Translations under genes and position numbers: made by a program
From: Luteolibacter sp.
Lineage (GTDB): Bacteria; Verrucomicrobiota; Verrucomicrobiia; Verrucomicrobiales; Akkermansiaceae
DNA length: 64,000 nt
Direction: 5' to 3'
NCBI GenBank assembly: GCA_030696085.1
Contig: JAUYNL010000053.1
Location: 1 to 64,000, forward strand
Shown here: positions 1 through 64,000 of the stretch, piece after piece
How the letters are laid out: each line of letters opens with the position of its first letter
How positions within the stretch are numbered: position 1 is the stretch's first letter
Notes under the pieces: generated by a model
The model's database searches: none
The model's input: the letters and a program-made list of their open reading frames with translations, nothing else
What the model was told of the DNA's origin: nothing

Positions 1-674
1 AACATGAAATACCGGGCTGTGAAAAACCATCCGACGAAGTCCGAGAACATCCTCAAGGACCAGACCATCGCGTTGCAAGGCAAGCACAAGGGGATGAAAC
101 TGCGGCGTGTCGAGGCATGGGTGGAGGTGGACGGCAAGTGGCGGACGATGGTTTTCATCACCAACAACACGGAGTGGAGCCCGCGTTCCGTTTGCGATCT
201 CTATCAGAGGCGCTGGGACATCGAGGTGTTTTTCAAACAGGTCAAGCAGAGCCTCAAGCTCGGCAGTTTCCTCGGCCACAGCGCCAACGCGGTGAGATGG
301 CAGGTTTACACGGCGCTGCTGGTGTATGTGCTGCTTCGATACATGGCGCACCTGTCAACCTGGGGGCACGGCTTCACGCGCTTGTTTGCCGTCACGCGTT
401 CGGCGCTATGGGAAAGGATCGACCTGATGGCCTTGTTGAAATCCTATGGGACAGCATCCGGGCGATTCAAGGTGATCGGAGCGCTCAACACCGCCTGGCT
501 GCCGGGTTTTGCGCCCGCCAAGACGTGATCTCATGGGACAGCATCGCCACGCGAACACCGGGATATATCAACTGCCCTCAAAAAATCCGCAATCGCCATT
601 TCCCCAAAACGACCTCAAAGCCTCGCAAATTCAAGGCTCAGGACGCGCCGTGCCCAGTCCGTGGGACGGCAGTG
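1..674 (+). mobile_element. IS4-like insertion sequence, 3' part (left end outside window); right end resembles the TIR of the copy at 35302-35990
   Basis: Transposase C-terminus plus a conserved 3' tail ending gtgggacggcagtg, matching the tail and terminus of the 35.3-36.0 kb element. Confidence 0.75.
4..528 (+). CDS. IS4-family DDE transposase, C-terminal part
   Basis: YQRRWDIEVFFKQVKQSLKLGSFLGHSANAVRWQVYTALLVYVLLRYMA typical of IS4-family transposases. Confidence 0.85.
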   Translation: MKYRAVKNHPTKSENILKDQTIALQGKHKGMKLRRVEAWVEVDGKWRTMVFITNNTEWSPRSVCDLYQRRWDIEVFFKQVKQSLKLGSFLGHSANAVRWQVYTALLVYVLLRYMAHLSTWGHGFTRLFAVTRSALWERIDLMALLKSYGTASGRFKVIGALNTAWLPGFAPAKT

Positions 675-771
675 TTTTGCTTTCATTTTGTGTGGTTCAG
701 GTTCGGGTCAATGCCCGCCCCCGGCCACCACAATCATAGCTTAGCTCCTGGCCCGATTTTCGGGGTCCGCC

Positions 772-1089
772 TCAGTGCGACGGCTGGATAACATAATGCA
801 CCTTGCGTCGCATTTGTTTTCCAAAGGCGGCGACATCAGCTTTGTTTTCTTCATACCAGACTTGCAAAGGCGTTGACGCTCCAGTTTTGAGGAGAACATC
901 GAGAGGAAGGTCTGGATAATCCTTGCCCAACTCCTTCTTCGCCGCCGTCTCGTAGTTGTCCGAGAGGTAGCGCAGGAAGAGGAAGGAAAGCATGTAGTCG
1001 CGGAAATCGTCCGCATCCATCGCACCGCGCAGTTGGTCGGCGATGCCCCAGAGGGTGGAGCCCAGTTTCTTTTGGTTGGTGTCGGTCAT
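772..1089 (-). pseudogene. hsdM: Type I restriction-modification methyltransferase HsdM, N-terminal fragment only (105 aa)
   Basis: KLGSTLWGIADQLRGAMDADDFRDYMLSFLFLRYLSDNYE is the HsdM N-terminal domain; ORF stops before the SAM-binding domain. Confidence 0.85.
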
Positions 1090-2096
1090 TTCTTCGGGCG
1101 GCGTTTGATTTTGGCTTCGAGCGCTTTGAGGTCGGCCTCGTCCTCTTGATCGGCGGCCTGCGCTTCCTGGGTCTTCCGGCGCTGGTCGTAGTCGAGATAG
1201 AGGGCGCTGGTCTGGTTCTCCATCTGTTCATGGCTGATGGAGCCCGCATGGGCCAGCAGCGGGAAGCCGTTGGAGGTGATGATCTGGTCCACGTTCCCCT
1301 TCCAGAAAGCCATGCGCGTCTCCTGCTTGCACTTGGCCCGCAGTTCGGCGGTTTCCAGGAAGATGACCACCAACCGGTTCAGGGTGTCGGTTTCGTCCTC
1401 GGTCAGGTAATTCTTGGCCACGACGATGTCCGCCTTGCGCACCTTGTCGCCCTTCCATGCGAGCAGGCCGAAATGCGGATCGGCGGGATTCGCCCGTGCG
1501 GTGATGAGTTCGGCGGCGGTTTTCCGCGTCACGGCGAAGATCAAAAGGTTTTGCACGGTGGCGAAGAAGACCTGCGTGGCCTTGTCGGTCTTTTCGTAGT
1601 CGCTGCTCAGGGCAAAGAGGTCCCGCACTTTCTGGTAAAAGCGCTTTTCGGAGGCCCGGATGTCGCGGATGCGCTCCAGCATCTCGTCAAAATAATCCGG
1701 CCGACCATCCGGGTTCTTCAGCCGCTCGTCGTCCATCACGAAGCCCTTGAGCAGGTATTCCTTGAGGACGGTGGACGCCCAGCGGCGAAATTGCACGCCA
1801 CGGGGAGATCGCACGCGGTAGCCCACGGCCAGGATGGCGTCCAGGTTGTAGAGCGTCACGGGGCGCTGCACCTCCCGGGTGCCCTCGGTTTGAACTGTCA
1901 AGGATTCCTTGACAGTTGCCGCCGGGTCCAACTCCCCTTCCTCGAAGAGGTTTTTCAAGTGCAGGGAAATGTTCTGCTTGGTGGCGTCGAAGAGTTCCGC
2001 CATCTCAAGCTGGGTGAGCCAGATCGTCTGCTCGTCCGCCCGTAGCTGGATGCGGCTCTTGCCATCGTCGGTGGTGTAGAGGATGAGGTCGTTCAT
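1086..2096 (-). CDS. rhuM: RhuM family protein
   Basis: Family pattern IWLTQLEMAELFDATKQNISLHLKNLFEEGEL...LYNLDAILAVGYRVRSPRGVQFRRWAS; ATGA overlap with the hsdM start. Confidence 0.85.
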   Translation of the reverse strand: MNDLILYTTDDGKSRIQLRADEQTIWLTQLEMAELFDATKQNISLHLKNLFEEGELDPAATVKESLTVQTEGTREVQRPVTLYNLDAILAVGYRVRSPRGVQFRRWASTVLKEYLLKGFVMDDERLKNPDGRPDYFDEMLERIRDIRASEKRFYQKVRDLFALSSDYEKTDKATQVFFATVQNLLIFAVTRKTAAELITARANPADPHFGLLAWKGDKVRKADIVVAKNYLTEDETDTLNRLVVIFLETAELRAKCKQETRMAFWKGNVDQIITSNGFPLLAHAGSISHEQMENQTSALYLDYDQRRKTQEAQAADQEDEADLKALEAKIKRRPKK

Positions 2097-2111
2097 GGGG
2101 AAAATGGGGAA

Positions 2112-2201
2112 TCAGTCCCAGACATGGCGTTCGTCATAGTCGATGCCGTATTTCTTGAGGAAGGCACGGTATTCGTCCTGAAACGTCCGCGTCCGGTGAA
2201 A
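2112..2201 (-). pseudogene. Remnant of IS200/REP-type (Y1) transposase C-terminus
   Basis: Minus-strand translation FHRTRTFQDEYRAFLKKYGIDYDERHVWD* matches the C-terminus of Y1_Tnp family transposases; no upstream catalytic part. Confidence 0.7.
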
Positions 2202-2430
2202 GACGAACCCAGCGTTCCAGACCAAGCAAAGAGTAAATCTCCAGATTCAACGCGGTTTCGTTCTGGCACTGGAGCTTGGGAGTAATTGAACTCAGCGGAA
2301 CGGATCGTTCAGATTCTGGATGCGGATGATTGGAGTCCCGGTTGGTTTCCAGTCTTCCGGCTTGAAGGCACAACCGTTAAAGAGGCTATGTTTCGCCCCG
2401 TTGGGGCTGAAGATGTGGAGGCGGTCGTCA

Positions 2431-5400
2431 TCATTTCAGCCGTTTGAGATTGGTATCCGCCAGCAGGGTGCGCATCTGGGTGATGGCGATTTCGTTGAGC
2501 TTGAGCAGGCGTTCGGGAGCCGGGAGTCCTTGGCGGATGAGCACGGAGTTGAGGCTTTCGAGGTTGGTGAGGACGACGAGTTGCTCCAAGGGGGCGTGGT
2601 CGCGGAGGTTGCCGTCCACGAAGGTTTGCAGGGCGGCCGTGGCGAGGTGGTGCCGGGAGGCGATGGTGGCGAGTTCGGCTGCGTCCTTTTTCGCCTTGAA
2701 GCGGGTGTAGCCGTCGCGGATGGCTGTTTCGCTGAGGCCTTCGCCGGCTTTGAGTTTGCTGATGTATTCGGCGATGTCCTCGCGCTCGTCGATGAACTTG
2801 GCATCGGACTGAATGAGGCCGATGAGTTGCTCGCGGGTCATCTTCTGCTTGCCCGGCTTCTGTTGGGAGTAGCGGGAGATGAGGCCCATGATGTAATCGT
2901 AATCAATGACGGCGGAGGCGAAGAGCACGAACTCGAAATCGATCTGGTCCACGGCGGAAGACTCGCCGAGCTGGGGCTCGGCGTTCCCGGCTTTCTGCTG
3001 CGCGCGGAGGCGCTGGGCGGTTTCCAGATAGACCCCGCGGAAGGCTTGATGATCCTCCGGCGGCAGCACTTCGGCAATCGCCTGTTTGTTTTCCTCGGTG
3101 AGGTCGGTGTATTGATCGAGCTGGGTCTTGAGCCGCTGGACCTCCTTGAAGTGATTGATGAAGGCGGCGCGGGCCTCGTCGCCCTTGAGATTCGGCACGG
3201 CTTCCGGGGCGCAATCGAGGCCCTGGGATTTCATGAAACCGTCCAGATTCTTCACCGCTTCCTCCAGTTTCTGGATGACGACCGGGGCCTTATCCACCAG
3301 CCAGATTTCACGGGCTTGATCGCTGGATTTTTCACCGGAGAAGAGGGCGATGGCGGTATCCACGGCGTCCTGCTGCTGGCGGAAATCGAGGATGTTGCCG
3401 TAGGGCTTGGAGCCGTTGAGCACGCGGTTGGTGCGGGAAAAAGCCTGGATCAAGCCGTGGTGCTTGAGCTTCTTGTCCACGTAGAGCGTGTTCAGGAATT
3501 TGGAATCGAAGCCGGTGAGCAACATGTCCACCACGATGGTGATATCGATCTTGTGGTGCGGGACTTTCGGGTCGGCCTTGCGCAAGTCCTCGTTGGGCCA
3601 CTGGTGGTCCTTGATGCGCTTCTGCACGTCCTGATAGTAGAGATCGAACTCGCTGAGCTTGTGGTTGGTGCCGTAGCGGGCGTTGTAGTCGGCGACGATG
3701 GCCTTGAGAGCGTCCTTTTTCTTCTCCGGCTCGACTTCGTTGTCCGCCCTTTCCTGTTCGAGATCCTCGGCGAGTTGCTCGATGTCCTTTTTGCTCTCCG
3801 GATTTTCCGCGAGTTGAGCGGGTGGGGAAAAGACGCAGGCGATGTTCAGCGGGTGGAAATCGGGATCGGCGGCCTGTTTCTCCGCCTGAATGGATTGAAA
3901 GAGCCCGAAGTATTCGATGGCGTCATTGATGGAGGACGTGGCGAGCAGGGCATTGAAGCGGCGTCCGCCGGTGGCGGCGTCGTGCTTGGAAAGGATGGCC
4001 TCGATGACGGCCTTCTTGGCGATGGCCTCGCCGGGCTTGGGAACGGTTTTGCCCTTCTCCTCCTTCGGCTTGAAGTAGTCCACATGAAAGCGGAGCACGT
4101 TCCCGTCCTCGATGGCGTGGGTGATGGTGTAGGCGTGGAGTTCCTTCTGGAAGAGATCCATGGTGGTGACCAGCGAGGCCACCTCGCCCTCGATTTTCTG
4201 CGAGGTGGCGTTTTGCTCGAAGATGGGGGTGCCGGTGAAACCGAAGAGCTGGGCCTTGGGGAAGAACTCCTTGATGGCCTTGTGATTCTCCCCGAACTGC
4301 GAGCGGTGGCACTCGTCGAAGATGAAGACGATGCGTTTGTCCCGGAGTGCCTCAAGCTGCTCCTTGTAGGTCTGGTAGCCGTGCTTTTTCCGCTGCTTGT
4401 TGCGCTTGCTGTTCTCATCCAGCGCGAGGCCGAGTTTCTGTATGGTGGTGACGATCACCTTGTCCGCGTAGTCATCGGAGAGAATCCGCCGGACGAGCGC
4501 GCCGGTGTTGGTGTCTTCCTCCACGCATCCTTCCTGGAAGCGGTTGAACTCCTCGCGCGTCTGGCGGTCGAGGTCCTTGCGGTCCACGACGAAGAGGCAT
4601 TTGTGGATTTCCTCATTGTCCTTCAGCAAGGTGGAGGCCTTGAAGGAAGTGAGCGTCTTGCCGCTGCCGGTGGTACTCCAGATGTAGCCGTTGCCGGAAT
4701 CGTCGTGAATGCACTGCACGATGTTTTTCACCTGATACACCTGATACGGGCGCATCATCAGGAGCTTCTGCTCGCTGGCGATGAGCACCATGTAGCGGCT
4801 GATCGTCCGGCCGAGCGTGCATTTCACGAGGAAGGTCGCGGCGAAGTCGTCGAGGTGGGTGATTTTCTTGTTCTTCTCGTCGGCGAACTGGTAGATGGGC
4901 AGGAAACGCTCGTCGGCGTTGAAGGCGAAGTGGCGGGCCTTGTTGTTGGCGAAGTAGTAGGTGTTGGTGCGGTTGCTGACGATGAAGAGCTGGAGGAAGC
5001 AGAGGAGGGTTTTTGAGTAGCCGTTGCCGGGATCGTTCTTGTAATCGACGATCTGCTCCATCGCCCGCCGCGGGTTGACGGTGAGGGTTTTCAGCTCGAT
5101 CTGGACGCAGGGGATGCCGTTGATGAGGATGATGACATCGTAACGGTGGTGGCTGTTGTCCGTGTTGATGCGGAGTTGCCGGATGACTTCAAACGTGTTT
5201 TTGCACCAGTCCTTGATATTGACGAGGGTGTAGTTCAGCGGCGTGCCGTCATCGCGGGTGAATGCGTTGATCTGGCGGAGGAGCTTGGCGGCGGCGAAGA
5301 CATCGGGCGTGATGATTTCGTCGAGCAGGCGGGCGAACTCGCCGTCGGTGAGGCGGACGCGGTTGAGGGTCTCGAATTTTTCGCGGAAGTTCTGTTCGAG

Positions 5401-5544
5401 CTTGGCGCGGTCGGTGATGTCCGGGCGGTATTCGTATTTGAGGCGCTGGAGGGTGCCGATGAAGCCGTATTCGATGGTGTCCTCCCGGACGACAGAACTT
5501 GGGAGATCCGGCGCGTGGTGGTAGGAAACCTTTGGGGTGGTCAT
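2431..5544 (-). CDS. hsdR: Type I restriction enzyme HsdR
   Basis: GYIWSTTGSGKTLTSFKA Walker A, FDECHRSQFGEN DEAD-like box, FGFTGTPIF; start taken at MTTPKVSYHH (5544). Confidence 0.92.
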   Translation of the reverse strand: MTTPKVSYHHAPDLPSSVVREDTIEYGFIGTLQRLKYEYRPDITDRAKLEQNFREKFETLNRVRLTDGEFARLLDEIITPDVFAAAKLLRQINAFTRDDGTPLNYTLVNIKDWCKNTFEVIRQLRINTDNSHHRYDVIILINGIPCVQIELKTLTVNPRRAMEQIVDYKNDPGNGYSKTLLCFLQLFIVSNRTNTYYFANNKARHFAFNADERFLPIYQFADEKNKKITHLDDFAATFLVKCTLGRTISRYMVLIASEQKLLMMRPYQVYQVKNIVQCIHDDSGNGYIWSTTGSGKTLTSFKASTLLKDNEEIHKCLFVVDRKDLDRQTREEFNRFQEGCVEEDTNTGALVRRILSDDYADKVIVTTIQKLGLALDENSKRNKQRKKHGYQTYKEQLEALRDKRIVFIFDECHRSQFGENHKAIKEFFPKAQLFGFTGTPIFEQNATSQKIEGEVASLVTTMDLFQKELHAYTITHAIEDGNVLRFHVDYFKPKEEKGKTVPKPGEAIAKKAVIEAILSKHDAATGGRRFNALLATSSINDAIEYFGLFQSIQAEKQAADPDFHPLNIACVFSPPAQLAENPESKKDIEQLAEDLEQERADNEVEPEKKKDALKAIVADYNARYGTNHKLSEFDLYYQDVQKRIKDHQWPNEDLRKADPKVPHHKIDITIVVDMLLTGFDSKFLNTLYVDKKLKHHGLIQAFSRTNRVLNGSKPYGNILDFRQQQDAVDTAIALFSGEKSSDQAREIWLVDKAPVVIQKLEEAVKNLDGFMKSQGLDCAPEAVPNLKGDEARAAFINHFKEVQRLKTQLDQYTDLTEENKQAIAEVLPPEDHQAFRGVYLETAQRLRAQQKAGNAEPQLGESSAVDQIDFEFVLFASAVIDYDYIMGLISRYSQQKPGKQKMTREQLIGLIQSDAKFIDEREDIAEYISKLKAGEGLSETAIRDGYTRFKAKKDAAELATIASRHHLATAALQTFVDGNLRDHAPLEQLVVLTNLESLNSVLIRQGLPAPERLLKLNEIAITQMRTLLADTNLKRLK

Positions 5545-5798
5545 CTGACAGGAAATGAATGGCGGTAGCCGTTTGCGTTTCGCCGAAGACACGATGAGGC
5601 GAGGGCTTCGTCGAAGCTGGTGGATTCGTGCATGGCTTGATTTGGAGACTAGTTGGCAGTGATGGTGAGGAAAGCCCAAAGGACTTGAGGAAGTAGAATA
5701 CTGAGAGAGCGATAGCGAACCCCAAGACTCCCGGCAAGGCCGCTAACCGCTTGGGCGCAGCCAATGCCGAAAACGTGCTGTTTGTTCCGGTCCATGGT

Positions 5799-6071
5799 TC
5801 AGTCGATTGAGGCCAACCATTCGCCGACCACCACCATTTCCGGGCCTTCGTGGGGTGCGACGGGGATGGGATCGTAGTCCGGGTTCAGGGGGAGGAGTTC
5901 GATGCGGTCGTGCTGCCAGGCGTCTTCGGAGACGGTTTTGGCGGAGTGGTATTTTTTCACGGTGAAGCGGCCGCCGTTTTCCGGGACGCCCACCCGGCTT
6001 CGTCCCGCATGGGCGGGGCTACGCCGTGGCGAGTTCCGGATCGAGGATCTTGGAAAAACGTGACCCATCAT
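5799..6071 (-). pseudogene. Possible S24/LexA-like peptidase C-terminal remnant
   Basis: FTVKKYHSAKTVSEDAWQHDRIELLPLNPDYDPIPV resembles S24-type C-termini; N-terminal part does not look coding. Confidence 0.35.
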
Positions 6072-6286
6072 GGCTTTGCGTTTCTTTCGATTTTACCCAG
6101 CTTCTCGATGGCCTCGGCGAGATGTTTGTCCACTTCGCTGGGTTGCTGGTCGATCCGATGTCGGTATTGCTGATACTCGATTTCCGCCTTCTGCCGGGCT
6201 TGTTCGGTGGAGATCCTGCCGGCATGGGTGAGCACGTCGTAATCGCTCAGACGCTGGAAATCATCCAGTTTTGCGATCCAATCCAT
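6068..6286 (-). pseudogene. Second RhuM-like C-terminal fragment
   Basis: WIAKLDDFQRLSDYDVLTHAGRISTEQARQKAEIEYQQYR resembles RhuM-family C-termini; N-terminal domain missing. Confidence 0.6.
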
Positions 6287-6402
6287 GATCTCTTATCCCT
6301 TTCCCGCACCCCGCCACCATAGCTTAATTTAGCTCTTCCGTGGCCGGAGAAGCGGGATTGACCGGGCTTGCGCGGGGTGAGGGGATGGTGTGAGCTTGCG
6401 CC

Positions 6403-7377
6403 GTGTTTGCGACCTACGTGCATGACTTGAATCCGGTGCTTTTGCGCATCACCGATGCGATCCAGCTCCGCTGGTATGGGCTGGCGTATCTGATGGGCTT
6501 CATCGGCGGTTTTTACCTGCTGCGCCATCTGGCGCGGCGCGGGCTGTGGGTGCTGAAGCCGGAACAAACCGGGGATTTCATCGCGGCGGCCGCCTTGTTC
6601 GGGGTATTTCTCGGCGGGCGCATCGGCTACATCCTCTTCTATCAATTACCAAAGGTCGGATGGGGGGAACTGGCCAATGATCCGCTGCTGGTGTTCCGTG
6701 TCTGGGAAGGCGGCATGGCCAGCCACGGCGGGATCCTGGGATTGGTGATTTTCACCTGGTTCTATGCGAAAAAACACAAGGTCACCTGGACCGGCCTAGG
6801 CGATGGTCTCTGCGTGGTCGCCCCGGTGGGTTTGTTTTTCGGGCGGATGGCCAATTTCATCAATGGAGAACTCTACGGACGGGTGGCCGAGGGCGTGAAA
6901 TGGGCGGTGAAATTCCCGCTCTCGCTGGTCGAACAACCCGTCGAGGTCCAGAGCGCCGCCTGGCAGGAATGCACGCGGGTGGAACCGAGGCTCTCCGAGA
7001 CCGATTCGCTCGATGTTCTGATCGCCACCGCCCGAGAAAACCCGCAGGTTTCTGAAACCCTGGCGAATTTTCTCCCGGCACGGCATCCCTCGCAGATCTA
7101 TGAGGGCTTGCTGGAAGGCGCCTTGTTGTTTGCGATTCTCTGGGTGGTGCGCACCCGCTTTCCGAAAGCACCCGATGGCTTGCTGACCGGCTTGTTTTTC
7201 GCGCTCTACGCGATTTTCCGGATCATCGGCGAGCAATTCCGCGAGCCGGACGCCGAGATGGTGGGCATGCTGACCAAGGGCCAGTTTTTCTCGCTCTTCA
7301 TGTTCCTCTTCGCCGCCGCATTTTTCGTTCACGCCTGGCGCGGCTGGAGGAAAAGCGCGGAAATCAAGGCAGTGTGA
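6403..7377 (+). CDS. lgt: Prolipoprotein diacylglyceryl transferase
   Basis: LRWYGLAYLMGFIGG, FRVWEGGMASHGG, FFGRMANFINGELYGR; GTG start. Confidence 0.93.
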   Translation: MFATYVHDLNPVLLRITDAIQLRWYGLAYLMGFIGGFYLLRHLARRGLWVLKPEQTGDFIAAAALFGVFLGGRIGYILFYQLPKVGWGELANDPLLVFRVWEGGMASHGGILGLVIFTWFYAKKHKVTWTGLGDGLCVVAPVGLFFGRMANFINGELYGRVAEGVKWAVKFPLSLVEQPVEVQSAAWQECTRVEPRLSETDSLDVLIATARENPQVSETLANFLPARHPSQIYEGLLEGALLFAILWVVRTRFPKAPDGLLTGLFFALYAIFRIIGEQFREPDAEMVGMLTKGQFFSLFMFLFAAAFFVHAWRGWRKSAEIKAV

Positions 7378-8311
7378 CCTGCAGCACGGTGGTGTCCGTC
7401 GCGGCCCGCAGCGGCTTCGTATCCCGCGGCAGCAGCAGGAATTGTCCTTTCGAAAAACGCCGGCCGGCCTCGCTTTCGAGCGCGCCCTCTACGACGGATA
7501 GAATGGAAAACCGACCGGCATCGGGATTGGCGAGGTGTTCCCCCGCGCTTAGGAATTTGCGGTCGGTCTTGAAATAGGCGCAACTCGCCAGAGTGTCGCC
7601 CTGCGGCGTGTCCATCGCGGGTTCGAAGTCCTCGAAGTCGATGCTCGCGAGGGATTGCGCAACGTGAAGTTCGCGCGGCTTGCCATCGAGGCCCATGCGG
7701 TTCCAGTCGAAGACCCGGTAGGTGGTGTCCGAGTTCTGCTGGATCTCGTGGATCAGAAAACCCGCGCCAATGGCGTGCAGGCGACCGGAGGCGATGAAGA
7801 TCGAGTCGCCCGGTTGCGGCTGGATGGCGTGCACGCGATCCGCCACGCTGCCATCCGCGATGGCTTTCTCGAAATCCGCGCGAGTGACGCCGTTTTTCAG
7901 GCCGACATAAAGTTTCGCGCCCGGATTGCAGTCGGCGATAAACCACATCTCGGTTTTCGGTTCGCCGCCGAGTTCGGCCGCGCGATCTACCGGCGGATGG
8001 ACCTGGATCGAGAGGTCATCGCGGGCATCGAGCACCTTGATGAGGATGGGGAAACGTGGATGGCCCTGGTATCCAGAACCGAAAATCTCCTCGCGGCGGG
8101 ATGTCCAGAGTTCGTGCAACGGAGTCCCGGCCAGCGGCCCTTGATCGACGACCGACTGCTCTTCCTCGCGGTCCACAATTTCCCATGCCTCGCCGAATGG
8201 CTGCTCCGGATCGGGCAGGCTGCGGCCGTAGATGCGTTCCAGTTCGCGCCCGCCCCAGACGCGCTGCATGTAGAGGGGCGTGAAGGTGACCGGTTCCACG
8301 GGCAGTCTCAT
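7364..8311 (-). CDS. manA: Mannose-6-phosphate isomerase, class I
   Basis: ERIYGRSLPDPEQPFGEAWEIVDREEEQS; IQVHPP metal-binding motif; start at MRLPVEP. Confidence 0.9.
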   Translation of the reverse strand: MRLPVEPVTFTPLYMQRVWGGRELERIYGRSLPDPEQPFGEAWEIVDREEEQSVVDQGPLAGTPLHELWTSRREEIFGSGYQGHPRFPILIKVLDARDDLSIQVHPPVDRAAELGGEPKTEMWFIADCNPGAKLYVGLKNGVTRADFEKAIADGSVADRVHAIQPQPGDSIFIASGRLHAIGAGFLIHEIQQNSDTTYRVFDWNRMGLDGKPRELHVAQSLASIDFEDFEPAMDTPQGDTLASCAYFKTDRKFLSAGEHLANPDAGRFSILSVVEGALESEAGRRFSKGQFLLLPRDTKPLRAATDTTVLQVTLP

Positions 8312-8348
8312 AGGGATAGCGCCGTGGAATTGCAATCGTTGCATGGCC

Positions 8349-8963
8349 TTACGCCGCGTGACGGAGCAGCGCGACCAAAACGCCCTGGATGATCAGCTCC
8401 CGTGCGGGCAGCAAATCCGGATAATCCGCGTTTTCAGCGCGCAGGAAGGGCTTGCCGCGTTCGACGAGATAGCGTTTCAGCGTGGTTTCCCCGTCGATCA
8501 GCGCGGCCACGATGTCGCCCTTGCGGGGTTCGCGGAATTCGAGAATCACGGTGTCGCCGTTGCAGATATGGGCGTCGATCATCGAGTCTCCACGGACTTT
8601 GAGGGCGAAAGTGCGGGCATGGCGGGGAATGCCGAGCGCCGAGATGTCCACCGAAATGCAGCCCTGACGCTCCGGTTCCGCATCCTGGGACATGCCTGCG
8701 GCGATATCCCCGTAGATCGGAATGTCCGCGATCTCGCCGCGATCAAGATCCTCAGGGAAAATGACGGCTCTCGCCTTGCCGGCAAGACGCTGGATCACGC
8801 CCTTGCGTTCCAGCGCTCGCAGGTGGCTCATGGCGGCGGTTTGGCTGGCAAAACCGAAATAATGCTGAAGCTCGCGCGTGGACGGCATGATGCCCGTCTG
8901 GCGCTGCGACATTTTCAAGTATTCCACGATTTGCTTTTGGCGCTTGGTCAGTTCGATGTGCAT
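8349..8963 (-). CDS. lexA: LexA repressor
   Basis: LTKRQKQIVEYLKMSQRQTGIMPSTREL wHTH; S24 catalytic KVRGDSMIDAHICNGD and GETTLKRY; start at MHIELTKRQ. Confidence 0.92.
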   Translation of the reverse strand: MHIELTKRQKQIVEYLKMSQRQTGIMPSTRELQHYFGFASQTAAMSHLRALERKGVIQRLAGKARAVIFPEDLDRGEIADIPIYGDIAAGMSQDAEPERQGCISVDISALGIPRHARTFALKVRGDSMIDAHICNGDTVILEFREPRKGDIVAALIDGETTLKRYLVERGKPFLRAENADYPDLLPARELIIQGVLVALLRHAA

Positions 8964-8975
8964 GGCTTTGAACAG

Positions 8976-8989
8976 TGTTCCGGAGAACA
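8976..8989. promoter_or_regulatory. Putative LexA-binding site TGTTC-CGGA-GAACA
   Basis: Perfect 5-bp inverted arms with 4-nt spacer, 13 nt upstream of the lexA start. Confidence 0.75.
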
Positions 8990-9125
8990 AAATCTTTTCC
9001 GGGCCGCTGTTCAAGCGAAATATCACATCGCGTGAAAATCCTCACACGCCACCGCCGGAAATCGAATGGAACGACGGCTTGCCGTCCCGTAATTCGGTGC
9101 TTAGGGTGTGCCTGAAACCATTCCC

Positions 9126-9896
9126 ATGAAATCCGCCACCATTCTCTCCCTGTTCGTTCTGCTGACACCGCTTGTCGCTCAAAACGAAGCCGTCCCGGTC
9201 GGTGACAAGAAGGCCGCGCCGGCGAAGGAAGCGCTGCTTCCGAACCAGCAGGCCTTCCTGAACCTGCCCGAGGAAAGCCGCAAGGACTTCATCAAGCACT
9301 TGGGCGAGGCCAACCGCATTTTCCAACAAAAGCGGATTTTTGAAACCTTGGAGGAGCTGGACAAGGCCTCCGCCATTTTCAAGGACAGCCCGGAAATCCA
9401 CAACCTGCGTGGCAGCTGCTACGTGGAGATGCGTTCCTTCGACAAGGCGCAGGCCGAGTTCGACAAGGCGGCCACGCTTTCCAAGAACAACCCGAGCATC
9501 GAATTCAACATCGGCGAGGTCTATTTCGTCACCAAACAGTGGCAGAAAGCCCATGACATGTTCGAGCGGATCATGAAACTCCTGCCACCCGAAAACACCG
9601 CGCTCGGGCGCCTCGTGGAGTTCAAAATCCTGCTCTGCAAGAAGAAGCTCGGCAAGAATGACGAGGTGACCATCCTCGCGGAAAAATACGATTTCCTCGA
9701 TGATTCGCCGTTTTATTATTACGCCCAGGCCGCCTTGGCATATGACGCCAACAATCTGATCAAGGCCGAGGAGTGGCTGGCGACGGCAGGACGCATATTC
9801 CGCGATCCCAATGTGCTCGCTCCGTGGCAGGACACCTTGGTGGAATACGGCTACATCAAGAGTTTCTACGGCGACGAGGCGGCGGCGGGCGAGTAA
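9126..9896 (+). CDS. TPR-repeat protein with signal peptide
   Basis: Hydrophobic N-terminus MKSATILSLFVLLTPLVAQ, TPR-like repeats (SASCYVEMRSFDKAQAEFDKAATL-type). Confidence 0.75.
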   Translation: MKSATILSLFVLLTPLVAQNEAVPVGDKKAAPAKEALLPNQQAFLNLPEESRKDFIKHLGEANRIFQQKRIFETLEELDKASAIFKDSPEIHNLRGSCYVEMRSFDKAQAEFDKAATLSKNNPSIEFNIGEVYFVTKQWQKAHDMFERIMKLLPPENTALGRLVEFKILLCKKKLGKNDEVTILAEKYDFLDDSPFYYYAQAALAYDANNLIKAEEWLATAGRIFRDPNVLAPWQDTLVEYGYIKSFYGDEAAAGE

Positions 9897-10025
9897 GAAC
9901 TCCCGGCCGGCTGCCGCATCCGACCGCAATTCCCAAGTTCCACCCGTTCTCCTGCATCCACATCATCTTCCTCGCGTCCTTGGCGTCTTGGTGGTCGGAG
10001 CCGGGGCACATGCGCGGGCCGGTAT

Positions 10026-10367
10026 TTATCCATTTGCGCGCATTTCGGCATCACGCCGCGCACGATCAACGTGGGCAGGCCGCAGGAAAACGGTTCCTGT
10101 GAGAGCGGCCGCGGGCATTTGAAGCGCAGGATCAAACAGCATTTGCTCATCCGTGGGAGCGCGGATTTCAAGAGCAAGGCGGAGCGGGACCTGCTCATGA
10201 CCAAGGTGCCGCAGAAGGTGTCGGGCTGTTTCCGCAGCGAGCGCGGGGCGGGAGTGTTCTGTGCGATCCGCGGCTATCTGTCCACCGCCCGCAAGCACGG
10301 CCTCAACCTGATGGACTCCATCAAAACCGCATTCTCGGGTGCGCCAATGGATTTCGCACCTGGATAG
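10026..10367 (+). pseudogene. Chimeric transposase relic: IS21 IstA-like segment followed in frame by IS66-like C-terminus
   Basis: [44 protein letters not shown] (IstA-like), then [29 protein letters not shown] (IS66-like). Confidence 0.65.
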
Positions 10368-10381
10368 TTACTCTTGATGAA

Positions 10382-11197
10382 TCAGCGCGGAGTTTCCAAC
10401 AACTCGGTAAATTTCTCAGCGCCTTGGATTTCCAGCTTGGTCCATGGCGTGCCGGACTCGGTCAGTGCGCGGGCCAGAGGCGAGGGTGAGAGCGCATCGG
10501 GAGCCGCGTTGCGCAGCGAGGCCACCGTCGCCAGCGGGTCGAGGCGGTTGAGCGGAAACATCGCATATCCCGCGCCGATATCCACGCCATCGCTGGCACG
10601 CATTTCAAAATGCAGGTGCGCCGGATAATAACCATTCGCCGTGCCGACGGTGCCGATCCTGCCACCGCGCGCCACCAGAGCGCCGCGCGCGACATCGATG
10701 CGGTCGAGATGCGCATACATCGAGTGCAGCGTGCGGCAGTCCGGTGCGCCATGGGCGATTACAACGAGTTTCCCCCAGCCGGGCGAGGGTTCCCCGGCAT
10801 AGAGCACGAGTCCGTCGGCGGTGGAATAGACCGGATCCCCGAGGTCCGTGTTCATGCCGCCGATGCCGTTGAGGTCGTCGCCGGTGTGGTGGCCGCCGCG
10901 TTTTTCATTCATCTCCCAGAATTTCTGGGCGTTGTAAGCGAGGCCGCCGTGCTCGCTGCCCAGCGGCGGATCAAAACGCGGTGAGCGCGGGATTTGCGCC
11001 GTCTGCCATGCGGGTAGGAAATGAAATCGATGATCGGGCGCACCACCTTTCGGCATGTCCAGCGGCACATCCGCATCCTGGAATCCAATGCGTTCGGCAG
11101 GCTGCTTCTCCCCCTCCCGCCACAGGATCACCCCCACGATGGCGGCGGCGGCGGCGAGCGTGAGCAGGATCATCAGATTGGAAGAAGGCTTGCGCAC
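10382..11197 (-). CDS. M23-family metallopeptidase, membrane anchored
   Basis: N-terminal TM helix; GDPVYSTADGLVLYAG...ARGGRIGTVGTANGYYPAHLHFEMR. Confidence 0.85.
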   Translation of the reverse strand: MRKPSSNLMILLTLAAAAAIVGVILWREGEKQPAERIGFQDADVPLDMPKGGAPDHRFHFLPAWQTAQIPRSPRFDPPLGSEHGGLAYNAQKFWEMNEKRGGHHTGDDLNGIGGMNTDLGDPVYSTADGLVLYAGEPSPGWGKLVVIAHGAPDCRTLHSMYAHLDRIDVARGALVARGGRIGTVGTANGYYPAHLHFEMRASDGVDIGAGYAMFPLNRLDPLATVASLRNAAPDALSPSPLARALTESGTPWTKLEIQGAEKFTELLETPR

Positions 11198-11373
11198 GCG
11201 GACACTCTGGGATGTATGGCGCTCAATTCAACCTGAATGATCTTTCGTCTCATGCATGGGTTGAATTTCGGTTTTCGGATCCAAGCCAAGCGTTTTTCCC
11301 GCCTTTCCATCTTTGACATTCCGCCGCCGTGGCGACAGTTTCCCGGCGAACTCCACCTTTCCTCAATACCTCC

Positions 11374-12756
11374 ATGGCCTACGATCTCATTGTCATTGGT
11401 GGCGGCCCGGCCGGCTACGTCGCCGCCATCCGCGCCGCCCAACTCGGAAAATCCGTCGCCTGTGTCGAAGCCGACCGCGCCGGTGGCACCTGCCTCAACT
11501 GGGGTTGCATCCCCACCAAGGCCCTGCTCAAGAACGCCGAGCTCTACCAGACGCTGGCTCACAAGGCCGCCGAGTTCGGCTTGAAAATCGAGGGCCTCTC
11601 CTATGACTGGTCCGCAGTGATCGGGCGCTCCCGAAAGGTTTCGGACCGCCTGGCCGGCGGCATCGAGTTTCTCTTCAAGAAGAACAAGATCGATTACATC
11701 CGTGGCTTCGGTTCCATCGAAGGTACTGGCAAGGTAGGCGTCACGGCGGCGGACGGCACCTTCGCGGTGTTTGAAACCAAGGACACCCTGATCGCCACCG
11801 GCTGCAAATCACGCGGCCTGCCGCCGCTTCCCTTCAATGGCACTTCGGTGATTGGCTCCAAGGAGGCGATGACCCTGCCGCGGCAACCGAGGGAAATGAT
11901 CATCATCGGTGCGGGTGCCATCGGCGTGGAATTCGCCTACATTTACAACGCCTTCGGCACCAAGGTGACGCTCGTCGAAATGTTGCCGCGCATCCTGCCC
12001 ATCGAGGACGATGAAGTGGGCGACACGCTGGAAAAATCCCTGATCAAACAAGGCATCCGCTGCCTCACCAACACGACCATCACCGCCATGGCGGATCACG
12101 GATCGCATGTGGAGCTCAAGCTCGAAGGCCCCAAGGAAAACGGCACCATCACCGCGGATGTCTGCCTGGTGGCCATCGGCATCCAGCCGGTGCTGCCCGG
12201 CGGCATGCAGCCCGCGCTTTCGGATCGCGGTTTCATCAATGTCGGCGACCGCTACGAAACCTCCATCCCCGGCGTCTATGCCGCGGGTGACATCACAGGT
12301 CCGCCATGGCTGGCACACACCGCATCCTTTGAAGCCGTGCAGGCCGTGGAAGGCCTGTATGTGGAGGGCCACAAGCCGCGCAAGGTGACCAATTTCCCGG
12401 GTTGCACCTATTGCCATCCGCAGGTCGCCTCCGTCGGCAAGACCGAGCGCGCCCTCAAGGAAGCGGGCATCGAATACAAGGTCGGCAAGATTCCCTTCGT
12501 CGCCATCGGCAAGGCGATCGCCTCCGGCGAGCCGGAAGGCTTCGCGAAACTGCTCTACGGCAGGAAACACGGCGAGTTGCTGGGTGCGCACATCATCGGC
12601 GAGAACGCCACCGAGCTCATCGCCGAGATGGGCCTGGCGCTCGACCAGGAACTCACCGCCGAGGAAATCCACGCCACCATCCACGCGCATCCCACGATGT
12701 CCGAGGTGATCCACGAGGCCACCCTCGCCGCGGATGGCCACGCGATTCATTTCTGA
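11374..12756 (+). CDS. lpdA: Dihydrolipoyl dehydrogenase
   Basis: YDLIVIGGGPAGYVAAIRAAQLG, GGTCLNWGCIPTKALL redox motif, HAHPTMSEVIHEA. Confidence 0.95.
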   Translation: MAYDLIVIGGGPAGYVAAIRAAQLGKSVACVEADRAGGTCLNWGCIPTKALLKNAELYQTLAHKAAEFGLKIEGLSYDWSAVIGRSRKVSDRLAGGIEFLFKKNKIDYIRGFGSIEGTGKVGVTAADGTFAVFETKDTLIATGCKSRGLPPLPFNGTSVIGSKEAMTLPRQPREMIIIGAGAIGVEFAYIYNAFGTKVTLVEMLPRILPIEDDEVGDTLEKSLIKQGIRCLTNTTITAMADHGSHVELKLEGPKENGTITADVCLVAIGIQPVLPGGMQPALSDRGFINVGDRYETSIPGVYAAGDITGPPWLAHTASFEAVQAVEGLYVEGHKPRKVTNFPGCTYCHPQVASVGKTERALKEAGIEYKVGKIPFVAIGKAIASGEPEGFAKLLYGRKHGELLGAHIIGENATELIAEMGLALDQELTAEEIHATIHAHPTMSEVIHEATLAADGHAIHF

Positions 12757-12767
12757 TCGGAAGCCGA

Positions 12768-13217
12768 TTATTCGGGAGTTGCCGGGACGATGAGCGTGGG
12801 CACTGTGGCCTTGCGCACCATGCCCTCCGCCACGCTGCCGAGCAGAAGGGATGCGATCACGCCGTGGCCGTGCGAGCCGAGCACGACAAAATCCGCGCCG
12901 CTCTCCTTGACGTAGTCGAGCAGCGAATGAAGCGGACTGCCCTCGGCGATCTGGCAGGTCGCGTCAGGGAGACCGGGATGCACCTTGTCGAGCAATTCCT
13001 CCAGTTTGACCGTCGCCCGTCGTTTTGCCTCCTCCTGGTAGGCGTGCAGGGCGGGGAACTCGTCCGGGGTGAAGCCGTAGGCGGTATAGCTCGGCTCCGG
13101 TTCCACGACGTGAAACAAGTGCAACCGCGCTCCGAATGCTTTTGCGAGTGATCCGGCCATCTCCAGCACGCCGGGGGTTGCGTTTGAAAAATCGACTGCA
13201 ACAACAATGGTTTTCAT
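12768..13217 (-). CDS. Universal stress protein (UspA family)
   Basis: IVVAVDFSNATPGVLEMA; DFVVLGSHGHGVIASLLLGSVAEGMVRKATVPTLIV. Confidence 0.93.
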   Translation of the reverse strand: MKTIVVAVDFSNATPGVLEMAGSLAKAFGARLHLFHVVEPEPSYTAYGFTPDEFPALHAYQEEAKRRATVKLEELLDKVHPGLPDATCQIAEGSPLHSLLDYVKESGADFVVLGSHGHGVIASLLLGSVAEGMVRKATVPTLIVPATPE

Positions 13218-13289
13218 GGCAGCTCTAACGAAGCACGGACTCCCGCAGAGTGCAATGAATCATTCGTTTATGGCGGCATTCGGACGTAA

Positions 13290-13322
13290 AAACGCCCATC
13301 CGCCGGAACGGAAGGACGTTTG
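13290..13322 (-). terminator. Probable intrinsic terminator
   Basis: Minus strand acgtcc...gggcgtTTTT hairpin plus T run downstream of the small lipoprotein gene. Confidence 0.5.
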
Positions 13323-13355
13323 TAAGCGCTTGGAAAATTTCAGGAGGCCCGAAAA

Positions 13356-13514
13356 TTACTTCGAGTAATGCACTTCGGGAGCCGGGGCTGCCTGGATTTC
13401 CTGGAATTGCGGCAGTGCGCGCAGGCCAGGGGGGTTGGCATCACTGGTGCAGCAGCAGGAGGCGGCCAGCATTGCGAAGGCGGAAACGACAATTGCGGTG
13501 AGAATGCGGATCAT
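13356..13514 (-). CDS. Small putative lipoprotein (52 aa)
   Basis: MIRILTAIVVSAFAMLAASCCCTSDANPP lipobox-like signal peptide. Confidence 0.55.
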   Translation of the reverse strand: MIRILTAIVVSAFAMLAASCCCTSDANPPGLRALPQFQEIQAAPAPEVHYSK

Positions 13515-13606
13515 GGAGTCGGTTGCGGTGGTTTTAGTGAAATTCTTGAGGTGCCGATGGTTCGGGAGCTGCGTCCGGCACTCGAGGAGATCCGGACGGG
13601 GCCAGC

Positions 13607-13714
13607 TCATTTCGTCGGAGCTACGTAGGTGGGCTGGCTGGGAGCCGGTGCGGTGCTCTGGCAGCAGGAAGCGGCGAAAAAAGCGGCGGCGGCGGCGATC
13701 AAGGCGATTTTCAT
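13607..13714 (-). CDS. Small putative lipoprotein (35 aa)
   Basis: MKIALIAAAAAFFAASCCQSTAPAPSQPTYVAPTK lipobox-like signal peptide. Confidence 0.5.
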   Translation of the reverse strand: MKIALIAAAAAFFAASCCQSTAPAPSQPTYVAPTK

Positions 13715-13813
13715 CGATTGTAAAAGGTTTTGAGTTGGCAACCGGCATGACGCGCAGGCCAGTCTCGCCACCAGACTAGCGACCGGCATGGTCCCTGCAA
13801 GGCAAAAGATGGG

Positions 13814-14329
13814 TTAGAAGCGGGCAGTTACGGCGGATTTTTGCACGGGGAATCGACGGGGTGAGGTGATGGTGGCGAAGGCGTGGCGCTTGTTGAAGCG
13901 GCGCATGTCGTCATGGAAGTCCTTCAACGTCGATTGCCGCTTGTTTTCGCGCCCTCGCCGCCAGTCGTAATAGATTCCCATGGCGCGGCGGCGCAGGATG
14001 CCCAGCACCAGCAGCCCGTTGCGGTTGCGCACCCGGCTGGCATCTTCCGCCGCAGTCACATCGAAACATTGGTGCAGGCCGATTTCGATTTCCCAGTAGT
14101 CGCGGAAGCTCCGGTGGCGGTGCGCCAAGTCGCGATTTGTTCCTCCTTGTCTTGAGATTCGAAAACCTCTGAAATGAGACGTTCCTGATCTTTGATATTT
14201 TCGATGCGTCTGCCCTGCCGGTACCTTTTCGATGAAACCGGCCGGTGTTATCTCGATGGCTTCCGCTTCGCGAAGACGGAGTGTCGCGAAATTTTCCCCG
14301 CTGACGATGCCGTCGCTCGTTTGTTCCAT
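13814..14329 (-). pseudogene. ISAs1-like transposase C-terminal remnant
   Basis: FRDYWEIEIGLHQCFDVTAAEDASRVRNRNGLLVLGILRRRAMGIYY resembles the ISAs1 C-terminal block; upstream part frame-disrupted. Confidence 0.7.
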
Positions 14330-14345
14330 CCGGGCAATACGCGTT

Positions 14346-16391
14346 TCATAGGCTCTCCAGGGCCTTGATCACATCATCCGGAGCGAGCAGTTCAGGCAAC
14401 ACGACGGGCTCCTTGCCGGGAGCCAGCAGCACATTCACGGGAATCGCGCTGCGGCCGAGTTTTTGCAAGGCTGCCTCGATCCGCGGGTTGGGTTTGGTTT
14501 TGTCCGCTTTGAGCGCGACCACTCCTTTTTTCCTCATGAGGGCCACGACTTCCCTGGGATAAGCGCGCTTCTTGTTCACCTGACAAGTGGCGCACCACTG
14601 CGCCGTGAAATCGATGTAAACCGGGGTGCCTTGTTCGAGCAGGGCATCCACACGCGCCTCGGACCAGGGTTCCCAGGTGATGGCGGAGGGTTGCGGTGGT
14701 TTCGCGAGAAACAATCCGCCAGTGGCGAATGCGAGCGTCAGGCCCCGCGCGATCATCCGCGTCGAGCGCGCGCGGTGCGGCAGGTTCCAGCGGCCGTGAA
14801 TCCATGCCGCGATGGCAATGGCGCTGAGGCCGAACATGGGGCCTAGCAGGTTTTCCAGGTCGATCAGGCCGCCATACACCCACAGCAGGTAGGCGGCGGT
14901 GGCGAAGAGCAGGAACGACATCGCCTGCTTGAAACTCTCCATCCATGCGCCCGGGCGCGGCAGGAAATCGATGAGTTTCGGGAAAGCCGAAAGCACCAGA
15001 TAGGGCAGGGCGAGACCGATGGCCATGGCGGCGAAGGCGGAAAAAAACTGGAGCGCGGGCAATGCGAAGGCCGCGCCGATGGCCACTCCGAGGAAGGGAC
15101 CGGAACAGGGAGTGGCCACCACCGTGGCGAGCACACCGGAAAAGAACGATCCCGCCAAACCTTGCTTGGACTGCAAGGAGCCGCCGACGGAGGTGGCGGA
15201 AGTCCCCATTTCGAATACCCCGTACATGTTCAGGGCGAGCACGAACATCAGCAGCATCAACGTGACCACCACCCACGGGTCCTGGAGTTGGTAGCCCCAG
15301 CCGGTGGAGGCGCGCGTCGCGAAAAGGATCCCGCTGAGCACGCCGAACGACGCCAGCACCCCGAGCGTGAAGATGATGCCGTGCAGCGCGATTTTTTTCC
15401 GGTCGGAGCCCGCCTGTTGCACGAAACCCATGATTTTCAGGCCGATCACCGGAAAAACGCAGGGCATCAGGTTGAGGATCAGGCCGCCTAACAACATGCC
15501 GCCGAGGATGGGCAGGAATTTCGCGAACGGCAGCGATGCGGGGGCTTGCGAAGCCGCGCCGCTGGCGATGACGGTGAGTGGCACCGCGACCGGAGACGTT
15601 CCCGTTAGGACGCCGGAGATGGCATCGCCCTGCGGGATGTCGTTATCCAGCGCGTCCCTGGTGGCGCGGGGCAGGCGGATCAGCAGGGCCTTGCCATCGC
15701 GCCGGATCGATCCGCCTGAACTCACGGATTTGACGAATGGCTGGTCCGGTATGAAATCCGCCGGCTCGTTTTCCAAAGCGCCCGCGGGTTCCACGCGGAG
15801 CAGGATTTCTCCGCCATCGGGCCGGGCGGAGAATTTCCAGTGGCCCGGTTTCGCGGGCTGGCTGGCGCGGGCTTTTGCAAACAGCGCGGCGGCGGCCGGA
15901 TCCATTTCAAGTGCCGGACCGGTGGCCAGCGTCAAGCTGAGGGATTTCTCCTCATTGATGCAGCTCTCCTTGCAGATCTGCCAGCTCGCGGCGGCGGCGA
16001 GCGTCACGGTTTTCCCCGGCTCCAGACCGGCGGGCGCGGTGATGTTCGTTAGAAAGACCGGGCTGCCGGTGAATATGAAACTTTTGCCGAAGAATCCGTC
16101 CTTTACCTTGGGAACGGGCCATTGGACCGGTCCGGCGGTGAAGCCCTCCGGCAGAGTCCAGCGAATGGCCGGGGCCAACTCGACACCGCCGGAGTTCTGA
16201 TAGTAGCTGTGCCAGCCGTCCGGGTGATCGAGCTTGAGGGAGGCGCTGAAGGTTGCTCCCGGCGCGATGGTTTTCACCTCGGCCGTCAATTCCGCCACCG
16301 AGGATGCGGATGCACCCGGCAACCCGAACTGTGCCCGTGCGACGGAAGTGAAAACCAGCAGGGCGGAGAGTGGAAACAGGATGCGGAACAT
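14346..16391 (-). CDS. DsbD-like protein-disulfide reductase with C-terminal thioredoxin domain
   Basis: N-terminal DsbD-like domain, multi-TM core with LNLMPCVFPVIGLK, C-terminal DFTAQWCATCQVNKK. Confidence 0.9.
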   Translation of the reverse strand: MFRILFPLSALLVFTSVARAQFGLPGASASSVAELTAEVKTIAPGATFSASLKLDHPDGWHSYYQNSGGVELAPAIRWTLPEGFTAGPVQWPVPKVKDGFFGKSFIFTGSPVFLTNITAPAGLEPGKTVTLAAAASWQICKESCINEEKSLSLTLATGPALEMDPAAAALFAKARASQPAKPGHWKFSARPDGGEILLRVEPAGALENEPADFIPDQPFVKSVSSGGSIRRDGKALLIRLPRATRDALDNDIPQGDAISGVLTGTSPVAVPLTVIASGAASQAPASLPFAKFLPILGGMLLGGLILNLMPCVFPVIGLKIMGFVQQAGSDRKKIALHGIIFTLGVLASFGVLSGILFATRASTGWGYQLQDPWVVVTLMLLMFVLALNMYGVFEMGTSATSVGGSLQSKQGLAGSFFSGVLATVVATPCSGPFLGVAIGAAFALPALQFFSAFAAMAIGLALPYLVLSAFPKLIDFLPRPGAWMESFKQAMSFLLFATAAYLLWVYGGLIDLENLLGPMFGLSAIAIAAWIHGRWNLPHRARSTRMIARGLTLAFATGGLFLAKPPQPSAITWEPWSEARVDALLEQGTPVYIDFTAQWCATCQVNKKRAYPREVVALMRKKGVVALKADKTKPNPRIEAALQKLGRSAIPVNVLLAPGKEPVVLPELLAPDDVIKALESL

Positions 16392-16445
16392 GGGCGGAGT
16401 GGATTGAAAGCAGCGGTGGGAGGATTGAAAGTCCGCAAATCATCC

Positions 16446-16479
16446 AAAAAAAACGGGACACCCGGAAACCGGATGTCCC
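16446..16479 (-). terminator. Intrinsic terminator of the glycine-zipper gene
   Basis: Minus strand GGGACATCCGG-TTT-CCGGGTGTCCCG followed by T8. Confidence 0.9.
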
Positions 16480-16504
16480 AGGTGGTCGGACGCGGGGAGG
16501 ATTT

Positions 16505-16756
16505 TCAGTAGCGGCCGTACTGTTCCTGGTCGCGGGCGTTCCCGTGGAGAGCGCCGGCGGTACCCCCAACGGCAGCTCCCAAAGCGGCACCTTCGAGGGC
16601 GTGGCCCGATTGGTGACCGATGATTCCACCGGCTGCGGCACCGATCAGGCCGCCGGTGGCGGCACCACGCTGGGTGTTGGGCCCGGCTGGGGCGGCGCAA
16701 TTCGAGAGGGCAAGGGTGGCAATGATGCTGGTGATGATGGAAATTATGGTTTTCAT
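16505..16756 (-). CDS. Glycine-zipper lipoprotein
   Basis: LALSNCAAPAG lipobox; GGLIGAAAGGIIGHQSGHALEGAALGAAVGGTAGAL. Confidence 0.75.
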   Translation of the reverse strand: MKTIISIITSIIATLALSNCAAPAGPNTQRGAATGGLIGAAAGGIIGHQSGHALEGAALGAAVGGTAGALHGNARDQEQYGRY

Positions 16757-16888
16757 GGCTCGTTGACTCAACGGGTAGCCCAATCAGCGTCCGATTCAAG
16801 GGCTTTTCCCGGACGCCGCCTAAAAAATCCCGCTTCCAAAACAATCTGGCATGGCGGCTGCTTAAATGATCCTGTCGCGACATTACAG

Positions 16889-16950
16889 GCGGTCCGACTG
16901 AGATGCCCCGGGGTTAATGGGTTTTCCCTAAGGATGATCAGTCGGGCCGC
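16889..16950 (+). repeat. Hairpin element copy 1
   Basis: gcggtccgactga ... tcagtcgggccgc stem (one G.U pair on + strand), strongly similar to 17070-17133. Confidence 0.75.
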
Positions 16951-17021
16951 TTCCTTTGTAGGACGCACGTCTGTTTGCCGCACAATCCAGTGAAAAAATT
17001 ACGATTCAGGCAAGATTTTGC

Positions 17022-17050
17022 TTGTCAGGTGTGGCGATAGCCTGTAGACA
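17022..17050 (+). promoter_or_regulatory. Promoter-like TTGTCA-N17-TAGACA upstream of hairpin copy 2
   Basis: -35/-10-like hexamers with exact 17-nt spacing. Confidence 0.4.
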
Positions 17051-17054
17051 AGCC

Positions 17055-17144
17055 GCGTCGCAAGACAAGGCGGTCCGACTGAGATGCCTCCCAGGTTATT
17101 GGGTTTTCCTAGGGGGATGATCGGTCGGGCCGCTTCTTTTTTTT
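17055..17144 (+). ncRNA. Candidate small structured RNA (hairpin copy 2 ending in T8)
   Basis: gcggtccgactga...tcggtcgggccgc followed by ttcTTTTTTTT; promoter-like sequence upstream; no + strand ORF. Confidence 0.4.
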
Positions 17145-17175
17145 GCAGGCGCAGGCGGCATGGTTGCCGCGTCAC

Positions 17176-18387
17176 TCACTGCGTGCCCGGCTGGAACTCC
17201 GAATTCGTGAGATGGGCGCGGGCTTCTCCCACGAGAAACAAGGATCCGGCGACAAGGATGGGCGCGGCGTGGGATTTCGCGGCGGCGAAGGCGGTCTGAA
17301 AGGCAGCGAAGTTTTCATGCGGCGGCGCTTGCGCGGACAGGAAGGCGGCCAGTTCCTCCGGCGGCACGGCACGCGGCGTGGCCACCGGACAGAAGAAAAT
17401 CCGCTCCGCCAGCGGGGCGAGGATTTCAAGGATGCCGGCGATGTCCTTGGCCTCCACCGCGCTGAAAACGAGCGAGCATTTTTCCCCGGGAAATTCCGCG
17501 TTCCAAGTCTCGGCGAGCACTTGGGCGGACTGCGGGTTGTGTGCGCCATCGAGCACCACGCCGGGCAGGATTTCCTCGAATCGCCCGGGCCATGAGACCG
17601 TGGAGAGCCCGTGGCGCACACTGTCGGAATTGAGCGGCAGCCCGGCGTGGTGCAGCGCCAGCACGGCGAGCGCCGCATTCCACCGCTGGTGCGCGCCTGC
17701 CAGAGCGATCGGATAGCCTAACAATTCCTGCGCCGCGAACTCCAGCGGCGCGCGGATCTCATTCGCCTGCTTCTCCAGCACAAAGCGCGCGCCGGGCTCC
17801 TGCGGTGCGGAAATCACCGGTTTTCCGCGCACGAAAATCCCGGCCTTTTCCGCGGCGATTTTTTCCAGCGTTTCGCCGAGCCATTGCGTGTGGTCGAGCC
17901 CGATCGGGGTGATCACGCAGACATCGGCGGGGACGGCGGTGGTGGCATCGAGGCGACCGCCCATGCCGGTTTCCAGCACGATGAGTTCGCACTCACGTTC
18001 GCGGAACCAGCGCATTGCCAGTGCCAGCGAGATTTCAAAAAAAGTCGGATGCGTTTCCATCCGCTCGCAGATTTCACGCAGCGTGGTGAGCATCGTGGCG
18101 CAGTTTTGCTCTGGAATCTGCCGGCCGGAAACCTGGATGCGCTCCCGGAAGTCGATCAAATGTGGTGAGGTGAAAAGTCCGGTGCGCCGTCCGCAGGCAC
18201 GGGCAACGCTCTCGATCATCGCACAGGTGCTGCCCTTGCCATTGGTGCCCGCCACATGGATCACCTGGGTGCCATGGGCGGGAAACGCGAGGTTTTCGCG
18301 CAGCAGGCGGCGCGCCCCGTCCAGTCCGAGTTTGATCCCGAACATCTGGGTGGTGAAAAGCCAGTCGATCGCCTCGCGGTAGTGCAT
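17176..18387 (-). CDS. folC: Bifunctional folylpolyglutamate/dihydrofolate synthase
   Basis: HVAGTNGKGSTCAMIESVARACG; GMGGRLDATTAVPADVCVITPIGLDHTQWLG. Confidence 0.92.
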   Translation of the reverse strand: MHYREAIDWLFTTQMFGIKLGLDGARRLLRENLAFPAHGTQVIHVAGTNGKGSTCAMIESVARACGRRTGLFTSPHLIDFRERIQVSGRQIPEQNCATMLTTLREICERMETHPTFFEISLALAMRWFRERECELIVLETGMGGRLDATTAVPADVCVITPIGLDHTQWLGETLEKIAAEKAGIFVRGKPVISAPQEPGARFVLEKQANEIRAPLEFAAQELLGYPIALAGAHQRWNAALAVLALHHAGLPLNSDSVRHGLSTVSWPGRFEEILPGVVLDGAHNPQSAQVLAETWNAEFPGEKCSLVFSAVEAKDIAGILEILAPLAERIFFCPVATPRAVPPEELAAFLSAQAPPHENFAAFQTAFAAAKSHAAPILVAGSLFLVGEARAHLTNSEFQPGTQ

Positions 18388-18432
18388 CGTGAGGCCCCAT
18401 CCATCGCTTGGATCGGGCCGCCTGCCAAGCAG

Positions 18433-19683
18433 TCACTTGAATTCCTTGATCCAGAGATTGGCGTAGTCGATCGCGCTGCCATGATGCTGAAGGCCGATGG
18501 GCCCCTGCGCAGGCACCCCGGGAAGCTGCGCGTTGTCGATGACCACGCGGCCATTGAGCGAGACGGTGAGCCGGTCACCCCGCAAGCTGACCATGGTCCG
18601 GTTCCACTCGCCGACGGGGCGGTCGGCGTGAGCCTTCGGAGTCACGGCCGCCTTGATTTCATCAGGCATTTGGGGATCGGTGCGATAGCCGTAAACCTCG
18701 CCGGAGCCTATCGGCCTGTTCCAGAGATTGACCTGGCTTTTGGGATTGCCGCGCAGATAGATGCCGCTGTCGTGGTCCTCGATCCCGGCCGCGCCTTTTT
18801 CCGAGCCGTCGGCCTGGACGAGCGGTTGTGATTTGAGTGGGCCGCGGCCGCTCCAGCGCCAATCGAAGACGAGGGTGAAATCGCCGTAGGATTTTTCGGT
18901 CCACAAATCCTTGATGGGGCCGGGTTTGCCATTGTGCTTGAGGATTCCCAGCGCGGCAGTCCAATTGCGGGTGTCCGGCGTGTGTTTCCAGCCCTTGAGT
19001 GTTTTGCCGTCGAAAATCCGGGTGAAACCGGCGGCCGCCACTCCTTCTTCGTTGGCCACGGGCGGCAGTTCGCCGATGTGGATCTTGCGCAGCGCGACGC
19101 GATCCCCATGGCCCAGCCAGCCGATATGGCCGGCGCGGCGTTTGAGGCCAAGGTGCTGCGGGTGGCTGGCGCTCAAGTCGTCGAGATTGGCGCGGAGAAT
19201 GATTTGGTCGTTGAGTTCCACTTTCATAGTGGGGCCCATCACGGTCACGCGCTGCTGGTTCCACTCGCCGGCGGGCTTGAGCACGCCTTGTTTGGCGGGT
19301 GCGATCTTGTAGATTGAGCCGTGAAGTTGATGGTCCTTGAGTTCCGCGAGTTTCGGATACGCGCTGTCGAGAATCTGGACTTCCATGCCGCTGTATGCGG
19401 CGTCGCCCGTGCCGGGGTAGTGAATGGCGAGGCCGTTGTTCGCTCCGGGCGTTAGTTTGAATTCGAAATCGAGCACATAATTGGCGAAGGTTTCCTCCGT
19501 GATGAGGGAGCGGCCTTCCGGCGTGCAGACGAGCGTGCCGTCCTCAATGATATACCCCGCTCCTTTCCATCCGCTCAGATCCCTGCCGTTGAACAAGGGG
19601 CGCACGGTCAATTCCTCTGCGGCGAAAGCGGCGGCACCGCACAACAGCGCGGCGATGGACACAAGATGGATCAGTGGCTTCAT
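18433..19683 (-). CDS. Secreted protein with two DUF1080 (3-keto-disaccharide hydrolase-like) domains
   Basis: Signal peptide; FNGRDLSGWKG and FDGKTLKGWKHT start two DUF1080-like modules. Confidence 0.85.
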   Translation of the reverse strand: MKPLIHLVSIAALLCGAAAFAAEELTVRPLFNGRDLSGWKGAGYIIEDGTLVCTPEGRSLITEETFANYVLDFEFKLTPGANNGLAIHYPGTGDAAYSGMEVQILDSAYPKLAELKDHQLHGSIYKIAPAKQGVLKPAGEWNQQRVTVMGPTMKVELNDQIILRANLDDLSASHPQHLGLKRRAGHIGWLGHGDRVALRKIHIGELPPVANEEGVAAAGFTRIFDGKTLKGWKHTPDTRNWTAALGILKHNGKPGPIKDLWTEKSYGDFTLVFDWRWSGRGPLKSQPLVQADGSEKGAAGIEDHDSGIYLRGNPKSQVNLWNRPIGSGEVYGYRTDPQMPDEIKAAVTPKAHADRPVGEWNRTMVSLRGDRLTVSLNGRVVIDNAQLPGVPAQGPIGLQHHGSAIDYANLWIKEFK

Positions 19684-19727
19684 CGGGGAAAGCCAATCAT
19701 TTCCAGGCGCGGTCTCCAAGAAGGATC

Positions 19728-20750
19728 TCATGCCCCGGGCCGGCTCAGATCCGGCGCTGCCTGCGTCGGGGATTTGATCAAGTCGATCAGGATCAGGAGA
19801 AACGCCGAGAGGAAGAGCGGGATCAGTTCCGCATAAATCCGCAACTCATAGAAATTGGCCACCAGAAACATCCCGGCGAAATAGGGGATGAACACCCATA
19901 ACGAGCGCTTGACGAAATCATTGCCGATCCGCTTGTGAAAAACCAGAACGGGAATCCACAGGAAGCCCATGATGCCCAGCAGCACCGGATAGTTCATCGG
20001 ACTCATCAGATGCCGGATGTTGTCCGCGTAATGGGTGACGCCCGGTGCCACATACCATTCGAATCCGTTCACGCCCGGATTGTCCAGATAGATCTTCCCG
20101 AGCATGGTTTTGATGACCATCCAAATGACGAACTGCGCGCCGCAGTGCGCCGCCAGCGTGGTGGTTTTCTCCCGGGCGAAGGAAGTGAGCAGATAAATCA
20201 CCGTCAGGAAACAGGTGGTCTCACGGTTGAATGTGCCGATCAGGAACAGGACGTAGTAGGCGGTCCAGCGCTTCTCATAAAGAAAGATGATGCCGAGGAT
20301 CAGGACTAGCAGCGCGGGAGTGTCATACCAGTAGTTTGCGAAGTAGGGCCGCGGGAAGAAATGGTGGAAGGGCAGCACCGCAAACAGGGAAAAACTCAAC
20401 AACGAGGCGACCTTCCGGTCCTTCAGCAACAGGAACAACCAGTGGCGGAACGCGATCACCGTGAAAAACATGAACAGGATTTCGAGAATCTTCGCCCAGG
20501 CAAAAAGGGAATCCTCCGCCGGCAGTTTGATGTGGTTCAACAGTCCGGCCATGGCTGGAATCAGGATCCGGTATTGCCATGGCTTTTCGCCGACATGGCC
20601 GGCCATCTGCTGGAAGAATTCCGCATCCGCAAACAGGTCGCAGAGCCGCAGCCTGAGCTGGCAGAACAACACCGAGCCGATCAACGCGGTGAGCAGGAAA
20701 ACTCCTTCCAGAAAAAGATTCCGGCGGTTCGGATAAGATAGGTCATTCAT
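19728..20750 (-). CDS. Multi-TM membrane protein, possible glycosyltransferase
   Basis: Many hydrophobic helices; GTFNRETTCFLTVIY loop; start at MNDLSYPN. Confidence 0.6.
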   Translation of the reverse strand: MNDLSYPNRRNLFLEGVFLLTALIGSVLFCQLRLRLCDLFADAEFFQQMAGHVGEKPWQYRILIPAMAGLLNHIKLPAEDSLFAWAKILEILFMFFTVIAFRHWLFLLLKDRKVASLLSFSLFAVLPFHHFFPRPYFANYWYDTPALLVLILGIIFLYEKRWTAYYVLFLIGTFNRETTCFLTVIYLLTSFAREKTTTLAAHCGAQFVIWMVIKTMLGKIYLDNPGVNGFEWYVAPGVTHYADNIRHLMSPMNYPVLLGIMGFLWIPVLVFHKRIGNDFVKRSLWVFIPYFAGMFLVANFYELRIYAELIPLFLSAFLLILIDLIKSPTQAAPDLSRPGA

Positions 20751-20769
20751 GGCGCAAGGGTCTCGGACA

Positions 20770-22098
20770 TCAACGGGATCTGACGGATTTTTCCCCGCCA
20801 GTCCACCACACGGCGGCGAGCAATACCGCGAGCAGCAGCAGTCCGGCCAACAAATAGTGGGAAACGGCGAGACTGGCATGCAGCCTGGCCGGGATTCGCC
20901 CGCCGAACCGCACGATCATCACCGGCGGCAGTGATGCGATCACGGCCACCCAGCCGTAAACTCGCAGCCACTTCATGGCGAGCGGCGCGGGCGGCGAGGC
21001 CCCGATCAGATAGGCGGCCGGCAGCAGCATCCAGAGATAATAGTGGGTCCATGAAACCGTGCTGGTGACCATCGCCAGCAGGATGATGACGGAGATTTCC
21101 AGCTCCATGATGGAGGAGGCGGAAGCGACCGGCAGACCGTCCGGCTTCCAGCGCCGCGGCCAGGCAAGCACCACCGCGACGGCGGCCATCATGAACAACA
21201 CGGCCAAGCGCGAAAATTGACGAAACGCGGGATCCAACGCGGGGGGATCCCAGTCGGTGAGATAAAGCGGCCCATGTTGGAGACGCGCGATGAAGCCCTG
21301 GATGGATTGCACGTTGAATGCGGCCAGCGGGTTTTCCGCGAACGGCTTGATCGAGTTTTCATACCAGTGCGCGTGCAGGTCCCAGCCGAAGATCATCACC
21401 GACGCGAATCCGGCTGCCAGGCAGATGACGCCGCCGCCCAGGCCGGCCTTCCAGCGTCCCCGCAGCACGAAATAGATCCCTAGCAGGAGCAGCGGCAGCT
21501 TGATCAGGGCGGCGAATCCGATCAGCAGGCCGGCCGGAAAATCATGCCTGCCGCGCAGCAGCCATACTCCCAGAACCAGCAGCAGCAGGACCATGTGCGT
21601 CGTATTTCCTTCCCGCACGCTGTTGTGCAGGGGGCCGCACGCGGCGAAAACAAACAGGAGCAGAAGCGAGCGGTCGCGGTCCAGTCCGGCCAGACGGCAC
21701 AAGACAAACCAGGCGGCGATCGTCGCCAGAATACCCGCCAGCAGGAATGCGGTTTCCGCGTGCCCCGGGGAAAGCAGGCCGAAGGGTGCGAAAAGATAAG
21801 CCAGAACCGGCAGGTTCACGAAACCGCCGGCTCCCCTGTTCATGGATTCCGCCAGGCCTGCCGCGCCATTCTCGGAGAGCACCGCCCGGGCCGCCGGATA
21901 GTAGGCTTTGACAAAATCCGAATACCGGTCGGGCGGCTCGGAAATCCGGAACACGAAAACCGCCATGGCCACGCCGGCAAGCACCGCCACCGCGGCCCGC
22001 CATGACCACGGCAACGCGCGGCGGCGCATCGCCTCCATCAGCAGGATGCCCGCGGCGAAGGCCGCCAGATGAATGAGATAGAACCAGCAGTTGTTCAT
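20770..22098 (-). CDS. GT87/DUF2029-family membrane glycosyltransferase
   Basis: YSDFVKAYYPAARAV acidic loop; multi-TM; overlaps the next gene start by 4 bp. Confidence 0.7.
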   Translation of the reverse strand: MNNCWFYLIHLAAFAAGILLMEAMRRRALPWSWRAAVAVLAGVAMAVFVFRISEPPDRYSDFVKAYYPAARAVLSENGAAGLAESMNRGAGGFVNLPVLAYLFAPFGLLSPGHAETAFLLAGILATIAAWFVLCRLAGLDRDRSLLLLFVFAACGPLHNSVREGNTTHMVLLLLVLGVWLLRGRHDFPAGLLIGFAALIKLPLLLLGIYFVLRGRWKAGLGGGVICLAAGFASVMIFGWDLHAHWYENSIKPFAENPLAAFNVQSIQGFIARLQHGPLYLTDWDPPALDPAFRQFSRLAVLFMMAAVAVVLAWPRRWKPDGLPVASASSIMELEISVIILLAMVTSTVSWTHYYLWMLLPAAYLIGASPPAPLAMKWLRVYGWVAVIASLPPVMIVRFGGRIPARLHASLAVSHYLLAGLLLLAVLLAAVWWTGGEKSVRSR

Positions 22099-23516
22099 GA
22101 TCCGGCAGGAGTTGGGGTCGTGGTTTCACCGCGGCCGCGCAGATAGATCAGCAGGCCGAAAAACAACACCGCGCCGTAGAACAAATGCGAGGCTGGCAGA
22201 CTGAACCACTTGGGTGATAACAGAATGTCGGTCGCCAGCACGGCCGAGCCGATGGCAAGGAAGCAAGCCCCGCATATGAGGCCCGTGATGCGGGCGGATG
22301 AGCCCAGCCCCAGACAGGCCGGAAGCGCCAGCGCGAAAAGCGGCAGGAAGGCTCCGTAGTGATGCTCCCACGCCACCGGAGAAGCCACGGTCGCGGCGGC
22401 GATGATCACGGCGAGATCGAGTTGCGGATGGAATGCGGGCGACTTCCGCTTGTAAAAGGCAAGCCCGAGAATCAACAGGCTCGTTCCCACCGTGGCGGCG
22501 TGAACCAGCGGATGATAGGGCGCGAATTCGAAAAACGAAAAGTTCAGAGGATCCCCATGGCCGAGGAGGCGGTTGAGGAATCCGTTGAAACTCTGGTTCG
22601 GCCAGTAGGCCTCGCCCGCTTTGGAAATCTCGCGGACGACCCCTATGTAGCGGATGTGATTGTCCCAGCCGAACACCGCCAGCGAGACCAGCCCCAGCGG
22701 CAGCGCTGCGGCGATGAAACCACCCAGCGCGCGCCAATTCCGGCGCAGCAGCGCCCAGATCGGCACCACCGCGAACTGAGGCTTCACCAGACAGCAAAGA
22801 CCGAGCATGAAGCCGCCGGAGGCGCGCCAGCCTAGCACATGCGCGAGCACGCCGAGCGCGGTGAGGCAGTTGAGCAGCGCCTGGATCTGCCCGAGATCGT
22901 GCGCCTTGACCACCGGATAGAAAGAGAGCCCGAGAACCGCGAGCATCGAGATGCGCGCCAGCCGCCAGCCCTTGGAGACATCCCGCGCGCCCGGCAGACG
23001 CCGCAGGCCGATTTCAAAAATCGCGATCGCCGCGGCGATGGTCAGCAGCACGGACACTTGTGAGAGTGATCGCAGGAAGAGCAGCGGCGCTCCCGTTAGC
23101 CTGGTGTCCCGGTCCGTGCGTTTGAAGTTATCATTTCCCAACCAGGACTCCGGAGCCAGCAGGAAGACGAGCAGCGATGTCGGCGGATATTGGAATTTCC
23201 GGCGTTCATCGAAAAAGATGCCATAGATATCCCCGTCATCGCGTTCCCGGGCGCGGAGGAAGGCGCGGCCCATCGGCCCCCACGAATCATCCTTGTACTC
23301 CGCCTTGAACACCGCCGGGACCACCGACCAGCCGTTTAGCGCCAGAGCGCGCTGCGGAGTGTCGCCGCGCAGGATCAGCAGGCCGATGAGCAGCAGGCCG
23401 CATGAAAACATGGCGGCAAGCATCACGACGAGCCAGCGGTTGGCGCGGACGACCGGATTGGAAACGGGGGACTCGGATGTTTCTAACATGGAAACGGGGG
23501 GATCCTGGATCAGCAC
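22095..23516 (-). CDS. GT87/DUF2029-family membrane glycosyltransferase
   Basis: Multi-TM; FQYPPTSLLVF, LGLCCLVKPQFAVVPIWALLRR, NQSFNGFLNR typical of the family. Confidence 0.75.
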   Translation of the reverse strand: MLIQDPPVSMLETSESPVSNPVVRANRWLVVMLAAMFSCGLLLIGLLILRGDTPQRALALNGWSVVPAVFKAEYKDDSWGPMGRAFLRARERDDGDIYGIFFDERRKFQYPPTSLLVFLLAPESWLGNDNFKRTDRDTRLTGAPLLFLRSLSQVSVLLTIAAAIAIFEIGLRRLPGARDVSKGWRLARISMLAVLGLSFYPVVKAHDLGQIQALLNCLTALGVLAHVLGWRASGGFMLGLCCLVKPQFAVVPIWALLRRNWRALGGFIAAALPLGLVSLAVFGWDNHIRYIGVVREISKAGEAYWPNQSFNGFLNRLLGHGDPLNFSFFEFAPYHPLVHAATVGTSLLILGLAFYKRKSPAFHPQLDLAVIIAAATVASPVAWEHHYGAFLPLFALALPACLGLGSSARITGLICGACFLAIGSAVLATDILLSPKWFSLPASHLFYGAVLFFGLLIYLRGRGETTTPTPAGS

Positions 23517-23519
23517 GCG

Positions 23520-24983
23520 TCACGCGTAAGGAAGAAGGCGGGCCGCTGCGAGCACGATGGCAGCGGCTATCCCGGCCGCCCAGAACTTGCGGGATTTCAG
23601 CACGAAATGGATGGGATCCGATGCGCCGTTTCCACGGGAGGCCTCCAGCCACATGCCCAGATTGTGAAGCAGCAGGATGGGCGCGAGGATGGCCAGCAGC
23701 TTGGGCGAGGTGTAAACCGGTGAGATCTCGTCCGAACGCAGATATAAGGTGAGCACGATGGCGGCGGTGAACGAAAAGCCGACCCCGAACGCCAGCAGCA
23801 CGTTCGCGTCGGCGGGAGTGTAGGAGCGGCGTTTCGAGGAGGTGGACGCGGTGGTGATCACCTCCACGTAGCGTTTCCAGTGGGCCAGCTCGGCGAACAA
23901 ACAACCCATGAAGCCGATGAACCAGACGGATTGAGGAAGCCCCAGCACGGCGAGGCCGAGCATCAGCCTTATCAGATAGAAACAACTGAGCAGCGCGATA
24001 TCCGCCAGCGGCATTTCCTTCAAGCGGATAGTGTATGCGGCATTCAGCACGATATAGAGCAGCAGCACTCCCACGACCACCGGCCCGGTGAAGGCCGCCA
24101 GACTGAACGCGGCGGTCGCAAGACAGGCCGCCAGGACGATGGCGTTTGAAACCGGCAGCAGCCCTGCGGCAAGCGGTCGCTTGCGCTTGTCCGGGTGAGC
24201 ACGATCCGCAGCGAGATCCGCCAGGTCATTGACCAGATAGACGGCCGAGGCGATGAACGAGAATGCGAAGAATGCGAGGGTGGCGGAGATAAGCAGCTTG
24301 GGATCGTAGGTGCCCCAACTGGTGATGGCGGGCACGAAGATCAGGCAGTTCTTGACCCAATGGACCGGGCGGCAGGCGCGGATCATGGCGAGGATCCGGG
24401 CTCCGGGGCTTGATGGCGCGATATGGTTGAACCCGCCCTCCATCTTGCGCAGGTGGGCGAGGGGGCGCGGTGATGAACCCGCCAGAATGCGGCCGCCGGT
24501 GGCCGCATCAAAAACCGGAATGTCATCATTGGAATCGCCGAGATAGGCGAAGGGTTCTTCTCCTAAAAGCTCGCGAAGCGCCGCCAGCTTGCGCTCACGT
24601 TTCAGATTCCTTTGGCCGTCGCTGGCCAGGACATCCGCGAAAAAACCGAGGTGCTCCGCGATGGGTCCGGCCCAGATGCCGGGTGACGCGGTGGCCAGGA
24701 TGAGCCGCCGCCCGCGGGCGGACTCCTCGCGAAGATGTGCGATTACCCGCGGTTCATAAGGAAGTTTCGCGGGATCCATGGGAACGATTTCCGCCACGGC
24801 CGTCTTGAAAGCCGCAAGCGAGCCCCGATGCCTCCAGGCGAGCCGGATCAGCCGCCGCGGAGAGCGCAGGCCGAGGCGGGCCAGCGCCTCGTGCAGCAGA
24901 TCCACGCGGAGCAAACTCCGGTCGAGATCCACAACCAAGGGAGCTTGGTCAAGGGTGGGGAGGGAAATGGACTGCATGGACAT
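23520..24983 (-). CDS. HAD phosphatase fused to UbiA-family prenyltransferase (decaprenyl-phosphate phosphoribosyltransferase-like)
   Basis: N-term VVDLDRSLLRVDLL...YLGDSNDDIPVF (HAD-like); C-term ACRPVHWVKNCLIFVP...YLVNDLADLAADRAHPDKRKRPLAAG (UbiA). Confidence 0.85.
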   Translation of the reverse strand: MSMQSISLPTLDQAPLVVDLDRSLLRVDLLHEALARLGLRSPRRLIRLAWRHRGSLAAFKTAVAEIVPMDPAKLPYEPRVIAHLREESARGRRLILATASPGIWAGPIAEHLGFFADVLASDGQRNLKRERKLAALRELLGEEPFAYLGDSNDDIPVFDAATGGRILAGSSPRPLAHLRKMEGGFNHIAPSSPGARILAMIRACRPVHWVKNCLIFVPAITSWGTYDPKLLISATLAFFAFSFIASAVYLVNDLADLAADRAHPDKRKRPLAAGLLPVSNAIVLAACLATAAFSLAAFTGPVVVGVLLLYIVLNAAYTIRLKEMPLADIALLSCFYLIRLMLGLAVLGLPQSVWFIGFMGCLFAELAHWKRYVEVITTASTSSKRRSYTPADANVLLAFGVGFSFTAAIVLTLYLRSDEISPVYTSPKLLAILAPILLLHNLGMWLEASRGNGASDPIHFVLKSRKFWAAGIAAAIVLAAARLLPYA

Positions 24984-25065
24984 TCAAATTGGGGGGGGCC
25001 ATCACATGGATTGCGAAAGGCAATCATGAGCGGCAAGGATGCCACAGCGAAGTCGCGAAGCCATT

Positions 25066-25077
25066 ACGTGATCACGT
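25066..25077. promoter_or_regulatory. Perfect 12-bp palindrome ACGTGATCACGT upstream of the HAD-UbiA operon
   Basis: Exact self-complementary sequence in the intergenic gap, about 83 nt upstream of the start at 24983. Confidence 0.35.
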
Positions 25078-25136
25078 GAAAGTTCCCGCTGCGGCGGCTG
25101 ACAACGCGAACTTTCTGCCACAAGCGTGGGCCTCTG

Positions 25137-26183
25137 TCAAAGCATTGGCCGTGTGATCACTCCGCGAAGGCGGATGTCGTCCCCCAATCGCATGAATTCC
25201 GTTTCCTGCAAACGCGGCGATTCCGGCAGTCCGGCACCTGCCAGTGCGGGAGATGGCCCGCCGCAAAGCCGCGGCGCGCAATAAACCACAAGCTCATCCA
25301 CCAGCCCGGCGTCGAGCAGGGCGGCGGAGAAAATCCCGCCGGCCTCGGTCATAGCCGTGAGTATCCCCTGCTCGCGGACAAGCCCCCGCAAGGTTTCCGC
25401 CAGATCGTGACGCGGGCGGATCAAGGTGCGGCCACGCCAGGCGTCGGTGAAAAGCGCCGCTTCCTGAGGCAGGGAATCCGGCTGATCGGAAAACACGACG
25501 CGCCACGGCTGCGGGCGCCCCTCCAGCAGCTCCGGCACCCGGATGGTGAGTGCCGGATGATCGCGACGCACGGTGGCTCCACTGGTGAGAATGGCGTCCA
25601 CCGTGGCGCGGAGTTGCTGCACGTCCGCGCGGGCGGCCTCGCCGGTGAGCCACTGGCTTTCGCCCGGCGGGCGGGTGAGGCGACCGTCCAGGCTCATCGC
25701 GGTTTTCCAAATCACCCACGGCAGGCCGGTTTCACGAACCTTGAAAAAAGGCCGCAATAGTTTTTCCGCCTCCACATGACAAACGCCGGAGATCACCTCG
25801 ATCCCGGCGCTTGTTAGAATCGCGTCCGCCCGGCCGGCGTGCTCCGGATTCCGGTCCACACAGGCATAGACGACGCGCGCCACGCCGGCATCGATGAGTC
25901 CCTGCGTGCAGGGCGGCGTGCGGCCGTGGGTGGAGCAGGGTTCCAGCGTGATGTAAACGGTCGATCCGCGCACGGCCACCGTTCCATGCGTTTCAAAAGC
26001 ATCCGCGAGCGCCTCGCGCTCGGCGTGCGGCATGCCTGCGGCACGGTGCCAGCCGGATCCTAACAACACGCCGTCCTTCACGATCACCGCGCCGACCGGC
26101 GGATTGGGCGCGGTTTTCCCGACACCCTTGCGCGCCTCGGTGAGGGCGAGTCGCATCCAATGTTCGTCCATGGGCGGGTTCAT
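25137..26183 (-). CDS. ribD: Bifunctional riboflavin deaminase/reductase
   Basis: GKTAPNPPVGAVIVKDG, HAEREAL, TLEPCSTHGRTPPCTQ; C-term reductase domain. Confidence 0.93.
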   Translation of the reverse strand: MNPPMDEHWMRLALTEARKGVGKTAPNPPVGAVIVKDGVLLGSGWHRAAGMPHAEREALADAFETHGTVAVRGSTVYITLEPCSTHGRTPPCTQGLIDAGVARVVYACVDRNPEHAGRADAILTSAGIEVISGVCHVEAEKLLRPFFKVRETGLPWVIWKTAMSLDGRLTRPPGESQWLTGEAARADVQQLRATVDAILTSGATVRRDHPALTIRVPELLEGRPQPWRVVFSDQPDSLPQEAALFTDAWRGRTLIRPRHDLAETLRGLVREQGILTAMTEAGGIFSAALLDAGLVDELVVYCAPRLCGGPSPALAGAGLPESPRLQETEFMRLGDDIRLRGVITRPML

Positions 26184-26749
26184 GTCGCCGCCAGCTTCTG
26201 GATGGCCGCCGGATATAGCCGGTGCTCGGCCACCTGGATGCGCGCATGCAGCGATTCCGCCGTATCGCCCGGCAGAACCGGCACCCGCTCCTGAAGGATG
26301 ACCGGGCCGGTATCCATGCCTTCATCCACAAGATGCACGGTGGCCCCCGTTTCGGAAACTCCGGCATCGAGCGCCTGCTTCCACGATTCCAGCCCCGGAA
26401 ACGCCGGCAGCAGCGCGGGGTGGATGTTGAGGATGCGGCTCGGGAAGGCATCGAGCAGCGGACGTTTCACCAGGCGGAGAAACCCGGCGAGACAGACCAT
26501 TTCGACCCCCGCGGCCAGGAGGCGGGCTGCGGTTTCCTGCTGGGCCTCCTCGGGAAATTTCGTCCGGAACCCGCGGCAGTCGATGATGCCTGTTTCGATG
26601 CCGCGTTTGCGCGCGCGTTCCAGAATGAAGGCGTCCGGGTTGTCCGAAAGCGCGATGGCGATCCGGGCATCGAGCGCGCCGGCATCGATCGCATCGAGAA
26701 TCGCCTGCATGTTGGATCCTGATCCTGAACCGAGAACGCCGAGCACCAT
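26180..26749 (-). CDS. purN: Phosphoribosylglycinamide formyltransferase
   Basis: [52 protein letters not shown]. Confidence 0.93.
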
Positions 26750-26844
26750 GCGCTTGGTGTAAATCGGGAAGCGGCGGGCGGGAAGCGGAAAGCGACGGAA
26801 CTTCACGCTTGGAACCCAAACCGGCAGCGGCTATCAGACCGCCC

Positions 26845-27945
26845 ATGCACGACGCCCGCATCGACTCCCTCGCCCGCCAACTCGTCCGGTATTCCACATC
26901 GCTGAAAAAGGGTGAGAAAGTCCTGCTCGATCTGCACGACGTCCCGGACTCCATCGGCCTCGCCCTGATCCGCGAAGTCCGTGCCAAGGGTGCGCTGCCC
27001 TTCCTGCGCCTTCATCAGGGCCGCCTGACCCGCGAGCTGCTCAAGGGTGCCGAAGACGCGCAATACGCGGTGATTTCCAAACACCTGCTCGCGGAAATAA
27101 AGGACATGGACGCCTACATCGCCATCCGCGGCGGCCACAACATCGCCGAAACCTCCGATGTTCCGGCGGAAAAAATGAAGCTCGCCATGAAACACATGCG
27201 TCCGGTGCTCGATCACCGCGTGCGCAGGACCAAATGGTGCGTGCTGCGCTGGCCGTCCGCATCCATGGCCCAGCAGGCGGGCATGAGCACCGAGGCCTTC
27301 GAGGACTTCTACTTCAAGGTCTGCCTGCTCGACTACAAGGCGCTGGTCCCCTCGATGAACGCGCTCAAGAAACTCATGGACGCCACCGACCGCGTGGAAA
27401 TCACCGGCCCCGGCACCAAGCTGGAATTCTCCATCAAAAACATCGCCTCCATCGTCTGCGGCGGAACTTATAACATTCCGGACGGCGAGGTCTTCACCGC
27501 ACCCGTCCGCGATTCGGTGGAAGGTGTGGTTTCCCACAACGCGCCGACGATCTATCAGGGCATTCCCTTCGACGGCATCCGGCTGGAGTTCTCCAAGGGA
27601 AAAATCGTCAAGGCCGAGGCCGGCGGCAAAACCAAACAACTCAATCGCATTCTCGACAGCGATCCGGGCGCGCGTTACATCGGCGAATTCGCGCTCGGCT
27701 TCAATCCGGTGATCCGCGAACCGATGCGAGACATCCTCTTCGACGAGAAAATCGCCGGCTCGTTCCACTTCACCCCCGGCCAGGCCTACGAGGAGGCGGA
27801 CAATGGCAACCGCTCGCAAGTCCACTGGGACATGGTCAACATCCAGCGCAAGGACTGGGGCGGCGGCGAGATCCGCTTCGATGGCAAGCTCATCCGCAAG
27901 GACGGAGTCTTCCTGCCCAAGGCGCTGGCGAAGCTCAACGGCTGA
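26845..27945 (+). CDS. M29-family aminopeptidase
   Basis: [39 protein letters not shown] and MNTLLxE-type regions of M29 peptidases. Confidence 0.85.
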
Positions 27946-28044
27946 TGAGCATCGTAGGCGCGCTGGTGACAGTGCGTTTCCAACACCCGCCGCTTTCTCG
28001 ATGACGTCCGCCCGCAGGCAACCATCGTCCCGGTCTGCGGGCGG

Positions 28045-28686
28045 TCATTCCGCGTCCGCGTTGAGGGACTTGCGGCAGCGCAGCCGCCACATCGATTTGC
28101 CCTCGCTTTCCCATAGCTGCTGGAAGTCGGTTTTCGGATAGAAAAACGAATCCTCGTCCCACGCCAAACGTTCAAAACCACCGAAAGCCGCCACTTTTTC
28201 CTCCGCCCAAAGAAAATACTCCTCGTGATCGGTCATGAACAAAAACTCCCCGCCCGGCTCCAGCACGCGCCGCACGGCATCAAGAAATTCCACCTGCACC
28301 AGGCGCCTCCGGTGGTGCCGCACCTTCGGCCACGGGTCCGGGCATAACAGGTGCAGCCGCGAAACCGAGGCGGCGGGCAGCAGCCACTCCACCACATAGC
28401 GGCTTTCCAATCTCAGCACCCGCGCGTTTTCCAGCCTCCGCCTTGTCGCCTTCCGACAAACCTTGCGCACCCGCCCCAGCAGGCGCTCCACCCCCAGGAA
28501 ATCCCTCTCCGGATGGCACTCCGCCATTTCCATCAGAAACGATCCGTCGCCGCAGCCCAGATCCACCTCCAGCGGCCGCCCCTCGCGGCAAACTTCGGCA
28601 TGTCCCAGCTCCCGGAAATAATCCACCGGTACCAATTCCCCCGCCATCGCGGGCCTCGGCAATGTATTGAGCGCTTGATCCGGCAT
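28045..28686 (-). CDS. trmB: tRNA (guanine-N7-)-methyltransferase
   Basis: VDLGCGDGSFLMEMA; HLLCPDPWPKVRHHRRRLVQ. Confidence 0.92.
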   Translation of the reverse strand: MPDQALNTLPRPAMAGELVPVDYFRELGHAEVCREGRPLEVDLGCGDGSFLMEMAECHPERDFLGVERLLGRVRKVCRKATRRRLENARVLRLESRYVVEWLLPAASVSRLHLLCPDPWPKVRHHRRRLVQVEFLDAVRRVLEPGGEFLFMTDHEEYFLWAEEKVAAFGGFERLAWDEDSFFYPKTDFQQLWESEGKSMWRLRCRKSLNADAE

Positions 28687-28805
28687 TTCCCGCAGGACTT
28701 CTAGTCACTCATCGATGATCCGCAACCCATATTCCGCCATCGTTCCCGTTCCACTCATCACGCCAGCAGGGGATGGGGAGCCCTCCCCGTCTTGCCGCTT
28801 GACGC

Positions 28806-28835
28806 TCTTTCCCCGGCCACCCTAGCTTTCGTGTG
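28806..28835 (+). promoter_or_regulatory. Possible accBC promoter (TTGACG-N18-TAGCTT)
   Basis: Hexamers with 18-nt spacing in the gap upstream of accB. Confidence 0.35.
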
Positions 28836-28892
28836 TGAAGCGCACCCAGCCGGACACTTCGCCCCATCTCAAACTCCCAACCCGCCCTCACC

Positions 28893-29345
28893 GTGGAACT
28901 CCAGGAAATCCGCCGCATCGTCGAACTCATGAATGAGCACGGCCTCACGCTCTTCGACCTCACCAAGAAGGACTTTCACCTCAAGCTCAAGAAGGGGGCC
29001 GACATGGATGACCTCCGCGGCCTTCTCGCCAGCCTTCCGGCAGCTACCGGTGCCACGCCGCTTCCCGCCCCGACCGCCGTCGGCGCTGCTTCCGCCGCCC
29101 CCGCCGCAGAGGGCGCCGAGATCACCTCGCCCATGGTCGGCACCTTCTATCTAAGGCCCGCGCCGGACGCCCCGAACTTCGTCGAAGTCGGCTCCACCGT
29201 CTCCATCGGCCAGACCATCTGCATCATCGAGGCAATGAAGGTGATGAATGAAATCAAGGCCGAGAAATCCGGCACCATCCGCGCCATCGTCGCCGAAGAC
29301 GGCACTCCCGTCCAATACGGCGACGTCCTCTTCCGCATCAACTGA
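28893..29345 (+). CDS. accB: Acetyl-CoA carboxylase biotin carboxyl carrier protein
   Basis: Biotinylation motif IIEAMKVMNEIKAEKSG; followed by accC; GTG start. Confidence 0.95.
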   Translation: MELQEIRRIVELMNEHGLTLFDLTKKDFHLKLKKGADMDDLRGLLASLPAATGATPLPAPTAVGAASAAPAAEGAEITSPMVGTFYLRPAPDAPNFVEVGSTVSIGQTICIIEAMKVMNEIKAEKSGTIRAIVAEDGTPVQYGDVLFRIN

Positions 29346-29367
29346 AGCACCGGCTCCCAAGTTCCCC

Positions 29368-30723
<1,356 letters not shown>

Positions 30724-30746
30724 GTCTCATGAGTCCTCTATGACTT

Positions 30747-31412
30747 ATGAGAAACGCGCGCCTCTACTGCATTCTCGATCTCGGATACGTCACCGAGGCT
30801 GATGCTTCCGCCACCACCGCCGGCCTGTTGGCGGGCGGGGCGGATCTACTCCAGCTCCGCGCGAAAAACAAGGACCACGCCACCATCCGGCGGGTCGCGG
30901 AAATGCTGATGCCGCTCTGCCGGGCGGCAGGTGTTCCGTTCATCCTGAATGATTTTCCGGAATTGGCGGCGGAGCTTGGCGCGGATGGCGTACACATCGG
31001 CCAGGATGACGGACCACTGGCGGATGCCAAGTCTATCTTTCAATCCAAAATCCAAAATCCAAAATCCAAAATCCTCTTCGGCCGCTCCACCCATTCGCTG
31101 GATCAGGCCCGCGCCGCACTCGCAGAGGGCTTCGATTACATCGGCTTCGGCCCGCTTTTTCCCACGCCCACCAAGGCCGGTCGGCCTGCCATCGGCCTGG
31201 GTGACATCGCCGCCATGGAGCGCGAGGTCGGCTCCAAAATCCCCGCGTTCTGCATCGGCGGCATCAAGCGCGCCAATCTATCAGAAGCGCTCGCCGCCGG
31301 CGCGCGCCGTGTCGTCATCGTCTCGGATCTGCTCACGGCGCCGCTTGTGGAGTCCGCCACCCGCGCGGCGGCATCATTGGTTGGAGAGCATCACAAAGAC
31401 CAGCACGACTAG
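30747..31412 (+). CDS. thiE: Thiamine-phosphate synthase
   Basis: FILNDFPELAAELGADGVHIGQDD; GRSTHSLDQA; YIGFGPLFPTPTK. Confidence 0.92.
   Translation: MRNARLYCILDLGYVTEADASATTAGLLAGGADLLQLRAKNKDHATIRRVAEMLMPLCRAAGVPFILNDFPELAAELGADGVHIGQDDGPLADAKSIFQSKIQNPKSKILFGRSTHSLDQARAALAEGFDYIGFGPLFPTPTKAGRPAIGLGDIAAMEREVGSKIPAFCIGGIKRANLSEALAAGARRVVIVSDLLTAPLVESATRAAASLVGEHHKDQHD
31042..31074 (+). repeat. Heptanucleotide tandem repeat (AATCCAA)4AATCC inside thiE
   Basis: Direct reading; encodes QSKIQNPKSKI. Confidence 0.95.
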
Positions 31413-32477
31413 GATCACCGCCAGCACGGCGAGGGTGATCTTGATCCAGCTATAGGGATGTTCGCCCGCCATTTTCCCGGTGTAACCGTTGACGACCGCC
31501 TGGAAGGACCTGACGCCATAAGTATAGGTGGCCAGCCAGACGGGAACAAGCACATACTTGAAGGTGCGGCCCTGATAAACCGGGGAGACCTGGAGGTTCC
31601 GGTGGGTGTCTCCTGGAACTTCTCTGGCGCAAAGTGTCTGAATGACGGCGTCCATCTGCCGCCTGCTGGTTTCCGACGCGCGGCGCAGATCGATCTGATA
31701 GCGTTCCACCGTCCAGCCGCGGACATAGGCGGGATCGTATGGCTTGAGATCGGTGAGCGTGGGAAAGGGCTCCACCTTGCGCAGCAGCGCGGCGTGGACT
31801 CCGACCGTGCCGGGCACGGCGTCGTCATCGAAGAAGTGCGACAAGCTGCCCTCGCTGTGCTGCCAGCGGATCTTGCGGACCTGGCGGGTGTGCGTTTTGC
31901 CGTCGGACCCGCGGACCTGTTCGGTGACGTGGTAATAATATCCGGACTCCGCGGTCCAAACGGCGTCCACATGGGCGTCGAAGGTCCAGTAGGGCAGATA
32001 GATGCCGTGCAGGGTGTCGGTGAGAGCGGCGTGTTTGAGTTTGTTAGGAGCCCACCAGCGGGAGCGGTACCATTCGTGCAGTTGCTCGCGGACGCGGGTG
32101 GCCGGGATTACCGCCGGCAGCAGACTCTCCGGCGTGATGAAATCGCGTAGATCATCCACCGGCACGATGGCGGGCGAGCCGCAGAAATCGCAGCGCTGCG
32201 CCGCGCGGGTGGCATCGAATATACTGATGGCGTGGCAACTCTCGCATTTGACGGATTGTTTCGCTTCGCCCAGACCGCGCGTGTCATCGGGGATGCTGGC
32301 AAGCGCGGCTTCGAGATCGTGTTCCACAATGGCGGCGGCCAGCGGATCGGTGCCATCCGACCAGGGCACGATGGTTCCGCAATAAGGGCAGGCGAGCGCC
32401 TGTTTCGTGGCGTTCCACTCGGCATCCCCGCCACATTCCGGGCAGGGATGCTTCCTCAGTGCGCTGATTTCCGCCAT
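31374..32477 (-). CDS. Double zinc-ribbon protein with C-terminal TM helix
   Basis: CPECGGDAEW...CPYCG and CESCHAIS...CDFCG; C-terminal ITLAVLAVILVVLVFVM. Confidence 0.75.
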   Translation of the reverse strand: MAEISALRKHPCPECGGDAEWNATKQALACPYCGTIVPWSDGTDPLAAAIVEHDLEAALASIPDDTRGLGEAKQSVKCESCHAISIFDATRAAQRCDFCGSPAIVPVDDLRDFITPESLLPAVIPATRVREQLHEWYRSRWWAPNKLKHAALTDTLHGIYLPYWTFDAHVDAVWTAESGYYYHVTEQVRGSDGKTHTRQVRKIRWQHSEGSLSHFFDDDAVPGTVGVHAALLRKVEPFPTLTDLKPYDPAYVRGWTVERYQIDLRRASETSRRQMDAVIQTLCAREVPGDTHRNLQVSPVYQGRTFKYVLVPVWLATYTYGVRSFQAVVNGYTGKMAGEHPYSWIKITLAVLAVILVVLVFVMLSNQ

Positions 32478-32494
32478 GGCGTGAGCGTCCGCGA

Positions 32495-33553
32495 TTACTC
32501 GGCGAGGAAGGCGTCGAGCGCGGTCTTGGGGATGCGCCAGGCGGAGCCGATCTTCTTGCCCTTGAGCTCGCCGGCATCGAGCGAGGCAAGCACATCGGCC
32601 TCGGTAACACCGAGCGCCCGCGCGGCTTGTCCGGGTGAGAGCAGTTCCGGAATGGGCAGGGCGTTGGCCGGCGTGGCACCGTGAACGGGCGGCGGCGGCT
32701 GCTGCATGTTCTTCACCATTTCCTGTGCCAGGCCGAAGCCCATCGCCATCTGGGCGGGCATCGCTGCGGCGGATCCGCCTTCTCCGCCCTTGGTCATGGA
32801 TTCCGCCATCTGGAATTTCACGTAATCGTTGAGGTTGCCGATAGCAGACATGCTGGAGCGCTTGTCGATGGCGGCCTCCACTTCGGGCGGAACGGAGACG
32901 TTTTCGACGAGGAAACTGGTGATCTCGATGCCGTATTTTGCGACGACCTGGGGATTGATGAGCGGGAGCAGGGCATCGCCGAGTTCCGTGTAGCGCGAGG
33001 CGACATCCAGCGCGGGCACGCCACAGGAGGCGAGCGCCTCGCTGAAAATGCTGACGATGCGCGAGCGCATGGTATCGGCGAATTCATCGAGCCGGAAGTG
33101 GTGGTCGGTACCGGCGACTTCCTTGAGAAAGATCGGAGGATTGGTGATCCTGAAATCAAAGGTGCCGAAGGCACGCAGGCGGACAATGCCGAAGTCCTGG
33201 TCGCGCATCATCACCGGATTGGAGGTGCCCCATTTGTTGCCGGTGAAGAGGCGGGTGGTGACGAAATAGACGTCCGCCTTGAAGGGTGACTCAAAGCCGT
33301 ATTTCCAGCCCTTGAGGGTGCTCAGGACGGGTATGTTCTCCGTGACCAGCGAGTGTTTTCCCGGCCCGAAGCAATCGCCGTATTGGCCGAGATAGACGAA
33401 TTGCGCCGCCTGGCTTTCGCGCACGATCAATTGCGCGCCGTTCTTGATCTCGTGGTCGTCATCTGGAAAACGCCACGACAGGGTATCGCGTGAGTCGTCC
33501 TTGAATTCGATGATTTCCAGCAGTTCTCCTTTGATGAATCCGAGTATGCTCAT
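32495..33553 (-). CDS. SPFH-domain (virion core protein/YdjI-like) protein with C-terminal excisionase-like helix-turn-helix
   Basis: SPFH-like core MSILGFIKGELLEIIEF...; C-term LLSPGQAARALGVTEADVLASLDAGELKGKKIGSAWRIPKTALDAFL. Confidence 0.75.
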   Translation of the reverse strand: MSILGFIKGELLEIIEFKDDSRDTLSWRFPDDDHEIKNGAQLIVRESQAAQFVYLGQYGDCFGPGKHSLVTENIPVLSTLKGWKYGFESPFKADVYFVTTRLFTGNKWGTSNPVMMRDQDFGIVRLRAFGTFDFRITNPPIFLKEVAGTDHHFRLDEFADTMRSRIVSIFSEALASCGVPALDVASRYTELGDALLPLINPQVVAKYGIEITSFLVENVSVPPEVEAAIDKRSSMSAIGNLNDYVKFQMAESMTKGGEGGSAAAMPAQMAMGFGLAQEMVKNMQQPPPPVHGATPANALPIPELLSPGQAARALGVTEADVLASLDAGELKGKKIGSAWRIPKTALDAFLAE

Positions 33554-33675
33554 GGGTTGATTGGGATAGTGGCGACTTGATAGCGTCACTTTCCAGAGTA
33601 TCAAAGGAAAAACACATGCACGGCCCGCTGGCGGTAGGGCGACCTTGATTTTTCTCCTCCGCGTTTTTTGATGCG

Positions 33676-33841
33676 TCAGCCCTGAAGGTATCGGGCCTTG
33701 CCCTCCAAGATCATGATCGGCGTTTTTGGAATACTGGAAGATCGCCGGATTCATGAACTGCCCCCGCGGCGCGAGGATTTCCTCCGGCGAGGGACCGTCA
33801 TAGGGCTTCGGGGTGTGATCGAACGGAGGAAGCCGGGGCAT
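33676..33841 (-). pseudogene. Frameshifted, truncated N-terminus of an alanine-glyoxylate/beta-alanine-type class III aminotransferase
   Basis: MPRLPPFDHTPKPYDGPSPEEILAPRGQFMNPAIFQYSK, then in another frame TPIMILEGKARYLQG*. Confidence 0.65.
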
Positions 33842-35288
33842 GGGTGCGCGCATGTGATGGCTGGGGCTCGCGGTGCAGGAAATTCCCCCAGCCGGGCGCG
33901 CCGCACCATTCGCCATCGCGCAACATCACCTTGCCGCGCACGGTGACGAATTCGGCGCGGCCCTGGATGTCGAGTCCTTCGAAGGCGGAGTAGTCGCTTG
34001 CCATCGAATGGGTGGCGACCGAGATTTTCCCGGTCCACTCCGGATCCCAGATGACGAGATCCGCATCACTGCCGACTTCGATGGCGCCTTTGCGCGGATA
34101 GAGGCCGAAGATTTTCGCGGCTTGGGTGCTCGCACAGTTGACCAGCGTGTGGAGATCGATGCGGCCTCGGCAGACGCCCGCGGTATATAATAACTTCACG
34201 CGCTCCTCTACGCTCGGGATGCCGTTGGGAATGAGGGTGAAATTTCCCGGTTTGCCGGTGGTTTGGAAAGTGGCATCCACGCACTTCGCCGGATCCGGAT
34301 GGCCCATGTGCTTCTGAGTGGCGAAGTCAAACGGCGCGTGATCGGTGGCCACGGTGTTGATGGTGCCGTCTGCCAGCGCTTTCCAGAGATAGTCCTGATG
34401 CGCTTTCGAGCGGATCGGCGGACTCATTACATACTTCGCGCCTTCGAAATCCGGCAGCGCGGCGGCGCTGTCATCCAGCACCAGATAGGGGGCGACGGTT
34501 TCAATTGTGACGTCCACGCCACGGCTGCGGGCCTCGGCGAGCGCCGCGACGGCGGGCCGGTTGCTGGTGTGGACGACGTAGATCCGCGCACCGGTTAGTT
34601 CGGCGAAGGTGGCGAGGTGATGGCAGCCATCGGCCTCCACTGAGACCGGGCGCGATGGCTCGTGCCATTCCGGCCCGAGTTTGCCTTCGGCGACGAGTTT
34701 CTTCTGCGATTCCGCGATGAGTTCCGCGTTCTCGCAGTGGGCGGTGACGATCACGCCGAGTTCGGCGGCCAGCGAAAGCGTTTTGTATAACTCCGTGTCA
34801 TCGATGCCGAATGCCCCCTTGTAAGCGAGAAAGATTTTGAACGAGGCGATGCCTTCATCGGAGACCACCGTCCGCAGGCTGGCCGCGGTTTTCGCATCGA
34901 AGCCGGTCACGCCGCAGTGGAAACTGTAGTCGCATGAGGCGAGGCCGGCGGCTTTCGATTTCCAAAGCCGGATGGCTTCCAGAGGATCCTCGCCGCGCGA
35001 TGGGCAGCACATTTCGATGAGCGTGGTGGTGCCGCCCATCAGCGCGGCCTTGCTGCCGCTGGCCCAATCGTCCTTGGCATGGGTGCCCATGAACGGCAGA
35101 TGGATGTGCACGTGCGGATCGATGAATCCCGGAAACACCAGCTTGCCCGTGGTATCGATGGTCTCCGCGCCCTCCGGAGCTGATAGACCGGGGCCGATTT
35201 CCCGGATCACTCCATCCACGCACAGGATGTCGGATTGATAGCGCCGGGTGGCGGTGACGATGTCGGCGTTTTGAAGCAGCAGGTTCAT
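33798..35288 (-). CDS. Dihydropyrimidinase/D-hydantoinase
   Basis: FIDPHVHIHLPFMGTHAKDDWASGSKAALMGGTTTLIEMC; start at MNLLLQNADIV. Confidence 0.9.
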   Translation of the reverse strand: MNLLLQNADIVTATRRYQSDILCVDGVIREIGPGLSAPEGAETIDTTGKLVFPGFIDPHVHIHLPFMGTHAKDDWASGSKAALMGGTTTLIEMCCPSRGEDPLEAIRLWKSKAAGLASCDYSFHCGVTGFDAKTAASLRTVVSDEGIASFKIFLAYKGAFGIDDTELYKTLSLAAELGVIVTAHCENAELIAESQKKLVAEGKLGPEWHEPSRPVSVEADGCHHLATFAELTGARIYVVHTSNRPAVAALAEARSRGVDVTIETVAPYLVLDDSAAALPDFEGAKYVMSPPIRSKAHQDYLWKALADGTINTVATDHAPFDFATQKHMGHPDPAKCVDATFQTTGKPGNFTLIPNGIPSVEERVKLLYTAGVCRGRIDLHTLVNCASTQAAKIFGLYPRKGAIEVGSDADLVIWDPEWTGKISVATHSMASDYSAFEGLDIQGRAEFVTVRGKVMLRDGEWCGAPGWGNFLHREPQPSHARTHAPASSVRSHPEAL

Positions 35289-35301
35289 GATGTTGGAATA
35301 A

Positions 35302-35990
35302 CACAGCCGTCCCACAGGCCGGCTTGGCTTGAGGGAAAAAATCGGGCTGGAGTTGAATTGAAATCCCCGCCACTCGGCAGGGTGTTATGAACCAAACAAA
35401 ACCAGCCCGGGCCAATGTGATCGTCCTCAAGCAGATTCTCAACCTCATTCCTCGCGGAATGATCAACCGCCACGCCCTTGCCACAGGAGTGGAAGCCAAG
35501 GCCCGCTCCTTCTCGGTGCTGAGTCATCTTTCCGCGATGCTCTTCTCTTCGCCCAGCTCAAGCAGAGCCTCAAGCCCGGCAGCTTTCTCGGGCACAGCGC
35601 CAACGCGGTGAGGTGGCGGATTTTCACCGCCCTGCCCGTCTATGTGCTGCCGCGCCTCATGGCACATCTGCCGGATTGGGGGCACGGCTTCACGCGGCTC
35701 TTTACCGTCACGCGCTCCGCATTGTGGGAACGCATCGACCTGCTGGCGTTGTTGAAATCCTATGGGACAGCATCCGGGCGGTTGAAAGTGCCCGGAGCAC
35801 TCAATACCGCGTGGTTGCCGGGTTTTGCGCGCGCCAGGACGTGCTGTCATGGGACAGCATCGCCGTGTAAACACCGGGATATATCAACTGCTCGCAAAAA
35901 AGTCGCAATCGCCATTCTCCCCAAACGAGCTCAGGACCTTGCAAAATCAAGGCTCAGGGCGCGCCGTGCCCAATCTGTGGGACGGCTGTG
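35302..35990 (+). mobile_element. Internally deleted IS4-like element (non-autonomous), 15-bp perfect TIRs
   Basis: cacagccgtcccaca at 35302-35316 and tgtgggacggctgtg at 35976-35990; contains N- and C-terminal transposase fragments. Confidence 0.85.
35387..35870 (+). pseudogene. Deleted and frameshifted IS4-like transposase
   Basis: N-term VLKQILNLIPRGMINRHALATGVEAKARSFSVLSHLSAMLF joined to LKQSLKPGSFLGHSANAVRWRIFTALPVYVLPRLMAHL in another frame. Confidence 0.85.
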
Positions 35991-36120
35991 ATTATTTTTC
36001 AACGGCGAAGGGCTTGGAAATGAGTGGCTGGCGGGGTTGCCGACACCCGTTCACAAGTTAGGCCCAAGGTGCGGCATTGACCCGGAATCGACGGATCTGC
36101 CACGTTCTTTTCCCCTTCCC

Positions 36121-37563
36121 ATGGCTGTTGAAACTCCCGCACCTCCTTCCTTTCCGAAAACCGCATCGCTGCAACAAGGGGCGACGGCGGTGGACGATGT
36201 CACCCGCGCCCTGCCGCACGCGCTGGGGCCGGAGAAAAGCCTGCTGTCCTCGATGTTGCAGGAACCGCAGGAATACATCGGCGTGGCCATTGAGGAGAAG
36301 CTCACCCCGGAGCATTTCTATCTGCCGGCGCACTCGACCTTGTTCGGATTCCTGATCGATCTGTTCGAGGGCGGGCACGAGGTGGAGTTGGTTTCGTTGA
36401 TCCAGCGGCTGATCGATCGCGGCCTGCTGGACCGTGTGGGTGGCCCCGCGGCGCTAACGGATCTTTATACCTACGCGCCGAGTCCCGGGCACTTCCGCCA
36501 TCACCTGCAGCATGTGAAGGACAAGTACGTGCTGCGCTCCATCATCCAGAACTCCAACGAGGCGATCGCCCAGGCCTACGACGCGCCGGACGAGGTAGCA
36601 TCGTTGCTGGACACGGTGGAGGCGAAAATCCTCGCCATCCGCGAGGGCGCGGAAACCAACAAGTCTCCGACCATCAAACAGTCCGTCGAGGAGGTGCTCG
36701 AACAATTCCAATCGCTGCTGGCCGGGGAGAGGGGCGCACAGGGAATCACCACCGGCTTCGAGGAGCTTGATCGCATGAGCAGCGGCTTGAAACCGGGGGA
36801 AATGTTTGTCGTGGCCGCCCGCCCGTCGATGGGCAAGACCTCGCTGATGATGAACATCGTGGAGCACATCTGCATGGATCTGGGCAAGCCGGGCATGGTG
36901 TTTTCCTGCGAGATGAGCGCCTTCCAACTCGTGCAGCGCCTGGTTTTCTCCCGCGCGAAATTCGCCATGAGCCAGCTCTCGCGCGGCTACACGCCCAACA
37001 AGGGCGACCTCCAGCGCATCCAGCGCGCGGCGCTTGAGACCACACAGTCCAAGCTGTTCATCGATGACACGGCCGGCATTTCGATCAACGAACTGCGAGC
37101 GAAGGCGCGGCGCAAGAAGCGCGACGAGGACATCCAGTTCATCGCCATCGACTACCTACAGTTGATGAAATCCCGCACCAAGCAGGCGGAGAACTCGCGC
37201 GAGCGGGAAATCGCGGAAATTTCCGCCGGCATCAAGGGCCTGGCCAAGGAGCTAAAGCTGCCCATCGTTATTCTCGCGCAGCTCAACCGGGGGCCGGAAA
37301 GCCGCACCGGCAAGAGCCTCGGCGTGCCACGCATGTCCGACCTGCGCGAATCCGGCGCGATCGAGCAGGACGCCGACATGGTGGGCCTGCTCTACCGCAC
37401 CGCCTACTATGCCGAGGATGCCGAGGAGAAGGAAGCGGAGGCCGGCAAGGCCGAGCTGGTGCTGGCCAAGAACCGCAATGGCGAGACCGGGCACATACCG
37501 CTGACCTTCATCGCCGAGCTCATGCGTTTCGAAAGCGGAGCTCCCGCGAGAGAGGCCGAGTGA
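36121..37563 (+). CDS. dnaB: Replicative DNA helicase
   Basis: ALPHALGPEKSLLSSML; AARPSMGKTSLMMNI Walker A; IDYLQLM; VPRMSDLRESGAIEQDADMV. Confidence 0.95.
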   Translation: MAVETPAPPSFPKTASLQQGATAVDDVTRALPHALGPEKSLLSSMLQEPQEYIGVAIEEKLTPEHFYLPAHSTLFGFLIDLFEGGHEVELVSLIQRLIDRGLLDRVGGPAALTDLYTYAPSPGHFRHHLQHVKDKYVLRSIIQNSNEAIAQAYDAPDEVASLLDTVEAKILAIREGAETNKSPTIKQSVEEVLEQFQSLLAGERGAQGITTGFEELDRMSSGLKPGEMFVVAARPSMGKTSLMMNIVEHICMDLGKPGMVFSCEMSAFQLVQRLVFSRAKFAMSQLSRGYTPNKGDLQRIQRAALETTQSKLFIDDTAGISINELRAKARRKKRDEDIQFIAIDYLQLMKSRTKQAENSREREIAEISAGIKGLAKELKLPIVILAQLNRGPESRTGKSLGVPRMSDLRESGAIEQDADMVGLLYRTAYYAEDAEEKEAEAGKAELVLAKNRNGETGHIPLTFIAELMRFESGAPAREAE

Positions 37564-37698
37564 GCGCGCCATGCACCACCTTTGCCGCAGGGAGAAATGC
37601 ACCGCATCATCTTAAAGACCATGATGTGATCCGCCAATTTCCAGAATGGTGGAAATCAGCTTGGAATTACGCGCACGGAAACCCTAGCGTCCGCCCGA

Positions 37699-38739
37699 AT
37701 GAGCGCCACGACTGACAGCACCGATGCCGCCCTGCTGGGTGTTTTGCAGGAGACCGTGCCTTTCACCGAACGTCCCTTTGCGGATCTCGGGAAACGCTGC
37801 GGCCTGACCGAAGATGAGACCCTGGCCCGGGTGAAGGCGCTCAAGGAGGCCAGGGTGATCCGCCAGATCAGCGCGATTTTCGACACCCGCAGCCTCGGCT
37901 ACGCCTCCAGCCTGGTGGCCGCCAAAATCGCACCGGAACATCTCGATGCCGCCGTGGGCGTGATCAACTCGCACCCCGGGGTGAGCCACAATTACCTGCG
38001 CAATCACGAATTCAACCTCTGGTACACCATCGCCATACCACCAGTCAGCAATCTCGGTCTGGAGGGCAGCGTGGATCTTCTCCACCGCCTGTCAGGCGCG
38101 GAAACCACACGCCTGCTGCCCACACTGCGCCTGTTCAAGATCGGCGTGCGCTTTGATGTCGAGGGTGATGCGAAACCCGGCGACCAGGCGGCCCCCGCCT
38201 ACACCGAGGCGAACCGCAGCGAAACCCGCCCGCTGACGGATCAGGAAATCCAGTTCGTGCGCGTCATGCAGCGGGATATTCCGCTCGTCGCGCAGCCGTT
38301 CATGGCGATGGCGGAGGAACTCGGCCTGCCCTTCGGCGAAGCCGCCGCCATGCACGGGGAGTTTCTAAGCAGCGGCCGGATGCGGCGCTTCGCCGCCGTG
38401 CTCCACCACCGCAAGGCGGGCTTCGGGGCGAATGCCATGGGCGTCTGGGCCGGACCGCAGGACGATCCGCGGGCATTGCGCGCACTCGGTGAAACCATGG
38501 CCGGCTTCCGCGCGGTGAGCCATTGTTATCAGCGCCCGAGTTATGCCGACTGGCCCTACAATCTCTTCACCATGGTCCACGGCAAGAGCGAGCAGGAGTG
38601 CGAGCAGACGCTCGCCGCCATCGCCGAAGCCACCGGCATTTCGGACCGCCACGCGCTCTACTCGACCCGGGAATTCAAGAAGGTGAGGGTGCGCTATTTC
38701 ACCGACGAGGAAACGAATTGGGAGGAGCGCAACGCCTGA
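37699..38739 (+). CDS. Two-domain AsnC/Lrp-like protein, probable fused siroheme decarboxylase (AhbA/AhbB, NirDL-like)
   Basis: Two repeated wHTH-ligand modules; SHNYLRNHEFNLWYTIAIP and MRRFAAVLHHRKAGFGANAMGVW. Confidence 0.7.
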   Translation: MSATTDSTDAALLGVLQETVPFTERPFADLGKRCGLTEDETLARVKALKEARVIRQISAIFDTRSLGYASSLVAAKIAPEHLDAAVGVINSHPGVSHNYLRNHEFNLWYTIAIPPVSNLGLEGSVDLLHRLSGAETTRLLPTLRLFKIGVRFDVEGDAKPGDQAAPAYTEANRSETRPLTDQEIQFVRVMQRDIPLVAQPFMAMAEELGLPFGEAAAMHGEFLSSGRMRRFAAVLHHRKAGFGANAMGVWAGPQDDPRALRALGETMAGFRAVSHCYQRPSYADWPYNLFTMVHGKSEQECEQTLAAIAEATGISDRHALYSTREFKKVRVRYFTDEETNWEERNA

Positions 38740-39411
38740 ATGAAATCTCCGATGTTATATCTTTTCGACATCGATGGCACACTCGTGGACACCGGTGGCG
38801 CGGGAATGGCCGCGCTGGAGCAGGCCACCCGTGAGATCTTCGGCCAGCCCGGCCCGCCGCTCGATCTCGCCGGGGCCACGGACCTCGGCATCGTGATCGG
38901 CATCCACGAGCATTTCTCCATCGAGGCCACGCCGGAGCGCATCGCCGCCTACCTCGCCATCTATCAACAACGGCTCGACTGGAACCTCGCCCACGGCGGG
39001 CATCCCGGCCGCGTGCTCGACGGGGTTTCCAGCTTGTTGGAGGAACTCGCGGACCGCCCGCATGCCACCCTCGGCCTGCTCACGGGAAACACGGCCGGCG
39101 GGGCCGCCTCGAAAGTCCGCCATTTCGGGCTGTCCGCCTATTTCCCCTTCGGGGCCTACGGCTGCGACGATCCGGACCGCAAGCGCCTCGGCCCGATCGC
39201 CCTGGCGCGCGCCGCCGCCCATGCGGGCCGCCCGTTTTCCGCCGCCGAGACATGGGTCATCGGCGATACACCGAAGGACATTGCCTGCGCCCGGGCGATT
39301 GGCGCGCGCTGCCTCGCCGTGGCCACCGGTCGCTTCGATGCGGGGCAGCTCGAAGCCCACGGCGCGGACCGTGTTGTCGAATCACTGGAGCAGGCGGCGG
39401 ATTGGATTTGA
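38740..39411 (+). CDS. HAD-family hydrolase (phosphoglycolate phosphatase-like)
   Basis: LFDIDGTLVDTGGAG; GLLTGN; VIGDTPKDIACARAIGARCLAVATG. Confidence 0.88.
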   Translation: MKSPMLYLFDIDGTLVDTGGAGMAALEQATREIFGQPGPPLDLAGATDLGIVIGIHEHFSIEATPERIAAYLAIYQQRLDWNLAHGGHPGRVLDGVSSLLEELADRPHATLGLLTGNTAGGAASKVRHFGLSAYFPFGAYGCDDPDRKRLGPIALARAAAHAGRPFSAAETWVIGDTPKDIACARAIGARCLAVATGRFDAGQLEAHGADRVVESLEQAADWI

Positions 39412-39482
39412 CCGATGCCCGCGGCCCCGCCGTTTTTTTTCGTGTTTTCCGGCAAGGCCCTGATTGACTGCCGCAGCACCCA

Positions 39483-40862
39483 ATGATCCCTGAGACTACG
39501 GAAGATACCCTGCTGCTAGTCGATCCCGATCTGGATTTCCTGGAATGGGCCACCAAGCATTTGGCGGCGGACAAGCTGCGCATTCTGCGCTGCGACAATG
39601 CCGCCAATGCCGTGAAGGTGATAGAAAAAACCGACGTCGGCGTGGTGGTCGCGGCGATCGAAATGGAGCCCTTCGACGGCATGGAGCTGCTCGTGCGGAC
39701 CTTGCAGCAAAGCCCGCACACGCTGGTGATTCTCACTGCGGGATTTCCCACAACAGGGCAGATCATTGAAGCCACCCAGCGCGGTGCGCACGACGTGCTG
39801 CGCAAGGAATCGCTCGCCTTCGAGCTCCGCTCGGTGGTCGAGTCCGCCCTGCAAACTCGTGAGGAACGCCGCAGCGCGGACCGCTCGCCGGCCGAAATGC
39901 CGAAGCATGACGGGCGGGTGAAAATGATCGGCGTCTCGCGCGTCCTGCAGCAGGTTTTCAAACTGGTGGGACGGGTGGCGCGATCGGACGCGCCTGTTTT
40001 GATCGCCGGGGAAAGCGGCACAGGCAAGGAACTCGTGGCCAAGGCGGTGCATGAATACAGCCCGCGCCGCCAGAAGGAAATGATCACCATCAACTGCGGC
40101 GCGATCCCGGAAAACCTCCTGGAAAGCGAGTTGTTCGGACACGAAAAGGGTTCGTTCACCGGAGCGATCGCCTGTCGGGCGGGGCGCTTCGAGCAGGCCG
40201 ACGGAGGCACCTTGTTTCTTGATGAAATCGGCGACATGCCGCTCTCCATCCAGGTGAAACTGTTGCGGGTGCTGCAGGATGGCTCATTTTCCCGCGTGGG
40301 CTCCAATGCGACGATCACCACCGATGTGCGGATCATCGCCGCCACCCATAAGAATTTGGTGGAGGAGGTGGCCGCCGGGCGATTCCGCGAGGATCTTTAT
40401 TACCGGCTCAACGTGGTGGAAATCGCCATTCCACCGCTGCGCGACCGCCGCGAGGACATCCCCTTGCTCTCCGAGTTTTTCCTCCAGCGCATCACCAAGA
40501 AAAACGGCATGGCCCGCATTCTGCTCTCGGCGGAGGCGATCAACACCCTGCAATCCCACAACTGGCCGGGCAACGTCCGCGAGTTGGAAAACACCATCGC
40601 CCGGGCCTGTGCCTTGGCGACCTCCAATATCCTGCTGCCCGCCGATATTCCGCTCGCCTCCGCTCCTGGAAAATCGCCCGCCGCCCTCTCCGCCGCGCTG
40701 GATCAGTTGATCAATCTCGCCCCCACCGGTGAGAACCTGCTCGCATGGCTCGCCCGCGAAGCGGCCGGCCGCGTGGTCGAGCGCTCCGATGGCGATCTCA
40801 AGGAGGCCTCCTTATTGCTCAGTCTTCCTGCTGCCGAGCTCCGCAAACTCCTCAAACGCTGA
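39483..40862 (+). CDS. Sigma-54-dependent NtrC-like regulator with atypical receiver domain
   Basis: IAGESGTGKELVAKAVH, ELFGHEKGSFTGA, GGTLFLDEIGDMP; receiver-like N-terminus. Confidence 0.9.
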   Translation: MIPETTEDTLLLVDPDLDFLEWATKHLAADKLRILRCDNAANAVKVIEKTDVGVVVAAIEMEPFDGMELLVRTLQQSPHTLVILTAGFPTTGQIIEATQRGAHDVLRKESLAFELRSVVESALQTREERRSADRSPAEMPKHDGRVKMIGVSRVLQQVFKLVGRVARSDAPVLIAGESGTGKELVAKAVHEYSPRRQKEMITINCGAIPENLLESELFGHEKGSFTGAIACRAGRFEQADGGTLFLDEIGDMPLSIQVKLLRVLQDGSFSRVGSNATITTDVRIIAATHKNLVEEVAAGRFREDLYYRLNVVEIAIPPLRDRREDIPLLSEFFLQRITKKNGMARILLSAEAINTLQSHNWPGNVRELENTIARACALATSNILLPADIPLASAPGKSPAALSAALDQLINLAPTGENLLAWLAREAAGRVVERSDGDLKEASLLLSLPAAELRKLLKR

Positions 40863-40868
40863 AAACCA

Positions 40869-41492
40869 ATGTTTCAGATGATCGATCACCCGCTCATCGC
40901 CGACGAATTGACCCGCCTGCGCGATCCGCTCTGCCCGTCGCCGGAATTCCGCCAGCGCGTCCGGCGCATCGCCTCCTTGATGGTCGCGGCAGTGACGGTG
41001 GATCTGGCTACCGAAGTGGTGGAATGCAACACGCCGCTGGAAATCACCTCGGGCGGGAAACTCACGCGCGGCATCATCCTGGTGCCCGTTTTGCGTGCGG
41101 GCCTGGCGTTTCTTGATGGCTTTCTCGATCTGATGCCACAGGCCGCCGTGGCGCACATCGGATTGGCGCGCAACGAGAAAACCCTGCTGCCGGAGTCCTA
41201 TTACATGAAACATCCGCCGGTTTTGGCCGAGAAGGACATCATCATTCTCGATCCGATGCTGGCCACCGGCGGCTCCGCCATCGAAGCCGTGCGCAGCCTG
41301 CGCGAGGCCGGCGCGCGCTCGCTGCGGTTCGCCTGCATGGTCGCCGCGCCAGAGGGCGTGGCGGCATTGAGCGATGCCTTTCCGGAGTTGCCGATCTTCG
41401 CCGCCGCGCTTGATCGCTGCCTCAACGAACGCGGCTACATCTTGCCAGGTCTCGGCGATGCCGGCGACCGAATGTTCGGTACCGGGATTTGA
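40869..41492 (+). CDS. upp: Uracil phosphoribosyltransferase
   Basis: MIDHPLIADELTRLRD; ILVPVLRAGLAFLDGFLDLMP; ILDPMLATGGSAIEAV. Confidence 0.94.
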   Translation: MFQMIDHPLIADELTRLRDPLCPSPEFRQRVRRIASLMVAAVTVDLATEVVECNTPLEITSGGKLTRGIILVPVLRAGLAFLDGFLDLMPQAAVAHIGLARNEKTLLPESYYMKHPPVLAEKDIIILDPMLATGGSAIEAVRSLREAGARSLRFACMVAAPEGVAALSDAFPELPIFAAALDRCLNERGYILPGLGDAGDRMFGTGI

Positions 41493-41622
41493 AATGATAA
41501 GGAATAAGATCGGCTGATCGAACTAACGCACCGCAGGCGCCCAACGGCCGGGCATCCGGCTCCGGCCACAGAGCAGCTCAAAATGCTTGCACATCGGCTT
41601 TTGCGCGCCTACTGCCACGGCC

Positions 41623-42048
41623 ATGGCACTTGAAACCACACTGATTCTGTTCAAACCGGACGCGATTGAGAAAAACCTCACCGGCAAGGTGCTTGCCCGC
41701 TTTGAGGCCGCAGGTTTCGTAGTCCGCGGCATCAAGATGATGAAGCTCGATGATGCGATTCTCCGCGAGCACTACTCCCATGTGGCCGACAAGCCGTTTT
41801 TCCCTGATATCGTCTCCTTCATGAGCCGCACGCCGGTGATCGCGCTGGCGCTCGAGGGCGAGGACGTGATCACCAAGGTCCGCGATCTTCTCGGCCCGAC
41901 CAATTCCAAAGCCGCCGCCCCCGGCACGATTCGCGGAGATTTCGGAGAGGACATGATGGTCAACGTATGCCACGCCTCCGATTCTCCCGAGGCCGCCGCC
42001 GCCGAGGTCAAGCGCTTCTTCAGGGATGGCGAAGTTTTCGCCTGTTGA
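41623..42048 (+). CDS. ndk: Nucleoside diphosphate kinase
   Basis: MALETTLILFKPDAIEKNLTGKVLARFEAAGF; GTIRGDFGEDMMVNVCHASDSPEAA. Confidence 0.92.
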   Translation: MALETTLILFKPDAIEKNLTGKVLARFEAAGFVVRGIKMMKLDDAILREHYSHVADKPFFPDIVSFMSRTPVIALALEGEDVITKVRDLLGPTNSKAAAPGTIRGDFGEDMMVNVCHASDSPEAAAAEVKRFFRDGEVFAC

Positions 42049-42108
42049 GCGGGATGTGATTGCGGCATGAGCGCTTGTTTCATCCCGCGCGGGTGTTAGC
42101 TTGCAGTC

Positions 42109-43551
42109 ATGTTTTCCCATGGCTTCGAGGCGGAAACCTGGCTCGGCCTGGTCACCGTGGCGCTGTTTTACGTGGTGGGCATCCTGCATGTGCTGCACGC
42201 GCTGATGCATGTGCGCACCTCGCAGGGGACGATCGCCTGGGTGATCTCCCTGATCACGGTGCCCTTCCTGGCGATTCCGATGTACTGGCTGTTAGGGCGC
42301 ACGCGGTTTTCGGGGAATGTCGGCGGCCGCCGGGAGAAGGACGGCCGCCTCGCCCGTCTGGCCAGCTCGATGCACGAGCGCCTGGGGCGCTTGGAAGTTG
42401 AGATTCCGGAGGACGACGCCTTCGAGCGGGCGGCCCGGATGCTCGGCGGCCTGCCTTTCACCCGTGGCAACCGCCTGGAAGTGCTGATCGATGGCGAGGA
42501 GACTTTCGAGCGGATTTTCCAAGTGATCGGCGAGACGAAAAGTTATCTGTGCGTGAGTTTTTTCATCGTCAAGAACGATACGCTGGGCATGCGCTTCCAG
42601 CAGGCGCTCATCGGGCGGGCGCGCGCCGGAGTGAAGGTGCATTTCCTGTTTGATGAAATCGGCTCGCACAAGCTGCCCCGGCGCTTTCTGCGCGAGCTGC
42701 GGGAAGCCGGCGTGGAGTGCCATTCGTTCGGCATCAACCGTTACTGGTGGTCACGCTTCCAGCTCAACTTCCGCAACCACCGCAAGATCATCGTCGCCGA
42801 TGGTGAGGTCGCCTTGATCGGCGGTCTGAACGTGGGCGATGAATACCTCGGGCGTGGCCGACGATTCGCCGCATGGCGGGACACGCATCTGGAAATGCGC
42901 GGTCCGGTGGTGCAGGCGGTGCAACTGGTGTTTCTGGAGGACTGGTTCTGGGCCGCCAACGACGTGCCCGAATTGCATTGGGATACCCGGCCCGAGGCTT
43001 CCGATCAAGTGGCGGCCATCATCCCCACCGGGCCGGCCGATCCGGCGGACTCCTGGCAGTTGATCGTGGCGGAAGCCGCGAACTCGGCCAGCGAAAAACT
43101 CTGGATCACCTCGCCCTACTTCGTGCCGGACGAAGGCGTGCTCACCGCCCTGCAGGCCGCCGCCATCCGTGGCGTGGACGTGCGCATCCTCATCCCGGAA
43201 CGCCCGGATCATCTCATGGTCTGGCTTTCCGCGTTTACGTATTACGAACAATCCATCCCCCTCGGCATCCGGATTTTCCGCTACCATCGCGGATTCCTGC
43301 ATCAGAAGGTGCTGCTCATCGACAAGCGCCTGGCCGCGGTGGGCACGGCGAATCTCGACAACCGTTCGTTCCGCCTGAATTTCGAAATCACCGCGTTTTC
43401 CACCGACCGCACCTTTGTGGAGGAAATCACCGGGATGCTGCACCTGGACTTCGAGCAGGCGCGCGAGGCACGCCTTGAGGATTTCAAGGGCAAGTCATTC
43501 CTTTTCCGGATCGCCTGCCGCGCGGCCCGCCTGTTCGCCCCGATCCAGTGA
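42109..43551 (+). CDS. cls: Cardiolipin synthase (phospholipase D family)
   Basis: Two HKD-type motifs (NHRKIIVADGEVALIGGLNVGDEY; HQKVLLIDKRLAAVGTANLDNRSF). Confidence 0.92.
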   Translation: MFSHGFEAETWLGLVTVALFYVVGILHVLHALMHVRTSQGTIAWVISLITVPFLAIPMYWLLGRTRFSGNVGGRREKDGRLARLASSMHERLGRLEVEIPEDDAFERAARMLGGLPFTRGNRLEVLIDGEETFERIFQVIGETKSYLCVSFFIVKNDTLGMRFQQALIGRARAGVKVHFLFDEIGSHKLPRRFLRELREAGVECHSFGINRYWWSRFQLNFRNHRKIIVADGEVALIGGLNVGDEYLGRGRRFAAWRDTHLEMRGPVVQAVQLVFLEDWFWAANDVPELHWDTRPEASDQVAAIIPTGPADPADSWQLIVAEAANSASEKLWITSPYFVPDEGVLTALQAAAIRGVDVRILIPERPDHLMVWLSAFTYYEQSIPLGIRIFRYHRGFLHQKVLLIDKRLAAVGTANLDNRSFRLNFEITAFSTDRTFVEEITGMLHLDFEQAREARLEDFKGKSFLFRIACRAARLFAPIQ

Positions 43552-43607
43552 AATGGGCGCTCCTTTCGTGCTTGGCAGGTCACGCCGCACCCGGAACGAT
43601 GGCGCAC

Positions 43608-43994
43608 ATGGAAGGTGAGATCCGGGAATTCGAGGGGCTGCGCGTGCGGGTGGACGACGTCGTGTACATGCCCGGCCTCGATTCGCCCGACGAGAAACCG
43701 TTTCCCTTCGTGTATTTCATTTCCATCCACAACGATTCGCCGGTGCCGGTGACCATCCGAGGGCGGAAATGGGTGGTCCGCGAGGATGAGGGCGAGGTCA
43801 CCGTCGTCGAGGGGGATGGCGTGGTGGGCCAGGCGCCTGTGATCGAGCCGGGCGGGACTTTTTCCTACAACAGCTATCATGTGGTGGCGGGCGCGGCCTC
43901 GGTCATGGGCGCGTTTTTCGGCGAAACGGCGACTGGCGACTGGGTGTTTGCCCGCATTCCCGAGTTCCGCCTGGAGCTGCCCGACTGGGCATGA
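43608..43994 (+). CDS. apaG: ApaG-like protein
   Basis: PFPFVYFISIHNDSPVPVTIRGRKWVVRED...VVGQAPVIEPGGTFSYNSYHVV. Confidence 0.85.
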   Translation: MEGEIREFEGLRVRVDDVVYMPGLDSPDEKPFPFVYFISIHNDSPVPVTIRGRKWVVREDEGEVTVVEGDGVVGQAPVIEPGGTFSYNSYHVVAGAASVMGAFFGETATGDWVFARIPEFRLELPDWA

Positions 43995-44005
43995 AATACG
44001 GCGCG

Positions 44006-44614
44006 TCAGGCCTCGCCCAAATAGCCGCCTAGCGTTTCGCGCAGCGTGCCGCGGGCGCGGAACAGGAGGCTTTTCACGGCGGAAACCGAAAGTTGCAGGA
44101 CCTCGGCGATCTCCTCGTAGGGGAGTTGCTCGTAGCGGCGCAGGACCACGGCCATGCGCTGGGTCTCGGGCAGTGCGGCGATGGCGGCATCCACGGCCTT
44201 GCAGAGCTCGGCCTGGAGCAGTTCGGCGTCAGGCCTGCGTTCCGGGCGGTCCTCGATCTGGTGGTGGGAGTTTTCCTCGCGTTCGTCTGCGGACACCTCG
44301 CGCTTGCGGCTGCGGCGGCGGGTTTCGTTGAACACCAGATTGCGGGTGATGGTGTAGAGGTAGGTGGTGAATTTCGCATCCGGGCGATAGCGTTTCGCAT
44401 GGCGCCAGATCCGCAGGAACACCTGCTGGGAGATGTCCTCCGCGTCGTTCGGACCGCCGAGCATCTTGGCGATCGTGCCGACCACCGCGTTCTGATGTCG
44501 CTCCACCAGTAGCCGGAACGCCGCGTGGTCGCCCGCGCCGATACGTTTCATCAACACGAAATCAAGGGTGCTCGCGTCGTCTTCGCCGGGAGTGAGTGCT
44601 TGCTCCATCGTCAT
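44006..44614 (-). CDS. ECF-type RNA polymerase sigma factor
   Basis: NAVVGTIAKMLGGPNDAEDISQQVFLRIWRHAKRY; LPYEEIAEVLQLSVSAVKSLLFRARGTL. Confidence 0.92.
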   Translation of the reverse strand: MTMEQALTPGEDDASTLDFVLMKRIGAGDHAAFRLLVERHQNAVVGTIAKMLGGPNDAEDISQQVFLRIWRHAKRYRPDAKFTTYLYTITRNLVFNETRRRSRKREVSADEREENSHHQIEDRPERRPDAELLQAELCKAVDAAIAALPETQRMAVVLRRYEQLPYEEIAEVLQLSVSAVKSLLFRARGTLRETLGGYLGEA

Positions 44615-44696
44615 GGATATCGGAATTGCTGCGGCAGCGGCGCTCAACATGGGACATTCAACCGCGCCGCGCCAGTGAAGTTGCGGCACTTCGCGA

Positions 44697-45092
44697 TCAG
44701 GTGGCTCTGGCCCATGCCTCCACCTCGGGGTCGAGAAATAGCTCCTCGAGCACCTCGCGCGCCCAGTCCTCGCGCTTGGCGAGTTCCCGCAGCATGCGCC
44801 ACGCGACCACCTGGACGGCCGGCATCTCGCTCCACACCGCCTCCGCCAGACACTGCCAGGTCCGCCCGGCGAGACGCTCCGGGTGTTCAAGCATTTCATG
44901 GCACTCTACGGAGACCAGCAGCGTGCGCTCGATATCTGGATCCAGGCTCACCGGCGGCACCTCGTAGGGTCGGAGCGGCACGCCGCCGGCACCGGTGAGT
45001 TCGCAGCGGGATTTCGCCCGCCGTGCCAGGTCCTTGCCCATGCCTTGCAGGGCCATCATCCGCGCCTGGTGCAGCTCATAACCTTTTGCCAT
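44697..45092 (-). CDS. PhnA-like domain protein
   Basis: MAKGYELHQARMMALQGMGKDLARRAKSRCELTGAGG...TWQCLAEAVWSEMPAVQVVAWRML. Confidence 0.6.
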   Translation of the reverse strand: MAKGYELHQARMMALQGMGKDLARRAKSRCELTGAGGVPLRPYEVPPVSLDPDIERTLLVSVECHEMLEHPERLAGRTWQCLAEAVWSEMPAVQVVAWRMLRELAKREDWAREVLEELFLDPEVEAWARAT

Positions 45093-45193
45093 GGGGGCTT
45101 TCTATCCGATAATCCGCAGCCATGGAATCCCGAATTCCACCGCATGCGAAGAGAGTTGCGTCGCCGCGCGTTTTCCATCAGATCAGATGCGTC

Positions 45194-46228
45194 ATGAGCG
45201 CCTATCGGAAGCCGTCGCAAGTCAAGGTGGGTGTCGTCGGTTACGGCGGTGCCTTCAACATGGGTCGCCAGCACCTCCAGCAAATGCAGGCCGCCGGCAT
45301 GACTCCCGCCGCCGTGGTCGAAAAAGACCCGGCGCGCCTGGAAGCGGCCGTTATGGATTTCCCGGGCATCGGAACCTACACGGATGTTTCGGAAATGCTC
45401 AAGCGCTCGTCGGTGGATCTGGTGGTCATCATCACGCCCCACAACACGCATGCCACGCTGGCGCTGCAATGCCTCAAGGCCGGCCGCCATGTGGTTTGTG
45501 AGAAACCACTCGCCATCACCACCGCCGAGGTCGATGCCATGATACGCGCCGCCAACAAGGCCGGCGTGATGCTTTCCACCTATCACAACCGCCACTGGGA
45601 CGGGCGCATCCTGCAGGCAGTGGACATCGTCAGGAAACGCAAACTCATCGGAGACATCGTGCGCATCGGCTGCCACATGGGCGGCTACAGCAAGCCCGGC
45701 GACTGGTGGCGCTCCAGCCTGAGCGTTTCCGGCGGCATTCTTTATGATTGGGGCGTGCATCTGCTGGAATACTCGCTGCAACTCATCGAGTCTCCCGTGA
45801 CTGAAGTGAGCGGTTTCGGGCATCGCGGATTCTGGGCTCCGCATACGCCGTGGAAGGAGGACACCATCGAGGACGAGGGATTCGCCGTGGCGCGTTTCAA
45901 GAGCGGCCAATGGCTCACGCTTTCCATCACCCACATCGATTCGAAGGGGCGCGATGGCTGGCTGGAAATCACCGGCACCCGCGGCACCCTGCTGCTGGAT
46001 GCCGGGCACTCCACGCTCTATCAGCATGTCGATGGCAATCAAATCACCACCCGCCTGCCCAACCCGGAAGACCAGGGCCAGCGTTACCACGACAACGTGC
46101 GCGACCATCTCGTGAAGGGAAAACCCCTGGTGATCACCGCGGAGTGGTCCCGCCGCCCGATCCATATCCTCGATCTAGCCATGCAAAGCGCGGCCAAGGG
46201 ACGCGCGCTGCCCGTGAAATACGGGTGA
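45194..46228 (+). CDS. Gfo/Idh/MocA-family oxidoreductase
   Basis: KVGVVGYGGAFNMGRQHL; VVIITPHNTHATLALQCLKAGRHVVCEKPLAIT. Confidence 0.92.
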   Translation: MSAYRKPSQVKVGVVGYGGAFNMGRQHLQQMQAAGMTPAAVVEKDPARLEAAVMDFPGIGTYTDVSEMLKRSSVDLVVIITPHNTHATLALQCLKAGRHVVCEKPLAITTAEVDAMIRAANKAGVMLSTYHNRHWDGRILQAVDIVRKRKLIGDIVRIGCHMGGYSKPGDWWRSSLSVSGGILYDWGVHLLEYSLQLIESPVTEVSGFGHRGFWAPHTPWKEDTIEDEGFAVARFKSGQWLTLSITHIDSKGRDGWLEITGTRGTLLLDAGHSTLYQHVDGNQITTRLPNPEDQGQRYHDNVRDHLVKGKPLVITAEWSRRPIHILDLAMQSAAKGRALPVKYG

Positions 46229-46239
46229 AACCGCAGGCC

Positions 46240-47364
46240 ATGAACCGCCCCGCCAGGCCACTCGCGATCCCGGCGCTCGCCATCGGCGGGCTCTGCATCA
46301 ATCTGTTGCTGCTGGCCAGGACTTGGGAGGCCTCCGCCATCGCCGGTTGCGGCGGCGGCCCCTGTGACGAGCTCCTGGCATCGCGCTGGTCATCGCTGTT
46401 AGGAATCCCGGTCACGGCTTTCGGCGCGCTCGCTTATGTCGCTCTGTTGGTATCGTTCCTTCCGCGTCTCGTTGCGTTGCGCTTGCCGCTGCTAGGCATG
46501 ATTTCCGGAGCCGCGTGCTGGTTCATCCTGGTGCAGGCGCTGATCCTGCGGAAATACTGCCCATGGTGCATGGCGGCCCATTTCATCGCCCTGCTGATGC
46601 TGTTGTTAGCAATTACACATCATCGCCGCCGCTGCGGGACGGCTCTCGTCTGGGCGGCCGCCGCGTTTCTCGGCATCGGGCTATGCCAGGTCTTCGGGCC
46701 GCGGCCCGCCACCCACCGGATCGATGGGGAAAGCACGCCCGCGGCGGCGAGTTGCATCACGGATGCCGGCAAACGCACGGTCGCCTTCGATGGCGGGCGG
46801 CTTTCCTTCGATGTCACCGCCATGCCGCGCCTAGGACCTGCCAATGCGGAGCATGTGATGGTCGAGTATTTCGATTATCAATGCGCCGCCTGCCGGGTCA
46901 TGGCCGGCCACATTGATGCGCTCATCGCGAGGCATCATGGCCGCATCGCGGTGCTCCTGATGCCTGTGCCGCTGGACGCGCGGTGCAATCACGCCCTCGG
47001 GAAACACACGCCGCACCCCGGTTCCTGCGGGATCGCGCGCACCGCCCTGGCCGTATGGCGCACCCGGCCGGACGCCTTCGCCGTGTTTCACAAATCACTC
47101 GTCGCCGCACCATCCGAAGCGTCCGCACGCAGCCTCGCGCTCTCGCTGATGACGGAGGACGCCCTCGCCGCCGCCTTCACCGGCCCATGGCCCGGCGAAG
47201 TCCTGCGCGCCAACATCGCCGCCTGGCGCGACTTGTCGAAATCCACCGACAAGCTCCCCAAGCTGCTCATCCGCGACCGGCGCATCCTTCACGGCCTGCC
47301 CGCCAACGAGGCGGACTTCCTGCGGGTGATGGCCCGCGAACTCGGCCTCCCGGAAAACGATTAG
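46240..47364 (+). CDS. VKOR-thioredoxin/DsbA-like fusion, oxidative protein folding
   Basis: Multi-TM VKOR core with loop cysteines and KYCPWCMAAH; C-terminal VEYFDYQCAACRVMAGH. Confidence 0.85.
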   Translation: MNRPARPLAIPALAIGGLCINLLLLARTWEASAIAGCGGGPCDELLASRWSSLLGIPVTAFGALAYVALLVSFLPRLVALRLPLLGMISGAACWFILVQALILRKYCPWCMAAHFIALLMLLLAITHHRRRCGTALVWAAAAFLGIGLCQVFGPRPATHRIDGESTPAAASCITDAGKRTVAFDGGRLSFDVTAMPRLGPANAEHVMVEYFDYQCAACRVMAGHIDALIARHHGRIAVLLMPVPLDARCNHALGKHTPHPGSCGIARTALAVWRTRPDAFAVFHKSLVAAPSEASARSLALSLMTEDALAAAFTGPWPGEVLRANIAAWRDLSKSTDKLPKLLIRDRRILHGLPANEADFLRVMARELGLPEND

Positions 47365-47374
47365 CATGCCACGC

Positions 47375-47713
47375 TCACTCAGGCATCAGGGCCGCATTCG
47401 GATCCTGCCACGCCGGGTCATGGCCCTTGGCGTAGTTGAACAAATGCTTGTGCAGGTACGGCTGAAAATTCACGCGCTCCTCCTTGGGGATTTTCGCCGG
47501 CGCCGCATCATTGAGCGCGCGGGCGAGCTTCTGCATCAGATGCAGAGTCAGTTGCCTACCCTTGCGCGCCTTCTGCACCTGCTTGTGGTTCAACTGCTCC
47601 ACCGATGCTTCCACCAACTCGTGATTGGTGATGCCCCAGCGCGTCAATAATCCGTCGAATGGCTGGAGTCCGTGGTCGCGCGTCGCGTCGTGCATGCCCC
47701 GGATGTAGCGCAT
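47375..47713 (-). CDS. Hypothetical protein, HTH-like
   Basis: ORF with conserved-looking LLTRWGITNHELVEASVEQLNHKQVQKARKGRQLTLHLMQKLARAL. Confidence 0.5.
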   Translation of the reverse strand: MRYIRGMHDATRDHGLQPFDGLLTRWGITNHELVEASVEQLNHKQVQKARKGRQLTLHLMQKLARALNDAAPAKIPKEERVNFQPYLHKHLFNYAKGHDPAWQDPNAALMPE

Positions 47714-47783
47714 CCGGCGTGCTTCAAAAGCAAAATCCCGGCGGACTGGCAGTTGCCGCGTCTCCACGGCGTCCAATGGGAGG

Positions 47784-50700
47784 TCAGAACGCCCGCAGCA
47801 TTTCGATGGTTTCGCTGAGTTTGCCTGCCGGACTTGCGGCTTTGAGACGGGGAAAGCGACGGCCTTCAAGCAGGATGTAGTCGCCGCCCCGGTGGAGCAT
47901 CAGACGCTGACCGCTGATCTCCACGGAGTTGATGTTTTCGGCGGCGGCGAGGGCTTTGATGCGGGCGATTTGCAAAACGTTCGCCGCCGCTTCGGGCAGA
48001 CGACCAAAGCGGTCGCGCCAGGAGCTTTCCAAGGCGGCGACGGCGTTTTCAGTGCCGGCTTCGGAGAGTTCGCGGTAGGTGGTGATGCGGAGTTGGGTTT
48101 CGGTGAGCCAGCTGGATGGCAGGAATGCCGGAAGAGTCCCGGATGTTGAATGTTGAACTTTGGATTTTGAATTGAGAAATTGGGATTCGGTGGGAATGAC
48201 GAAGTCCGCCTTGAATGTGGCTTCGCCCCTCGGGGCGTCCTTGCGGCCTTTCAGTCGCTCGACGGATTGGCGGAGAAGCTGACAGTAGAGCTCGAAGCCG
48301 ATCTGGGAGATGTGGCCGGATTGCCGGGTGCCTAGCAGGTTCCCCGCGCCGCGGATTTCGAGGTCGCGCATGGCGATCTTGAATCCGGAGCCCAGCGCGG
48401 TGTATTGTTTGATGGCGTGGATGCGCTTGCGAGCGTCGCCCTGGGTCATCATGTCGCGCGGCAGCAGCAGGATGGCATAGGCTTTTTCCCCGGCGCGGCC
48501 GACGCGGCCGCGGAGCTGATAGAGATCGGCCAGGCCGAAGCGGTCGGCGCGGTCGATGAGGATGGTGTTGGCGTTCGGGATGTCGATGCCGGTCTCGATG
48601 ATGGTGGTGGCGAGCAGGACGTCGGCCTCGCCCTTGACGAAGGTGTGCATGACGACTTCGAGGTCGTCCTTGTCCATCTGGCCGTGGCCGATGAGGATGC
48701 GCGCCTCGGGCACCAGTTCGCGGATTTTCGAGGCCATCATGTCGATGGTTTTCACGCGGTTGTGGAGGAAGAAGACCTGGCCGCCGCGTTTCATCTCGCG
48801 GCGGATGGCATCGCGGATGATCCGTTCGTCATAGGCGCAGACGGTGGTGGAAACGGGCACCCGGTTGGGCGGCGGGGTGTCGATGGTGGACATGTCGCGC
48901 GCGCCCATCAGCGCCATGTAGAGCGTGCGCGGGATGGGCGTGGCGGAGAGTGTTAGGACGTCCACCTGGCGGAAGAGTTGTTTGAACTTCTCCTTGTGCG
49001 CGACGCCGAAACGCTGCTCCTCATCGACGACGACGAGGCCGAGATCCTTGAATTTCACATCGCCGGAAATCAGGCGGTGGGTGCCGATAACGAGGTCCAC
49101 CGAACCGTCCGCAACACCGGCGATGGTATCGCGGATTTCCGACGGCGTGCGGAAGCGGTTGAGCAGATCAACCCGGATCGGATAGTCCGACATGCGTTCG
49201 CGGAAGGTGCGCCAATGCTGTTCCGCGAGAACGGTGGTGGGCACGAGGATGGCGGCCTGTTTGCCGGAGGTGATGGTTTTGAACGCGGCGCGGATGGCGA
49301 CCTCGGTCTTGCCGAAGCCGACATCGCCGCAGATCAGGCGGTCCATCGGCCGCGGGGATTCGAGATCGTGTTTCGCCTCCTCGATGGCGCGGCGCTGGTC
49401 CACGGTCTCGGTGTAGTGGAACGAGCGCTCGAACTCCCACATCCACTTGGTGTCCGGCGGGTGGGCGTAGCCGGCCTCGTGCTGGCGCTCCGCCTGCACG
49501 CGCAGGAGCTGGGCGGCGTAATCGAGGATCGATTTCTCGGCGGACTTGCGGGCGTTTTTCCAGGCGGTGCCGCCCAGTTTGTTGAGATCCGGTGTGCGTC
49601 CGCCGAGACCGACGTATTTGCCGACGAGATGGGCCTGCTCCAGCGGAACGCCTAACAGCGCCCCATCGCGGTATTCGAGTTGGAGCTCCTCGCCATCGTC
49701 GCCCTGCTGAATACCGCGGAAACGGGCGACGCCGTATTCGTAGTGCACGACGAGATCGCCCTCCTCCATTTCATCGACGGTGGCGCGCGCGCGGGCGGCG
49801 CGCGCTTTTTCCAGCGTCGTGCGCCGGGTGGTACCGGGCGTGCGGTAGCGGCCGAAGAGCTCGGAGGATGATAGAACCGCGAGTTTGATGACCGGCACGG
49901 TGAAGCCGGCCATCAACTCGCCGTGAATGGGCGTGAGCCCGAGATCGCGCTCCAGGTCCTTGCCCGCGAGTTCGGAGAAACGTTCCCGCTCGCCTTTGTT
50001 AGAAAAAACCATGGCCACGTCCCAGCCGTCGCGTTTCCACTCGTTGAGCTGGCGGAAGAAGCTTTCACGGCGGAGCTCCTCCAACACGAAATCGCCGGCT
50101 TCAAAGGCGCCGAGCGGACTGCCGTAGGTGGCGAGCGTGAAATCCTCCTCACTGTTATATTCGGCGGCTCCTTCCAGGATGCGGACGTCGGGTTTCCCGA
50201 TTTCGGCATCGAAGGAAATGATGAGATCGCCCGGGCGGCGGTATTCAGCGACGGTGGAATCCGTGGCGGGTTCCGCAAGCAGAAGCTCGGCCTCTGGCAG
50301 TTTCACGGTGGACGCTTGGGAATCGAGGTCAAACTCGCGGATCGATTCGAGGTCGGTGTCGAAAAACTCCAGACGCAGCGGCTTGGCGGCCTGCCAGGCG
50401 AAAAGATCGATGATGCCGCCGCGCACGGCGAATTGACCGCGAGCGGCGACGGTAGGGACGCGTTCGTAGCCGTGATCCGCGAGGGACTTCGCGAGATCGG
50501 CGGGATCGAGAGTGGCTCCGGGTTTGAGAGCGGTGCGCGAGGACCGGAGCGCGGCGGGTGAAGGGGCTTGGCCAGTAAACGCGTCAGAACCACAAAGGAC
50601 GGCGCAGATTTCCGCGCGGGCCAGGATTTCCAAAACGGCAAACCACTCCGCTGCGGATTCGGGATCGGCGATGGCGCCGTCGCCCGTCCCGGTGGGTGGA

Positions 50701-51008
50701 TCGGGCAGGATCAGGGCGTTGATGCCCCAGAGATCCATCTCAGCGGCAAGCCGTTCGCGATGGCGCGGCATGTCGCAAACCAGCCAGATGCGTGATTTCT
50801 CCCGGTCCCTTGCGGCGTTACACACCAAGGCGGCGACAAATGCCTGCGAGGCCTCGGCGATGTGGTCGAGCACGAGTTCGCCCTCGCCTGCGGCCAGAAC
50901 GGCCAGGCGTGGGGAAACATCCGGATGGGTCACGGCGCGGCGCAGCCAGCCGTGTGCGGCTTCGTCCTTGTGGGACACGCCGGAGGGATAGGCGCGATGC
51001 TCCGTCAT
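47784..51008 (-). CDS. mfd: Transcription-repair coupling factor
   Basis: [71 protein letters not shown]; start at [10 protein letters not shown]. Confidence 0.96.
48141..48174 (-). repeat. Degenerate heptanucleotide repeat inside mfd (AATTCAA AATCCAA AGTTCAA CATTCAA CATCC)
   Basis: Aligns gap-free with the thiE repeat on the coding strand; encodes [11 protein letters not shown]. Confidence 0.85.
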
Positions 51009-51156
51009 CGCAAGTAATAGTGAGTTTGTGAATGAGAGAACGTCGTGCCGTGAGCCGGAACTTTCCGCCCACGGCTCATTCGTTGTGAAACACTCATGAA
51101 CGCGGAATTGCGCTTCGGGCGCGGAATCGCATCCAGCAATTTTCCAGGGCCTGAAA

Positions 51157-54100
51157 ATGATGTTGCCGTTCTGGATCGTGCGGCCCATGGTTCTAACCGT
51201 CGCCATGCTCAATCGGGATCCCAGCAAGTGGAGAATGCTTTTGATAGCTGGTTTTGTATTTATGGTGGCGGCCGGATTGTTCCTTCGTCAATATTCTGGG
51301 AAGTCCGGTGGAGAATTATCACCGATCAGATCGGTTGAAACCGGATCCCGGGCTCCGACCCAGGGGGGGACGACACAGTACCCGGCCATCGCGGCCCCTG
51401 ACACGGGTTCTTCGCATCAGGATTCGTCTGACCCGATTCCACAACGTCCTTCCTTCCCGGAGCGTCCGCCGGAAGAGATTAAAACTTCGATGCGCGGCGG
51501 GCTTCCTGCCAAACCGTTGGATCGGCTTGATATTCCGGAGACTCTAGCTGAGAGCTGGCCGGACGGACAGCCCGCCACGACGGGCCTGCACCGGCGGGTG
51601 CGAATCGTGAAGACCTCGTTCAAAGCGGAATTCCTCCGTATTGAGGAAAACGTGGATGTAGAGGTTGCCGGCGGCGTGGTGCGGGTGCTTGGAACGACCA
51701 TCCTGAATGCCATGGCGGCGGAACATTTGCTAGCTTCCTCGAAACATGTCGAAAAGCTCTCTGCCCATCGTTTCCGCACTGAGAGGAAACGGACGCCCAA
51801 CTTCGTGCGGGTCCTGGTGGAGGAACCGCTCCTAACGGACTCCCTGCCCGCACTGATCGGGCAATTGAAAGCCCTCGGGATGGATGGGATCGAACCCGAT
51901 TTTGTCATGGAGGCCTGCGGTCAAGCGGGCGACCCTTTGATGGGCGGCGGCCTCGCCTGGCATCTGGATAACGTCGGTTTGTTGCCCGGTCACCGGGCGG
52001 GATCCGATGTCAATGCGACTGAGGCCTGGGACGTGCGGACCGACGCCTCAGCGGTGCTGGTGGCCATCATTGACTCCGGTATAGCGTCCAGCGATCAAGA
52101 GCTTGCTCCCTCCATCCATGTGTTGCCGGGAGAGGCGCTCGGCGACGGCATCGACAATGATGGAAACGGGTATATCGACGATGCGCTGGGATATGATTTC
52201 TATCACGACGATTCGAATCCGGAAGATGAGGCGGGGCACGGCTCGATGTGCGCGGCACTGATCGGCGCGACCGGAAACAATGGACTCGGCTCATCAGGCG
52301 TGGCGTGGCGGGCGTCCATGCTGAACTGCAAGTTTCTTGATAGAAACGGACTTGGATTGCTGTCGGATGCGATTGAGGCGATTGATTATGCGCGCGAGGC
52401 TGGTGCCAGGGTTCTGAACCTGAGTTGGTCCTATGACGGAGATGCGCCATTATTGACCGAAGCGCTGGGTCGCTGCGATTCCGATGGCATCCTCATGGTC
52501 TGCGCCTCGGGAAATTCCGGCGGCGCATCCGCTGTCCCCGCGCCGGCATCCATCCAACTGCCCCACCTCATTGTGGTGGCCGCTTCGACTCCGTCCGATA
52601 CCCTTGCCCCCTTCTCCGTGATCGATCCGGTTCTGGTGGATCTTGTGGCTCCCGGAGTGGATCTTCCTGTCGCGCTATCCCGACAAGTGTGGAATGCCGG
52701 TGAGACTGTGGTTTACGCGACAGGGACAAGCTTTTCCGCGGCCCTTGTGACAGGCGGCCTTGCTCTCGACCTCGCCGAGTTTCCTCATGATTCGGCGAGC
52801 ACAGTGATTCGGCGGATGCTCGAAACGGTGGACCCCATCGCCGGGGGACGCGCGGCCTTGTCGAGTGGCGGGCGGCTTAATCTTGGGAGGATGCTCGGAA
52901 CTCAAAGCATGGCCGTTCCGCATGATGTATTTGCGCAGCGCCTCATGCTGAGCGACGCGGCAGGGACTTGGACGGGAAGAAACGACGGTGCTGGGACCGA
53001 AACGATCGATTTGAACCTAGGGTTCCCGTCCGCACCACAGAGAACCGTGTGGTTTGATTGGACGTCCCCTTTCGACGGACTGCTCAGAATCAGCATGCGG
53101 ACAGGGGATGCGACACCCGCCACTCTGAACGTATTTTCAAACACGAATGATCTGCCCGCAAGCCGGGTCGCGAATTCGACGACCGGTCAAACCCTTGAAA
53201 TTTCCGTCGTTGCCGGGCAGAAGCTGCTTTGGATGGTCGATTCCAACATGCCGATCACCAAGGATCTCACGGTGTCTTGGCAGCTTCCACCGGGCAACGA
53301 TACTTGGCAGGGCGCGCAACTCGTGTCGGGCCTTCCACTCACCATTTCCGGAAACTCGCTTGGCACCACCGTTGAGAATTTCGAGATCAGTCAACCCCAT
53401 TACCGCTGGTTGCCACAGGGCAGTCTGTGGTGGAAATGGACACCGGGTGTCGCAGGGGATGTCTTCGTTCCGTCCCCATCCAGCCATCTGGTTCTCATAC
53501 TTCCGCTTTCCCATGGGGCACCGTCGTTTCCACTGAGCTATGACTACGGCGTGTTTGGCGGGCGTTACCACACCGTGGCGGCCGACAAGACCTATGCAAT
53601 CCTGGTGATCCCCTTGACTCCAGCTGCCGCGGGTCCGTTCACCGTGGCCATCACGGGGATCGGGGATATCGCCATCCTCAATCATCCGTCCGACGTGTCC
53701 ACACTCCCGGGGGAAACCGTGGAACTCGAAGTGCAGGTCGCGACTTCCAGCTATCCCGCGTATCAATGGTTCAAGGACGGAGAGCCGATTCCATTCGCCA
53801 ACAGCCCGACGCTGAAACACAGTCCCGTGACCGCGCAGAGCTTCGGCAGTTACCATGTCACCGCTTCCAGTCTCACCACCACTGTGACCTCAGATCCGGC
53901 GGTGGTTTCTCCCCGCTTTGAAGTGCCCCGTCTCGTCGGGCAAACTCCGCTCCGCTCGGTGGTTCTCGGCCAATCCGTCGATTTGAGCGCCACGTTTCGA
54001 AGCGCGACGGAGGTGACCTACGCCTGGAGGAAGGACGGCCACGGTATCGCTGATGAGGTTTCACCTTCCTTTGTCATCAACTCCTGCTTGTTGGCAGACG

Positions 54101-57100
54101 CGGGCACCTACACGCTGACCGCGACAAATCCGGCGGGATCAAGTGTCGCGACATTCCAGGTGAACGTATTCGAAACCCCGTGGAACGGATGGGTCAACCG
54201 CACCCCGGCAACCATTGGCAGGGGTGCGATTATGGATGTGGACCTGAGCGGAAACATCGCGAACGCCTTCACCTCCACCGAATGGCTCCAGTCCGCGGAT
54301 GGCGGGCAAAGTTGGACGTCCACACCTCTGCCTTCGAATTTCATCGCGAGCGCTTGTACCACCGACTCGAATGGCACCGCATTGGTCTCAGGAGGCGTCT
54401 TCACCACCTTTTCAGCGTATTACTCCACTGGAATCTGGCGGAAGTCCCCGGGAGCCGGATGGCAGAAACTCCAGCCGATTCTCACGCTTCCGGATGGATC
54501 CGAAACAGCCGTCAGTGATCTTACCGACCTCACGTTTTTTGACGGCGAGTGGTGGGGACTGTTCTACACCAACTACGCTTACCAGGCGGTCCGCTCCGCC
54601 GATGGAATCAACTGGACGCCTCTGAGCGATCCCGCAAATCCAAGTGTCCTGATGAGAGCCAGTGAGATGTTCCGGTATGAGGATCGTTTGGCGATTTCCT
54701 ACTGGATTTCTTCTTCAAAACAAACGGTCCAGCTCCGTTCACCCGGCGGTGGAGTCAAGATTCTAAACTTTCTGGGCAATGATGTGAGACGCATCACCAG
54801 AATCGGCGACGCCAGTTACTCTCCACACCTCACGTCGACCCTCAGGATTTTGGATAGCCAGAGCGCACCAACAACGATTCCCATTACGAACCTGTATCCC
54901 TCCACCGGCTTCGCCGAAGGAATCAAGGATGGAGCTTTATTTTACGCTCTCCAGGACGGTGATTCCCACTCCACCGCGATCGGAGCGGGAACCCTCTGGT
55001 TCGGTGTTCACGAACAAACGGCGAGTTCCAAATCGATCGGTTTCTCGTGCTTCGCCAAGAGCGGATCCCAGTGGCTCGTGGGATACCCGGATGGCAAATT
55101 GTGGGCGGGTTCGGATCTGACGAAGATGCCGACGTGGAGATCGGATTCCAACGGCAACTCCAAACTGAAGGCCTATGAAAACGAATTTCTGCTCGGAAAG
55201 TATCACTCGTCGGATGGAGCCAGTTGGCAGCCTCTCGGGGCTGCCGCCGGGTCCTCAAACCCCGTTAGTCCGCTTGGGCAGGCAGAACACCGGTTTATGC
55301 ACTCGATCCGTCAGGGAGATTCCGGAAGTCCAATACGGGAATTCATGATGAATTCGATGTATCCGAGTGCCGAAGGGCCGACCACTTTAGTCGACTTCCA
55401 GAGCGTTTATTGGTCCGGTGAGGACAGCCTCCTAAGGTCCACGAACACGAATGGTGGAATTGTTCTGGATATCATTCGAAATCAACCTCCCGGACTCCTT
55501 GTCGAGGATATCGACCTTGGCGTGATAGTGCGGCAAATCAACTTCGCAAAGCAGATCAATGGCCGCTGGTTTCTCAGCGGCACAAAGGACTTCCCATACC
55601 AGCCATTTTTTTACACCTCCACCAATGGTCGGGATTGGCAGAATTTCGTGTTACCTGTCGGCTGCGTGATCGGGGAAATGGACGGTGCCGTCATAGCGAT
55701 CGAAAACTCCGCCCGTGGCTATTTTTCCACGACGGGAGCGAGTTGGACTCCATTCACGCCGCTGGGTCTGCCTCCTGTGAACTCGGGTAATGAGCCTGCC
55801 GTCCCGAGTGCGATCGTCTCGTATCGCGGCAACTTTATTTTGCAGTATCCGCTCCCATATCAGGCGCAAGTTGGCGGGGCCCTGTATTCCAGTGCCGATG
55901 GTGTTTCATGGGCCCTGAGTTCCGCGCCGCTGCCGGTCGATTCGCTTCACGAAAACCGGAACACCCTGCTTGCGGTGACCCCGTCCGGCGTGATCCTGCA
56001 ACCGGGCGGGGAGGTCGATTCCGGGCCGTCGGTTTTCTTGCCGGAAAGCCAGCAGGCCGTCACGGTTCCACGCAATCAGGGATTCAAATACGAGGTCACT
56101 GCGGCCGATCCGGATGGCGATCTTGTGAGCGTGGAATGTTATCTGGATGGTGCTCCCATCGCCTCGTCCGCCGCCACGCCGTTTATTTTTTTGGTCAGTC
56201 CGAATATTCCAGGCGTCCATGCCATTGAGTTCGTCGCCCGTGATTCGGCGGGCCGCACGTCACGGGTGACATCCACGCTGACGATGCTGCAGGGCGGAGT
56301 GACTGAGGCGACGGCTTTGGTTATCGACATGGACCTTTCGAAAGCGGTCTTTTTTAAGGGAGATTACTACCGAATCCACACAACGTGGCAAACCTCCCAA
56401 GCTGCCGCGTGCGTCTGGGAAGGCGGCGACCGCTGGAGACCCGTGACACCCGCGGAATTCAAACCGCTCGCCCTCGTGGCGAATTCCGAGGCGATTGTCG
56501 CATCGACTTTGGAGGGGATTCTCGTCAGCCGGGACGGGGTGAATTGGATTCACTTCGGTGGATTTAAAACGACCAATCAGACGGCACCGGTTCTGGGAGT
56601 GAGGGATGGCCTGATTTATGCAAGCGATCTGGCGGCGAACTGGGTCTCTCAAGATGGGTTCTCGTGGTCTTTTTCCGAAGAAATGGGGCCTCCATTTTAT
56701 ACCACTTCCACTGGAACCATTACATGGGTGGATTCGGAATATGGGCTCAGCTATCAGGCCGGGGAGGGCAAGGTGACTTATGACGGTGGTTTGACCTGGA
56801 TCAAGCTTCCTGGAAACCTTGTCTCCTCGGGCGTCGTCGTTTCCATTGAGAATGGTTTCCTGATCAGATCCGGAGGAGGCCAAAGCAGTGACGGAATCTA
56901 CAGAATGTTGAGAGGAGAGCTTTCACTCACCCGAATCGAGCATGAGAATTCTTGGCCACCAAAGCTTTACATCGCCAAGGTCGATGGTGTGACCTTTACT
57001 GGCAAAGCGGGTGCCTTTTTGAGGACGACCGTCGATGGTATCAGTTTCACTGACCACACGCCCCCGCCAAACGAGAATTATGTGTCAATGCGCCGCTTCG

Positions 57101-59430
57101 GAGGCGAGTGGATTGCCGCTTCAAGTGACATGATCTGTGCCTCGGGAGATCTTCGGGCATGGCGGGTTCTCGTCGATTTCCGCAGCTTTGGATATACCAG
57201 CGGAGATTTCTCGAGTTACTATCTTACGAGTTCGATGTATGGGCTTGATGGCATTCTCTTTGAACATCCCAGGCTTCCCACCAAAGGATTTCTCTTAGAG
57301 CCTGATTTTTCGATCACTCAGATTTCCACAGCTTCGCCTACCACGTTTGTTTACCCGCCTGACGCCCAAACCGGAGGGCTCCGATTCAAGGGCCGGATCA
57401 TTGCGCTTTCAACATGGTATTTCACTAGGTCGATCGGCGCTACGACATGGGAGCAGGCACCGCTTTATCCCTCGGAAGGATTTATCCCGCCCTATCAGCA
57501 CGCTTGGCCGACCACCGGCAGTGATCGATATCAATCCGCGAGTTTTTTTGCAGCGACGGCCGGGCGGGTCCTGATGTTGAAGCCCGATATTTTCAATGTT
57601 CCGCTCAATTATGTGTTCACCACCGATGACGGCCGTTCATTCACCGTGCACAACTGGGCCGGCCCCATTCCACTTCCCGAGGTGACGGGATTGTCCGCAT
57701 CCGCCGATGGATTTCTGGCTTCGGCGACGAACGGGCGGGTGTTGCGATCGGCGGATGGATTGAATTGGACGGTTCACGAGGTTTCGCCGTCCCTAAGCAT
57801 CACCAGCATCCTACATTTCAATGGCAAGTGGTGCGCCGCGGGCAAACAAGGAACGCAAGCCGAAGTATGGACGTCTCCGGACGGCGTGGCCTGGAGCCGA
57901 TCATACAGTGAGATCGGCGCGGGGAATTTCTCATCCACCACGTTTCGACCGGCGTTTGTGGCTCATGGGATCGCCCGGATGCATGCCGGTTCGTTTAGCT
58001 GGCTGCGTTCCAGTGATGGTGTCACATGGCAACGTGATGATGTATGGCGGTTGACCGGATACGAACCTCAAGGGGAGCATCCACAGGGAATTTTCTGCCG
58101 GTATCCATCCAACAAATCCTTCGTAATCATCGATCCCGAAGCCGGGACGCTTGTGAGGAAGATCGACACCGGCAGCGTGTGGGTTAGATGGTTGAGTGGC
58201 TGGCCTTTCCTCTACTCGCCTGGACGTCTCGTGGAGTGGGCTGAAAGCGACCCTCGACTCACGGAAATCACCTGTAATTCCGGGGTTTTTGGCGTCGGCG
58301 ACTATCTGAAGATCCGCTTGTCTGCGGCGGAACTGGCTGATCCCACCGCGGGCGTTCGGTTTCTCCTGACCACGGATCAAAAGCTGGGGAACGAAGACGA
58401 TGTTGTGCTGGCTTCCACGGCATGGAGCAGCGGCGAGCTATTGGAAGATGGTGGCCGCCGATTTTCCGTTCCTCTGCCGACTTCCAGCAATCCCGGGAAA
58501 TTCAGGGTGGCTGCGCGCCTGGAGCTCTCTGAAGGTGCAAGCGATAATGGCTTGCAGAACAACCAGATCGTGACGGATGACCTCCTAGTTGAAATTCCAG
58601 GATACGAACTCCGATTGACCACCATCGGCGAGGGAAGTGTGAACGCGGATGATCCGAGAATTCTCTATCCGCAGGGTGCGCGGCTGCAACTTGAGGCAGT
58701 CCCGCGCAATGGTTTCACCTTCCGCAGTTGGAGTGGATCCCTGATCTCCGCGGAAGCCGCCATTTCCGTCATGATGGAGGAAGATAAACAGCTTTTGGTC
58801 ACCTTCACTCCGGGTCATCGGGTTGTCACCAAAGTGATCGGCCTTGGATCAATCGGCGGTGCGTCCGGCACGAGGGTTTTGCTTCCGGGTGAATCGGTCC
58901 AACTTTCGCAAAACCCGGCGTCAGGATGGAAATTCGACGGCTGGCTGATTGATGGCGTTCCCCAGGCAGGAGAAACGGTTTCCCTACAACCCACCGGAGA
59001 TGCGTTGATCGAAGCGGTGTTTGTCCCGGACTGGTCGGCTTTACGGGGGCGTGCATTCCAAGGCGCGTCGGCAGGGACCGATCGTTCGTGGTCCGGTGAT
59101 CCCGATGGAGATGGATTGACGAACTGGCAGGAGTTGCTGCTTTCGAGTGATCCGACCATTTCCGGATCCTTGGAACGCCTGGTTGAGAAAAAATCCGACC
59201 AGATGCGTCTCGTCTTTTCCCGACCGCAAGGGCCGTCGGGGATCCCATGGATCAGGCCGGAGTTCAGTGAAAATCTGGCGGACTGGGGCATTGCGGACGC
59301 CTTGCGACTGACGGAACGAGTGTTGAGTGCCCGCGACGGTATGGAAACGGTGGAAATCACCTTGCCAATCCGCGCCGGGGCGAGCGGGTTTTTCCGTCTG
59401 CGCATGGCGGCCCCGCCCACATCTCCGTGA
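51157..59430 (+). CDS. Giant (2757 aa) secreted S8 subtilase with Ig-like, repeated sialidase/BNR-like and InlB B-repeat-like regions
   Basis: Triad motifs VAIIDSGIAS, EAGHGSMCAALIG, ATGTSFSAALVTGGLAL; >=9 S-x-DG-x-x-W motifs; LTTIGEGSVNADDP...FRSWSG; DPDGDGLTNWQELLLSSDP. Confidence 0.9.
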   Translation: MMLPFWIVRPMVLTVAMLNRDPSKWRMLLIAGFVFMVAAGLFLRQYSGKSGGELSPIRSVETGSRAPTQGGTTQYPAIAAPDTGSSHQDSSDPIPQRPSFPERPPEEIKTSMRGGLPAKPLDRLDIPETLAESWPDGQPATTGLHRRVRIVKTSFKAEFLRIEENVDVEVAGGVVRVLGTTILNAMAAEHLLASSKHVEKLSAHRFRTERKRTPNFVRVLVEEPLLTDSLPALIGQLKALGMDGIEPDFVMEACGQAGDPLMGGGLAWHLDNVGLLPGHRAGSDVNATEAWDVRTDASAVLVAIIDSGIASSDQELAPSIHVLPGEALGDGIDNDGNGYIDDALGYDFYHDDSNPEDEAGHGSMCAALIGATGNNGLGSSGVAWRASMLNCKFLDRNGLGLLSDAIEAIDYAREAGARVLNLSWSYDGDAPLLTEALGRCDSDGILMVCASGNSGGASAVPAPASIQLPHLIVVAASTPSDTLAPFSVIDPVLVDLVAPGVDLPVALSRQVWNAGETVVYATGTSFSAALVTGGLALDLAEFPHDSASTVIRRMLETVDPIAGGRAALSSGGRLNLGRMLGTQSMAVPHDVFAQRLMLSDAAGTWTGRNDGAGTETIDLNLGFPSAPQRTVWFDWTSPFDGLLRISMRTGDATPATLNVFSNTNDLPASRVANSTTGQTLEISVVAGQKLLWMVDSNMPITKDLTVSWQLPPGNDTWQGAQLVSGLPLTISGNSLGTTVENFEISQPHYRWLPQGSLWWKWTPGVAGDVFVPSPSSHLVLILPLSHGAPSFPLSYDYGVFGGRYHTVAADKTYAILVIPLTPAAAGPFTVAITGIGDIAILNHPSDVSTLPGETVELEVQVATSSYPAYQWFKDGEPIPFANSPTLKHSPVTAQSFGSYHVTASSLTTTVTSDPAVVSPRFEVPRLVGQTPLRSVVLGQSVDLSATFRSATEVTYAWRKDGHGIADEVSPSFVINSCLLADAGTYTLTATNPAGSSVATFQVNVFETPWNGWVNRTPATIGRGAIMDVDLSGNIANAFTSTEWLQSADGGQSWTSTPLPSNFIASACTTDSNGTALVSGGVFTTFSAYYSTGIWRKSPGAGWQKLQPILTLPDGSETAVSDLTDLTFFDGEWWGLFYTNYAYQAVRSADGINWTPLSDPANPSVLMRASEMFRYEDRLAISYWISSSKQTVQLRSPGGGVKILNFLGNDVRRITRIGDASYSPHLTSTLRILDSQSAPTTIPITNLYPSTGFAEGIKDGALFYALQDGDSHSTAIGAGTLWFGVHEQTASSKSIGFSCFAKSGSQWLVGYPDGKLWAGSDLTKMPTWRSDSNGNSKLKAYENEFLLGKYHSSDGASWQPLGAAAGSSNPVSPLGQAEHRFMHSIRQGDSGSPIREFMMNSMYPSAEGPTTLVDFQSVYWSGEDSLLRSTNTNGGIVLDIIRNQPPGLLVEDIDLGVIVRQINFAKQINGRWFLSGTKDFPYQPFFYTSTNGRDWQNFVLPVGCVIGEMDGAVIAIENSARGYFSTTGASWTPFTPLGLPPVNSGNEPAVPSAIVSYRGNFILQYPLPYQAQVGGALYSSADGVSWALSSAPLPVDSLHENRNTLLAVTPSGVILQPGGEVDSGPSVFLPESQQAVTVPRNQGFKYEVTAADPDGDLVSVECYLDGAPIASSAATPFIFLVSPNIPGVHAIEFVARDSAGRTSRVTSTLTMLQGGVTEATALVIDMDLSKAVFFKGDYYRIHTTWQTSQAAACVWEGGDRWRPVTPAEFKPLALVANSEAIVASTLEGILVSRDGVNWIHFGGFKTTNQTAPVLGVRDGLIYASDLAANWVSQDGFSWSFSEEMGPPFYTTSTGTITWVDSEYGLSYQAGEGKVTYDGGLTWIKLPGNLVSSGVVVSIENGFLIRSGGGQSSDGIYRMLRGELSLTRIEHENSWPPKLYIAKVDGVTFTGKAGAFLRTTVDGISFTDHTPPPNENYVSMRRFGGEWIAASSDMICASGDLRAWRVLVDFRSFGYTSGDFSSYYLTSSMYGLDGILFEHPRLPTKGFLLEPDFSITQISTASPTTFVYPPDAQTGGLRFKGRIIALSTWYFTRSIGATTWEQAPLYPSEGFIPPYQHAWPTTGSDRYQSASFFAATAGRVLMLKPDIFNVPLNYVFTTDDGRSFTVHNWAGPIPLPEVTGLSASADGFLASATNGRVLRSADGLNWTVHEVSPSLSITSILHFNGKWCAAGKQGTQAEVWTSPDGVAWSRSYSEIGAGNFSSTTFRPAFVAHGIARMHAGSFSWLRSSDGVTWQRDDVWRLTGYEPQGEHPQGIFCRYPSNKSFVIIDPEAGTLVRKIDTGSVWVRWLSGWPFLYSPGRLVEWAESDPRLTEITCNSGVFGVGDYLKIRLSAAELADPTAGVRFLLTTDQKLGNEDDVVLASTAWSSGELLEDGGRRFSVPLPTSSNPGKFRVAARLELSEGASDNGLQNNQIVTDDLLVEIPGYELRLTTIGEGSVNADDPRILYPQGARLQLEAVPRNGFTFRSWSGSLISAEAAISVMMEEDKQLLVTFTPGHRVVTKVIGLGSIGGASGTRVLLPGESVQLSQNPASGWKFDGWLIDGVPQAGETVSLQPTGDALIEAVFVPDWSALRGRAFQGASAGTDRSWSGDPDGDGLTNWQELLLSSDPTISGSLERLVEKKSDQMRLVFSRPQGPSGIPWIRPEFSENLADWGIADALRLTERVLSARDGMETVEITLPIRAGASGFFRLRMAAPPTSP

Positions 59431-59523
59431 AACCCGTCCTGCCGGGTGGTGAACCACGTTTTTTCACAAACGGCTTGAGACGGGGCGGGTCTGCCGCCAG
59501 ATTCCGGCGCACACGCCGCCACC

Positions 59524-60060
59524 ATGGTCAGCCCTTCAACCAACTCCCTGCACACGGCCTACGATTCGAGGATCGAGGGCAATGTGATCATCACCCGCGT
59601 GGATGCCGCCATCAATTGGATGCGGAAAAACTCGCTGTGGCCGATGCCGATGGGGCTGGCCTGCTGTGCGATCGAGCTGATGGCCACCGCATCGAGTCGC
59701 TTTGATATTTCGCGCTTTGGGATGGAGGTGATGCGTTTTTCGCCGCGCCAGGCGGATGTGCTGATCGTTTCCGGCACGGTGACCTACAAGATGGCGATGG
59801 CGGTGAAGCGGATCTGGGACCAGATGCCGGAGCCGAAATGGTGCGTGGCGATGGGTGCCTGCGCGTCGAGCGGCGGGATGTACCGCAGTTACGCGGTGCT
59901 TCAGGGAATCGACCTGCTGATCCCGGTGGATGTGTACATTTCCGGTTGCCCGCCGCGGCCCGAGGCCCTGATCGAGGGGCTGATGCAGCTACAGAAGAAG
60001 ATCGAGGGCGAGGAGTCCACGATGGCGCAAAAAAAGGTTTATTTCGACGGGGAGTCCTGA
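59524..60060 (+). CDS. nuoB: NADH-quinone oxidoreductase subunit B
   Basis: [56 protein letters not shown]. Confidence 0.96.
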
Positions 60061-60073
60061 AATTTCACCAGCC

Positions 60074-60643
60074 ATGTCAGCCGCATCCGATGTGACCAAG
60101 CTCCGCGATTCGTTTGGAGAAAGAATTTTGAAAACCGTGGAATTCCGCGGCGAGCAGACGGTGATCGCCGAGCTCGGCGCGCTGCACGAGCTGCTGGCGA
60201 AGTGCCGGAACGAGCTCGGGTACGAGATGGTTCTGGATGTTTCCAGCGTCGATCAATTCGGTGAGCATCCGCGCTTTGAGATCGTTTATGAAATCGCGAC
60301 CGTGGATGACTCGAAGCGCCTGCGAGTGAAGGCGAAAGTGGCTGAAGACCAGGATGTCCCGAGTGCCACCGACATCTGGCCGGGGGCCGATTGGCACGAA
60401 CGCGAAGTTTATGACTTGATGGGCATTCCGTTTTCCGGGCACCCGAATCTCAAGCGCATCCTGATGTGGGAGGGCTATCCGTTTTTCCCGCTGCGCAAGG
60501 ATTTCCCGCTGGCCGGCCGACCGTCGGAAATGCCGGATGTGGCGTCCAGTGGAGTAGCTCCGCTGGAAGGCGGCCCTTTCGTGACCTGTGCAGGTGGAGA
60601 GGACACGGTCCGCCGCGAACCGCGCGCGCATGTCGTCGAGTGA
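60074..60643 (+). CDS. nuoC: NADH-quinone oxidoreductase subunit C
   Basis: ATDIWPGADWHEREVYDLMGIPFSGHPNLKRILMWEGYPFFPLRKDFPL. Confidence 0.94.
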   Translation: MSAASDVTKLRDSFGERILKTVEFRGEQTVIAELGALHELLAKCRNELGYEMVLDVSSVDQFGEHPRFEIVYEIATVDDSKRLRVKAKVAEDQDVPSATDIWPGADWHEREVYDLMGIPFSGHPNLKRILMWEGYPFFPLRKDFPLAGRPSEMPDVASSGVAPLEGGPFVTCAGGEDTVRREPRAHVVE

Positions 60644-60649
60644 GCGGCC

Positions 60650-61375
60650 ATGGATACTTCCGGTAGTCCGTTTTCCAATGCCGGGAGACATCTGCGGCGC
60701 ATTCTGTATTCCCCGGCATCGTGGTTGTGGGTGGTGGTGGTCATGGCCATCCAAATCCGGGTGGCGGCGCGGGGAGGCCCGGAGGATCTCGGATGGTGCT
60801 TTGAAAATTTCGGCTTGAGCCGGGACGGCCTGCGAGCCGGAAAGATCTGGCAGATTGGCAGTTATGGATTGCTGCATGGCGCATGGTGGCATGCGGCCTT
60901 GAATGGTTTGATCGTGCTGGTAATCGGCTCGCGGGTCGAACACATGGCAGGGCGGCCGGCATTGATGCGGACTATGGCTGCGGGTGTGCTGGCGGGCGGC
61001 CTCTGCCATGTGTGGTTTGGCGCGGGCCTGCTGGTGGGATTGTCGGGCGGCTGCCTTGCGCTTTTGTTGCTGCTCACCACGCTCTCGCCGCAGTCGAGGA
61101 TGTTTCCGCTGCCCGTTTCCGGAAAAAGCCTTGGGTTTGGAATTCTGGCCGCCGCGTTGATCCTCGCCCTGATGAATCCGGATCTCGATCTGCCGGGGTT
61201 TTCCGCAGCCGGGCGGGCACTTGTCGATCAAGGCATGGGCTCGTGGTTTCAAATCGGCCACGCCTGCCATTTCGGCGGCGGCTTGGCGGGCTGGCTCTAT
61301 GGCCGCTGGATGCTGCGGCCGCGGGTGACCCTCGATAGCCTCCGCCGTGACCGGGCACGACGTGAGGCGGAGTGA
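60650..61375 (+). CDS. Rhomboid-family intramembrane serine protease
   Basis: LLHGAWWHAALN; GLLVGLSGGCLALL; HACHFGGGLAGWLYGRWM. Confidence 0.85.
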   Translation: MDTSGSPFSNAGRHLRRILYSPASWLWVVVVMAIQIRVAARGGPEDLGWCFENFGLSRDGLRAGKIWQIGSYGLLHGAWWHAALNGLIVLVIGSRVEHMAGRPALMRTMAAGVLAGGLCHVWFGAGLLVGLSGGCLALLLLLTTLSPQSRMFPLPVSGKSLGFGILAAALILALMNPDLDLPGFSAAGRALVDQGMGSWFQIGHACHFGGGLAGWLYGRWMLRPRVTLDSLRRDRARREAE

Positions 61376-61382
61376 TGGGATT

Positions 61383-62387
61383 TCAGCCGTCGCCGAGACT
61401 GCGAAGACCTCTTCCCTCGCCCCTGGACGGACGGCTTTCACCGCTGCCGTTGGGCTCGCTTCTTCGCGGTTGAGAATCGGGCTGCGGTGCTGTGCCGCGT
61501 TCCCTCACCGCCGGGGCCTGGCGCGTGCGCTCTTCACTGCGGGAGCGCCTCGGAGTGAATTCAGGTTGGCGCGTGCGCTCGGAACCAAGGGAATTTCCCG
61601 GTATGGATCCGGCTTCGCGCGTTTCCGGGCGGACCACCGGCGTATTGTATCCAGCAGGCGGACGGCTGCTGTTTTGGCGGCGGCTGCTGCTGCTGGAATG
61701 TGACTGTTGCTCGCTGCGGCGGCTGTCCTGCCGGTATTGCGGGCGGGGATCGTTTCGCGAGGATTCGCGGGGTTGCGAAATCGCCCTGTTGGGGCGGCCG
61801 AACTCCCTGGATCGGCGCGAGCCGCTTTCCGGACGCTGGTAGCTATCCCTCCCTGATGGACGCGAACTGCTGCTGCCGGGCCGGCTGTAGGTCCCGCGAT
61901 TCGTGCCCTGGCTTTCGACCCGGCGGCCGCTGTCCGGGCGCTGGCGGACTTGATTGGCCCAACTGTAATTCGTATTCCGGTAAGCGGATTCACGGTTGCG
62001 GTAGTTGCCTACCATCACGTTGCGAACCGTGCGAGGCGGCGGGCAGTAGCCGCTTCCCTGCCGCCAGCCATGCGGGTGGGGCACGCCATAGACGGAGTAC
62101 GGGCGGTAGCCGATGGGGTAGTAGCCGTAAAGATAGGGATCGTAGTAACGGCGGCTGCGGTAATCATAGTAGCAGTAGCTGTAGGGATCGTATCCCCAGC
62201 GTGGATCGCCAGTGCTGACAAATAAGGAGGTGGAAAAATTGCCGCCGCCATAGCCATATCCATCACCGTAGCCGCTGCTGTAGGAGCCACCGGCGGATGA
62301 GTAATACGGATCGTAGGCGCAGGAACTGAATGCCAGTGAGGCGGCGGCTGCCAGCCCCGTGGTCCATGAGAGAAGGTTTTTCTTCAT
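61383..62387 (-). CDS. Low-complexity putative lipoprotein (Tyr/Gly-rich N-part, Arg/Ser-rich C-part)
   Basis: MKKNLLSWTTGLAAAASLAFSSCAYDPYY lipobox; YGDGYGYGGG and SSSSRPSGRDSYQRPESGSRRSREFGR tracts. Confidence 0.65.
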   Translation of the reverse strand: MKKNLLSWTTGLAAAASLAFSSCAYDPYYSSAGGSYSSGYGDGYGYGGGNFSTSLFVSTGDPRWGYDPYSYCYYDYRSRRYYDPYLYGYYPIGYRPYSVYGVPHPHGWRQGSGYCPPPRTVRNVMVGNYRNRESAYRNTNYSWANQVRQRPDSGRRVESQGTNRGTYSRPGSSSSRPSGRDSYQRPESGSRRSREFGRPNRAISQPRESSRNDPRPQYRQDSRRSEQQSHSSSSSRRQNSSRPPAGYNTPVVRPETREAGSIPGNSLGSERTRQPEFTPRRSRSEERTRQAPAVRERGTAPQPDSQPRRSEPNGSGESRPSRGEGRGLRSLGDG

Positions 62388-62506
62388 GCGGCTAAGACAG
62401 CCCGGGACGCGGCGATATTCGAATGCATTTTTTGGAAATTTTTTACGCCCTCGTTCGCGCATGGGTTGACACTGACCGGCCCTCTCCGGTTTCATGCGTC
62501 CGAAAC

Positions 62507-63535
62507 ATGATTACGGCACAGAAGGCATCGATCCTCGTCACCGGAGGCGCTGGTTACATCGGTTCCCACACCGTTCGCCTTCTCGCCAGCCAAGGCCGCA
62601 AGATCGTGGTTCTGGACAATCTCGTATTCGGCCATGAGGGCGCGATCGTCGATCCCGGAGTCGAATTGGTCGTCGGCGACGTGGGAGATCAGGATCTGGT
62701 GCGCTCCTTGTTTGAGAAACACCATTTCGGCGCGGTGGTCCATTTCGCCGCCTTCGCCTACGTCGGCGAATCCGTCACCGATCCCCTCAAGTATTACCAG
62801 AACAACACTGCGGAGCCTATCAAGCTGCTGCAGGTGATGCAGGAATTCGGCTGCAAGGTTTTCGTATTTTCCTCCACCTGCGCCACCTACGGGGTGCCCG
62901 ACAAGCTGCCGATCACCGAGAGCAATACCCAGGATCCGATCAATCCCTACGGCCGCAGCAAGCTGATGGTCGAGTGGATGCTCAAGGACTGCGACCGAGC
63001 CTGGGGGCTGCGCAGCGCCTGCCTGCGGTATTTCAACGCCAGCGGATCCTCCGCGGACGGAAAAATCGGCGAGGACCATGACCCGGAGACCCACCTCATT
63101 CCACGGGTCATGATGGCCGTCACCGGCGAAATCGAATGCCTCGAAGTCTTCGGCACCGATTACAACACCCCGGACGGGACCTGCATCCGCGATTACATCC
63201 ACGTCGAGGATCTGGCCGACGCGCATGCCCGCGCACTGGACCATCTGGCTGCGGGTGGCGAATCCGTGCGTTGCAACCTCGGCACCGGAGTCGGCGTCTC
63301 AGTGAAACAAATCATCCAGGCCGTCGAGGAAATCACCGGCAAGACCGTGCCGGTGAAATACGGACCCCGCCGCGCGGGCGATCCCGATTCGCTGGTCGCC
63401 GATCCCTCGCTCGCAAAGCAGCTTCTCGGATGGGAGGCATCCCGCCGGGATGTGCGCGGCATGGTCCGCCCGGCCTGGCTGTGGGCCAACGGTCCGAATC
63501 GCGGTAGATTCCCCAAAAACTCCCCATCGAGGTAA
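62507..63535 (+). CDS. galE: UDP-glucose 4-epimerase
   Basis: ILVTGGAGYIGSHTVRLL; VFSSTCATYG; NPYGRSKLMVEWML; NLGTGVGVSVKQII. Confidence 0.94.
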   Translation: MITAQKASILVTGGAGYIGSHTVRLLASQGRKIVVLDNLVFGHEGAIVDPGVELVVGDVGDQDLVRSLFEKHHFGAVVHFAAFAYVGESVTDPLKYYQNNTAEPIKLLQVMQEFGCKVFVFSSTCATYGVPDKLPITESNTQDPINPYGRSKLMVEWMLKDCDRAWGLRSACLRYFNASGSSADGKIGEDHDPETHLIPRVMMAVTGEIECLEVFGTDYNTPDGTCIRDYIHVEDLADAHARALDHLAAGGESVRCNLGTGVGVSVKQIIQAVEEITGKTVPVKYGPRRAGDPDSLVADPSLAKQLLGWEASRRDVRGMVRPAWLWANGPNRGRFPKNSPSR

Positions 63536-63611
63536 TTGCCTTGTATTGACATTTTCACTTGCGGACCCGCACCAACCGACGCAGTTTTCCCCCAACCCAA
63601 TCCCAAACCCC

Positions 63612-64000
63612 ATGCAATCGTTTCAACCGAAACCGTCTCTCCGATGGGGACTTGGCGCCTTCACCCTGGTGGAGTTGCTCGTCGTCATCGCCATCATCTC
63701 CATCCTGATGACCGCCGGGTCCATCGGCCTGAGCGGCATGGGTGGCAAGGGTGTCACCAGCGGCGTGGCCACTGCGGAGTCGCTGTTTGACGAAGCGCGC
63801 ACCACGGCGGTCGGGCGCAACCTGCGCTCCTGCGTGTTGGTGGCCAAGTCATTGACGAATAATCCGACGGAGGACCTGCGGCGCATTTTGGTCGCGTATG
63901 AGGAAGTCGATCTTACCGGCACACCCGCCACAAACCCCAAGTACGGTCAGGCCAAGAATCCGGATAGCCCAAGCCCCAAGTGGGAGCTGTCCAGCAGGGG
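63612..64000 (+). CDS. Type II secretion/type IV pilin-like pseudopilin, truncated by window end
   Basis: Hand translation MQSFQPKPSLRWGLGAFTLVELLVVIAIISILMTAGSIGLSGMGG: prepilin peptidase site G^AFTLVELLVVIAIISIL; not in supplied ORF track. Confidence 0.9.
   Translation, partial: MQSFQPKPSLRWGLGAFTLVELLVVIAIISILMTAGSIGLSGMGGKGVTSGVATAESLFDEARTTAVGRNLRSCVLVAKSLTNNPTEDLRRILVAYEEVDLTGTPATNPKYGQAKNPDSPSPKWELSSR

Follow-up and report, generated by a model that had tools for sequence, protein, structure and literature searches.

Predicted paralogous hairpin RNA genes of a multi-copy verrucomicrobial family combine an invariant apical loop with two types of predicted promoter

Two neighbouring hairpins on the + strand of the window (the whole 64,000-nucleotide stretch of DNA that was analysed, from contig C73 of a 3.77-Mb genome) belong to paralogous gene units of a family that keeps one strand and a covarying stem, falls into distinct promoter classes, and is spread through a genus in which Hfq was not detected. 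From the sequence we infer that these units are transcribed and that their RNAs act in trans. The best explanation, to which we assign a probability of about three in four, is that they encode sibling small regulatory RNAs with promoter-specific transcription and Hfq-independent action through the apex. The sigma-54 RNA polymerase would transcribe copy 1 and the housekeeping polymerase would transcribe copy 2, each copy giving a transcript of ~86 nt that begins with GUCGC and ends in a U-run after the long hairpin. The covarying stem would protect the RNA, terminate its transcription, and display the apex, whose invariant GGGUUUU loop is most likely the contact site. Acting in trans and without Hfq, this seed could lower the translation of a set of mRNAs by pairing with AAAACCC(AU) at or just before their start codons, and copies behind different promoters would bring different signals into one regulator.

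Two RNA gene units in the window and their promoters

The preliminary description placed two hairpins at 16889-16950 and 17070-17133, and both are present on the + strand, with 86% identity to each other. The sequence that it quoted as shared is a blend of both copies, in which copy 1 has ...ccccggggttaatgggttttccctaaggatgatcagtcgggccgc and copy 2 has ...cctcccaggttattgggttttcctagggggatgatcggtcgggccgc. The + strand preference that it ascribed to the stems is borne out, as copy 1 folds with −39.6 kcal/mol (z −3.9) on the + strand versus −32.2 on the − strand and copy 2 with −45.4 kcal/mol (z −5.0) versus −30.5. The TTGTCA-N17-TAGACA upstream of copy 2, the T-rich end behind it, and the direction opposite to both flanking genes, which lie on the − strand, were likewise found as described, and the conserved units, with a predicted span of 86 to 88 nt, agree with the ~88 nt proposed. 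It had overlooked that copy 1 has a sigma-54-type promoter, how widely the family is spread, and that the apical loop is invariant. The features of the region are as follows.

16505-16756, − strand: glycine-zipper lipoprotein-like protein (Pfam PF13488), 83 aa from ATG, divergent from the RNA genes
16848-16861, + strand: sigma-54-type promoter of copy 1, GG (16848-16849), N10, GC (16860-16861), in the context ctGGcatggcggctGCtt
16874-16959, + strand: predicted RNA gene copy 1, type B, with start GTCGCGACATTACA, hairpin, and CTTCCTTTGT (covariance model R1)
16889-16950, + strand: hairpin of copy 1 (fold; outer-stem covariation across the family)
16912-16927, + strand: apex of copy 1, GGTTAATGGGTTTTCC, conserved in paralogues and across genera
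17022-17050, + strand: sigma-70-type promoter of copy 2, TTGTCA (17022-17027), N17, TAGACA (17045-17050), from the sequence
17057-17144, + strand: predicted RNA gene copy 2, type A, with start GTCGCAAGACAA, hairpin, and TTCTTTTTTTT (covariance model R1)
17057-17066, + strand: 5' mini-hairpin GUC-GCAA-GAC of copy 2 with a GNRA tetraloop (fold of family members)
17070-17133, + strand: hairpin of copy 2, which doubles as an intrinsic terminator with the U-run at 17134-17144 (sequence and fold)
17094-17109, + strand: apex of copy 2, GGTTATTGGGTTTTCC, conserved in paralogues and across genera
17134-17144, + strand: TTCTTTTTTTT, the 3' end of copy 2 (sequence)
17176-18387, − strand: folC-type Mur ligase, convergent with the RNA genes

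Covariance model R1 scores the copy 1 gene at 89.6 bits on the + strand and 22.3 on the − strand, and the copy 2 gene at 107.5 and 24.5 bits, respectively. Comparison of homologues shows that the hairpins make up only part of the conserved gene. The conserved unit extends beyond them to a promoter, a GUCGC start, a leader of 8 to 14 nt, the 15-bp hairpin, which carries an inner loop and the apex GG-UUAWUGGGUUUU-CC, and a U-run; the whole conserved RNA unit measures ~86 nt. Type B copies have the 5' end GTCGCGACA followed by a short variable spacer, and the loop of the mini-hairpin appears as GCAA, GAAA, GUAA, or GCGA among type A homologues. Sequence conservation predicts for these units a promoter of their own, a discrete start, and an intrinsic terminator, the features expected of a stand-alone small RNA gene.

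The promoter classes emerged from 78 family members aligned on the conserved GTCG start, for which 120 upstream bases were inspected. The sigma-54 signature GG-N10-GC lies exactly at −26 from GTCG in 26 of the 78 copies, and no other offset has it in more than 6. In the upstream bases the stricter TGGC-N9-GC is confined to −26 (23 copies) or to positions no more than one base away from it (3 copies). A TTG-type −35 box stands at the matching distance in about 39 of the 78, the TTGAC-N17 examples being the clearest. The other copies of the source genome divide in the same way, with a sigma-54-type promoter on contig C105 and a sigma-70-type promoter on C4, and this genome has rpoN. Two loci assigned to the sigma-54 class by rule (L114 and L119) nevertheless resemble a third class, as they have in common with L121 CGATA...GCGTAT-like boxes that perhaps belong to an alternative sigma factor. 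At L104, L105, and L125, an upstream inverted repeat, TTGGAATC...TTTCCAATCGCC, replaces the usual promoters.

Spread, covariation, and genomic neighbourhood of the family

A covariance model built from 31 sequences detected the element in 72 of the 73 genomes of the window's genus, including all 48 of good quality; across the order, 122 of the 387 genomes have it, and these belong to 17 of the 50 genera. Genomes of g2, many of which were screened within the family, gave no match although nearly all have rpoN, and the matches in f3 and f6 (L167-L170) are doubtful. Searches outside the order returned only ~45-nt terminator-like matches of 27 to 31 bits and a longer one of 28.5 bits, all regarded as noise. 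Genomes of the genus have 1 to 11 copies, with 11 checked copies in a one-contig genome (G134) and four in the source genome (two in the window, one each on C4 and C105); tabulated match counts contain some reverse-strand shadows. At the main loci both strands may match, but the RNA strand scores 50 to 112 bits versus 19 to 32 for the other, and the + strand scored above the reverse in every inspected copy. An Akkermansiaceae bacterium has on contig CANLKN010000018.1 both an RNA copy at 80.8 bits and a glycine-zipper gene that is 81% identical, on which ground we regard the window as verrucomicrobial chromosomal DNA.

Some copies stand in tandem. Genome G143 has four copies of the sigma-54 type RNA gene ~370 bp apart on C125 (L138, 3725-4944) and three that are ~300 to 350 bp apart on C146 (L139, 4043-4777), and these arrays are a recent amplification of the gene plus its flanks. 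Three further copies are in tandem on G186:C44. At L133 (G171:C10), Acido-Lenti-1 RNA (RF01687) lies between tandem copies of the hairpin RNA at 4476-4677 and 5469-5522, with one of its copies above the gathering score.

The stem is maintained by compensatory change, as expected of a stand-alone small RNA gene. In an alignment of 88 distinct sequences that was fitted to the model, pairing in the outer stem reaches 97.5%, and double changes occur in 11 of its 15 pairs; double-changed cells number 75, whereas shuffles give 15.8 and slid controls no more than 18. A second alignment of 31 sequences, made with MAFFT and not fitted to the structure, has double changes in 4 pairs, with 6 cells versus 0.4 expected. 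The stem below the apex varies while the apex is conserved. Inner hairpins proposed by RNAalifold were dropped; single-sequence folds show the outer stem and the apex. The proposal of a small RNA family in the preliminary description is thereby upheld, with numerous homologues found by the covariance model, covariation among them, and one strand kept.

In many relatives the genes follow the order dsbD, glycine-zipper gene, an optional type B copy, type A copy, and FAA-hydrolase gene, the last of which follows many type A copies at a distance of 60 to 110 nt; in the window its place is occupied by the folC-type gene. This order, conserved in many genomes, would suit cis elements (attenuators, riboswitches, or terminators) of a downstream gene such as that of the FAA hydrolase, a reading that is very unlikely given that the folC-type gene of the window is on the opposite strand, that the genes downstream of most other copies are unrelated or opposite, and that the U-run comes directly after the hairpin. 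The FAA-hydrolase gene of the source genome lies on contig C90, which has no copy of the RNA, and that of G134 is likewise away from RNA copies, so that cis regulation of this gene, suggested by the synteny, was rejected. The family's copies do not keep the fixed same-strand position upstream of a gene that marks a cis-regulatory leader or riboswitch.

Other copies adjoin genes for aspartyl-tRNA synthetase, a TonB receptor, aminotransferases, ABC permeases, a ClpC-type ATPase, phospholipase C, and others, which are unrelated and occur in both orientations. Between paralogues of the same genome, flank identity is at chance (~0.25) beyond about −60 and from ~15 nt past the element. Because the flanks are at chance beyond the promoter and the neighbours differ, the RNA genes are stand-alone, independent of the genes beside them, and neither cis elements nor REPs. 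In f2, the order's second family (L149, L155, and relatives), the RNA often adjoins DUF1015-like and POT-type peptide transporter genes, named by eye.

The preliminary description had itself named scattering as REP or transposon copies as an outcome that would speak against it. REP/MITE-like repeats or plain bidirectional terminators with no RNA function of their own would also be expected to have several copies in a genome and strong hairpins followed by U-runs, and would account for the weak matches to ~45-nt terminators elsewhere in the phylum. Such elements are mobile, promoterless, and indifferent to strand, whereas the family's copies have a promoter and a start at a fixed distance, strand asymmetry, an invariant apex, covariation, and flanks at chance identity. 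Just upstream of the window copies there is no end of a + strand gene for which a terminator would be required, and searches of viral contigs, plasmids, and phages gave no similar sequence, on which ground a phage or plasmid origin was also rejected. We therefore give the repeat or terminator reading hardly any weight.

The apical loop and its candidate partners

Across paralogues and genera, no part of the RNA is as conserved as the apex. In the window's family it reads GG-UU-(A/U, 0-3)-GGG-UUUU(U)-CC, and the order's second family has a stem-closed UU(A/U)(U/C)GGGGGUUU apex. The organism of an Hfq-dependent base-pairing small RNA has Hfq, and Hfq (PF17209) was found in 0 of the 73 genomes of the genus, with positive controls; RNA regulation in this genus must therefore rely on a different chaperone or do without one.

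Among paralogues the 5' half of the loop differs, and f2 genomes have GGGGG in the loop and not GGG, both of which would also fit a loop that binds protein. The main rival explanation, with an appreciable though minor probability, is that the loop titrates a protein. The RNAs would then be decoys whose invariant G/U loop captures an RNA-binding protein, many copies raising the dose, much as CsrB and RsmZ are decoys of CsrA. The conservation of the apex across paralogues and genera, the high copy number with its tandem amplification in G143 (four copies ~370 bp apart), and the failure to find Hfq are all compatible with decoys, but each RNA has a single loop and no repeated sites, the loop motif differs from the GGA of CsrA, and we know of no partner protein.

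If the siblings instead act by base pairing, as we prefer, the GGGUUUU seed is complementary to AAAACCC. The pattern AAAACCCAW has 81 sites in the source genome versus 29 for the reversed pattern. Among loci that were themselves selected by the motif, 14 of 28 usable AAAACCCATGA sites look like start codons, often those of exported proteins, compared with 19 of 85 (22%) for CCCATGA and 311 of 3,022 (10%) for ATGA. Such an enrichment would suit repression of translation initiation, but this evidence on targets is not conclusive, because starts in the genus commonly have CCC before ATG in any case, loop-complementary start sites number only ~5 per genome, and no orthology between genomes was seen among their genes. 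It is thus a plausible hypothesis, and one that we hold tentatively, that the loop acts on its mRNA targets by pairing with AAAACCCAU at their start codons. CCC precedes ~7% of 277 predicted ATG starts (L101-L140 with the window; L247-L276), and AAACCCATG precedes the starts of several exported proteins; either may possibly be a non-Shine-Dalgarno start context.

A broader proposal, which we consider improbable, is that this dosage-controlled family would serve Hfq-less hosts as a general switch for translation initiation at AAAACCCAUG-type starts, many of them those of secreted proteins and lipoproteins, with sigma-54, sigma-70, and further promoters feeding different signals into one loop.

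Comparison with known RNAs

The preliminary description did not recognise the element as a known RNA family, and Rfam 15 agrees, with no family at gathering score in the window and nothing relevant at the locus (E ≤ 10) or at 17 related loci (E ≤ 1). The nhaA-I RNA (RF03057) was rejected at 14.6 bits versus a cut-off of 37 (E = 3.1); the string GUCGGGCCGC common to both is a chance-level match, and nhaA-I is a cis-regulatory RNA. No verrucomicrobial small RNA of this kind was found in the open literature, and the family is apparently undescribed. A 2022 Rfam survey counted 8 distinct small RNA families in the PVC superphylum (PMC9029176). The present family, in nearly every genome of a large verrucomicrobial genus, spread through its order, and with up to 11 copies, would be one RNA fed by the promoters of different sigma factors. 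It offers a testable entry to RNA regulation and to the sigma-54 regulon in a genus where Hfq was not detected, and its covariance model can be used to annotate many genomes.

Three known systems resemble the family. The Qrr RNAs of Vibrio are sigma-54-dependent. They number 4 to 5 siblings with an identical core (PMC4211561), and the likeness lies in sibling RNAs with a common core and sigma-54 promoters. Qrr RNAs use Hfq and LuxO, whereas Hfq was not found in this genus; only a subset of the present copies, among them copy 1 of the window, has the sigma-54-type promoter; and sequence and fold are unrelated, with no Rfam family at gathering score to indicate homology.

GlmY is similar in its mixed sigma-54/sigma-70 control. 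For GlmY/GlmZ, in so far as PMC4211561 relates it from Reichenbach 2009, two promoters overlap at one gene, whereas here separate paralogues bear separate promoter types, and the RNA is unrelated. The Yfr2 family of cyanobacteria, with 2 to 9 copies, also consists of small hairpin RNAs of one lineage that are multi-copy, have unconserved loci, and carry a stem-loop motif (PMC6778093). It differs in sequence, structure, and phylum, the Yfr2 motif and the partners Yfr1 and Yfr10 were not seen here, and no Rfam match points to homology, so that only the multi-copy, conserved-loop plan is common. We claim membership in none of these families; what links the present RNAs to Yfr2 and Qrr is the plan of numerous siblings that have one loop in common, and what links them to GlmY is the mixed promoter control.
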